38,126 nucleotides of DNA from positions 1 to 38,126 of the IMG/VR virus record IMGVR_UViG_3300029985_000088; one strand, given 5' to 3'. The DNA is from a virus. A program made the translations under genes and the position numbers. The notes under the pieces are model-generated. The model was given only the letters and a program-made list of their open reading frames with translations. It was not told the DNA's origin and did no database searches. This document shows positions 1 to 38,126 of this stretch, piece after piece; position 1 is the first letter of the stretch; each line of letters starts with the position of its first letter.

Positions 1-633
1 AATCCTAACGCTCCGCCGCTTGTACCAAGAGGTAAGGCTGCGAAACGTCGAACTCAAGTTCTTATCGTCCCAGACGGCCTCGGGTATCTTACCTCCACAC
101 TCACCACTCCCGAGCGACTCGCAACCGTTAGCCTCGCCGCAATCTCCCGCTTCGCCCAAATCATCAACGACCAGCGCAACTTCCGCGCCCAGCGGTTCTC
201 AAAGCGTGAGCGGTACACCCTGGACCAGCTTATCGCAGGATCAGGTGAGGGAGGTTATCGCGCGACATTACACCTCCCCCCCGACCAGGCCCGAATCATC
301 TACGAACTCGCCAAGACGGTTAACGTGCCAGTGCAAGCCATTCTGCCATTACTCTTGTCGTACGGACTCGAATACCTCGCACGTGAACTACGGGCCACTA
401 AAAATGCACCAACCCCTAAGCAACCCACCCCACTCGTAAGGGAGAATAATGCAGTATCTAGAACTCCCGAAAGCAGAGCGCCAAGCAGCGAACCAGCTCA
501 AGAACTATCGCCCGTTCCAACCCCTCGAAGTGCTGCCGGGGTTCAACGTCCCACACCTCCTGAGGCCGGGGCGGTGCGTAGTCCGAGTGTACTACCCAAA
601 CGGTTCGCACCGAAGCGGTTTACTACTGACTGA
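1..633 (+). CDS. Hypothetical protein, 5' end cut by the window edge
   Basis: Reading frame 1 is open from the first base to a TGA at 631-633 (210 codons before the stop). The first about 140 residues look like a real protein: a helix-rich stretch with SRFAQIINDQRNFRAQRFSKRERY, then a second helical part reading LPPDQARIIYELAKTVNVPV and LLLSYGLEYLARELRA. No start codon is present before an in-frame GTG at 325, so the true start lies outside the window. The last about 60 residues are Pro/Ser/Arg-rich and overlap the next gene (from 449) out of frame for 185 bases. This tail is probably disordered and may have arisen by overprinting or loss of an earlier stop. I do not recognise the family. Codons in the non-overlapping part end mostly in C or G, like the neighbours, which supports coding. 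Confidence 0.55.
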   Translation, partial: NPNAPPLVPRGKAAKRRTQVLIVPDGLGYLTSTLTTPERLATVSLAAISRFAQIINDQRNFRAQRFSKRERYTLDQLIAGSGEGGYRATLHLPPDQARIIYELAKTVNVPVQAILPLLLSYGLEYLARELRATKNAPTPKQPTPLVRENNAVSRTPESRAPSSEPAQELSPVPTPRSAAGVQRPTPPEAGAVRSPSVLPKRFAPKRFTTD

Positions 634-856
634 TAAGCGTGAGAAGCTCACCGCACTCGGACACATCATCGCTGTCCATCCGTTCAACGAGCACGGACTA
701 AAGCTTAGCGACTTCATCATCTTCGAGCCCCATCACGAGTATGAACTCGACTACACAGACGATGACGGCGAGTTTGTCCCCTATGTTGTCCTCAACGAGA
801 ATGCTATACTCGGAGTTGTACACCCGCCGCCTGTGAGGCTCATCACCCATGCTTGA
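449..856 (+). CDS. GroES-like (Cpn10) co-chaperonin
   Basis: The 135-residue product appears to be a phage version of the GroES lid of the GroEL folding chamber. After a 35-40 residue N-terminal extension, the order of elements follows Cpn10: a first strand (GRCVVRVYY), a mobile-loop-like segment (RSGLLLTDKR) whose LLL matches the hydrophobic IVL-type tripeptide that binds GroEL, then GHIIAV, LKLSDFIIFEP (compare vGDxVlF), an acidic turn with EFVPYVVLNENAILGVV (compare the yxxvxExDIlavv end of GroES), and a short proline tail. GroES is about 97 residues, so this one is longer at the N-terminus. The ATG at 449 has a good Shine-Dalgarno (AAGGGAG). Phage GroES homologues such as T4 gp31 help fold the major capsid protein, which is a reasonable inference here. 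The assignment is by pattern only. Confidence 0.6.
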   Translation: MQYLELPKAERQAANQLKNYRPFQPLEVLPGFNVPHLLRPGRCVVRVYYPNGSHRSGLLLTDKREKLTALGHIIAVHPFNEHGLKLSDFIIFEPHHEYELDYTDDDGEFVPYVVLNENAILGVVHPPPVRLITHA

Positions 857-941
857 GCCATCGTTATTCTTCACTGTTATCGCTATCCTCATTGCCCTCG
901 TGTTTATCATCATTACCGATGACACTAACAACTACGATTAG
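849..941 (+). CDS. 30-residue single-span membrane peptide
   Basis: A small frame starts at an ATG inside the last codons of the co-chaperonin gene and ends at a TAG at 939-941, just before the AGGAGG ribosome site of the next gene. The product has a short N-terminus (MLEPSLF), one hydrophobic helix of about 20 residues (FTVIAILIALVFIIIT) and an acidic/Asn tail (DDTNNYD). The shape is that of a one-pass membrane peptide. It lies two genes upstream of the endolysin, so a role in lysis (small holin, antiholin or spanin-like part) is possible but not shown. The exact fit between the flanking genes and the clear membrane pattern argue that it is real. It could also be an incidental hydrophobic frame. 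Confidence 0.5.
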   Translation: MLEPSLFFTVIAILIALVFIIITDDTNNYD

Positions 942-950
942 GAGGCCCAC

Positions 951-1244
951 ATGAACTTGCTCTCTATCTTATCCTCAGTGTACTCAGTGATCCAACCGTT
1001 CCTCGGTAGCCCAGCGGGCCAGCGTATCGACGCTGCAGCATCGGCCATCCTCATGGCTTACGTCATGCAGAAGGCATCCGTGGTCATCGACGGATACACC
1101 GTCAGCGCCGCGAACACAGGAGGCGTCCCGATCGCGTTCAAGCTCACCGATCTCGGCGTGGCAGTTGCCCATATCGTCGCTGGACAAGAAGGCGACATTA
1201 CTGTAGGTTCAACCGTCATTTCTATCGTGAAGAACCCTGCTTAA
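951..1244 (+). CDS. Hypothetical protein upstream of endolysin
   Basis: A 97-residue protein beginning MNLLSILSSVYSVIQPFLG with a near-consensus ribosome site (AGGAGG, 945 region). The first half is mildly hydrophobic (AAASAILMAYVMQKASVVIDGY) but is not a convincing membrane span. The second half is a Val/Gly/Thr-rich beta-like segment with AFKLTDLGVAVAHIVAGQEG and TVGSTVISIVKNPA. The TAA stop overlaps the ATG of the amidase gene by one base (TAATG), so the two are probably translated together. Its place between a membrane peptide and an endolysin suggests a lysis-linked or virion-accessory role, but no family is recognised. Confidence 0.65.
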   Translation: MNLLSILSSVYSVIQPFLGSPAGQRIDAAASAILMAYVMQKASVVIDGYTVSAANTGGVPIAFKLTDLGVAVAHIVAGQEGDITVGSTVISIVKNPA

Positions 1245-1774
1245 TGCAAATCATCCCGGTTAATTACCCCGAGCCGCAGAGTCAGATGACCTTGCGGCTC
1301 ATCGGTCAAATCACTGACCTAATCATCCACCACTCCGACGGACCGACGATGCAGAGCCCACTCGACATAGACGCCGAGCACCGCGTGCGCGGCATGTGTA
1401 TGATAGGGTACAACTACATCATCAACGGCGAAGGTCAGGTATACGCAGGCCGTCCGCTCATCTATGTACCGTCAGCCGCGTACGGACGCAACCCGGAGTC
1501 GGTCAATGTGTGTGTGCTAGGGGATTTCCAGAGCGACGATCCTGGGTATACCGGCGTACCTACGGGGGCCCAGATTGACGCCCTCATGGCGCTGAGTATC
1601 CAACTCCACCACCAGTACAGCACCATTGTTCGAACCATTGGGCATTGCGACGTAGCTACTATGTTCTACCCGAACGACACAGCGGACTATTCTACTGCGT
1701 GTCCCGGCGACAAACTGTACCTGCTCCTCCCCACGATCAAGTCAGCGATCACTAAGGCGATGGCCTCCCTGTAA
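1244..1774 (+). CDS. Endolysin, N-acetylmuramoyl-L-alanine amidase (Amidase_2/PGRP type)
   Basis: A zinc amidase that cuts the bond between muramic acid and L-alanine in peptidoglycan to release progeny phage. The 176 residues are almost entirely the catalytic domain. The signature elements are visible in order: IIHHSDG with the first zinc histidine at about H29, the core GYNYII with GEGQVYAGRP (residues 55-71), and the second half with GHCDV (H134) and CPGDKL (C153). H29, H134 and C153 match the His-His-Cys zinc set of the Amidase_2 family. There is no signal peptide and no separate cell-wall-binding domain, so export would need a holin. It starts at an ATG overlapping the previous TAA and is followed by PhoH. 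The size is typical of small phage amidases. Confidence 0.9.
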   Translation: MQIIPVNYPEPQSQMTLRLIGQITDLIIHHSDGPTMQSPLDIDAEHRVRGMCMIGYNYIINGEGQVYAGRPLIYVPSAAYGRNPESVNVCVLGDFQSDDPGYTGVPTGAQIDALMALSIQLHHQYSTIVRTIGHCDVATMFYPNDTADYSTACPGDKLYLLLPTIKSAITKAMASL

Positions 1775-1786
1775 AGGCGTGACTAC

Positions 1787-2440
1787 TTGTTAAAGCTAAC
1801 GCGCACGAAGTTCGCCCTCGCCCCAACCTGTAAGACAGAAGCCCAGCAGACGTTCTGTAACAACGTCCTAGAGAACACGATCTCCTTCGGTATCGGTTAC
1901 CCCGGTACCGGGAAGACCCACGGGGCCGCACTAGCGGCTCTCTCTTTACTCCGAGAAGGTAAGGTGTTGAGCATCCTCGTCCTTCGGCCAGCAGTGGCCG
2001 TCGGACGTGAGATCGGATACCTCCCCGGCGACGAGCAGGACAAGATAGGTCCGTACAACAGTCACATCTTAGAGATCCTCACAAGCATGGTAGGTGACGA
2101 GGACATCATCGACAGCCTCATTGAAGAGGGCGTCATCGCGTTCCGGCACGTTGGGTTCTTGCGCGGTTCGAACTTCAACAATGTCGTAGCTCTCATTGAC
2201 GAAGCCCAGAACCTTACGAAGGAAGAACTCTACCTCCTGCTCACGCGCATCGGCGACAACAGTAAGCTCGTGTTGATCGGAGATTCGAAGCAGACCGACA
2301 TCCCGGATTCAGGCCTTGAGGAAGTCATCGGCATGATCGACGATCTCAAGGGAGTATCGGTCACAAGGTTCACAGCAGATGACTGCGTTCGACATGGTAT
2401 AGTAAAGGAAATCATAAAGCGGTTCTACGAGGACGCATAA
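1787..2440 (+). CDS. phoH: PhoH-like P-loop ATPase
   Basis: A 217-residue P-loop ATPase of the PhoH family, which belongs to the superfamily 1 helicase-like group. It shows an upstream Q-type motif (KTEAQQTF, about residues 16-23), Walker A GYPGTGKT (37-44), the conserved LRPAVAVGREIGYLPGD block (66-82), Walker B ALIDEAQN (135-142, D138/E139) and the LIGDSKQTD motif III. These are the hallmark blocks of PhoH. The biological role is uncertain in phages; it is often carried by marine and freshwater phages and has been linked to phosphate stress or RNA handling. The start is a TTG at 1787 preceded by AAGGCG. The gene runs into terL with a one-base TAATG overlap, an unusual partner for a packaging gene. 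Confidence 0.87.
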   Translation: MLKLTRTKFALAPTCKTEAQQTFCNNVLENTISFGIGYPGTGKTHGAALAALSLLREGKVLSILVLRPAVAVGREIGYLPGDEQDKIGPYNSHILEILTSMVGDEDIIDSLIEEGVIAFRHVGFLRGSNFNNVVALIDEAQNLTKEELYLLLTRIGDNSKLVLIGDSKQTDIPDSGLEEVIGMIDDLKGVSVTRFTADDCVRHGIVKEIIKRFYEDA

Positions 2441-4050
2441 TGTTCGACCAGTTCAGAGAAGTCCTTCAGGGACTTGAAGAGTTTGGGGATGCTCCGCCGA
2501 TCGCGGGCGTCCCTATTTTCATTCCTGAAGAACGCCCCCAGTGGCTCTACGACTTCTGTATAGACATTTGTGGACACTATAAACTTCAACCCCAGCCCCA
2601 CTACGAGATGATTAACTTCATCGAGCGTATCGTGGGGGACTGCCACTTTAACTCGACGGTGGATACCGAAGCGTACATGATGCTCGTGCCCCGGGGTAAC
2701 TACAAGACCACTATCGCCGCCGAGGATCTCTGCGTCGGCATCCTCACGAAGAACCCTAACGCGCGTATCCTTATCACCTCGAACACAAAAGAACTGGCCG
2801 AGGATCGCGTTACCGCTATCAAGAACCACTTTGAGAAGAACGAATCTTTTAAGAAGGAGTACGGCAATGATTGGAAGCCCGCGCATCGTGAAGGCGTCTG
2901 GAATAATAATTCAATTCTTATATCGAAACGCACTGAGAATTTCCGTGAGCCTAGTATTATGGCTGCTGCGGTCGGATCCGAGGTCACCGGGAAGCACTTC
3001 AATTACATCGTGGCAGACGATCTTGTTGATTTTAGAAACACTCGAAAGAAGGAACAAAGAGATAAGGTCTACGAGTACCTCTCTAACCTCTGGTCACTCC
3101 TAGACGGCGGCGGCGTCCTCTTCGTCATCGGCACCCACTGGCATCCCGATGATGCGTACGTGCGCCTGCGTAAGCGCGACAAGAAGCGCGTAGAGGACGG
3201 CAAGAAGCCGTTCTACCAGTATTACATCCGCAATTGTTACGACGGTCCTAACGGCCTCTACTTCCCCAAAGAGTACCCGCATGAGCGCCTGGAGTTCATT
3301 CGCGAAGAGAACCCGCAGCGTTTCGCATCGAACTACCTAAATCAACCCGTAGCGAATGAAGACCTGGTATTCAAAGAGGAATTCCTCGTCGAGAAAGATT
3401 TCGACTACTTCACCCAGGGCGGACGCGGCATCGTGCAGGACGGGAACATGAAGATCCCAGTCGATGCCGTCATGTGTTGGGATACGGCGGGCACGAAACA
3501 GAACGTACGGTCGGACTATCACGGGCTTACAATACGCGGCACCGACGTTACGAAGCGTATATGGACCCTCGTCGCCGAACAGAAGAAGGGCACCGTCAGC
3601 GAGGTGGTCTCGCGGGTCGTTGCACTCATATCGTTGTACAGGCCCCGTGTACTCATCATTGAGGCCGTCGGTGCGTACGATCACTGGAAAGAGAAGGTCG
3701 AGGAGCGGCTCAAAGAGTTCGACATTCGCGTGTCTATCGTCGAGTCCCAGCATCGCGGCATCCCTAAAGAGGAGCGGATCGCCATGCTAGAGCCCAACTG
3801 GTCAGCTCGTAAGTGGGTCATCAAGCCCGACCAGGAGGACCTTAAGGGGCAGATTTTCAGCTTTTCAATGGATAACAAGCTAGCACACGATGACATCATT
3901 GACTCGTTCGCTATGGGTGAAGGGCAGTACCGAGACCCTGGGGACATGTCGTTCACGTACGAAGAGGACTCGACTGACTACGAATATCTGAATCATCTGC
4001 AAGAGCAAGGCGTTCGTACTGGAGGATTCTTTACACGCCGTAGACGATAA
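2440..4050 (+). CDS. terL: Terminase large subunit
   Basis: The DNA packaging motor of 536 residues, with an N-terminal ATPase and a C-terminal RNase H-fold nuclease. The ATPase has a variant Walker A, VPRGNYKTT (residues 83-91, K89), typical of terminases in which the loop is not the classic GxxGxGKT, and Walker B NYIVADD (188-194). Motif GTHWHPDD (231-238) follows as the coupling-type segment. The nuclease half shows the first acidic residue in MCWDTAG (D348), a second in LIIEAVGAYDHW (E408) and a third cluster LAHDDIIDSFA (D484-D488). The protein ends in a basic tail (TRRRR). No small terminase gene is recognised nearby; the first truncated gene or one of the small proteins could fill that role. 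It starts by a one-base overlap with phoH. Confidence 0.93.
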   Translation: MFDQFREVLQGLEEFGDAPPIAGVPIFIPEERPQWLYDFCIDICGHYKLQPQPHYEMINFIERIVGDCHFNSTVDTEAYMMLVPRGNYKTTIAAEDLCVGILTKNPNARILITSNTKELAEDRVTAIKNHFEKNESFKKEYGNDWKPAHREGVWNNNSILISKRTENFREPSIMAAAVGSEVTGKHFNYIVADDLVDFRNTRKKEQRDKVYEYLSNLWSLLDGGGVLFVIGTHWHPDDAYVRLRKRDKKRVEDGKKPFYQYYIRNCYDGPNGLYFPKEYPHERLEFIREENPQRFASNYLNQPVANEDLVFKEEFLVEKDFDYFTQGGRGIVQDGNMKIPVDAVMCWDTAGTKQNVRSDYHGLTIRGTDVTKRIWTLVAEQKKGTVSEVVSRVVALISLYRPRVLIIEAVGAYDHWKEKVEERLKEFDIRVSIVESQHRGIPKEERIAMLEPNWSARKWVIKPDQEDLKGQIFSFSMDNKLAHDDIIDSFAMGEGQYRDPGDMSFTYEEDSTDYEYLNHLQEQGVRTGGFFTRRRR

Positions 4051-4059
4051 TGTGATAAA
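4030..4059 (+). promoter_or_regulatory. Candidate sigma-70 promoter (extended -10)
   Basis: The end of terL holds a TTTACA (4030-4035), then 18 bases, then TGTGATAAA (4051-4059), which reads as an extended -10 (TGn plus GATAAA). It would drive the small lysine-rich genes, the cysteine-module fibre and the portal. A perfect TTGACA lies just downstream (4063-4068), but its -10 position would fall on the ribosome site and start codon of the next gene. Support is by eye only. Confidence 0.3.
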
Positions 4060-4088
4060 ATGTTGACAACTGACGAAAGAGGTGTTTC

Positions 4089-4319
4089 ATGGCTGCTAAG
4101 AACTCAAAACCAGACGCACAAGCGACGAGTCTTCCTTCGATCTACAGCGCACTCAGCGGAGGCAAAGATTCAAAGGAGCCTAACAAAGTAACGAAGATCT
4201 ACAACGACTTGCAAGGTGGAGCGGGTAAAGGCTCGGGCAAGAGCGGCAAAGGCTCAAGCATGGGCACGAACGAAATGGGCCTCCCAAAGAATACCGGCAA
4301 GGGCTACGGACAGAAGTAG
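4089..4319 (+). CDS. Small Lys/Gly/Ser-rich protein
   Basis: A 76-residue basic, probably disordered protein. The first part (PDAQATSLPSIYSALSGG) may form a short helix and the second part is a low-complexity GKGSGKSGKGSS-type run ending KGYGQK. A Shine-Dalgarno-like GAAAGAGG precedes the ATG at 4089. It is followed after one base by another small lysine-rich gene and then by the large fibre gene. Together with the genes at 4321, 14810 and 20323 it forms a set of basic low-complexity proteins scattered among virion genes. They may bind DNA or negatively charged virion surfaces, but no function can be read from the sequence. Confidence 0.6.
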   Translation: MAAKNSKPDAQATSLPSIYSALSGGKDSKEPNKVTKIYNDLQGGAGKGSGKSGKGSSMGTNEMGLPKNTGKGYGQK

Positions 4320-4320
4320 T

Positions 4321-4482
4321 ATGAAGAAAGATAAAGGTCCCAGCGTTGCCAAGAAAGTCGGCATGAAGATCGACGCACTTGTTGGGAAACACCCGTTAAA
4401 GAAAGCCCCCGTGGGCATCGCAAATAAAAAGGGTCCAGATAAGCACGATAAAAAAGAACCGAAGAAACCGCACAAGGGGTAG
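4321..4482 (+). CDS. Small lysine-rich protein
   Basis: A 53-residue very basic protein beginning MKKDKGPSVAKKVG with a short helical core (MKIDALVGKHPLKKA) and a tail of Lys/Pro/His (KKEPKKPHKG). The frame is open further upstream to an ATG at 4216, but that part overlaps the previous gene in another frame and reads as a shadow. The ATG at 4321, one base after the previous TAG, is therefore preferred. The AAGGGG within its last codons doubles as the ribosome site for the next gene. It resembles the 51-residue protein at 20323 in size and composition. Function unknown. Confidence 0.55.
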   Translation: MKKDKGPSVAKKVGMKIDALVGKHPLKKAPVGIANKKGPDKHDKKEPKKPHKG

Positions 4483-4486
4483 GGTG

Positions 4487-7400
4487 ATGATAAAGAAAAG
4501 TAAGGCACTTGCAGTATTAGGCGCGGTTGCCTTACTGTTTTCTGCTGTCGTTCCTCCGCAGCCTGTTAGAGCGGACTACGCTGTCATACAGAAGCAGCTT
4601 GCTATCACGAGCACGACGGTTACGCCCGCTAACGGTCTAACTCTTCTGCCTCTTACGGGTCAAAGCTCGTGTACGGTAGAGATTATAGGCACCGCTGCGG
4701 GCACTACTCAGGTCCTACAGAACGGAACGTGGACGAATGTTGATTCCGTACAACCTTCAGGGACCGGGGCTGCTAGTCCAACAGTTAGTGGACCGGGAAC
4801 CTTCATCGCCAACTGCGGCGGTATGCAAGGGTACCAGTTCGTGCCTACGTCTGTCACTGGGACAGCGACAATCTCCGTCCTCGCAAACGGCGGAGTCAGC
4901 CGTATCCTCGGCGCAGGAGTTAACGGCGGTCGCACAATCGTTGCGGGCTCAGGTCCTATCACAGTTACTAATGCGGGCAATACAGCGACAGTAAGCCTTA
5001 CCGACCCGCTCCCTGTCCTCTACGGAGGTACGGGAGCAACGGCTCTCCCTGCTGGGTGTCTGCAGAGTAACGGCACGGTCGTTACGAGTATAGGCAGTAG
5101 CTGCGGCACTGGGTCCGGTACGATCACAGCGGTAACGGGTACGGGGAACATAGACGTAACGGCTGGGGCTACCCCGGTCGTTTCGATTACGAACTCCCCT
5201 ACATTCACAGGGAATGAAACTTTAGGTATCTCTGGACGGTACTCTGACGGCGGCTCGGGAGCAAGCCTCTTAGATATTAATAATGGGTTAACTGGCGGGT
5301 TCACTCAGATCGGTACCTATAATAACAGTGCTAATTTTGTTAATGGTGTAGGCGGGCAGCTCCTCGGCATAGGCCTATCAATGACTGCCCCTGAGGTAGT
5401 AATCGACACAGCGGGCGATGTTTCGTCCGCAGGATCATTTTACTCTGCTGCCCTGACTTCTGGGCAGTGCTTAAGCGCCGGTGCTTCCGGTAAGATACAG
5501 TCCTCCGGTACAACCTGCGGAGGATCGTTCACGTCGATCACCGGGACCGCCCCTATCACAGTCACCTCAGGCGCTTCCCCCGTCGTATCGTGCTCAACCT
5601 GCCTCACCGGCTTGACTGCGGGGAGCAATGTATTCGTCGGTACGGGCCCGAGCCCGGGCGTTGCCGTTACGAACGCGCCTAGCTTCACCGGCCAATTGTC
5701 GGCAGCTAACCTTAAAGATACTGCGTTGACCTCAGGGGATTGTCTTACATCCACTGCGGGTGTTATCACCTCAACGTCCACAGCTTGCGCGGGCGGCCCT
5801 GTCGGGTCACTTACGGCGGGTAGCAACATAGTGTTAACCTCGCCTAGCCCTAACGTTATCAACGTAGCGGTTACGGCTGCTCCCACATTCAGTAATGTGA
5901 CAGATTCCGCTCTCACGGCTGGGCATTGCTTACAGGCCTCTACCGGCGGTTTACTTGCTGTTACCGGCGGGGCATGCGCCACTGTAGGTTTGCTTTACGG
6001 CAACACGACTGCATCGTTCATTATGCCTGCTGTAGGATCGTCAGTAACTGTTGCTACTAACCTGGCGGCTAGTGCTGACCCCTATATGCCTGTCACTATA
6101 TCAGACGGGTCTAGTAACGTAGTCTCCGGTGTGTATAGCAACGCAGGCGGCACTTTCACGACGAAAGCAATCATTCTAGGCGCAGCGGGCAACTCTCTAG
6201 TGCCAGGGTCGTGGATCTATACGGGCTCAGGGACCTACGGCACAGGCAACGGTACGGTAACTGGCTTAACTGCGGGTAACGATATAGTAGTAGGCACAGG
6301 GCCTACTCCCGCTGTAGCAGTAACAAACGCTCCCAGCTTCACCGGCCCGCTGTCAGCACTTACTATAGCGGGAACCGGGCTTACTACGGGCGAGTGTGTG
6401 CAGGCATCATCGCTCGGCGTGCTGACCACGCAACCTGGCGGCCCCTGCGTTACGGGCATTGTAGCGGGCGCGAATATTGTTGTCTCCGGCTCAGACCCAA
6501 CCCCAGGGGTTGCGGTTACTGCAGCGCCTTCGTTTACGAATGAGCAAATCTCGAACCACATTGCTTTAGGTACTGCAGGTACCGACCCCAGCGGGGGCTT
6601 AGGGCAAATCATATTCGCGAACGCTTCGGGCTACCAAACACAACTCACCTACATGTTTCCGACCCAATCAGATCCAGTAAACACAATTACTCCAGCTATT
6701 ATGGGTTGGGGCTCGAATACGACAGCGTTCTTCGCCGAGGATACTAGCGGTAACGTCGGTATTCCCGGCGTAATGCACGCTACTTCGTTTACGGGCGCAG
6801 GCACGGGGCTTACTGGCGTCGTTACAACTGTGTCCGGTACGGGCAACACATCTTCGACGGGCGGAACGACGCCTACGGTAAGCATCACGGCAGCACCTTC
6901 GTTTAGTCAGGTTTACGACACAGGACTCACGAACGCTACCTGTGTCGCCGTGTCCAGCTCAGGCATTCTCGTGTCAGCCGAAATCCAGTGCCCAGGCTCC
7001 AAGGTGAGCGCGTCCTTTGTGATCCCAGCCGTGGGCTCTACCGTAGCAATAACAATAGGCAACGGAAGAACCTGGCCTGTAAACCTTCTCCACGTAAACA
7101 TTAGCGACGGCACAAACTCTATGGCAGGCGTAATCACTTCAGGGGCTACGTCAACGACCCTCACCGTAGAAAACGTGGGTATGTGGGCTGGGGCCGTAGG
7201 CAACACAATGACTACGTCGGCCATTATAGAGCCTGGGTCTGCCTTCGTACCGGCTCCTGTGTTTACAAACATAACAGACTCCTCCCTGCTTCAGAATCGT
7301 TGTGTACAGTCCAGCACTTTATTTGCCTTAGGGTCCAGTCCTGCGGGATGCCCTGTGGGAAGGACTAACGCAACTTTCGTTATCCCTGCAGTAGGGGCAT

Positions 7401-7873
7401 CGGTTAGCGTTACCGCTAACGCGAACGCTTACTTCATAACCTATAACAACACCCCCATTGTCATTGTTGACGGCACCAACACTATGAGCGGCCTTGTTAC
7501 TGCGGGAGCGGGTACGGGTACTATCACAGTCACAAATACCGGCGTAATTGCGGGGGCTGTCGGAAACACAATGGCCTCAGGGGCAATGATGCATCCAGGG
7601 CCCGACGGTTCGGCCCTTATAAACAATACCCAAGCCGGGACCCGACTGAACGGCATCCACGTCGAGAGTAACCCCAGCCTATCCGTAGGTACAGCGACTA
7701 CAGCGACATTCACCTACGGCTCCACATTCGCAGCAGCCCCGACATGCACGGTGTCCACAGTGGGCGCGTTAGCTCCAACAATGAGCATCAACGCGACTCC
7801 AGGCACCTCAAGCGCCGTAGTCTATAACTCAGGCACATCCGGCACCGCTAGCATCTCCTGCATAGGCTGGTAA
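4487..7873 (+). CDS. Large fibre-like protein with signal peptide and repeated cysteine-pair modules
   Basis: A 1128-residue Thr/Gly/Ala/Ser-rich beta-repeat protein, probably a fibre or surface adhesin of the virion. It begins with a classic signal peptide: KK residues 3-4, a hydrophobic core AVLGAVALLFSAVV, and a cleavage-like PVRA/DYA at about 29/30. Two module types follow. One is a Cys pair of the form GxCLxxxxxG...C, seen seven times (C191/206, 328/344, 419/434, 481/497, 637/654, 819/835, 939/955), usually next to GLTAGSN and VTNAPSFTG elements. The other begins FxxPAVGxxV and ends GNTM, seen three times (about 507-576, 840-917, 960-1039). The ATG at 4487 is favoured over a GTG at 4484 by spacing from AAGGGG. 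Its place between terL and the portal is unusual. A secreted host-surface protein is the main alternative. Confidence 0.7.
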   Translation: MIKKSKALAVLGAVALLFSAVVPPQPVRADYAVIQKQLAITSTTVTPANGLTLLPLTGQSSCTVEIIGTAAGTTQVLQNGTWTNVDSVQPSGTGAASPTVSGPGTFIANCGGMQGYQFVPTSVTGTATISVLANGGVSRILGAGVNGGRTIVAGSGPITVTNAGNTATVSLTDPLPVLYGGTGATALPAGCLQSNGTVVTSIGSSCGTGSGTITAVTGTGNIDVTAGATPVVSITNSPTFTGNETLGISGRYSDGGSGASLLDINNGLTGGFTQIGTYNNSANFVNGVGGQLLGIGLSMTAPEVVIDTAGDVSSAGSFYSAALTSGQCLSAGASGKIQSSGTTCGGSFTSITGTAPITVTSGASPVVSCSTCLTGLTAGSNVFVGTGPSPGVAVTNAPSFTGQLSAANLKDTALTSGDCLTSTAGVITSTSTACAGGPVGSLTAGSNIVLTSPSPNVINVAVTAAPTFSNVTDSALTAGHCLQASTGGLLAVTGGACATVGLLYGNTTASFIMPAVGSSVTVATNLAASADPYMPVTISDGSSNVVSGVYSNAGGTFTTKAIILGAAGNSLVPGSWIYTGSGTYGTGNGTVTGLTAGNDIVVGTGPTPAVAVTNAPSFTGPLSALTIAGTGLTTGECVQASSLGVLTTQPGGPCVTGIVAGANIVVSGSDPTPGVAVTAAPSFTNEQISNHIALGTAGTDPSGGLGQIIFANASGYQTQLTYMFPTQSDPVNTITPAIMGWGSNTTAFFAEDTSGNVGIPGVMHATSFTGAGTGLTGVVTTVSGTGNTSSTGGTTPTVSITAAPSFSQVYDTGLTNATCVAVSSSGILVSAEIQCPGSKVSASFVIPAVGSTVAITIGNGRTWPVNLLHVNISDGTNSMAGVITSGATSTTLTVENVGMWAGAVGNTMTTSAIIEPGSAFVPAPVFTNITDSSLLQNRCVQSSTLFALGSSPAGCPVGRTNATFVIPAVGASVSVTANANAYFITYNNTPIVIVDGTNTMSGLVTAGAGTGTITVTNTGVIAGAVGNTMASGAMMHPGPDGSALINNTQAGTRLNGIHVESNPSLSVGTATTATFTYGSTFAAAPTCTVSTVGALAPTMSINATPGTSSAVVYNSGTSGTASISCIGW
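5057..7351 (+). repeat. Seven cysteine-pair repeat modules within the fibre gene
   Basis: Within the fibre gene a motif of about 25 residues recurs seven times. It has the pattern [A/G/S]LTxGxCLxxxxxGxI followed by a second Cys 15-17 residues after the first. Examples are LTSGQCLSAGASGKI, LTSGDCLTSTAGVI, LTAGHCLQASTGGLL and LTTGECVQASSLGVL. Copies are diverged at the DNA level, so this is an old protein repeat rather than a recent DNA duplication. Confidence 0.75.
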
Positions 7874-7876
7874 GTT

Positions 7877-9838
7877 ATGGCGAACAATAAACAACGTAGT
7901 TACGTCACGCACCAACCTGAGCACGATATAGAGTTGCCGAAGCCCAAAGTAGACGATGAGAGATGGACCGGCATCGGTTCAGCTCTATACAACCTCGTTA
8001 CGCTTACGATAGCTAACAGGTCACGCCTGGACTATCAGCTCGATAAAGGGAACGCATACTACGAGCAACGAGATAACGTCGAAGAAGTGGGTTCGGACAT
8101 CCCGAACCCCGGCGCTCCTACGACGTTAACGCCTCTAGTAGCCGTAGCAGTGGATGAATTCGCGTCACGTATATCGGGCACGGTACTTGTACCGCGTCCG
8201 ATCCTCTTTCGCGGCAATGATACCCCAGCGACCGAGAACCAGCACACCGTTGAACAGTTTATGAACAACAAATACAGCGACCTCATGTGGGATGAGCAGG
8301 TCGATACGTGCATCCAACTAGCGGGACGTGATGGCACCTCGATCATGCGCGTCACTTGGAAAGAGCACACAACCGAGCGCGTTCACCGCATCCTAGAAGA
8401 TATGCCCGACGGCACCCAGAAGCGCGTCAGCAAGCGTATTAAGGTCAAACAATACTCAGACGTAGAGTGGAAGCCTATTGAACTACGCGATTTTATCCTC
8501 ATACCGAACGAAGCACGCTCAGTAGACGAGGCAGACGGCTGCGCTGAGAAGATCTACATGGACGAGAACCTCCTTATGGCAATGGTTGAGGACGGTACAC
8601 TCGACGGTGACGAGGTAGAGCGCGCTCTCTACTCTGTTAATCCAGGTCAATCGGAACTCTACACCGACCCCCAAGGCGTTCGTACGTACACGCTAAATAA
8701 TCTCATCGACGTCGGCGACATTTCCGTGTCTACGGTCAACGGTTTGAAGATGAATCGGGGCCCTTTACGCGTCTGGGAGATCCATACCGACCTCTATGAC
8801 ATGGACAATGACGGCGTTTCAGAAGAAAACGTGTTCTGGATACACGATCAGACCCAAATTCTCCTCGGTTGGGCTCCTTACGAGTACGACGGAGGCCGTC
8901 CGTACTTCAACTACGCCCCGTGGCCCTATGCGAACCGCGCTTACGGCTCATCAATACCCCTCCGCTTAACTCCGTACCAAGATGAGGCCGATGCACAACA
9001 GTTAGCGCGCCTCGAAGCACTGGATCGCATCAATATTCCGGTCTACCAGGTAGATGAGAGCGTCAACATACGCGAATCCGACAAGAAACTCAGTACGCTG
9101 AGCATTATGCGCGTGCCGGACGGCTCGAACAACCCGATCAAGCTCATCCAACCGCCGCCATACCCCGAAAACTCCATGCAGGAGCAGCAACAGATCACGC
9201 AACAGGCGGATCGTGTTGTCGGGGCACCTATGACGGGCTCGTTCCCAAGCCCAGGGCAAATGCAGGGCGGAGGTGGCTCAGGGCGAGTTAGCGCAAGAGC
9301 AGCGCAGACCCAAGCAGCAGCGCAGAGTCAACAGACGAACAAGGTGCTCCAGCGCACACGCCGCTGGATGCTGAAGATGTTCAAGTTCACCCTTCTGCTC
9401 TACAAGCAGTATGCTCCGGGTCAGCTCGATGTCATCATGCAAGCCCAAGAAGGCGCACAGAAGATCCAAATCCCGAAGGAGATCCTCTCGCTCGACTACA
9501 CACTCACGGTAGCGGGCAGCGGCGGTCCTCTCGACAAGGAGAAGAGTCAGGAGACCGCTCAAGGACTGTACCAACAGCTCATGGGCAACCCCCTGGTACA
9601 AGGAGATCTCAGCCTGGTGTATAACGTAACAGCATCCCTGCTTGAAGCTCACGACATCCCCGAGGTCACGCGGTACATCGGGACGTTGGATCAGGCGAAG
9701 CAGAAGGAACAACAACGGCAACAGGCCCAGCAGATGCAGCAGCAAATGGAAATGCAGAAGCAAGTCCTATCCCATACCGACATAAAAGGGAGCGGCAGTG
9801 GACCCCAACAACATCCTCCAGCGGGAGCACCTGCTTGA
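7877..9838 (+). CDS. Portal protein (head-to-tail connector)
   Basis: A 653-residue protein in the portal position between the packaging and scaffold genes. Features typical of podovirus-type portals are the N-terminal helical part (ALYNLVTLTIANRSRLDYQL), then GAPTTLTPLVAVAVDEFASRISG with RPILFRGND, which resembles the segment in which portal proteins define the surface pools of the nucleotide-free state, a central beta part (VWEIHTDLYDMDNDG, ENVFWIHDQTQILLGWAPYEY), PYFNYAPWPYANRAYGSSIPLRLTPYQDEADAQQLARLEAL as the stem/clip-like helix region, and a Gln-rich coiled C-terminal tail (QQRQQAQQMQQQ), like portal barrels. The dodecameric portal is the gate for DNA entry and exit. The next gene starts inside its last 41 bases. 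The family assignment rests on size, layout and context. Confidence 0.8.
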   Translation: MANNKQRSYVTHQPEHDIELPKPKVDDERWTGIGSALYNLVTLTIANRSRLDYQLDKGNAYYEQRDNVEEVGSDIPNPGAPTTLTPLVAVAVDEFASRISGTVLVPRPILFRGNDTPATENQHTVEQFMNNKYSDLMWDEQVDTCIQLAGRDGTSIMRVTWKEHTTERVHRILEDMPDGTQKRVSKRIKVKQYSDVEWKPIELRDFILIPNEARSVDEADGCAEKIYMDENLLMAMVEDGTLDGDEVERALYSVNPGQSELYTDPQGVRTYTLNNLIDVGDISVSTVNGLKMNRGPLRVWEIHTDLYDMDNDGVSEENVFWIHDQTQILLGWAPYEYDGGRPYFNYAPWPYANRAYGSSIPLRLTPYQDEADAQQLARLEALDRINIPVYQVDESVNIRESDKKLSTLSIMRVPDGSNNPIKLIQPPPYPENSMQEQQQITQQADRVVGAPMTGSFPSPGQMQGGGGSGRVSARAAQTQAAAQSQQTNKVLQRTRRWMLKMFKFTLLLYKQYAPGQLDVIMQAQEGAQKIQIPKEILSLDYTLTVAGSGGPLDKEKSQETAQGLYQQLMGNPLVQGDLSLVYNVTASLLEAHDIPEVTRYIGTLDQAKQKEQQRQQAQQMQQQMEMQKQVLSHTDIKGSGSGPQQHPPAGAPA

Positions 9839-10058
9839 GATCTTAGAATCAGGGCACATGAGGGAACTCTTCAAGAAGAGTTTCCTCCCTATTTATAAGA
9901 AGCAACGTGAAGCCCTACTCACCAACCCGAAACTTGACGATAGTACCCGGCAGGCGTACATTAAGTATGGAGAGTGCCTAAAAGCCACCATACGACAACT
10001 CTACGTCGATGCTGGTATAGATACCCCCAAATGGTTCATTGAGGAGTTTGACCTGTGA
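9798..10058 (+). CDS. Small helical protein between portal and scaffold
   Basis: An 86-residue protein starting at a GTG at 9798 inside the end of the portal gene, with a GGGAG ribosome site at the right distance. It is charged and helical (HLLEILESGHMRELFKKSFLPIYKKQREALL) and ends WFIEEFDL. The stop overlaps the GTG start of the next gene (GTGA). A position between portal and scaffold is common for small head-assembly proteins, but nothing in the sequence names the function. Confidence 0.65.
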   Translation: MDPNNILQREHLLEILESGHMRELFKKSFLPIYKKQREALLTNPKLDDSTRQAYIKYGECLKATIRQLYVDAGIDTPKWFIEEFDL

Positions 10059-10846
10059 GCGAAGAAGATTTCAGCCTAGACCTAGGTGATAGCGATAATA
10101 ACGAAGATGATAATTTCTCACTTGTAATCGCAGAGGACCCCCCAGACGATAAAGCAGAGAACGAAGCGCGGTTCCGTCAGCTTGAGCTAGACAACGCAGC
10201 CTTACGGGCACAGCAGAACACACGCTTCGAGCATCAATACGTAGCTCCGGCACCTGCAGTTCAGCATCAGAACTTCGACCGCCGCTCTAAAGCGGAGATT
10301 GACGCTGAGATCGCCGCAAACATGGCCCTCAACCCCGCTGACTTCCTCCGTGCGAACAATCAACAGCTCGTGAACGCCGCGCAGGACGAGATGAACCGTC
10401 GCTTCAAGCCGATTCAGATTGCTACGGTGAAGCAAGCAATCCACGGCTATGCGAGCCAGAACATCAAGGACCCCGAAGTACGCAAAGAGTTCGACAAGAT
10501 TATTAAGACGTACACCGAGGACCAACTGGCGAACTTTGACGTGACGAAGATAGACGAAACCTTAGCGTACACTCACAAGTTCGCGAAGGTAGAAGCTCTC
10601 GAACGTGGGCATGTACCCGAAGAGCATCGCCGCAGTATCCCGAACTATGGCGGGTCGCGCAGCGGTGGGGCTCCAGCGGGGCACAAACGTCTTACACAAG
10701 AAGATCTCAAGCTCACTCCAGCAGAGAAAGAGTACGTGAAGATCCAACGTTCGTTAGGGCAGTCTGACAACGAGAGCTATAAGGACATCCAAAACGAACG
10801 CCGTAACCCCAACAAACAAATCACTGTCTCGCATCGTGAGGGTTAA
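10055..10846 (+). CDS. Putative capsid assembly scaffold protein
   Basis: A 263-residue protein with a very acidic N-terminus (SEEDFSLDLGDSDNNEDDN), a Gln/Ala-rich helical centre (ARFRQLELDNAALRAQQN and ANMALNPADFLRANNQQLVNAAQDEMNRRF) and a basic C-terminal segment (GHKRLTQEDLKLTPAEKEYVKIQRSLG). An acidic head, a coiled-coil middle and a basic C-terminus that can bind the capsid shell is the usual layout of phage scaffold proteins. So is the position after the portal and before the capsid gene. Scaffolds guide capsid lattice formation and leave before or during packaging. The start is a GTG overlapping the previous TGA. No protease gene is visible, so exit may not need cleavage. Confidence 0.65.
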   Translation: MSEEDFSLDLGDSDNNEDDNFSLVIAEDPPDDKAENEARFRQLELDNAALRAQQNTRFEHQYVAPAPAVQHQNFDRRSKAEIDAEIAANMALNPADFLRANNQQLVNAAQDEMNRRFKPIQIATVKQAIHGYASQNIKDPEVRKEFDKIIKTYTEDQLANFDVTKIDETLAYTHKFAKVEALERGHVPEEHRRSIPNYGGSRSGGAPAGHKRLTQEDLKLTPAEKEYVKIQRSLGQSDNESYKDIQNERRNPNKQITVSHREG

Positions 10847-10848
10847 TC

Positions 10849-11439
10849 ATGGATCCATTTTCACGTAACTCAGGCCCTTGCGCTATCCCAGGCGGCCATT
10901 CCATTTCAATGGAAGAACTCGTCGGTACGAACATTAAATTCGAGGGCATGTACAACCATAGGTCGAAGTTCTCAGATGTAGGTTCTTACCTGAAGAATCC
11001 TCAACCGGAGCACATGTACGCATGGCGCGTGTATGACCGCAATCAACGCGGAGGTTTGAAGACCGACGCGAGTCGAGCAGATTCACTCTACAACGAAATG
11101 CGTCGAGGCCTGGTACGAGCCGTTGAGGTCGATGAACTCAAAGACGATCACGATCTCCCGTACGACATGCACGCGATTCAGCCACGAGGCCAAGACGGCG
11201 ATGTCTCGTCAGTAGAGACAATCACCTACCGAGGGATGATGCTGGTTGAACTCAGCGAAGAGGCGTATCATAGTCAGTACCTCTCGCGGATAGCAAAGAC
11301 GGCCCAGGAACTCTCAGGGCAAGCCTACGCAGAAGCGTTCTCGAACAAAGTACGAGAATCCGGCATTACCCCAGATGACGCTCTCCTCTTCTACAACGAC
11401 ACTGGCGAAGAGAACGGGAAGCTCAAACCGCTCCAATAG
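10849..11439 (+). CDS. Hypothetical head-region protein
   Basis: A 196-residue soluble protein between the scaffold candidate and the capsid block. A GAGGG ribosome site precedes the ATG at 10849. It has a polar N-terminal part (NIKFEGMYNHRSKFSDVGSYLKNPQPEHMYAWRVYDRNQRGG), a helical middle (ADSLYNEMRRGLVRAVEVDELKDD) and a helical C-terminal part (AYHSQYLSRIAKTAQELSGQAYAEAFSNKV). No motif is recognised. It is the last gene before a strong terminator, so it belongs to the transcript that carries terminase and portal, not to the highly expressed capsid transcript. Confidence 0.7.
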   Translation: MDPFSRNSGPCAIPGGHSISMEELVGTNIKFEGMYNHRSKFSDVGSYLKNPQPEHMYAWRVYDRNQRGGLKTDASRADSLYNEMRRGLVRAVEVDELKDDHDLPYDMHAIQPRGQDGDVSSVETITYRGMMLVELSEEAYHSQYLSRIAKTAQELSGQAYAEAFSNKVRESGITPDDALLFYNDTGEENGKLKPLQ

Positions 11440-11459
11440 AGCACAAGGACCTAGCAAGA

Positions 11460-11493
11460 GAAGGGCTCACGCAAGTGGCCCTTCTTTCCTTTT
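11460..11493 (+). terminator. Rho-independent terminator upstream of the capsid block
   Basis: GAAGGGC (11460-11466) pairs with GCCCTTC (11478-11484), and an inner CAC/GTG pair closes a GCAA tetraloop with one bulged T. The hairpin is followed by a T-rich run (TTTCCTTTTG). Stable stem, stable GNRA-type loop and U-tract together make a strong intrinsic terminator for the upstream operon. Confidence 0.85.
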
Positions 11494-11494
11494 G

Positions 11495-11523
11495 TTGACG
11501 TACGCACGAATAAACTGTATCCT
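11495..11523 (+). promoter_or_regulatory. Sigma-70-like promoter for the capsid operon
   Basis: TTGACG (11495-11500) and TATCCT (11518-11523) are separated by exactly 17 bases, giving a good -35/-10 pair just after the terminator and about 40 bases ahead of the capsid-block ribosome site (GAGAAGGGAAG before the ATG at 11565). The first gene behind it and the major capsid gene need high expression, which fits an extra promoter here. The -10 (two mismatches) is inside a palindrome and so may be controlled. Confidence 0.6.
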
Positions 11524-11534
11524 TAGGATAACAG
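11515..11534. promoter_or_regulatory. Palindrome overlapping the capsid promoter -10 (operator candidate)
   Basis: CTG-TATCCT-T-AGGATA-A-CAG: the arms TATCCT and AGGATA are exact reverse complements around a single central T, and flanking CTG/CAG extend the symmetry with one extra base. The left arm is the -10 box. A protein bound here would block or reshape the promoter; alternatively the transcript start could carry a small hairpin. Confidence 0.4.
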
Positions 11535-11564
11535 TATCTTTACAATTATGAGAGAAGGGAAGCT

Positions 11565-12476
11565 ATGGCGCTTATTTACGCGGCCCCACCACAACTTTAC
11601 ATGCCTGGCGGCACTACGGGTCAGCCGAACATTCGCCAAGCGTCTCCGCTTGTACCTATCGCTGACGGCGCGATTGTCGTTTTCTCTGCAGGCACTCCAG
11701 CCGCAGGGTTATTTAACTTAAACAACGACTTCTTGCCCGGCGACACGATCTCCTACTCAATCAATGGCGTAGTCGGCTCTTCGCCGATCGTAGTCACAAG
11801 CCTCATCAATGATGCAGTGCTCGCGTTAGTCGCGGACATCAACGCTCACACGGGTACTACCGCAGTAACCGCAACGCAAGAACCGACTCCAGTCGGTTTC
11901 GTTATTTTACTGCAAGCGAATACCCCAGGCACCGCTGGCAACTCAATCGCTATCTCGATCACGACCACTTCGGCGGCAGGCACCGTGTCAGCTTCGAACA
12001 CCACCCTCTTGGGTGGATCGGCTGTCGGACCTTCAGGCCTCTCACCGGCTGCAGCTAACGTTGCCTCCGGCATCGCAGGCGTCGCGGTTATGCAGTCGGT
12101 CAAGAACTACGGCGGAAGCATCAATCAGCAGCCCGCACCGACGTTCGCTTTTGGCTTCACACAAGAAGGCGACAACTGGACATTGCCTTTAGATGCCTCG
12201 CAAACGATGTATGCATCACTCGGCGGACCTGCGAGCCTCGAAATCAACCTCACTGCGGTCACCGGCTGGATCTCGGGCGGCACGTATCAAGCATACGTGG
12301 GCCTTGCAGTCGGTATCAATATCGACCCAGTTACCGGCTTCTACGTCATGGACCCGAATGCCTCCAACAAAGTCGCGACGATTGTTCAAAAGCTGAACGG
12401 CCCGAGCGCAGGCGATGTTGGCGACTTAGGCGCTCGCGTCTTAGTTACCTTCTACCCCTCCGTACTGGTCGCTTAG
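11565..12476 (+). CDS. Beta-rich virion protein, capsid decoration candidate
   Basis: A 303-residue Ala/Gly/Thr/Val-rich protein, first gene of the capsid transcript, with a strong ribosome site. Residues of about 60-150 (GDTISYSINGVVG, VLALVADINAHTGT, GNSIAISITTTSAAGTVSASN) follow a pattern found in repeated immunoglobulin-like or sheath-like modules of phage proteins, where a strand pair is followed by a short helix (LVADINAH). The rest holds long beta segments (NWTLPLDASQTMYASLGG, ASLEINLTAVTGW) and VGDLGARVLVTFYP near the end. Being directly upstream of the major capsid gene and behind the strongest promoter suggests an abundant head decoration or head-fibre protein. The family is not recognised with certainty. 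Confidence 0.6.
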   Translation: MALIYAAPPQLYMPGGTTGQPNIRQASPLVPIADGAIVVFSAGTPAAGLFNLNNDFLPGDTISYSINGVVGSSPIVVTSLINDAVLALVADINAHTGTTAVTATQEPTPVGFVILLQANTPGTAGNSIAISITTTSAAGTVSASNTTLLGGSAVGPSGLSPAAANVASGIAGVAVMQSVKNYGGSINQQPAPTFAFGFTQEGDNWTLPLDASQTMYASLGGPASLEINLTAVTGWISGGTYQAYVGLAVGINIDPVTGFYVMDPNASNKVATIVQKLNGPSAGDVGDLGARVLVTFYPSVLVA

Positions 12477-12486
12477 GAGTATCTGA

Positions 12487-13431
12487 ATGTCAAGTATTGT
12501 CAATTCATCAACATACCTCCAAGGCGCATCGCTTGTTATTCACAAAGAATACAGCAACAGTGCTTCGGAGAAGACGCTCCAATACAACAAACTGTTCAAC
12601 AGTTACGAAGGCGATGACGAACGCCGCTTTGTTCAGTTCCTGAACTTAGTCGGGTTCGGCACCTTGTTCCTTCGTCCTGAAGGTCAAGCACCGCATTTCG
12701 ACACCCCTTCAGAGGGCAACCGTTATCAAGTAACGTACCGCACCTGGGCACTCGGATACCGCGTTACCAAGGAAATGATGCTGGAAGATCCCAAGCGGAT
12801 CATCAAGCAACTTCCGAAGCAACTGCGCTACTCCAGCGACCAAACGAAGGAACGCCTGTTCTGGTCAATCCTGAACTACGCCTTCAGCGCCGCAGTACCT
12901 TACGCAGACGGTCAACCTCTCTGCTCGTACAATCACCCGTTACAAGGCGCAAGCTCAGTACCTGGCGTGAATTCGTACAGCAATTACCTCGGTAACGCTC
13001 CATTCACCGTGGAAACGGCTCAAGAAGCTCAATACCTTATGGTCACGATCCCCAATGATCGCGCACTCTTAACCACTCGCCGCCCAGAGCGCCTTGTATA
13101 CCCGATCGGTATGCATCAAGTCGCACTCGAAGTTACTGGCTCAGGTTATCGCCCAGGCGAGAACACGAACTCAGTTAACGTTGCCGGTGGATCGTTCGAC
13201 CTCATGCCGACCGACTACCTCAACGCTCCTCTCAATGGACCGTTCCCGTGGTTCGTTGCGGCTCCGATGGGTCAACCCGGAGACCCAGGTCACTCGATGT
13301 TCTACAGCATCAAATACGATACCCAAAAATCCAACGTGGACCCATACACCGAGTCAATTCTCCACAAGACGGAATTCCGTGAAATCCACGGCGTCGTCGA
13401 TGCTCGTGGTGTTGTCGGATCGGCAGGCTAA
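12487..13431 (+). CDS. Major capsid protein, Mu gpT-like (HK97 fold)
   Basis: A 314-residue major head protein. The pattern fits the Mu gpT major head subunit family: LVGFGTLFLRPEGQAPHFDTPSEG, then YQVTYRTWALGYRVTKEMMLEDP, the run of helix residues KQLPKQLRYSSDQTKERLFWSILNYAFS, the DGQPLCSYNHPLQG segment, and TTRRPERLVYPIGMHQVALEV with the later SFDLMPTDYLNAP and PWFVAAP. The landmarks YTH/TKEM, TKE...LN.AF and DGxPLCS.xHPL are characteristic. It is somewhat short for the family, consistent with a small icosahedral head. An AGGAG ribosome site precedes the ATG. A gpT-type capsid on a podovirus-type genome is a less common combination. The GroES-like gene may assist its folding (inference). 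Confidence 0.82.
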   Translation: MSSIVNSSTYLQGASLVIHKEYSNSASEKTLQYNKLFNSYEGDDERRFVQFLNLVGFGTLFLRPEGQAPHFDTPSEGNRYQVTYRTWALGYRVTKEMMLEDPKRIIKQLPKQLRYSSDQTKERLFWSILNYAFSAAVPYADGQPLCSYNHPLQGASSVPGVNSYSNYLGNAPFTVETAQEAQYLMVTIPNDRALLTTRRPERLVYPIGMHQVALEVTGSGYRPGENTNSVNVAGGSFDLMPTDYLNAPLNGPFPWFVAAPMGQPGDPGHSMFYSIKYDTQKSNVDPYTESILHKTEFREIHGVVDARGVVGSAG

Positions 13432-13434
13432 GCC

Positions 13435-14355
13435 ATGCAAAACACAATAGGTAAGAACACTTATCCGCAGGCGGTGGGGTACAATCACCTCATCGCTATC
13501 CCCTTCGATACCGTAACGCTAGGGGCAAGCATCGTCCCCTCAACCGTTTCAGCGCGTACTCCACTGGGCCTTAACCTGAAGATCATGTCGGTCTCGTATG
13601 TGTTCAGTGGTACCGTCGCAGGTACGACCGCCATGAACATCTCGCTAGGATCAGCGGCTTATGAAACTGCAGGGTCAGCTCCGTTTGTCACGGCTACTTT
13701 CGGGGGAACCTGGCTGGTAAACGAGACCTACAACCTGGTTGTAGGCGGAGTTTCTCAGCAGTTCCTTATCACGAGTCGCACAGCAACGGCAACCGCGTAC
13801 ACGGCGAACAACAATCTCATTGCGTCAGACGCAGCAGAGACGATCAACCGCCTGCAACCGTGGGGCCCCGGCTACTACGCATACGCAGACAAACTGATTC
13901 TCTACGTCGTAGGGATTAACTACACGACCGCAGGCAACTCCGTTACGTTCTCGCGTACGCTCGGCACTGCCGCAGGTACAGTTACCGTTTCAGGTGCGAC
14001 ATTCTCAGGCGGTACAGCAGGTACATTACCTACGATGCCCGCTCTTGCGAACTCTACTGTATACACCCCAGGTCAGCACATTCCGCCGCTCGCAGCAGTC
14101 GGCACAGCGTTATTCCCTGTAGACTTACCGCTCAACGCTATCATCAATCAACCTGGCGTTCTCTATCCGGCGAACCCTATAGCGCAATTTGACGCTATTT
14201 GGTCCGCAGGCAGTGAATTAACCCTTCGGTTGAATACGAGTAGCGGCGCAACCGGCAACCTCAAAGTAATCGTTTGGGCAGTCCCGTTTGACGCAAACGA
14301 GTTCAGTCCTCAGAGTAAGAATACGTACTTCGTCCCTGCATGGGATATTCTCTAA
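13435..14355 (+). CDS. Beta-rich capsid-associated protein
   Basis: A 306-residue Thr/Gly/Ala-rich protein three bases after the capsid gene stop. It contains strands such as TATFGGTWLVNETYNLVVGGVSQQFLIT followed by NNNLIASDAAETINRLQPWG, the same strand-strand-helix theme seen in the product of 11565-12476, and then a jelly-roll-like ending (GSELTLRLNTSSGATGNLKVIVWAVPFDANEF). The last part resembles the outer domains of small virion surface proteins. A head decoration or head-fibre role is likely from position and composition, but no named family is recognised. Confidence 0.6.
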   Translation: MQNTIGKNTYPQAVGYNHLIAIPFDTVTLGASIVPSTVSARTPLGLNLKIMSVSYVFSGTVAGTTAMNISLGSAAYETAGSAPFVTATFGGTWLVNETYNLVVGGVSQQFLITSRTATATAYTANNNLIASDAAETINRLQPWGPGYYAYADKLILYVVGINYTTAGNSVTFSRTLGTAAGTVTVSGATFSGGTAGTLPTMPALANSTVYTPGQHIPPLAAVGTALFPVDLPLNAIINQPGVLYPANPIAQFDAIWSAGSELTLRLNTSSGATGNLKVIVWAVPFDANEFSPQSKNTYFVPAWDIL

Positions 14356-14367
14356 AGGAGCACCGCC

Positions 14368-14805
14368 GTGGGGTCAATTCCCGGACGCGTAGGCGTTATT
14401 CAGCCGCAGGAATTCACCTTCACTGCGGCAGGCCAAGACAGCGGTCCCGTAGGCGTTTACCCAGGTGGTGGACGCCTTCCTTTCATTCGTCTCTGGCCTT
14501 TAGGTTGGGAGAAGTTCTCCTTTCAAGTTATCGGACCCGGTAGCGGGTACGCCATTACCGTTTGGGGTACTTACGACATCGCTACAGCAGAGGGTAACGG
14601 ATCCGCATGGTTCCAGCTCCCAGGCAATAGCGAAGATTCGACCTCCGCAGGTGGAACCTGGTCGAACCCGCTACTTAGCGATAACCCAAACAACTATGCT
14701 CTCGAAGTGAAAGCGAAGCTCCGCGCAGTACGCTTCACTTCAGCAAACTCACTCGGAGCGACGGCTACAGGGAACATGAACGTCCTGTGGACGGTCGGAG
14801 GCTAA
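14368..14805 (+). CDS. Small beta-rich virion protein
   Basis: A 145-residue protein starting at a GTG (14368) behind AAAGGAG. It is aromatic and Gly-rich with beta segments (FTFTAAGQDSGPVGVYPGG, WEKFSFQVIGPGSGYAITVWGTYDIA) and ends in VLWTVGG, whose last codons also contain the GGAGG ribosome site of the following gene. Its composition and the IVWA/VLWT-type last strand resemble the C-terminal part of the previous protein, so the two may be related decoration or receptor-binding units. No family is recognised. Confidence 0.6.
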   Translation: MGSIPGRVGVIQPQEFTFTAAGQDSGPVGVYPGGGRLPFIRLWPLGWEKFSFQVIGPGSGYAITVWGTYDIATAEGNGSAWFQLPGNSEDSTSAGGTWSNPLLSDNPNNYALEVKAKLRAVRFTSANSLGATATGNMNVLWTVGG

Positions 14806-14809
14806 AAAC

Positions 14810-15706
14810 ATGGCAGAAGATTCAATCCAAAAGTCGGTTCAAAATATCAAGGACCCGAATGCACGTAAGTCGGCCTATTACACGCGTCAACGCGAGGCCG
14901 CAGAGTACAAAGCAGGCAAGGGCGACCGTGACAGCGCAGGCGTAGCGGCGAAGATCAACTCGAAGTTGGGTAAGGGTGAGAAGACCGATTACTACAATTC
15001 CGAGAAGACAATGGGCAAGGGCGGTGCTGACTTCTTCAAGGGCCTAGACAAGGCGAATAGTGCTGCCATTCCGTTTGCGTCTATGGAAGCTACTGGGGCG
15101 CGCTCAGGCGGCACGCTTCTGGGTGCCGCAGCTAAGCGTTTCGCACCTAAAGCTGTTCAGGGCGTGGAAGATGCCGCGTCCAAAGTCATCAGCGGCGTGA
15201 GCGATAAGGCTTCTAAGTTTATGAAGTCAGGTTCAAAGTCAGTACGCTACGGCGGCGCTAAGGCAGAAGGCGCAGCCGCTAAAGCGGCTTCACGCTCAAA
15301 GGGCGCTGTAGCGAAAGACTTCGGCAAAACAGCCGGTAAGACAGCTAGCAAGTCCGAGAGCAAAGCGTACGACCTCAAGGGCGGCGGCACGACGAAAGAA
15401 GGCCCTACGGGCTCGCGCTTCAACTCGAACGGCTCACGCAAAGACGCTATGGTCAAGCCTGGACAAAAGGACAAAGTAATGTCCTCAATGCGTGACGTGA
15501 AGCCTAGCGCGGCGAAGAAGCCGACTACTATGTCGGCAGGCACTAAGCGTTCAAGCAAAGAGATCGCGAAAGACTTCGGCAAACAGGCGAAGGACAATCG
15601 TCCAGCGGCTCCTAGCCGTCCCCGCATGTCCACGAAAGAAGTCGGCCCAACGAGCCGCGTCAGCAAGAGCGATGTTACTCACGGGCGCAAGAAGTCGAGT
15701 AAATAA
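14810..15706 (+). CDS. Histone H1-like Lys/Ala/Ser-rich protein
   Basis: A 298-residue strongly basic low-complexity protein. The N-terminal 90 residues have some order (DPNARKSAYYTRQREAAEYKAGKGDRD, then MGKGGADFFKGLDKANSA). The rest is an Ala/Lys/Ser/Gly-rich chain with repeated short elements such as AVAKDFGKTAGKTA (about 166-179) and EIAKDFGKQAKDN (about 245-257), and it ends HGRKKSSK. This composition resembles linker-histone tails and other DNA-condensing proteins. In a virion block, it might coat or condense packaged DNA, or be an ejected protein. It starts behind GGAGG and its stop overlaps the next ATG (TAATG). Confidence 0.65.
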   Translation: MAEDSIQKSVQNIKDPNARKSAYYTRQREAAEYKAGKGDRDSAGVAAKINSKLGKGEKTDYYNSEKTMGKGGADFFKGLDKANSAAIPFASMEATGARSGGTLLGAAAKRFAPKAVQGVEDAASKVISGVSDKASKFMKSGSKSVRYGGAKAEGAAAKAASRSKGAVAKDFGKTAGKTASKSESKAYDLKGGGTTKEGPTGSRFNSNGSRKDAMVKPGQKDKVMSSMRDVKPSAAKKPTTMSAGTKRSSKEIAKDFGKQAKDNRPAAPSRPRMSTKEVGPTSRVSKSDVTHGRKKSSK

Positions 15707-16509
15707 TGGCTAACCCAGACATGGTATTGGGCACCCTAGTCGCGGAGGTTCGGGATATTATTTCCGAGCCTTCTCCTGTTCGTTTTAGTCAAGCGTTCAT
15801 GGCTCGGGCTGCTACTACGGCATGTCAGCAATTAAGCCTCGACATCGACCACCCGTACGGCGAGTATAACTTCGACGTAGGCAGCGGCACGCGTGAGTAC
15901 CAGCTTCCTGCGATTTCGCGTATACTGAGAATCTACATGGTGGGCCCTGACGGCTCCCAACAACTCTTAATCCCTACGGATGTACCAACATTAAATGGCG
16001 AAATCCAAGAGACGTGGGACAACACCTCGTCGTACAACAACACAGGCGTGCCGCAGACTCCCCAATGGCTCGTACAACAAGCGGAAGCGTACCCGGTCAT
16101 GGACGTCCCGCATGGAGGACGTGTTCCAACTAAAAATTCATGGCATCATAATAGCCGTCCTAGCTACGCTATGCGTGGCGGCTATATCGTCTTCAGCATC
16201 CCCCCATTAACGACAACGCCAACGACTGTTGTACGCATGGAGTACGTCGTACAGCATCCTGTTGTCTCGAACCTAAACGATCCAATTTTATTTCCTGCAT
16301 CATGCAAGATGGCCCTCGTGTGGCACATGGTCTCGCGCTGTTGGATGGCGGACAACCTCGACAAGACGAACGAGGCGATGGCGAACTACAACCGCGAGAA
16401 GACGAAGATGAATATGTGGTCAGAAAACCTACAGGGCAGCAAGCTCAAAGGCTTCGTGCCTATCACGCGCAGGAATAGAGGCCGTGGGAACGGCGGGGGT
16501 TGGTGGTAA
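15706..16509 (+). CDS. Putative head-tail adaptor protein
   Basis: A 267-residue protein. It opens with a helical part (LVAEVRDIISEP, RFSQAFMARAATTACQQLSLD), followed by beta segments (GEYNFDVGSGTREYQLP, RILRIYMVG, LIPTDVPTL), and a later helix pair (SCKMALVWHMVSRCWMADNLDKTNEAMANYNREKTKMNMW). A four-helix-type core with a beta insertion, placed between capsid and tail genes, is typical of head-tail adaptors that ring the portal in podoviruses such as P22 gp4 and T7 gp11. The C-terminus ends in a basic Gly/Trp tail (RNRGRGNGGGWW). The assignment is from layout and position, not from a signature. Confidence 0.55.
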   Translation: MANPDMVLGTLVAEVRDIISEPSPVRFSQAFMARAATTACQQLSLDIDHPYGEYNFDVGSGTREYQLPAISRILRIYMVGPDGSQQLLIPTDVPTLNGEIQETWDNTSSYNNTGVPQTPQWLVQQAEAYPVMDVPHGGRVPTKNSWHHNSRPSYAMRGGYIVFSIPPLTTTPTTVVRMEYVVQHPVVSNLNDPILFPASCKMALVWHMVSRCWMADNLDKTNEAMANYNREKTKMNMWSENLQGSKLKGFVPITRRNRGRGNGGGWW

Positions 16510-17982
16510 ATGTCAAATTCTAACGAATTTTTCCCGTTCTCGGCAGCACCCGGAAACCCCCAACTTGCTTATTTGCCTTATGACCTGGAGATCGAAAAGA
16601 TCGACCCGGGTATCATTTTATACCCCGACGAGCCTAACGGTGTCCTGACGGTCTTCCGTGAGGTCAACGGCGTGTCATGGTGGGTTGTCAACGCTGACTA
16701 CAACACCGACGATGCCCAATGGGAGCAATTAGCCCCTGCTAACGCTGCTAACCCGGCGTTTGCTTTGTCGCAGGACTCAGTGGGTAATTTCACACGTTGG
16801 GTAGCACTAGCGACGATCATCCCAGGCACCGCCGTCGCATGGCGTCAAGTGACAAATACCGACGTTAACGGTAACGTCACGATCACGCCTGTTACCGCTA
16901 CAACTTCGGGTCAGATCATCCAGAACCTTATTGAAACATGGAACGCGGGCACGAGCGCGATGATGATCGCCGAGCAAGTCACGATCACCGACATCACATC
17001 AGCATCAAGCTCACTCATCGAGAACTTTGTCGTTAACGGCGTACCCGTGTGGTCAGTCCGTAAGGACGGCACGCTCGTCGTGGGTAAGATACCGTACACT
17101 GCCCTCGTCATCCCTAACCCGTGGACGATTAACGTCCCAGTTACGTTCACCGACCCGGTGACGATGGATGACGGCCTCAATGTAACTGGAGGCACAACGA
17201 CCGATAGCCTGGACGTAACGGGCAACGAAGTCGTACACGGAACTCTTCTCGTTGACGGCGAGACTACGGCAGCAGGCGGCCTCGATGTAACGGGCGGCAC
17301 GCTAGCTTCGTCCGTCCCTGTGTCCTTTACAGACGGGCTTACCGTCACTGGCGGGGAGACCGTTGACACCCTCGATGTGACCGGCAGCGCGACGATCAAC
17401 GACCCGACTTTCACGGGCACCGTGACAGTCCCCGCAGGCACTATCCCCGTCACGAACATCACCGGATCGGGAGGCATCGTCGTTACCGACTCATCTACGG
17501 TATATAACGTAGACGGCAGCGACCTCGTAGAGACGATCACGAATACTGACGGCTCACTGACGCTCTCACGTACCGGACAGACGGTGAACATTAACGCGGG
17601 TTCGGTAGCCCCCGTAATACCCGGTTCATGGTTCATCAATACCGAGTTTCATCTTCCCGGCGTGGGTACTGTAAGCGGTGGGGTGTCCTTGGGGCCGCTC
17701 CCCGGCACATCGGCACACATATACCGCGTTGTTTACTGGGGAGTAGCTGCACTCAAAGACGGCTCAACCTCAATGAGTGTAACAGGCACCCCGGCAACAG
17801 GCGTAACTTGGGACGAGGCTACAGTAACGTATTACAATGGCCTGGCGAACGCCTTTCCATTTATGTACTTCGGTACGGCGGAAGGAGGCACCACTCCGAC
17901 TGTTGCCTGGGCGGCCTCTTCCGGTGAGTACATATTCCAGACGCCGTTCTTCGCTACGATTGCCGCCGGTATCCAACTCTAA
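16510..17982 (+). CDS. Tail fibre/spike-like protein with VTGG repeats
   Basis: A 490-residue protein. The N-terminal about 110 residues (PGIILYPDEPNGVLTVFREVNG, WWVVNADYNTDDAQWEQLAPAN) resemble a virion-attachment region. A central repetitive stretch (about 210-300) carries copies of the type GLNVTGGTTTDSLDVTGN, GGLDVTGG and GLTVTGGETVDTLDVTGS, which would form a long beta shaft. A compact C-terminal domain (about 375-490; TAHIYR-like strands, GVTWDEATVTYYNG, FPFMYFGTAEGG) probably forms the tip. This is the usual layout of tail fibres and spikes that bind host receptors. It lies between the adaptor and nozzle candidates, as expected for a tail component. Confidence 0.65.
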   Translation: MSNSNEFFPFSAAPGNPQLAYLPYDLEIEKIDPGIILYPDEPNGVLTVFREVNGVSWWVVNADYNTDDAQWEQLAPANAANPAFALSQDSVGNFTRWVALATIIPGTAVAWRQVTNTDVNGNVTITPVTATTSGQIIQNLIETWNAGTSAMMIAEQVTITDITSASSSLIENFVVNGVPVWSVRKDGTLVVGKIPYTALVIPNPWTINVPVTFTDPVTMDDGLNVTGGTTTDSLDVTGNEVVHGTLLVDGETTAAGGLDVTGGTLASSVPVSFTDGLTVTGGETVDTLDVTGSATINDPTFTGTVTVPAGTIPVTNITGSGGIVVTDSSTVYNVDGSDLVETITNTDGSLTLSRTGQTVNINAGSVAPVIPGSWFINTEFHLPGVGTVSGGVSLGPLPGTSAHIYRVVYWGVAALKDGSTSMSVTGTPATGVTWDEATVTYYNGLANAFPFMYFGTAEGGTTPTVAWAASSGEYIFQTPFFATIAAGIQL

Positions 17983-19850
17983 TGGCTAGGTACCGCACCC
18001 CGGTCAACGACTACGTACAGTCTCTCCTCTCAGTGGGCCCCTTCGGCGGTATAGACCCTACAACTGAGTCATACTACGTCAACCAGACGAATTTCATCGA
18101 CATGATGAACCTTATCCCGAACGTCGGCTACGGTGGTTACGTCGTTACGCCTGGGCGTCAAATATTCTCGCAAATTCCAAACGTCCTTCCTTATCACATC
18201 GTAGCGATGGAGAAGTTCTCCACGCTCACGGTAGAGAACGGTTACATCGTCATATGCGACAACGGCGGCAACGCTGAGATCTATTATTGCGCGAACGGTG
18301 CCCAGACGTTCTTGCCTATACCGGCAGGGGCGATGTTCCGTACTCAGTACGTTGTCGATGACATCACGATGACAGCGACGCCCACCATGGCGATCTACGG
18401 CAAGTGGATATTCTTGACGAACGGCGTCGATGTGCCCTTGAAAATCGACACGAGTCTCAACGTCTCATACTGGGGCATTGTAGCGGCCACGACGGCCCCT
18501 ACGGCTATTGCAGGGGCAACGGGCAACCTCACAGGCACTTTCGTCTACACGATAACCTATGCAACCGCTGACCAGGAGAGTGGTCAAGGCTTCAACGCAT
18601 CCACTGGCCTGGAAGTTATCTCGAACGCTATAACCGTCACGGCTATGATGGTCCTTCTCACCGGCGTACCCACCTCACCTGATCCGCAAGTAACGAAGCG
18701 TAACATCTACCGCCTTGGCGGAGGAAACGGGACGTGGAACTATGTGGGAACTATTAACGACAATACTACTACCACATTCACCGATAATGTTGCCGCTGGA
18801 AATGTCGGTCAAGTCCTCGTTGTATATCGAGATCCTCCGCTACCGTTCAAGTATATTGTAGAGCACCAGAACTGCATCTTCGGGTTTAGTGCCCCAGGCG
18901 AGCCTTCGCTCGTCTACGCGTCGAATTTCGATGAGCCGTGGGGCTTCAGCTTGTCGCTTCAGGTGTGGCCTGTAGGCGACAACTCGTTGACCGACCCCGC
19001 CATGGGCATGGGGTCCACCGGCAGCGTCCTTGGTCTTGTGAAGGGGCAAACCCTGTACGGCCTGTACGGTAACAGTGTATCGACGTTCAATGTCCAAGAG
19101 ATCGCGGGCATCGGCGGCGTGTCAGAGGGCGGCATCCTCGCCGAGTACGGCATGCTCTGGTATCACTCGCGTCAGGGGTTCTATGTCTGGAACGGTAGCG
19201 GCGGTCCCACGAACATCTCGGATGGCGGGTTCCAGAAGTCGAACATCAAGAAGTTTCTCGACAACATTGCTGACATAGATCTCGCGCAGTCAGTCACCTG
19301 GGCCGACGATCAGATGATCGGCTTGAGTTTCCCGAGCCTCAATGTGTCGTACATATACGATCAGCGGTCAGCAGCCTGGTACCCGATAAGCTGGGCGACT
19401 GACGTAGCCGTCTCAGACCCGAACGGGCTCTACCGCCTCCTGGGGCAGAACCTCGAAGCTCCAGGGCAAGTAGACCTCTGGTTCGCGAACGGCGGCGACT
19501 TAGGCAACGAGATACTAGCCTGGATCACGAGCGGCATCACGAACTCCGGCGCACCGTTCTCGACGAAGTACTACCGTTACGCTATCGTCGAATGCCAGCC
19601 GCAGAACGCTACCCTCGGCTTGCAAGTAATCGTGAACACCGGCCTGAACCAAGAGCAGTTCAACTTCGCAGTGGCGGCCGACAACGGCGGTCCTTCTCAA
19701 CAGTTCAGCCTCCCGCCCACGCTCAAAGGCTCGACGGTGCAGATCAAGCTCTCGATTATCACGGATCAAGTGATCCATATCCAGAGCGCGTCCGTACATG
19801 GCTGGGAGGAGCGCCGTTACAAACTCCCCGACGGGGCGACAGCACGATGA
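17982..19850 (+). CDS. Putative tail nozzle / tail stabilization-like protein
   Basis: A 622-residue beta-rich protein. It has repeated blade-like elements of the type IFGFSAPGEPSLVYASNFDEPW, GSVLGLVKGQTLYGLYGNSVSTFNV, GMLWYHSRQGFYVWNGSG and VSYIYDQRSAAWYPISW, which read as a beta-propeller. An inserted fibronectin-like module is visible at about 165-275 (FVYTITYATADQESG, NIYRLGGGNGTWNYVGTINDNTTTTFTDN). Podovirus tail nozzles such as P22 gp10 and T7 gp12 have this kind of architecture and size, and the position after the adaptor fits. The start overlaps the previous TAA. The assignment is architectural. Confidence 0.6.
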   Translation: MARYRTPVNDYVQSLLSVGPFGGIDPTTESYYVNQTNFIDMMNLIPNVGYGGYVVTPGRQIFSQIPNVLPYHIVAMEKFSTLTVENGYIVICDNGGNAEIYYCANGAQTFLPIPAGAMFRTQYVVDDITMTATPTMAIYGKWIFLTNGVDVPLKIDTSLNVSYWGIVAATTAPTAIAGATGNLTGTFVYTITYATADQESGQGFNASTGLEVISNAITVTAMMVLLTGVPTSPDPQVTKRNIYRLGGGNGTWNYVGTINDNTTTTFTDNVAAGNVGQVLVVYRDPPLPFKYIVEHQNCIFGFSAPGEPSLVYASNFDEPWGFSLSLQVWPVGDNSLTDPAMGMGSTGSVLGLVKGQTLYGLYGNSVSTFNVQEIAGIGGVSEGGILAEYGMLWYHSRQGFYVWNGSGGPTNISDGGFQKSNIKKFLDNIADIDLAQSVTWADDQMIGLSFPSLNVSYIYDQRSAAWYPISWATDVAVSDPNGLYRLLGQNLEAPGQVDLWFANGGDLGNEILAWITSGITNSGAPFSTKYYRYAIVECQPQNATLGLQVIVNTGLNQEQFNFAVAADNGGPSQQFSLPPTLKGSTVQIKLSIITDQVIHIQSASVHGWEERRYKLPDGATAR

Positions 19851-20323
19851 CAGCTATCCCTCCGACGCGCAACGTCCAGACCTCCCTAGTTTCGAGCTAC
19901 ACGCCTGGGACAGGGTACGCGCAGCAGTCCAATATCCAGCAGTACGCATTACCGCCTCCGCTCGTACAAAACCCGCCTGTCCTCATAGGGGTCGATTATG
20001 TCGTTATGGCCGTCGTGGAAGGGGTCAACCCCCCGATCACGTTTCCCAACTTACCGATTCGCGGTCAAAATAATCCCAATAGCCAGACACAGAATCAGCC
20101 TCAAACCCTTGCTATCGCGCAAGGTGATTTGCTCCTGTTTGAAGTGTCCTGCTCAGACGCTCCAGTAACGTCGATAATCCAGAACACGAGTAACCTCCAG
20201 ATCACTGCCCCCTCGGTCAGTACGGGGACGTATAAAGCGTTTCAGGCCGTTGTCAACTCTGCTACAATACAAACAGTGACCGTGTGGGGACGTTTGTACC
20301 TTGCACAAGGAGTAAGTACGTAA
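19847..20323 (+). CDS. Small Pro/Gln/Asn-rich virion protein
   Basis: A 158-residue protein beginning at the ATG that overlaps the TGA of the nozzle candidate gene (ATGA). The frame is open further upstream, but that part is a shadow of the previous gene. The N-terminal half is Pro/Gln/Asn-rich (QQSNIQQYALPPPLVQNPPVL) and the C-terminal half is beta-like with AIAQGDLLLFEVSCSDAPV, YKAFQAVVNSATIQTVTVWGRL. The ending resembles small jelly-roll or Ig-like virion proteins. An AAGGAG ribosome site for the next gene lies in its last codons. Function is unknown. Confidence 0.6.
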   Translation: MTAIPPTRNVQTSLVSSYTPGTGYAQQSNIQQYALPPPLVQNPPVLIGVDYVVMAVVEGVNPPITFPNLPIRGQNNPNSQTQNQPQTLAIAQGDLLLFEVSCSDAPVTSIIQNTSNLQITAPSVSTGTYKAFQAVVNSATIQTVTVWGRLYLAQGVST

Positions 20324-20478
20324 TGAAACCGAAGAAACCGCCGGGCATCAAAAACCCGAAGCAAGTCGTACAAAAACAAGCCGGTAAACCTATGGGTTTT
20401 AACGGTTTTAAAGGTCAGTTGCCTGGGTTCAAGCCCAGCATGCCTCACATGGGCAAAAAGAAAAAGAAGCCAATCTAA
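20323..20478 (+). CDS. Small lysine/proline-rich protein
   Basis: A 51-residue very basic peptide (MKPKKPPGIKNPKQVVQKQ, later GFKGQLPGFKPSMPHMGKKKKKP). The ATG at 20323 overlaps the previous TAA and has AAGGAG at the right distance, which supports translation. It resembles the 53-residue product of 4321-4482 in composition. Its position just before the ejection-type genes suggests a virion or DNA-binding peptide. No family is recognised. Confidence 0.6.
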   Translation: MKPKKPPGIKNPKQVVQKQAGKPMGFNGFKGQLPGFKPSMPHMGKKKKKPI

Positions 20479-20972
20479 TGGGCATGATGCCGCCTCAAGG
20501 CGGCCAACAGCCTCAAGGGGGCGGTCAGTTACCCCCCCAACTCATGGCAATCATTCAGCACCTCATGCAGCAGAAGCAGGGTGGACAACCCCAACAGGGT
20601 CAGCCGCAGCAAGGGCAACCCCAGGGCGGCCCTCCAGGGATGCAGCAGCAACCCCAACAGCAGCCCCCTGCACAGATCGACCCTAAGGCGTTGCAGTCAG
20701 TGCTCGCTTGGATACAGCAGACAAAGGGGCAAGCCCAAGGTCAGCCGGTTCCTCAGAGTGCCCAGCAGATGCAAGGCCCGCAACAGATGCAGCAGATGAT
20801 GCCCGGCCTCACTCAAGCCTTAGGTCAGATGCAGCCCCCGCCGCAACAGATGCAGCAACAGCAAATGCAGCAGGCCCAACAACAGAAGCAGCAGCAAGCC
20901 CAACAGCAGCAACAGGGGCCGCAAGCCCTCATGCAGTTCCTTAAGAGTTTGGGGTTACATCTAGGTGGCTAA
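20478..20972 (+). CDS. Gln/Pro/Met-rich low-complexity protein
   Basis: A 164-residue protein of which about half is glutamine, arranged as QQQMQQ, QPQQGQPQQ and similar runs, with three short ordered helices: PPQLMAIIQHLMQQ near residue 20, DPKALQSVLAWIQQTKG near 68-84, and the C-terminal ALMQFLKSLGLHLGG. The helices resemble each other (ALxxxLxxL patterns). It begins by a TAATG overlap and its last codons overlap the next start. Glutamine-rich coiled or disordered proteins occur among ejected virion proteins, but the function is open. Confidence 0.6.
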   Translation: MGMMPPQGGQQPQGGGQLPPQLMAIIQHLMQQKQGGQPQQGQPQQGQPQGGPPGMQQQPQQQPPAQIDPKALQSVLAWIQQTKGQAQGQPVPQSAQQMQGPQQMQQMMPGLTQALGQMQPPPQQMQQQQMQQAQQQKQQQAQQQQQGPQALMQFLKSLGLHLGG

Positions 20973-21357
20973 GGATATTCACTTCGGACAAGTCAGCGAC
21001 GAAGAAGCGGCACCGTTCGTAGAACAATACTGCCGAGAACACCACTCCCCGTTCGAAGGAGACCCGAACTACGGCCTCCACGTCCTATGGCAAGGATGTT
21101 ACATCGACGGGGACCTACACGCAGTGGTTGGGTACGTTGAGCTAGGGAAGGCTGCGTACCTTCACGGCATTTACCGCACCGACACAACGAAGGGCCTCCG
21201 AGCGATGCTTCTCTTGGAGAAGTTCAGCTACAACCTCGGGATGCAACTCTGGGGCTACATACACATCACCCATACCGACATGGTGAAACGTCGAGTAAAG
21301 CAGGGCTGCTTGTTCCACAACACGTCGGGAGAATACCTACTGTTTTCGTACCCATGA
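20965..21357 (+). CDS. GNAT-like acetyltransferase-fold protein
   Basis: A 130-residue protein starting at a GTG (20965) inside the end of the previous gene. It has the order of a small GNAT fold: an N-terminal helix (EEAAPFVEQYCREHH), strands WQGCYIDGDLHAVVGYVELGKAAYLHGIY, a motif A-like turn and helix RTDTTKGLRAMLLLEKFSYNLG, then LWGYIHITHTDMVKRRVKQGCLFHN as the last strand-helix-strand. The acetyl-CoA-binding RxxGxG/A is degenerate (TDTTKGL), so catalysis is uncertain. GNAT-like small proteins accompany the internal virion proteins of some podoviruses, which fits the location directly before the ejection-type genes. Confidence 0.55.
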   Translation: MAKDIHFGQVSDEEAAPFVEQYCREHHSPFEGDPNYGLHVLWQGCYIDGDLHAVVGYVELGKAAYLHGIYRTDTTKGLRAMLLLEKFSYNLGMQLWGYIHITHTDMVKRRVKQGCLFHNTSGEYLLFSYP

Positions 21358-21363
21358 TACAAT
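21355..21363 (+). promoter_or_regulatory. Extended -10 promoter candidate ahead of the ejection-protein genes
   Basis: TGATACAAT (21355-21363) fits an extended -10 (TG, one base, TACAAT). No good -35 is present at 16-18 bases upstream, which is acceptable for extended -10 promoters. The start would fall about 20 bases ahead of the AGAGGAGAG ribosome site of the gene at 21390. This gap is one of the few non-coding stretches in the late block. Confidence 0.35.
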
Positions 21364-21389
21364 AAGAGAGTATTAAGAGGAGAGTTGCT

Positions 21390-22763
21390 ATGGCTTGGAT
21401 CGCCCCGGCTGCAGGTGCCGCAAGTGGGATATTAGGCGGCATCACAGGCAAGAACCAATCGAACGCTGACAATTCAGCGGCATCGGCTGACTCTGCTCAG
21501 ATGCAGCAGATTGTCGGCTCTCTTAATAATAACGTCTCAAACCTCACGAACCAGTACAATCAGGACTATTCGAGCATTCTTCCGAGCCTTAGCAGCGGCG
21601 AACAGTCGAACTTGACGGCGGCGAATTCTTCGTTGCCTCAGTTGACTTCCGCCCTTGAGCAAGCTGGCCTTGATCCTAGCGTCATCGCCTCAATGACTGG
21701 CGTCAATGCTAATCAGGCTGTACAAAACTCAGTTAATTACTTGAGCAACCCGAGTGCTACGAACTTGAACCAGGTAGGTCAGCAGGCATTGCAGACCCTA
21801 GGCAACACAGGCGGCACGAACCTCGCTCAAGCGACTCCGCAGGCTGAGCAAGTCTATCAGCAAGAGATGGCTACCGGCCTTTCCCCACAGTATCAACAGA
21901 ACGCAATCAATCAGGTACAACAGGGCGTCAATCAGAATGAAGCCCAGATCAAGGCGAGCGCGCAACCCGGCACGAATCAAAACGGGCTCCTCCTGGCCGC
22001 TCAGAACGCTGGGCTGACTCAACAAGCGAACCTGGCAGGCAACATGGCCGGACAGTCGCAAGCCCTCCAGTCGCAGGGTGCAAACAGCCTCCTCAGTGCC
22101 GCTGGCGGCCTCGATACGCAATCACTGAACATGCTGGCGCAACAGCTCAATGCTGCTGGCGTCATTGACTCACAGACGATGAACATGCTCCAGCAGGGTG
22201 CTGCGGGCGCGTCGAACTATAATCAGCAGCAGTTCGGGAACACCGCGACTTCAACCGCTGCGGGCAACACGGCGATGGGTCAGGCTCAGAACTTCCTTGG
22301 GCAAGGGCAGCAGAATCTAGCCGGTGGATACAGTCAACTTAGCGGTGCTATGGGCGCAGAGAATAGTGCGGCGAACTCGCAGATGTCTGCAGCTAATCAG
22401 GCTTCTGCTAACTCAGCGGCGTCATACGGCAGCGCAGCGACGAGCATCGGCAGTATGTTCCCCGCTGCTACTACCGCCGCACAGTCTACGGCAAGTACCC
22501 CGGGGAACTACTCCTCGACATCGACAGCAGGTATGCCCCTCGGCCCATCCGCTACGGGCTACTCTCCTTACACAGGGGCAACGACCCCCACAGCAACTAC
22601 GGGTACACAATCAACGTCGCCGATGTCGTATATTGGGGGTGATACTCTTTCTCAATCGTCGCCTTACTCCTCAGGATCTCCCACGACCCAGATCAACAGC
22701 ACCCCTTACATGACTCCGCAACTCTTCCAGTCGGTTAACTACAATCCGAACTACATGGCATAG
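21390..22763 (+). CDS. Putative internal virion (DNA ejection) protein, Gln/Asn/Ala/Ser-rich
   Basis: A 457-residue protein with a hydrophobic Ala/Gly-rich N-terminus (MAWIAPAAGAASGILGGITG), resembling the start of many phage ejection proteins. A long Gln/Asn/Ser-rich helical region follows (QQIVGSLNNNVSNLTNQYNQ, QAEQVYQQEMATGLSPQYQQNAINQVQQGVNQNEAQIKASAQPG), with several QAL/ANLAGNMAGQ elements, and a Ser/Thr/Pro-rich disordered C-terminal third. Low complexity, alpha-helical content and placement after the tail genes are typical of proteins that are packed in the head and ejected into the host envelope. It has its own AGAGGAGAG ribosome site. Confidence 0.6.
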   Translation: MAWIAPAAGAASGILGGITGKNQSNADNSAASADSAQMQQIVGSLNNNVSNLTNQYNQDYSSILPSLSSGEQSNLTAANSSLPQLTSALEQAGLDPSVIASMTGVNANQAVQNSVNYLSNPSATNLNQVGQQALQTLGNTGGTNLAQATPQAEQVYQQEMATGLSPQYQQNAINQVQQGVNQNEAQIKASAQPGTNQNGLLLAAQNAGLTQQANLAGNMAGQSQALQSQGANSLLSAAGGLDTQSLNMLAQQLNAAGVIDSQTMNMLQQGAAGASNYNQQQFGNTATSTAAGNTAMGQAQNFLGQGQQNLAGGYSQLSGAMGAENSAANSQMSAANQASANSAASYGSAATSIGSMFPAATTAAQSTASTPGNYSSTSTAGMPLGPSATGYSPYTGATTPTATTGTQSTSPMSYIGGDTLSQSSPYSSGSPTTQINSTPYMTPQLFQSVNYNPNYMA

Positions 22764-22770
22764 GTGATTT

Positions 22771-24105
22771 TTGAGATTTGCTTTCTGCTGCACATATACG
22801 CCGTCGCTCTGTTGGGCGCGGCGTTTATTACAGGAAAACCACGAGGTACTGGTTTACATGAAGGGCGACCTCACGAACCGCTCCGGTGAAGGTATCGTCC
22901 CTGTGACGCACAACCTGGCACAGTGGCTCGCCTGGGGCAATCAGGACCCCTCTACGGTGTACTTCTTCGACATGACCAAGAGTGGCGAGCTAGCCGACCA
23001 GTTGCGTAAAGCAGGCAAGAACGTCGTGGGTGCAGGCAAGTTCCAGGATCGTCTTGAGATGGACCGTGGATGGGGTGAGGACATCGCGAAAAGCGTCGGC
23101 ATCCTGTGTCCCCCAACGAAAGAGTTTTCGACGATCTCGGCAGCTATCGCATGGCTAGAGACGAACCCGAAGCAAGAGCACGGTGACGGTGGGTGGGCGT
23201 TCAAGGTGTCCAAGGACATAGGCTGCGATACCACCTTAGTGGCGAAGGACAACGAGCGGCTCATCGACCACATGAAGCACGTCGTACGTCGGAACTCCGA
23301 TAGCCTGAAGTGCATCATCCAAGAGAAGATCGACGGCGTTGCGGTATCGACAGGGCGCTGGTGGAACGGTTGGTCATGGGTCGGTCCGTACGAAGGCACT
23401 ATCGAGAACAAGAAGCTTATGAACGACAACCTGGGCCCCTCTACAGGGTGCTCGTTTTGCGTTGTGTGGTTCTATACCGACGATAACCCGAAAATAGCCG
23501 AGGACCTTAAGTGGGAGGAGCTAGCAGCGGTATTCCGTAAGAACGATGCTCCTGCCGGACTCTATGACATCAACGCTATCTTAAATGATAAAGGAGCATG
23601 GTTCCTTGAATGGACTCCGAGACTTGGCATTGACTCTGAAATCGCTTCTCAGAGAGGCATTAAGTACCTGGGCCAGTTCTTATATAACCTGGTTATGGGG
23701 CGTGACGTCGAGGCATTCTTCGATAAAAAGCAGTCCTACTTTGACGTCACACTCAGCGTCCCCCCGTACTTCATCCACGAAGTACAAAAAGGGTACAAAT
23801 CTCCCGCAGTAGGCGTACCTGTGAAGGGCATCGACGGCCTCACAGACGGGAACTTCGTCATGGGCGGGCTATACTTCGAGCAGGGGTCCGGGTTCCACGT
23901 AGGCGAGCCGACGGGGAACCTTGGGTTTCTCGTAGGTTCCGGTACATCCCTTAAAAAAGGGTTTCAAATCCTGTATGATTGGTGTAAAGAGAATCTCGTG
24001 ATACCGGACTTGCAGTATCGCACCGATGCTGCAGCCGTTCTGCAAAAAGACTTAGACGAGATGAAGAAACACGGCTTCGAGACATCCATCTATTTAAGGA
24101 AGTGA
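22771..24105 (+). CDS. PurD-like ATP-grasp ligase
   Basis: A 444-residue enzyme of the ATP-grasp superfamily, closest in pattern to phosphoribosylamine-glycine ligase (PurD). The N-terminal domain ends in DMTKSGELADQLRKAGKNVVGAGKFQDRLEMDR, which parallels the PurD segment before the ATP-binding part. Then come WAFKVSKDIG (ATP-binding lysine region), CIIQEKIDGVAVSTGRWW (E-x-x-[D/E]G block), ENKKLMNDNLGPSTGC (compare PurD HKRLGDxDxGPNTGGMG) and GLYDINAILNDKGAWFLEWTPRLG, the metal-binding strand with a Thr where PurD has Asn. PurD joins glycine to phosphoribosylamine in purine synthesis, but the substrate here may differ. The gene sits among ejection-type virion genes and starts at a TTG behind AGGTGA. 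Confidence 0.72.
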   Translation: MRFAFCCTYTPSLCWARRLLQENHEVLVYMKGDLTNRSGEGIVPVTHNLAQWLAWGNQDPSTVYFFDMTKSGELADQLRKAGKNVVGAGKFQDRLEMDRGWGEDIAKSVGILCPPTKEFSTISAAIAWLETNPKQEHGDGGWAFKVSKDIGCDTTLVAKDNERLIDHMKHVVRRNSDSLKCIIQEKIDGVAVSTGRWWNGWSWVGPYEGTIENKKLMNDNLGPSTGCSFCVVWFYTDDNPKIAEDLKWEELAAVFRKNDAPAGLYDINAILNDKGAWFLEWTPRLGIDSEIASQRGIKYLGQFLYNLVMGRDVEAFFDKKQSYFDVTLSVPPYFIHEVQKGYKSPAVGVPVKGIDGLTDGNFVMGGLYFEQGSGFHVGEPTGNLGFLVGSGTSLKKGFQILYDWCKENLVIPDLQYRTDAAAVLQKDLDEMKKHGFETSIYLRK

Positions 24106-24108
24106 TTT

Positions 24109-24396
24109 GTGGCTATACAGTACGTTTCAGACTTAGTGACCTATTCAGAGCCGAGCGATACTCAAACGGACTATGAAGCCACTATCAGTATTTCCTTTTG
24201 TGTTGAGAACTCGGACGGCTCGCTCCAGCCTGTAATCGTGTACACACAACAAATTGTGGGCGGTACGAGCGACCTCAATGCTATTGAGTTGTACAACGCT
24301 GCTCGCTCGCAAATTAACGATGAGACGCTCCTAGCTTACGCAGCGAGTCTCGTCGTTCCTCCGTCCGGTTCGGGCTCAGGGTCAGGTAGCTCATAA
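24109..24396 (+). CDS. Hypothetical small protein with Gly/Ser tail
   Basis: A 95-residue protein from a GTG at 24109, with AAGGAAG upstream. The body is strand-rich (TDYEATISISFCVENSDGSLQPVIVYTQQIVGG) then helical (AIELYNAARSQINDETLLAYAASL), and the end is a GSGSGSGSS linker. It overlaps the next gene by one base (TAATG). No family is recognised. The position between the ATP-grasp enzyme and an ejection-type protein suggests a virion-related or partner role. Confidence 0.55.
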   Translation: MAIQYVSDLVTYSEPSDTQTDYEATISISFCVENSDGSLQPVIVYTQQIVGGTSDLNAIELYNAARSQINDETLLAYAASLVVPPSGSGSGSGSS

Positions 24397-25562
24397 TGGG
24401 CGGCATGAATAACGGCTACAGCGGTTGGGGCGGCATCTCTGAGGCTATCAATCAGGGCTTACAGTCGCGTCAGGCGAACATTGAGCATCAACAGGACCGT
24501 GCCGTCGTTCAGCAAGAGAATCAGGCACGTATCGCACAAGCGAAGCGCGACCAGGCGCAAGCTGGTCTGAAGCAGATTCTGCCTATGGCGTACAACAACG
24601 ACACCTACAAGAAGGATCCTCGCGTCGTAGCGCAGATCGACTCGTACTACAAAGACCTCGGGATGCCTACCCCACGGCACCCGGACGGCACTATCGACTA
24701 TGACTCCACGAAGCCCGCTGTGGACCCGAACAGTGACGCCTACCAAAAGGCCGCTGCACTTGCCCCTGGTCCCGCTAAAACCCTAGCGTTCAAGACTCTA
24801 TCTCAGCAGTTCAGTGGCATCCCTGCCGAGGCTGCGACTACTGACGCCGTGATGTCGCCGAAAGAGTCGGCGATCATTGCGAACATGAATGCTAAGAGCA
24901 AAGATCTTGGCATTAAAGAGGATCTAGGGAAGCTCCGCGAGCAAAATAAGACGATCTATCAACAGGCTCAAATGGGCCTTATGGATGCACGCGGACAAAA
25001 ACTCATGTCCGACATTGCAGGTACACGGGCTTCGATCGCACTTAAGATGGCCGAGACTGCGGCAATCCCACAGAAGATCGCTGTCATGCAGCAGAACGCT
25101 AACACGTCGAAGCAGCGCGCCGATCAGATGCTCACCTCTGGCCGCGTCAACCGCTCGATGTGGAATCAGAACATGTCCCAGATGCGTGATATGCAGACCC
25201 AGTATCATCAGATGGAGGGTCAGAAGAACGACCTCGAACGCCTCCAGATTCAGTACCAAGGGCAGGGCGTTCCCGACGATGACCCACGCATGACTGCCGT
25301 TCAAGATCAGTTGGACGCTATCAACAAAGGCATGGCGGGCGTTAAGCCGGACATCGACAAAATCCAAGACTACTTGAGCAAGAACGTCAACGACATCATC
25401 ACGAACAACACGATGTCGCAGCAGAGTGGGAAGCCTTCAACAGTTATGAGTAACGAGAAAGCCATAGGTACAGCTCCTGCGGGCGTGGCTCCGGGGTTCT
25501 ACATGATCCACGGGCGGAAGGTAGAAGTACGCTCTGACGGCTCGTATTACGCAGCGCAATGA
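24396..25562 (+). CDS. Putative internal virion protein, coiled-coil rich
   Basis: A 388-residue Gln/Met-rich helical protein. Long coiled-coil-like segments occur at residues 14-60 (AINQGLQSRQANIEHQQDRAV, QENQARIAQAKRDQAQAGLKQIL) and 170-300 (LGKLREQNKTIYQQAQMGLMDARGQ, MRDMQTQYHQMEGQKNDLERLQIQYQ). A small C-terminal part (GVAPGFYMIHGRKVEVRSDGSYY) looks like a compact beta unit. Size, composition and position directly before the transglycosylase gene suggest a DNA-ejection or virion core protein. Its stop overlaps the next start (ATGA). Confidence 0.6.
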   Translation: MGGMNNGYSGWGGISEAINQGLQSRQANIEHQQDRAVVQQENQARIAQAKRDQAQAGLKQILPMAYNNDTYKKDPRVVAQIDSYYKDLGMPTPRHPDGTIDYDSTKPAVDPNSDAYQKAAALAPGPAKTLAFKTLSQQFSGIPAEAATTDAVMSPKESAIIANMNAKSKDLGIKEDLGKLREQNKTIYQQAQMGLMDARGQKLMSDIAGTRASIALKMAETAAIPQKIAVMQQNANTSKQRADQMLTSGRVNRSMWNQNMSQMRDMQTQYHQMEGQKNDLERLQIQYQGQGVPDDDPRMTAVQDQLDAINKGMAGVKPDIDKIQDYLSKNVNDIITNNTMSQQSGKPSTVMSNEKAIGTAPAGVAPGFYMIHGRKVEVRSDGSYYAAQ

Positions 25563-28500
25563 GCAACAACGTATCGGCCTCCGACTTTACGCCTATCAAG
25601 GCGGATGATTTTAAGCCCGTTTCTACCCCGTCACCTGCTCCCCAAACGGGGGGCGGGTTTTCTGCTTCTGACTTCAAGCCGGTAGCAGCCTCTGACTTCA
25701 CTCCTGTGAGCGAAACGCCTACTCCGGTATCGACGCCGCATACCCTCGATCAGTACATCCACGAAGCCTCCGGCAAGTACAAGGTCGAAGCGAACGTGCT
25801 GCGCGGCATCGGGCTGCAAGAGTCTGGCCTCGGCACGGGCGCGAACTACGACCCCAAGACGGGCCTCGATAAAGACGGCAACAAAGGGCACGGCCCCTGG
25901 CAGCTCGACCCCGCAAGCGGCGCATCTCCCGAGGACCTAGCACGTGCTGCGAAGGACCCCCAGTTCGCTGCCGACTATGCTGCGAAGATGCTACAGAGAA
26001 ACTTAGCAATAACCCACGGAGACCTCGAAGGCGCTCTCGCTATGTACAACGCGGGATCGCCGACCTCGCAGGCTGGGCTCGCGTACGCGAAGCAAGTCAT
26101 GGCGAAGATGCAGAACCTCGATCCGATGCACCTCGGCCCTATGAAGGTGGACCCGGAGACTAGCGCACGCCTGAACTACTACGGCCAGCACTTCAGCTCA
26201 GCCCTGAAGAACAAGAAGGATCCGCTCGTCGCACTCAGTCGCACCCCGGAGTTGCAGCCCTTGACGCAGCTAGAGCATCAGAAGATGTCAGCATGGCAGT
26301 GGCTCATGCAGCACTCGTCTGAAGGCATGGGTGATATGCTTGGCGCAGGTATGCGCGAGTCTCAGGCGTTAATGCCTCAAGTTCTGGACCCCGAAGAGTT
26401 TCACAAGGCGATTTCAAACTCAGACAAAGCAAAGCAACTCCGTGAGTTTAACGCCCTTGTGTGGCATCCCACTCAGCAGAATCAGGCAAAGGCGCAAGAG
26501 AACTTCCGCAAGGCCCTGAACCACGGCGTGAAGTCCATCACCGGCATCGACGAGCTACTTCGCTCGAATTCTGAACTCGACAAAGGCGTCAAAGCGCACG
26601 TCTGGAAGCCGTTGATTCCGGCTGCTACCGCGACCGCTCAAACAGCGAACGACTTCATCCAGCAAGCTATGGCTGACCCTTTCACGTATATCGACCTTGG
26701 GGGAGATACGGCGGGGCGCATGTTCGGTAAGGCTGCAGCAGCGCAAACCGCTAAAGCTATGCCCTACGTCGAGAAGGCTCTACGCGGCGGAGCGGGGGTA
26801 ATGCGGGGCATACACAGCATTATGCCGAAAGCTGTGCAGGATGCCTACGGACATCTTCCTGGTTGGATCCAGGGGGCTGAGTCCCTGAGCAAGGACCTCT
26901 TCGGCGTTCGCCGTGACTTAGATCAAGCTGGGTTCACACGCGACGGTAAGCGTATCCGCATGTCTATCGAAGCGCGGCACGACGCGAAGTACGTCGATCA
27001 CCAGAATGCTACCAAGAAGGTTTCTGGGGATGCTGACGCTGCTGCTGCATACGCAGCGGATCACGCTGAGGAGCTAACAAACCTGGCCCCGGACCATACC
27101 CCGAAGATCAAATCTAAGTTACATGAGCCCCTGCCTGCCGACCATGAGCATACGGTTAAGCAGTACGAAAACACTGTAGAGCAAGCAAAGGCTAAGCGTG
27201 CTGATTACGAAGCAGTCCGTGAGCAGCAAAAGACCGTCCCGCGCACGAAGGCTAACGCCGCACAGCACGAAGCCTTCAAAGCCGTAGCACTAAAACACAA
27301 AAACGACTTCAACGTGCTGCGCGATCAAGCTAAGGATCTCCACGGTAAGATTAGTGCTGCGGAGGATGCTGCTCGTGCTGGAATTAGCCGCTCGAAGCCC
27401 AAAATGACTCCCATAGCGCAACTGGTTGATAAGGTCAGCGACCCTGCGTTATCCGCCGAAGAACGTGAGCAGACGCTTAATTCAGCATTTAAGGCGCAAC
27501 GCAACGCGAGCATTGAACAGGACACGATGAAACTTCTCTACGGAAACCCGAAGTACTTCGTGGGGCACTCTAACGACATCAAGAGCCTCAACATGGACCG
27601 CGTGTCAGCGACCCATGCGTGGGCGCAGGATCGTCCGAAGCTCATTAAGGTCGCTACCAACGTCGGTAAGCGGGCCATTCTGTATAACTCGCTCCCCCAC
27701 GGGGGAGTTAACGAAGGCACGCTTACCTTTATGGCCGGTGGTCTTCATGCTGTTGCCGAGGGTCTCGGCGCGATGATTAACCCGGTCAAAGCTGAGCACA
27801 TTCAGTTCCTCAAAGATTACGGCGCTTTACCGTCACACCTCATCAACGACTTCGGCGGCAAGAAGGGCATCGCTAAGGTTGACGATGCCGTCATGCATTT
27901 CAGTCAGAACGTCCTCGAGCATATGGAGATTGGCTGGCGTGTAGGCCTTATGAAGACCTTAGAGCAGACGCTAGGCCCCGCTACGAGCGAGACCGATAAG
28001 CTTATGCGCGGCTGGCTCATCAATGACAAAGCTGGCGACTACCGCAACCAGAATGCCTTCGCGCATTTCCTCCAAGGCATCGGGGGTCAATTCGTCGCTT
28101 TCCACGCCGGTATCGTACCGAAGGCGTTTATGACCACGCTACTCAAGAACCCTAGCCGCATCAAGACATACCTGCGTCTAGGCGAGGACATCCAGAATGA
28201 CGCACACATGCACGGAATCACTGATAGCTCACCTATAGCCGAGGGAGCGAAACTCGTTTCACAACTCCCGGCCTTATTGTACGGCGAAGTACCCAGTTAT
28301 TTCACGGATGTGATGCGCGACTATCAAGACTTCATGCAGCAGGGCACCGACGTAAAGGAGGGTCCCGTAGACCACTGGCTGAAGATCGCCGATCACTACT
28401 TCGCCCCGGCGCAAACAGTACACAAGGTCGGGGAGATTATCGGCGGCACGGAGCGGCACGACGGTAAACAATCTACGTTCGAGGAGAAAATGCTAGACAC

Positions 28501-28603
28501 AATTATGTTAGCATTCGGTAAAGAGTACGCGCAGACTCCAGAAGCGAAGCAAAACGCAAAGGACATGAAGTCGCAACGATACATCAACAGAGAGGGCAAC
28601 TAA
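25559..28603 (+). CDS. Internal virion protein with N-terminal lytic transglycosylase domain
   Basis: A 1014-residue multi-domain ejection-type protein. Residues 1-58 hold four copies of a short motif (S/D)DF(K/T)P(I/V) in a Pro-rich linker. Residues about 63-185 are a lysozyme-like transglycosylase domain: YIHEASGKYKVEANVLRGIGLQESG with the catalytic glutamate at E88, the GHGPWQLDP segment (compare GLMQ in SLT proteins) and ALAMYNAGSP (compare AYNAG). The remaining about 800 residues are mostly helical, with a charged coiled region around 540-650. T7 gp16 has the same plan: a transglycosylase at the front of a long ejected protein that opens peptidoglycan for DNA entry. The catalytic start and the size support that comparison. 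Confidence 0.8.
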   Translation: MSNNVSASDFTPIKADDFKPVSTPSPAPQTGGGFSASDFKPVAASDFTPVSETPTPVSTPHTLDQYIHEASGKYKVEANVLRGIGLQESGLGTGANYDPKTGLDKDGNKGHGPWQLDPASGASPEDLARAAKDPQFAADYAAKMLQRNLAITHGDLEGALAMYNAGSPTSQAGLAYAKQVMAKMQNLDPMHLGPMKVDPETSARLNYYGQHFSSALKNKKDPLVALSRTPELQPLTQLEHQKMSAWQWLMQHSSEGMGDMLGAGMRESQALMPQVLDPEEFHKAISNSDKAKQLREFNALVWHPTQQNQAKAQENFRKALNHGVKSITGIDELLRSNSELDKGVKAHVWKPLIPAATATAQTANDFIQQAMADPFTYIDLGGDTAGRMFGKAAAAQTAKAMPYVEKALRGGAGVMRGIHSIMPKAVQDAYGHLPGWIQGAESLSKDLFGVRRDLDQAGFTRDGKRIRMSIEARHDAKYVDHQNATKKVSGDADAAAAYAADHAEELTNLAPDHTPKIKSKLHEPLPADHEHTVKQYENTVEQAKAKRADYEAVREQQKTVPRTKANAAQHEAFKAVALKHKNDFNVLRDQAKDLHGKISAAEDAARAGISRSKPKMTPIAQLVDKVSDPALSAEEREQTLNSAFKAQRNASIEQDTMKLLYGNPKYFVGHSNDIKSLNMDRVSATHAWAQDRPKLIKVATNVGKRAILYNSLPHGGVNEGTLTFMAGGLHAVAEGLGAMINPVKAEHIQFLKDYGALPSHLINDFGGKKGIAKVDDAVMHFSQNVLEHMEIGWRVGLMKTLEQTLGPATSETDKLMRGWLINDKAGDYRNQNAFAHFLQGIGGQFVAFHAGIVPKAFMTTLLKNPSRIKTYLRLGEDIQNDAHMHGITDSSPIAEGAKLVSQLPALLYGEVPSYFTDVMRDYQDFMQQGTDVKEGPVDHWLKIADHYFAPAQTVHKVGEIIGGTERHDGKQSTFEEKMLDTIMLAFGKEYAQTPEAKQNAKDMKSQRYINREGN

Positions 28604-28857
28604 TGCACGGCACTATTGAAGACAGACTTAGCGCATTAGAAAAGACCGTTAAAGAGGTCGATGATGCCGTGTACGGCCGGTGGGATACACACAACCGCAA
28701 GCGTTCAGCGGGTCTCTTAGAGCAGATCACCGCGCTGACGAATATAATGAAGTGGGCGATTGTACCGATGATGGTTGCGAATACGCTGCTTCAATTCGGC
28801 CTTAAAGACGCTATCCCGGCAGCAATGAAACTCGTGTCATTAGCCGTCGCGCGTTAG
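28603..28857 (+). CDS. XhlA/holin-like membrane-associated protein
   Basis: An 84-residue protein with an amphipathic coiled N-terminal helix (EDRLSALEKTVKEVDDAVYGRW) and a hydrophobic C-terminal part (MKWAIVPMMVANTLLQFGL and AAMKLVSLAVAR). A helical head followed by one or two hydrophobic segments near the C-terminus is the plan of small XhlA-type and other lysis accessory proteins. As the last gene of the late transcript it could be a holin or holin partner for the distant endolysin, but membrane helices can also occur in virion-linked proteins. It overlaps the end of the minus-strand sigma/HNH gene by 18 bases. Confidence 0.5.
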   Translation: MHGTIEDRLSALEKTVKEVDDAVYGRWDTHNRKRSAGLLEQITALTNIMKWAIVPMMVANTLLQFGLKDAIPAAMKLVSLAVAR

Positions 28858-29475
28858 GCGATGGTCCGGGTTCACGCAGGTAAGGTTCTTGCACGTACTA
28901 CGTAAACGACGCCCTGCGGGTACAGGTCCATACTTCTCTTCGTATAGGTGCTTTGCTGCAGGCACACGCTTACCTTTAACCTCTATGATCGGTGTCTTCT
29001 GGTAGTAACCGGACCATTCCCAGCAGCCTCGGTCATCCATCATCGGCTCTACGTTAAAGAACGCAAAAGACCGCTTGTTACGTCGTTGGGGCGTAGGCGG
29101 TTTTTTGTATTCACGTACAGACTCCACGGCCAGGAGTAGAGCTAGGGGTTCGTAATCATTATTCCCAATATACAAATCTAAATGCGTGTCGTTACTACGT
29201 TCGCCCTTGACGCCAGCATCGTAAGAATACGCCTGGTTGAGGAATTTCGCGTTGCCTGCATTCGACTTTAAATACAACTGATAAATACGCGACTTTACGG
29301 CCATGTAAACGAAGTAAGACTCTTTTATATTCTTCGTATTTTCGGGCATAGTCAGGAGAGCTATGACGCCCTCCTGGTAAAGATCGTCGAATGTGTACCC
29401 GGGTACGCGGTATTTATTAGCGACGCTTTTTACGAGTTGATAATAGCCTTCAATCGGTCGAGATAATGTGGTCAA
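28840..29475 (-). CDS. Sigma-70 region 2-like / HNH-like fusion protein
   Basis: A 211-residue protein with two recognisable halves. Residues about 8-75 match sigma region 2 of the SigH type: GYYQLVKSVANKYRVPG, the conserved FDDLYQEGVIALL, and YFVYMAVKSRIYQLYLKS. The next part (FLNQAYSYDAG, LDLYIGNNDYEPLALLL) follows the linker after region 2 in such sigmas. Region 4 is missing; in its place residues 140-211 resemble an HNH_3 domain: GCWEWSGYY, KRVPAAKHLYEEKYGPVPAG, then RSTCKNLTCVNPDHRL. The usual first His (xHxC) is Ser, while the N and last His remain, so nuclease activity is doubtful. As the last early gene it might help host RNA polymerase at late promoters. It starts inside the VRR-NUC gene (26-base overlap). 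Confidence 0.65.
   Translation of the reverse strand: MTTLSRPIEGYYQLVKSVANKYRVPGYTFDDLYQEGVIALLTMPENTKNIKESYFVYMAVKSRIYQLYLKSNAGNAKFLNQAYSYDAGVKGERSNDTHLDLYIGNNDYEPLALLLAVESVREYKKPPTPQRRNKRSFAFFNVEPMMDDRGCWEWSGYYQKTPIIEVKGKRVPAAKHLYEEKYGPVPAGRRLRSTCKNLTCVNPDHRLTRDG
29065..29106 (+). terminator. Candidate late-operon terminator inside the sigma/HNH gene
   Basis: AAAAGACCGC (29065-29074) can pair with GCGGTTTTTT (29097-29106) with one G-T wobble, and an inner TACG/CGTA pair (29079-29082 and 29092-29095) extends the structure. Read on the plus strand this gives a stem followed by T residues, about 240 bases past the last late gene. The stem is long-looped and lies in coding sequence of the other strand, so it may be chance. 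Confidence 0.3.
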
Positions 29476-29767
29476 GGTGCTGCTCCAAATCAGTTAAGCA
29501 AGATATTACCCAGTATTGCCCGCAAGCGTCCTGTACGTGCTCTTGAAAAGTAAGCTGGTTCTTTGTGCAACCGTGGTTCTTAGAGCGGTACGCGAGCGGT
29601 GTCTTACACTCAATGGCGATGTAATTGCCGTCGATGATTGCAATGATGTCGGCGATACCGGACTTTCCGTACATAGACACGGGGCTTGAATAAGCGTAAC
29701 AGAAAGGGACGGCTTTTAACCGCCCCAATACCGCTTTCTTTACCTTAGTCTCTTCGGTAGCTGCCAC
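29450..29767 (-). CDS. VRR-NUC domain nuclease
   Basis: A 105-residue small nuclease of the PD-(D/E)XK superfamily. The elements follow the VRR-NUC pattern: KSGIADIIAI with the first acidic residue D40, the strand YIAIECK with E53 and K55 as the E-x-K, and LTFQEHVQDACGQYWVI with Q75 in the helix after it. This size is typical for stand-alone phage VRR-NUC proteins, which are thought to resolve or cut branched DNA in replication and recombination. It starts at a GTG overlapping the TAG of the upstream gene by one base and its end overlaps the sigma/HNH start. Confidence 0.8.
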   Translation of the reverse strand: MAATEETKVKKAVLGRLKAVPFCYAYSSPVSMYGKSGIADIIAIIDGNYIAIECKTPLAYRSKNHGCTKNQLTFQEHVQDACGQYWVISCLTDLEQHLDHIISTD

Positions 29768-30288
29768 TACGCGTATTTCGCGGTTGCTGTAGCGGGCTTC
29801 GCTTCTGGGGAACCTAGCGGCATGAGGAAGGTTTCGTTGTACGTAACCGTGGTTTCTTCCAGGTCGCCGTGCTCGTTCGGCTTCATACGCTTCACCGGCT
29901 TACCGGCGACAACCTTAAAGCGGAAGTTCACACCCTTGAACGCGCGCGCTACTGCGCCACGAATTTCCGGTAAGGTTAATTCTGGGAGATCGTCTGGAAG
30001 TTTATCCAGGATGCCCAACGATTTTGCGTCACGCTTGAGTGCGGTGAACCCAGGTGAGAATTCTCCACCCTTTGACGTGTTGTACCATGCGAGGCGGTAC
30101 GTGACGGTATGCTCCGTGCCTGCGTCAGTGCCTTCCGTTAATTCGATAAGAAGGTAAATAATATCGACTGAATCTTTACCTTGAACCTCTTGAACGCGTG
30201 ATTCTACGTTAATTACCTTTGACTTGCCGTATTGACCGACCTCTAAACGTCCGCCGAAATCTAACACATCGCTGAGTTTACGTGACAT
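29767..30288 (-). CDS. Putative ssDNA-binding / replication protein
   Basis: A 173-residue protein with a beta-rich body: GRLEVGQYGKSKVINVESRVQEVQG, DIIYLLIELTEG, TEHTVTYRLAWYN, and VNFRFKVVAGKPVKRMKPNEHGDLEETTVTYNETF. A helical insertion lies at about 83-110 (GFTALKRDAKSLGILDKL, LTLPEIRGAVARAF). The pattern of a strand-rich core with a TxYRLAWYN element and a helix block resembles phage proteins that are placed next to RecA-like ATPases and function as ssDNA-binding partners. Its neighbours (ATPase, VRR-NUC) support a recombination or replication role. No exact family match is claimed. Confidence 0.55.
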   Translation of the reverse strand: MSRKLSDVLDFGGRLEVGQYGKSKVINVESRVQEVQGKDSVDIIYLLIELTEGTDAGTEHTVTYRLAWYNTSKGGEFSPGFTALKRDAKSLGILDKLPDDLPELTLPEIRGAVARAFKGVNFRFKVVAGKPVKRMKPNEHGDLEETTVTYNETFLMPLGSPEAKPATATAKYA

Positions 30289-30317
30289 TGTTACTTCTTT
30301 CTTGTGTGAGTGTACGG

Positions 30318-30476
30318 CTAATCGCCGCTTTCGTAGTCGTGGAAATTATTCGCTTCGATGTCGAGCCAGTCCTCGCAATCGCCGCACTTGTCGCATCCGT
30401 ACGCTGTGCCTTCGTCATATTCTGGGATGTCTTCTTTCAGGAAGTCATCATCGTCTTCCTCCTCGTCATCGCCCAA
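30318..30476 (-). CDS. 52-residue acidic protein with CxxCxxC knuckle
   Basis: A short frame from a TTG at 30476 to a TAG at 30318-30320. The N-terminus is a run of Asp/Glu (GDDEEEDDDDFLKED), followed by GYGCDKCGDCEDW-type sequence, with Cys-x-x-Cys-x-x-Cys, and an acidic tail ending ESGD. AAGGA lies seven bases ahead of the TTG, a near-ideal ribosome site, and the frame overlaps the end of the ATPase gene by 11 bases, filling an otherwise empty gap of about 180 bases. The acidic chain may mimic DNA or bind the ATPase or single-strand binding protein; the cysteines may bind a metal. Both ideas are inference. Confidence 0.55.
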   Translation of the reverse strand: MGDDEEEDDDDFLKEDIPEYDEGTAYGCDKCGDCEDWLDIEANNFHDYESGD

Positions 30477-31245
30477 TTCCTAGTCCTTCTGGGTCCAGGT
30501 AATGAGATAGAGCGAAGGTCGTTTTCCCAGCCCCAGGGGGAGCGTAGCAGGTTATCCACGCCGGATCGTGCCCCAGAGTTTTTGCCAGTTTTGTCGTACT
30601 GGGGCGCGTGATGAGGTCGGGAAGATCGAACGAGTCTTCTAGGTCCATGTGTACCTTGGTGTAATAGTCCTCGGAAGGTTTAATTTGGAGGAGACGCTGA
30701 CCTACTGCGAGGAGGACGTTCCCTTCTTCATCAGTGACTTCATCATGGTTGATAGCGAGTCGGCAAACCAGGGATGAACTCCCCGTGAGAGACTTGCAGA
30801 GGTCGTCGTTGACGTCTGGTATACGGATTTTCGCAGACTTAGGGATGTTGGGATCGTACCCGCTTCGTTCGTGAGCGGTGACGATAATCCGGGCCCCCAT
30901 TGAACGAAAATTTTTAAGCCGACGCATGATGAGTGCTCCAGCGGCTCCGTAGATGTTACGCGTAACTGCATCAGTGACAAGCCGGTCTTTATCCTTCCAA
31001 TACGATTTCGTCATATCCGTGCCGAGTTTATAATCGGTGCGCGTCGTATCGGCGAGCATCGAGATGGTGTCGAGAATAACGAGGTCTCCGGGCTCAATAT
31101 CGGCGAGAAGGTCCTTCGAGATGTTGTCGAACTTTTCGTAGGATCCTACCTCGATCACGGTCAGTGTGTCTTTGTTTTTCGCGATGATCGAGTTAATTGA
31201 GTCAGTACCGTTCTGGTCAGAATTGAATAGCCAGGTTCTAGACAT
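30466..31245 (-). CDS. RecA/Sak4-like ATPase with circularly permuted P-loop order
   Basis: A 259-residue P-loop ATPase whose motifs are in reversed order along the chain. The N-terminus starts directly with what should be strand 2 (RTWLFNSDQNGTDS), then SYEKFDNISKDLL and Walker B GDLVILDT (D59) at residues 53-60, the sensor-type strand RIIVTAHE (119-126), and LLQIKPSEDYYTKVH. Walker A, APPGAGKTT (235-243, K241), comes only at the C-terminus after a linker. In normal Sak4-like proteins Walker A is first. A stop lies two codons ahead of the ATG, and the frame has no break, so the order is not caused by a wrong start. It probably binds ATP at ssDNA to promote annealing or strand exchange with the partner at 29767. 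Confidence 0.7.
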   Translation of the reverse strand: MSRTWLFNSDQNGTDSINSIIAKNKDTLTVIEVGSYEKFDNISKDLLADIEPGDLVILDTISMLADTTRTDYKLGTDMTKSYWKDKDRLVTDAVTRNIYGAAGALIMRRLKNFRSMGARIIVTAHERSGYDPNIPKSAKIRIPDVNDDLCKSLTGSSSLVCRLAINHDEVTDEEGNVLLAVGQRLLQIKPSEDYYTKVHMDLEDSFDLPDLITRPSTTKLAKTLGHDPAWITCYAPPGAGKTTFALSHYLDPEGLGIGR

Positions 31246-31372
31246 AGGTCACCTTTTTACAATCCGCACATTCCTCATAAACGAGTTTTTCTCCGCCCAA
31301 ATAAATTTTCCAAACGCGGGTACACTTGTGGCGCACTATTTTGAAGTACCAGTTCTTGATTGCATCAAGCAT
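31238..31372 (-). CDS. 44-residue Cys-containing small protein
   Basis: A short frame that exactly fills the gap between ThyX and the ATPase. It starts at an ATG eight bases inside the ThyX end and stops eight bases inside the ATPase start. The product reads MLDAIKNWYFKIVRHKC, a central WKIYLGGEKLVYEEC and a final ADCKKVTYV, with Cys at residues 17, 35 and 38, giving H-x-C and C-x-x-C pairs of a small zinc ribbon. Short overlaps on both sides argue for translational coupling. Function unknown; a DNA-binding accessory to the ATPase is possible. Confidence 0.55.
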   Translation of the reverse strand: MLDAIKNWYFKIVRHKCTRVWKIYLGGEKLVYEECADCKKVTYV

Positions 31373-32045
31373 AATCGTGCGTCCTCAGGGCTTCCCAAGA
31401 CTTTGGAAAAAGCTGACTACATATGCTACCCAAAGATTCAGCGTAGACACTAATTTCATATTGTGCTCCATCCTTCGTACGTTGTTTGTAAATACGCCAT
31501 GCTGCGTATAGTGACATCGTGCTTATCCAAGTGGTGTAGGTCGCTAATGGCAGTACGTCGCGGGCTTGCTCGGTAGCTACGCCATTCCTCAGTAGGAATG
31601 AATAAAGCGTGTGCGCTTGTTTATACGAGTGCTCTACGCGTTCTTTCCAAGCCTCGTTGCCTGTAACGTCCATGAAGCCTTCGCTGCCCTGCTTCTTGTC
31701 CTTGGATTGTAACCGAAGCCGATCCGGGATATAGAATTCGGGTTCAATTTTCACGTAGCGTGTAGATTCTGAATTATTGTTGACGCCTACAGAGTGCTTC
31801 TCCCACTGGCGCTGCACAGAGATAGGCGCGCGTATACGCACATTCAATACAGCGTGTGCAAACGGGCTCCAATGATGATGCTTAGCCAAATAATCAATGA
31901 GCCTAATGTCGCCTGCTGAAAGTTCGGTACTGCGCTTGTCAAAAGACACACGAGCAGCATTAACAACACTGAGATCAGACCCCATGTGGTCCACATATTC
32001 TAAATACCCTTTATCTAAGCAGTTAATCTTCTCGTTGAGGATCAA
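31365..32045 (-). CDS. thyX: Flavin-dependent thymidylate synthase
   Basis: A 226-residue ThyX that makes dTMP from dUMP using FAD, NADPH and methylenetetrahydrofolate. Recognisable blocks are VNAARVSFDKR (29-38), LAKHHHWSPFAHAVLNVRIRAPISVQRQW (53-81) and, near the C-terminus, RTKDGAQYEIS with ESLGSICSQLFPKSW. The signature RHRx7S region reads W81-EKHSVGVNNNSESTRY: the RHR is replaced by KHS and there appears to be one extra residue before the last Ser. This may reflect a divergent phage branch or a changed active site. The start is a TTG behind GAGAGGGA and overlaps the nuclease gene end by 23 bases. It would supply dTMP for replication independent of host ThyA. Confidence 0.85.
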   Translation of the reverse strand: MILNEKINCLDKGYLEYVDHMGSDLSVVNAARVSFDKRSTELSAGDIRLIDYLAKHHHWSPFAHAVLNVRIRAPISVQRQWEKHSVGVNNNSESTRYVKIEPEFYIPDRLRLQSKDKKQGSEGFMDVTGNEAWKERVEHSYKQAHTLYSFLLRNGVATEQARDVLPLATYTTWISTMSLYAAWRIYKQRTKDGAQYEISVYAESLGSICSQLFPKSWEALRTHDYA

Positions 32046-32838
32046 AGATCGTCCCTCTCGTGTTAGGTTTAAAGTTTGTAAATGAAGGTTGTTTCTCGTA
32101 ATCTTGGTTGCACAAGCCCTTCACGGGGCAGTGTCCGCACGAGTTAAAGTCGAAACCTCGGAGATACGTACGTCTATAGTTCGGGAATTGGCTACGTACT
32201 TTCGTTACAATCTCGTCGATTCGGTCTACCGTATCTGCCCACACTTCTTCGAGTTCTGCTCGGGACAACACCGTAACTTGATCGAAATAACACTCTTGAG
32301 GTTGCCACACTCCTCCTGCTTTGTCTTTTGGCACTAAGGGGGCAGTGGTGCGTAGGTGTTTGTGGACGAACCGGAATTTCCCCACTTCGGGGAATAACTG
32401 CGCGACGGCTGCTAGGTACGTGTTTGTCTGGAAATCTAAGTCGGTATCGAGAGATGGCATTTTCGAAAATGATTTCCAATCCCAAACGTCTACAATTTGT
32501 TTTTCGTAATTGCGTGTTATCACGTCGGGCGTGAATGTCAGCTCTACATCCTCGTACACACGCACAGACAGGGTTTGCTCGACGTGCGTGGGTTTCTCTT
32601 TGATCGGGTTGTGCTTCAAGTACGTACTGACGAGGACGCCCTCTTCAGTCGTCCAGTCCATTTCGTTAGCATTGCCGGTTAAATACATCTCGAAGTATTT
32701 GTGAATGCGTGTACCCTTTTCGAGTGCCTCTCCGTCCGGTTTATCGTCCACAATACCTTTAATGTATTGCAGCTCCCCTTTTTTCTCACAGCGTATAAAT
32801 GTTTGGAGGGCTGACATCGAAATTGAAATGGGCTTCAT
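32023..32838 (-). CDS. PD-(D/E)XK nuclease with Fe-S cluster cysteines (Cas4/AddB-like)
   Basis: A 271-residue exonuclease-type protein. The N-terminal SISMSALQTFIRCEKKGELQYIKG carries C17, the KGTRIHKYFE helix has H46, the core has TPDVI (D105) and VDVWDWKSF (D120/K122) as the D...DxK active site, and FQTNTYLAAV (Q137 and Y141) follows. The C-terminus has SCGHCPVKGLC with C234, C237 and C243, which with C17 form the four-cysteine pattern of the Fe-S-stabilised Cas4/AddB nucleases. Phage nucleases of this kind process DNA ends in replication or recombination with RecA-like ATPases. It sits in the replication operon, with ThyX overlapping its end. Confidence 0.85.
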   Translation of the reverse strand: MKPISISMSALQTFIRCEKKGELQYIKGIVDDKPDGEALEKGTRIHKYFEMYLTGNANEMDWTTEEGVLVSTYLKHNPIKEKPTHVEQTLSVRVYEDVELTFTPDVITRNYEKQIVDVWDWKSFSKMPSLDTDLDFQTNTYLAAVAQLFPEVGKFRFVHKHLRTTAPLVPKDKAGGVWQPQECYFDQVTVLSRAELEEVWADTVDRIDEIVTKVRSQFPNYRRTYLRGFDFNSCGHCPVKGLCNQDYEKQPSFTNFKPNTRGTIFDPQRED

Positions 32839-32844
32839 AGAGGG

Positions 32845-33171
32845 TTATTCCTCTGCTCCAGAGCCACTATCCGCACCAGTAGGGCCGATAGCATTTTCGC
32901 TGTTAGCTTCTGGGCTTCCGCGAGGTGGCTTAACGCGTCGATTAACGGGTCCTTCTGTTTTTCCTGCGGATTCTGCATGCGTTTTCTCCACGAAGTCGTT
33001 CATTTGTGTTTCGAGTTTGGTTAAGAGGCCGTAAAGCTCTAACCCTAAATTTATGGCGGTGAGTAAGTCACGAGCGTCAACGAATGTCGTGCCGCTCCCG
33101 CGCATACGCTGACTGACGTTGTGGAGTTTGTCTCGGATTTGGTCGGCTGCTTCCATTGGTAACATTTCCAT
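32845..33171 (-). CDS. Small helical protein overlapping the polymerase end
   Basis: A 108-residue protein. Its first 65 residues are helical (ADQIRDKLHNVSQRMRG, DLLTAINLGLELYGLLTKLETQMNDFVEK), and the remainder is a disordered Lys/Gly/Glu-rich tail. Three in-frame ATGs (33171, 33165, 33156) make the start uncertain and no clear ribosome site is seen. The gene overlaps the end of the DNA polymerase gene by up to 121 bases in another frame, and the polymerase part of the overlap is past the conserved domain. Its position suggests a replication accessory, but no family is recognised. Confidence 0.5.
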   Translation of the reverse strand: MEMLPMEAADQIRDKLHNVSQRMRGSGTTFVDARDLLTAINLGLELYGLLTKLETQMNDFVEKTHAESAGKTEGPVNRRVKPPRGSPEANSENAIGPTGADSGSGAEE

Positions 33172-35366
33172 TCAGGCTTGGCGCGTAGTGGGACGGTGAG
33201 ATCTATGTTGAATTTCTCTTTCAACGCAATCCGTGGGTACTCCTGCATAATATACATGATATTAGGAAGCGCGTCTTCCATTTCTTGTAAAGACTTAAAC
33301 TCGAAGGAGAACGAATCATGGACAAAATTCACCAGTGGGTAATCGTGGCGATCTAATTCGACAAGGGTGAGTAATGCAATGTCAGCAGCGAATCCCTGTA
33401 CTTTAACGTTGACGGCTTCACGAAGCGCATTGCCCTTCTTCTTCCACGACAAAGCCTTAAAGTCTCCGTAATTGCGGCGACGCCCAGTTATAGTTTCAAC
33501 AAAACTATTTTTCTCTAGTTCAGACTTAGTGAGATTGTAGAAAGGCACAAAACCTGGAAAATTTCGATGCCAGGATTCGTGAATAGAATCGCACACCTGT
33601 AAATCAAGGTTAAGTCCATAGCCTGCGGCGAAGTCCTTCATAGTCATTGCGTTACCGCAGAATAGCTGAGAAAAATTCGCAGACTTTGCAGTCTGGCGCT
33701 CTTCCTTCGTCACTTCCGATTCTAACTTGCGATAGAACAATGCAGCGAAGTATTGGTGCGGATCCCAGTCGGGGTTCTCCGCGAATCTCTTGAGAATGCC
33801 GTCTTCGTTCGCTAGGAAGGCAGCGAGTCGGAATTCGATGGCGTCCCAGTCGATGGTGAGTAGTACGCATCCAGGCGGTGCCGCGAAGAAGTCCTTAAGT
33901 TCACGATCCAGGTTCTGCGTATTCTGATTACGTGCAGAGGTGCGGCCAGTAACGGTGGTAATGACGCTAAACTCGGGATGTACTCGACCGTCCCCTTCCA
34001 GTACGATGCGTGCATAATTCTCCACGTACGTGTTAAGTCTCTTTGCGAGTCCACGATATTCCAGTACCAGATGAGCGAGGGGATCATCTAAACCCCCTAA
34101 GACTTCGGAGGACGTGGAGTAGTTGCCTTTTTCCGACATAGGCAAGCGGTGTCCTCGCTCGGTGAAGTAGGCTCCAAGTTGTTTGGTACTTCCAACATTG
34201 AAAGTCTCTCCGACAATCTCTCGAATTTTCCCATTAACCTCCCCAAGTCGTGTATTAGTAGCCTCTCGGACTTGTTCCACTGCTCCTTTTGAAATAAACA
34301 TTCCGCGATCAGACATGCGACTAAGAGCAATGTGAGCAGGCTTAAGGATATGGTCATAGATAGCAATACGATCACCGAGGATCTCCAATTCTTTTTTGTA
34401 CAGGTTGTAGGTATGGATTACGTCACGGGCGTTGTACGCAGCGAACTCCGGCGTTCCTAATGGGTGTTCGAACTGGTCTTTCCAGCCTTTGACCCCGAGA
34501 TGCTTAACAGAAAGTGATTCCAGTCCCTTAGATTGAGTTTCGTCTTCGAGGTACGCGAGTACCATTGTATCTTCTCCCAGTGGGAAATCCTCAACACCCG
34601 CAAGTCTTGTGCGAGGTACATCAAAGTTCCACGAGTTGTGCCCGACACTAGTAAAGGAATTCTCCGATAATTTAAGTCGTAGTTTATCAGCAAGCTTAAA
34701 TGCAGAGGATTTAGTTGGGCGAGAAACGTAACAGAAATTGGCTCCTGCGACGGCACATTGGGTGGCCGTTTCTGTATAAGCCCCTTGTCCATCAATGGTT
34801 TCAATATCGTATGAATATACATCGCTATCCGGTAATTCTTGCCCATCCCACCACTCCCACTCAATTACGTCATCTGCTTTTGATTTGTTCGTAAACTTCC
34901 GAACGTCTTGAATAATTACTTTCAGATAATTAGGGTTGCCTAGAGCATCGAGGATGCCCCAGGATACTCCGGCGGTTCTTCCGGTAATTCCGTATTCTTT
35001 ATTTGGAGAGAACTCCTGTCCCCGAGAAGACTTAATATTAGATTTTCGTAGGACACGCTGCGAAGATTCTTTTCCAAGTAAAAGAATAATTTCTTTTTGT
35101 TCAAGTAAGCCTTGGAGTATGTGTGTAGGGCGTCTTCCTTGTCCTGTACAGCCCGCAACAGATGCGAAAGTGCAGTCATCTCGCTGGAGTCCAGCGCCCT
35201 CAAGAATCTTTGTAAGTACTCTGCCGTATCGTCCTGAGAAGAATGTGTCATTGTAGTCGGCCTCCGTAGGTAGTTCGCTGAGTAGGAAAAGAATAGGGCC
35301 GCTGCCCTCGATTAACGGAGCCGTACGCAGGGAACCGCACACCGCGCCGCAGTACTGGCAAATCAT
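33051..35366 (-). CDS. DNA polymerase, family A, with N-terminal UDG-like domain
   Basis: A 771-residue replicative polymerase. Residues about 1-160 resemble a family 4 uracil-DNA glycosylase: MICQYCGAVCG, GSGPILFLLSE, FFSGRYGRVLTKILEGAGLQRDDCTFASVAGCTGQGRRPT and EIILLLGKES, but the catalytic GEAPG block is degenerate. The 3'-5' exonuclease follows with SYDIET (D187/E189), GHNSWNFD (N244/D249) and YNARD (Y311/D315). The polymerase has motif A LTIDWDAIEFR (D506), motif B RQTAKSANFSQLF (R557/K561/F565) and motif C FVHDSFSF, where the usual HDE is HDS (H683/D684/S685). The conserved chain ends near PLRAKPEWKCYQW; the last about 30 residues overlap the next gene. It starts by overlapping the diphosphohydrolase stop (ATGA). 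Confidence 0.92.
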   Translation of the reverse strand: MICQYCGAVCGSLRTAPLIEGSGPILFLLSELPTEADYNDTFFSGRYGRVLTKILEGAGLQRDDCTFASVAGCTGQGRRPTHILQGLLEQKEIILLLGKESSQRVLRKSNIKSSRGQEFSPNKEYGITGRTAGVSWGILDALGNPNYLKVIIQDVRKFTNKSKADDVIEWEWWDGQELPDSDVYSYDIETIDGQGAYTETATQCAVAGANFCYVSRPTKSSAFKLADKLRLKLSENSFTSVGHNSWNFDVPRTRLAGVEDFPLGEDTMVLAYLEDETQSKGLESLSVKHLGVKGWKDQFEHPLGTPEFAAYNARDVIHTYNLYKKELEILGDRIAIYDHILKPAHIALSRMSDRGMFISKGAVEQVREATNTRLGEVNGKIREIVGETFNVGSTKQLGAYFTERGHRLPMSEKGNYSTSSEVLGGLDDPLAHLVLEYRGLAKRLNTYVENYARIVLEGDGRVHPEFSVITTVTGRTSARNQNTQNLDRELKDFFAAPPGCVLLTIDWDAIEFRLAAFLANEDGILKRFAENPDWDPHQYFAALFYRKLESEVTKEERQTAKSANFSQLFCGNAMTMKDFAAGYGLNLDLQVCDSIHESWHRNFPGFVPFYNLTKSELEKNSFVETITGRRRNYGDFKALSWKKKGNALREAVNVKVQGFAADIALLTLVELDRHDYPLVNFVHDSFSFEFKSLQEMEDALPNIMYIMQEYPRIALKEKFNIDLTVPLRAKPEWKCYQWKQPTKSETNSTTSVSVCAGAARHSLTLVTYSPP

Positions 35367-35710
35367 TGGGTATCAAGCGCGAATAAAAGGCGGCAGGTAG
35401 CATTCCCAAGGTCATCCTCATCAACTTCGTTCCCGGCTAAATAGGAGTAAATGTGCGCGAGCGCATGGTCTAAGTGGTCTCGACGAGATATATTGCGCCA
35501 GTTGTCAGCGCCGTATTTTTCACGGCCTGTCTTGAGAATAGCGGCGACTCGCGTAATAGAGCGGGCAGGTACTGCGGTGAACGCCGTTTCGATGCTAGAC
35601 TGTTTGGGCTTTTCCTTTGCGTATTCACTACATTTATGCGTGCCTATTTCATCGTAGTTGTAAAACACCTTGCTACAATCCAAGCCGGAACATTTAGGAG
35701 CATAATTCAT
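35363..35710 (-). CDS. dATP/dGTP diphosphohydrolase-like protein (DUF5664 type) with Cys/His knuckle
   Basis: A 115-residue protein. The C-terminal 75 residues match the dATP/dGTP diphosphohydrolase/DUF5664 pattern: FTAVPARSITRVAAILKTGREKYGADNWR, followed by RRDHLDHALAHIYSYLAGNEVDEDDLGNATCRLLFAL, an all-helical MazG-like layout with E/D residues for metal. The N-terminal 30 residues are extra, with C7, C12, H25 and C27 in a small zinc-knuckle arrangement. Such enzymes alter the dNTP pool in phage-infected cells and occur beside phage polymerases. Overlaps on both sides (ATGA) place it in the polymerase operon. Substrate is inferred from the family only. Confidence 0.72.
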   Translation of the reverse strand: MNYAPKCSGLDCSKVFYNYDEIGTHKCSEYAKEKPKQSSIETAFTAVPARSITRVAAILKTGREKYGADNWRNISRRDHLDHALAHIYSYLAGNEVDEDDLGNATCRLLFALDTQ

Positions 35711-35898
35711 TGTTTCTTCCTCCGCTTCGTCCGCATTTTCATTTGATCTAACATCATAATTAGCCCTGGTTCCTCCAGTGCTGCCATTCCGAAGTAAAAG
35801 AAAAACTCAACTAATACGGATTTCGATACTCCTACAGCTTTGGCTATGCAACTAATCTGCTCCGATAATTCTTTACTAACCCCTACGCTATGGCCCAC
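35707..35898 (-). CDS. Small ribbon-helix-helix-like DNA-binding protein
   Basis: A 63-residue protein beginning at a GTG with a very strong ribosome site (AGGAGGGG). The core VSKELSEQISCIAKAVGVSKSVLVEFFFYFGMAALE has the length and pattern of a ribbon-helix-helix (CopG-type) regulator: two helices with the GVSKS turn between them. It ends in a basic tail (KMRTKRRKKQ). The stop overlaps the next start (ATGA). A dimeric early repressor or replication accessory is possible; the family call is based on pattern alone. Confidence 0.55.
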   Translation of the reverse strand: MGHSVGVSKELSEQISCIAKAVGVSKSVLVEFFFYFGMAALEEPGLIMMLDQMKMRTKRRKKQ

Positions 35899-35901
35899 TA
35901 C

Positions 35902-36096
35902 TTACCCCTCCTGTAGTCCAGCAGCTAATTGCATGCCGGTTGCTAATCCGGTAACAAATTCAGCCGTGAGCCCTACGCGGCCTATTAACCCACTAGTCTG
36001 CCCGTCGTTCAAAGGCATCCAAAAGACTTGCGTACTTGGGTCATAAATAACCTCTGAAGCTACGAACACGGGTAGATGTTTTATAGAGTCATTCAT
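35902..36096 (-). CDS. Small hypothetical protein
   Basis: A 64-residue protein. The frame is open upstream to 36144, but the ATG at 36096 is preferred because AAGGGAG lies six bases ahead of it within the last codons of the helicase gene. The product (NDSIKHLPVFVASEVIYDPSTQVFWMPLNDG, then LIGRVGLTAEFVTGLATGMQLAAGL) has a short beta-like first half and a helical second half. It ends three bases before the next start. No family is recognised. Confidence 0.6.
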   Translation of the reverse strand: MNDSIKHLPVFVASEVIYDPSTQVFWMPLNDGQTSGLIGRVGLTAEFVTGLATGMQLAAGLQEG

Positions 36097-37522
36097 GCTT
36101 AGCTCCCTTAAACTTCGGTTGGTTGTATTCCGCTCCGAACACAATATCTTTAAGCGTTGCGTTCCGTACAGCAGACGCGAAATCCTGCTTAGTGTCGAGG
36201 ATCCAGCCCACGTAGTCTTCGATACTATGCTCCATACGATAGTACGTTACGAAGCGGGTTTTTCCAGGGGCGTAGATGCGGTCTCGGGCTTGTAGTTCGA
36301 CTGCGTAGTCATAGGATTGGCTAACAAACAAAGCAGTTGTCGCTGCCGCAAAGCTAATTCCGATTCCACCTGCCGCAGTGCTGACGATAAAAACAGCAGC
36401 TCCTGTGTGTCCAGCGAAGCTAGCAATATCTCGCGCTCGATGCTCTGTAGGAGTGTCTCCAGAAATGCGGTAAACGCTATTACATAGCGATTTGCTTGCG
36501 GATTCGTACTGCTCGCCTTCCCATCGGAACTGGTGGAAGATAACGGCTTTTTCGCCTGCCAAAAGAATCGCATCGAGGTCCCCCATAACTGCGTCAATTT
36601 TCGACGCGTGTATATATTGTTTGCCTGTCTCAGTGGGCAGGTAGCCCGCGCATAGCTCCCGTAGGCGCAGCATGCGAGTGAGGGTGTGCGTTAGCTCTAA
36701 GTCGATCCCGTCGGCTTCAGCATTCAATACCCAGTTCTTATACGCCTCTGTGTAAAGCTTGCGTGTCTTAGCATCCATCGGGATGTGTCGGATGTTCTCT
36801 ACCCACTGGTCAGCGCCGAACTCGTCCTCGCGACTGTACCGGAGCGTATGCCGGGCGATCATGGCTTGGAACATCTCGGGGTGCCGGAGCCCGATCACGC
36901 GGTTGAAGTCCCACGAGTTGAGTATGAAGTGCTTTTGGCGGTGTCCATAGAACGACGTTCCCCAATCTTCGGGGGAGAGGATGCTGTACTGGCCCCAGGC
37001 ATCTTCGGGGCCGTTGGGGAGTGGCGTACCGGACAGGAGCCGAATGTTCGGGATGTCCTTAGCGAGATAGCGCAGGCAAGCGCCGCGCTGAGAGGTCGGG
37101 CTCTTCACTTGGTGTGCTTCGTCGATCACGAGCGCGTCTAGCTTGAGGTCGAGCAGTGCTTTGAGGATGCCCAGGGGGACCTTCGTGCGCCCTTTCTTCC
37201 CGAATCCTTTGACGCGATCCGTGTTCACGACGATCACGTACGGTGAAATGGATTCTTTGAGGCCTTCCAGGGCGCTCAAGGCGGTCTTACCCTTCTTATC
37301 GACTAAGTACACCACTTTACAGTTAGGACGCGTCAGGGCCAGTTCTCGGGCCCAGTCCGGGCAAACCGTCTTTGGGGATACGACTAACATCCGTTGCGAG
37401 CAGATCTGAAACGACCATGTTACTGCGTAACGAGTTTTTCCATACCTCGGACTGGCCTCGATGTAAGCCCTAGGTTTGTCGTTGTGCGTTAGGGCGTCGG
37501 CCTGCCATTTACGTAAGGTCAT
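36089..37522 (-). CDS. SNF2/superfamily 2 helicase
   Basis: A 477-residue ATP-dependent DNA translocase. N-terminal motif 0/I: LRKWQADAL and SPRYGKT (25-30, K29), then MLVVSPKTVCPDW (Ia), VIDEAHQVKS (motif II, D134/E135/H137), and LLSGTPLPN (III, 163-170). The C-terminal half has AVIFHQFRWEGEQY, FIVSTAAGGIGISF (V) and ELQARDRIYAPGKTRFVTYY (VI). The DEAH box, the SGTP and QARDRIYAPG segments fit the SNF2 group used by many phages as replication or repair helicase. No primase or separate replicative helicase is seen in the window, so this may be the main one. Its ATG overlaps the TGA of the previous gene (ATGA). Confidence 0.88.
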   Translation of the reverse strand: MTLRKWQADALTHNDKPRAYIEASPRYGKTRYAVTWSFQICSQRMLVVSPKTVCPDWARELALTRPNCKVVYLVDKKGKTALSALEGLKESISPYVIVVNTDRVKGFGKKGRTKVPLGILKALLDLKLDALVIDEAHQVKSPTSQRGACLRYLAKDIPNIRLLSGTPLPNGPEDAWGQYSILSPEDWGTSFYGHRQKHFILNSWDFNRVIGLRHPEMFQAMIARHTLRYSREDEFGADQWVENIRHIPMDAKTRKLYTEAYKNWVLNAEADGIDLELTHTLTRMLRLRELCAGYLPTETGKQYIHASKIDAVMGDLDAILLAGEKAVIFHQFRWEGEQYESASKSLCNSVYRISGDTPTEHRARDIASFAGHTGAAVFIVSTAAGGIGISFAAATTALFVSQSYDYAVELQARDRIYAPGKTRFVTYYRMEHSIEDYVGWILDTKQDFASAVRNATLKDIVFGAEYNQPKFKGAKHE

Positions 37523-37710
37523 GTTCGCCTCCGGTTCTTGTACGCGATACAGAGTGCTTGCACCCGCCCATGATCGGCATACTTACCGAACTCTTGCTGT
37601 AAGATCTCTTTTAGACGTGCCTGTGATATGTTCCGGTACTTATCTAGGAGAGCGTACGCTTTATGCCTCATTGCAGTATAAACTGGGTCGTATTGTCTCT
37701 CTTTAGGCAT
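37519..37710 (-). CDS. Small basic helical protein
   Basis: A 63-residue basic protein: MPKERQYDPVYTAMRHKAYALLDKY, then NISQARLKEILQQEFGKYADHGRVQALCIAYKNRRRT. The second part could be a small helix-turn-helix (SQARLKEILQQEFG). The ATG follows AAAGGA with 5 bases between, directly behind the inverted repeat of 37722-37763, and the stop overlaps the helicase start (ATGA). It is the first gene of the helicase transcript. A DNA-binding or helicase-partner role is a guess from size, charge and place. Confidence 0.6.
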   Translation of the reverse strand: MPKERQYDPVYTAMRHKAYALLDKYRNISQARLKEILQQEFGKYADHGRVQALCIAYKNRRRT

Positions 37711-37721
37711 ACTTTTCCTTT

Positions 37722-37763
37722 GATTCCTGATTCTGATTCCCTATAAGATATAGAATCGGAATC
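37722..37763. promoter_or_regulatory. Inverted repeat of GATTC/GAATC half-sites, likely operator/promoter
   Basis: On the left stand three GATTC copies (37722, 37729, 37735), on the right GAATC at 37753 and 37759. Left 37729-37739 and right 37753-37763 are mirror images in 10 of 11 positions, each with two pentamers one base apart. The 13-base centre holds the AT-rich near-palindrome CTATAAGATATAG. On the minus strand this centre gives a TATAGG-type -10. It lies between the regulator gene and the helicase gene cluster, and may be bound by a dimer of the protein encoded at 37773-38120. Confidence 0.6.
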
Positions 37764-37772
37764 ATAAGAAGA

Positions 37773-38120
37773 TTAGATAGATGAGAGTGTGTGTGAGGGT
37801 TTGAGAAGTTTAGATATATATGATTGAGAGAGTCCTAACTTAGCTGCTATTTGTCTTTGAGTCATGCCCTCTTCGACTAGAAGCTCTATCTTCGTTTTAG
37901 TTGCCTCTCTTTCTTGTGCCTCTTCAGCCTCTTTTAAGGTGTCAGAGTCTTTTGTGTAGCCCTGAGTGATGTACGTCTGTCTCACTACACGCTCGCCGCT
38001 CTCAGTCTCTTCTAGGATAGTCCTAGAGGTATCGTTGGGGTGCCGAAGTTCTTGAGTAGATCCAACCATGCTGAGCATGTACGGTGGACGGAACAGGTTA
38101 GATTTTTCTACGCGGACCAT
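37773..38120 (-). CDS. Helix-turn-helix regulator
   Basis: A 115-residue protein whose C-terminal part (ELLVEEGMTQRQIAAKLGLSQSYISKLLKPS) is a clear helix-turn-helix of the resolvase/IS-like HTH_7 type: EGMTQRQIAAKLG followed by SQSYISKLLK. The N-terminal 45 residues are polar, and a charged helix (DTLKEAEEAQEREATKTKIE) links them to the HTH and may mediate dimer formation. It is the first minus-strand gene, so it is likely an early regulator; its candidate target is the inverted repeat just downstream. The gene starts 6 bases from the window end, so its promoter and ribosome site are not visible and an upstream start cannot be excluded. Confidence 0.75.
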   Translation of the reverse strand: MVRVEKSNLFRPPYMLSMVGSTQELRHPNDTSRTILEETESGERVVRQTYITQGYTKDSDTLKEAEEAQEREATKTKIELLVEEGMTQRQIAAKLGLSQSYISKLLKPSHTLSSI

Positions 38121-38126
38121 GAGGGG

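Follow-up and report, generated by a model that had tools for sequence, protein, structure and literature searches.

Evidence for a natural circular permutation in a Sak4-type recombination ATPase of uncultivated phages

Introduction

Can a recombination ATPase with a RecA core be encoded with its P-loop at the far end of the chain? This question was raised by a gene in a virus record from IMG/VR (IMGVR_UViG_3300029985_000088), of which positions 1 to 38,126 were analysed; this 38,126-nucleotide stretch is referred to as the window. The initial annotation, made from the letters alone, had noticed that a RecA/Sak4-like protein carries its Walker B motif near the N-terminus and its Walker A motif near the C-terminus, and had interpreted this as a circular permutation, an interpretation that is supported by the analysis described here. 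The reading that we prefer, with a probability of roughly 0.82, is that the gene encodes a Sak4-type recombination ATPase, consisting of a RecA/RAD51 core without accessory domains, that has undergone a natural circular permutation; activity of the protein has not been shown.

A single reading frame with reversed Walker motifs

The open reading frame lies on the minus strand and runs from 31245 down to 30466, a strand that had not been given before. Its translation bears out that the Walker B motif GDLVILDT, with D59, and the Walker A motif APPGAGKTT, with K241, are located in one uninterrupted frame. Along the protein, the order of elements is beta2, Walker B (D59), the AHE sensor (H125-E126), the usual C-terminal motif of Sak4 (RPSTTKL), beta1-P-loop-alpha1, and then the end of the chain. 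A Shine-Dalgarno-like GGTG stretch is present 5' of the ATG. The gene and its parts are as follows.

30466..31245, minus strand: permuted Sak4-like ATPase gene, 259 aa, ATG start and TGA stop, assigned on a phrog_124 match and seven homologues
31216..31218, minus strand: D10, the acid that ends strand beta2, invariant in 8/8 members of the alignment
31066..31089, minus strand: Walker B strand GDLVILDT, residues 53-60, with D59, read from the translation; D59 is invariant in the alignment
30865..30876, minus strand: sensor motif AHER, residues 124-127, equivalent in the alignments to AH[DE] of canonical Sak4
30562..30603, minus strand: junction, residues 215-228, where P[TS]xxKL is joined to the region before beta1, placed by comparison with canonical C-termini and by a rotation optimum at 224-230
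30496..30558, minus strand: C-terminal beta1-P-loop-alpha1, residues 230-250, APPGAGKTT with K241, placed by phrog_124 positions 40-62 and by conservation

D10 is inferred to be the counterpart of the RecA-like catalytic acid, which in RecA itself is E96.

Profile matches and rotation of the sequence

The Sak4 profile phrog_124 matched the window protein in two parts. Its positions 66-248 aligned with residues 4-212 (E 5e-21), and the earlier profile positions 40-62 aligned with the C-terminal 46 aa (E 0.013). The motif order is thus reversed relative to the Sak4 family, and this match in two parts, together with the seven divergent homologues described below, shows that the permuted motif pattern is not due to chance. 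For the related proteins L007, L011, L013 and L023, introduced below, the phrog_124 E values ranged from 1e-13 to 7e-17.

If the protein were permuted, swapping its halves should improve the match to Sak4 or RecA profiles, as the initial annotation had predicted, and this is what we observed. With phrog_124, a score of 76.5 bits in two pieces became 82.9 bits in one piece, and with Pfam AAA_24 the score rose from 43.1 to 48.9 bits. We also built a canonical-only Sak4 profile from 16 canonical proteins and scored each permuted protein against it in all possible rotations. The score of the window protein increased from 63.4 to 74.9 bits, with an optimum at the proposed junction, since the best rotations start at residues 224-230 of 259, just ahead of beta1. 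Rotation raised the best single-domain score by 7 to 21 bits in 7/8 permuted members, and in six of these seven the optimum was a few residues from beta1, the range being broader (193-221) in L026. In the remaining member, L013, rotation gave no single-domain gain, which is perhaps due to the insertion in this protein; its P-loop half did match on its own. No GTPase family was detected in Pfam and NCBIfam scans, in which the matches were to AAA_24, phage_P_loop or short P-loop entries. A sequence search of the PDB gave mostly P-loop matches; the solved structure of a Sak4, 8rc5, was matched once and weakly.

Homologues with the same order

Homologues sharing the same order would lend weight to the permutation, and seven further IMG/VR contigs were found to encode the permuted order in one open frame. 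These relatives came from alignment-based scans of viral contigs and from the use of the polymerase gene as bait: L007, which is 37% identical to the window protein, has the same order and ends in the C-terminal residues IYGSYGSGKSTLATSELR, was recovered in an alignment-based scan, and L011, L013, L023, L026, L027 and L059 with the DNA polymerase bait and further Sak4 scans. The seven proteins are 32-38% identical to the window protein. No close relative came from scans with the single protein in viral and genome collections, from tblastn against phages and plasmids, or from an alignment-based scan of genome_contigs. The permuted gene was not found in any cultured phage or plasmid searched and has so far been seen only in uncultivated phages.

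The members are 250-274 aa long, comprise only the RecA core and contain both Walker A and Walker B. All eight chains begin at beta2 and carry Walker A after Walker B, with a P-loop that starts 16 to 30 residues before the C-terminus. This is against the usual Sak4 order (which is not a formal criterion), and because the reversal is present in 8/8 members, we class these proteins as a Sak4 variant by descent and not as ordinary members. A whole-record search with phrog_124 found both halves in one ORF, in the permuted order, in three of the related records (G002, G003 and G006); the same search detected no second, canonical Sak4 in the seven related records, and the window contains no second Sak4 either. 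With a profile of the permuted family, exactly one full-length copy was found in each of the seven.

One alternative is that the reversed order is an artefact, produced by assembly or by a frameshift from a normal sak4 gene. Apart from the fact that the source is a metagenome-type viral contig, nothing speaks for this, and an assembly error or a split gene is ruled out by seven contigs whose proteins are 32-38% identical to that of the window and show the same order in one frame. Moreover, in several contigs the Cas4-type exonuclease gene abuts or overlaps the start of the Sak4 gene, so that no P-loop half can be hidden upstream. We therefore consider an artefact hardly conceivable.

In two of the related records, L013 (9685) and L059 (5605), there is no in-frame ATG, GTG or TTG near the conserved N-terminus, and the gene likely starts at ATT; GGAG is found shortly upstream of the putative ATT start in L013. 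Another record, L025 (IMGVR_UViG_3300041809_000401), contains no Sak4, although its polymerase is 43% identical to that of the window. It has no recognisable Cas4 exonuclease beside the polymerase, which is followed by a different P-loop protein (GPAGTGKT, in a frame of 227 aa).

Cut point, conservation and descent

That the chain had been opened between alpha1 and beta2 and its old ends joined was initially an inference; it is directly visible in the alignment with canonical Sak4. In canonical Sak4 the P-loop lies near the N-terminus (16/16 aligned proteins), whereas in the permuted form beta1-P-loop-alpha1 is C-terminal and the N-terminal tail of the canonical proteins is absent; every member has its new N-terminus where beta2 begins. 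Many canonical C-termini carry the motif P[TS]xx[KR]L, for example ARPTIAKLVRL in Curtobacterium phage Shrew and KQPSIGRLNQLLGW in Microbacterium phage Nucci. In the permuted proteins this motif is kept as P[TS]xxKL (RPSTTKLAKTLG in the window, NPTLPKLYEHLG in L007), and beta1 and the P-loop follow directly after it. The two halves are exactly complementary: nothing has been lost or doubled save the variable N-terminal tail.

This complementarity bears on the origin of the C-terminal part. A beta1-P-loop-alpha1 unit from another ATPase might have been fused to the C-terminus of an ancestral Sak4 whose own N-terminal P-loop had been lost. It is true that for the fragment, which is only 30-45 aa long, the matches to several P-loop families are about as good as that to Sak4, so that its Sak4 origin rests on position and complementarity. 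The canonical-only profile nevertheless detected the isolated fragment in 8/8 members, at profile positions 28-56 and with E values between 2e-7 and 3e-5 when the eight fragments were searched, and the two halves, as noted, are exactly complementary. We regard such a fusion as quite unlikely.

A different possibility is a vestigial C-terminal P-loop, with the N-terminal 214 residues functioning without ATP. In PA73 Sak4, a mutant in Walker A retained some recombineering activity (reported in PMC5928155), which would be compatible with this. The conservation pattern argues against it: no other part of the protein is as well conserved as beta1-P-loop-alpha1, which has a mean pairwise identity of 51% versus 37% for the core, and G238, G240 and K241 are, like D59, D10, H125 and E126, invariant in the alignment of the eight divergent members. 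This makes a vestigial P-loop very unlikely.

In a maximum-likelihood tree of the eight permuted and 16 canonical Sak4 proteins, the permuted proteins formed one group with a support of 100/98, which fits a single origin. The permutation may thus go back to one event in the ancestor of this phage clade. By inference, the simplest route would be a tandem duplication of sak4, after which the first copy lost its 5' part and the second copy its 3' part.

Structure model and the ATP site

An AlphaFold2 model built with five sequences had a mean pLDDT of 68.1 and a pTM of 0.69. Its elements are arranged as one would expect of a RecA core that begins at beta2, ending with beta1 (231-233) and alpha1 (241-250). 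Structure comparison retrieved RAD51 (Z 9.3), RadA (Z about 8) and other recombinase cores, and comparison with the solved Sak4 (8rc5) gave a Z of 8.0; RAD51/RadA cores were the best structural matches. RAD51 and RadA have the canonical motif order and further domains, unlike the permuted Sak4. In the comparison, residue 1 of the model aligned to RAD51 residue 154, which lies after the RAD51 P-loop helix. Some unrelated chains also reached a Z of about 8, and the structural Z values are thus modest.

Around the P-loop the pLDDT was only about 59-70 in this model, and a run with eight sequences was poorer (mean 61.3), with a lower confidence at the P-loop as well. Because of this low confidence, docking of the P-loop beside Walker B is not demonstrated, and the fold searches are no test of it, since a sequential structure aligner is blind to a permuted match. 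That the terminal P-loop docks into the ATP site, in cis or in trans, is therefore inferred and not shown. In the circularly permuted Sak4 that we favour, the C-terminal beta1-alpha1 unit would pack back into its usual sheet position in its own chain; K241 and T242 would hold the ATP phosphates, D59 would coordinate magnesium, and D10 and H125 would act as catalytic acid and sensor, respectively.

Docking in trans has to be weighed here as well. RAD51-like proteins bind ATP at protomer interfaces, and the C-terminal beta1-P-loop-alpha1 unit could be swapped into the neighbouring protomer of a filament, which would make the ATP site a product of two chains and oligomerisation obligatory. Canonical Sak4 does form filaments (PMC11846896), and in the model the linker that leads from the last strand to beta1 contains a separate helix (217-224) that could bridge chains. 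This linker is short, however, and the known permuted P-loop GTPases dock in cis, and we find such a domain swap unlikely. The broader proposition, that a stable, inherited permutation with its own phage lineage uses the P-loop, the part that the ribosome makes last, to complete the ATP site of a neighbour, also seems rather unlikely. If docking in trans were true, ATP binding and filament assembly would be coupled in a new way.

Comparison with known permuted proteins

Natural circular permutation with all motifs kept has been described for P-loop GTPases, namely the YRG family (YjeQ/RsgA, YlqF and YqeH) and cpRAS (PMC2430557). In these GTPases the motifs are ordered G4-G5-G1-G2-G3 or G3-G4-G5-G1-G2. 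The permuted Sak4 differs from them in being a RecA-fold ATPase with another cut point: its chain is opened immediately behind the P-loop helix, which leaves the P-loop unit in last place, whereas YRG and cpRAS proteins are cut elsewhere. The initial annotation knew of no permuted phage recombination ATPase, and our literature search agrees with this, since the precedents are GTPases only. The search covered permutation in Sak4, RecA, Rad51 and P-loop ATPases and found none outside GTPases; subscription journals were poorly covered, and this is not proof of absence. Apparently, no natural circular permutation had been noted before in a RecA-type recombinase, and the protein is best called Sak4-type by descent, with a new chain topology.

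As a conserved example, the family shows that selection can maintain a chain with its cut immediately behind the P-loop helix. It provides a natural test of RecA-core folding and of the freedom with which a core enzyme can be rewired, and bears both on whether completion in trans is possible for ATP sites at filament interfaces and on how new topologies arise among phage recombination genes. It is also a warning that profile-based annotation will miss or split permuted genes.

Gene neighbourhood and likely function

The features around the gene, all on the minus strand, are the following.

33051..35366, minus strand: family A DNA polymerase gene, same module
32023..32838, minus strand: Cas4-type PD-(D/E)XK exonuclease gene (Pfam PDDEXK_1 5e-14; phrog_1218 3e-20)
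31238..31372, minus strand: small Cys-containing ORF directly upstream, its stop overlapping the Sak4 start; no P-loop in its translation
30318..30476, minus strand: small acidic CxxC ORF with a TTG start, overlapping the Sak4 stop; its translation is not Sak4-like
29767..30288, minus strand: SSB-like gene in the slot of the Sak4 partner, assigned by position and resemblance only
29450..29767, minus strand: VRR-NUC/Hjc-like nuclease gene (phrog_93 E 2e-10; the Hjc match is weak)

The TAG of the short upstream ORF overlaps the ATG of the permuted gene (ATGTCTAG), and the overlap of small Cys ORFs with both its start and its stop suggests translational coupling. The order polymerase A, Cas4-type exonuclease, permuted Sak4 is kept in the window and in 7/7 other contigs. 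A VRR-NUC-type gene then follows in five of these seven; the L007 contig ends first, and in L059 no such gene was detected after the permuted Sak4. The SSB-like gene at 29767..30288 has no Pfam or significant PHROG match; a gene of this kind, judged by position only, comes after the permuted Sak4 in the related contigs where this could be read.

In cultured phages, including Curtobacterium phage Shrew, PMBT14 and MW202455, the same slot is filled by canonical Sak4, and both forms share the same neighbourhood, with a Cas4-type exonuclease before and an SSB-like gene after. In Curtobacterium phage Shrew, the order is DNA polymerase I, Cas4 family exonuclease, ASCE ATPase, SBB protein and VRR-Nuc. 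The position of the SSB-like gene is thus held by the SBB protein in this phage, and by a DUF669 protein in CRP-902 and bajarodcaudo virus 5.

Canonical Sak4 (PHROG 124), as in HK620 and in phage 52A (PDB 8RC5), has its RecA-core motifs and a C-terminal motif in common with the permuted form. The HK620 protein shows ATP-dependent binding and annealing of single-stranded DNA that is stimulated by the cognate SSB (PMC5928155), and the phage 52A protein forms RAD51-like filaments with ATP-gamma-S (PMC11846896). The shared gene slot and the retained catalytic residues point to a Sak4-like function, and most likely the permuted protein acts like canonical Sak4 in binding and annealing single-stranded DNA, a function that is inferred. 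As in other Sak4 proteins, ATP would drive a filament-type assembly on single-stranded DNA and annealing, in concert with the products of the adjacent SSB-like and Cas4-type exonuclease genes.

Two further genes were noted in this part of the window. A gene for ThyX, the FAD-dependent thymidylate synthase (31365-32045, minus strand), lies between the exonuclease gene and the permuted Sak4; no ThyX was detected at the corresponding place in the related contigs. At 28840-29475 (minus strand), one chain combines a sigma-70 region 2-like N-terminus (Pfam E 2e-7) with an HNH endonuclease-like C-terminus (PHROG E 7e-12).
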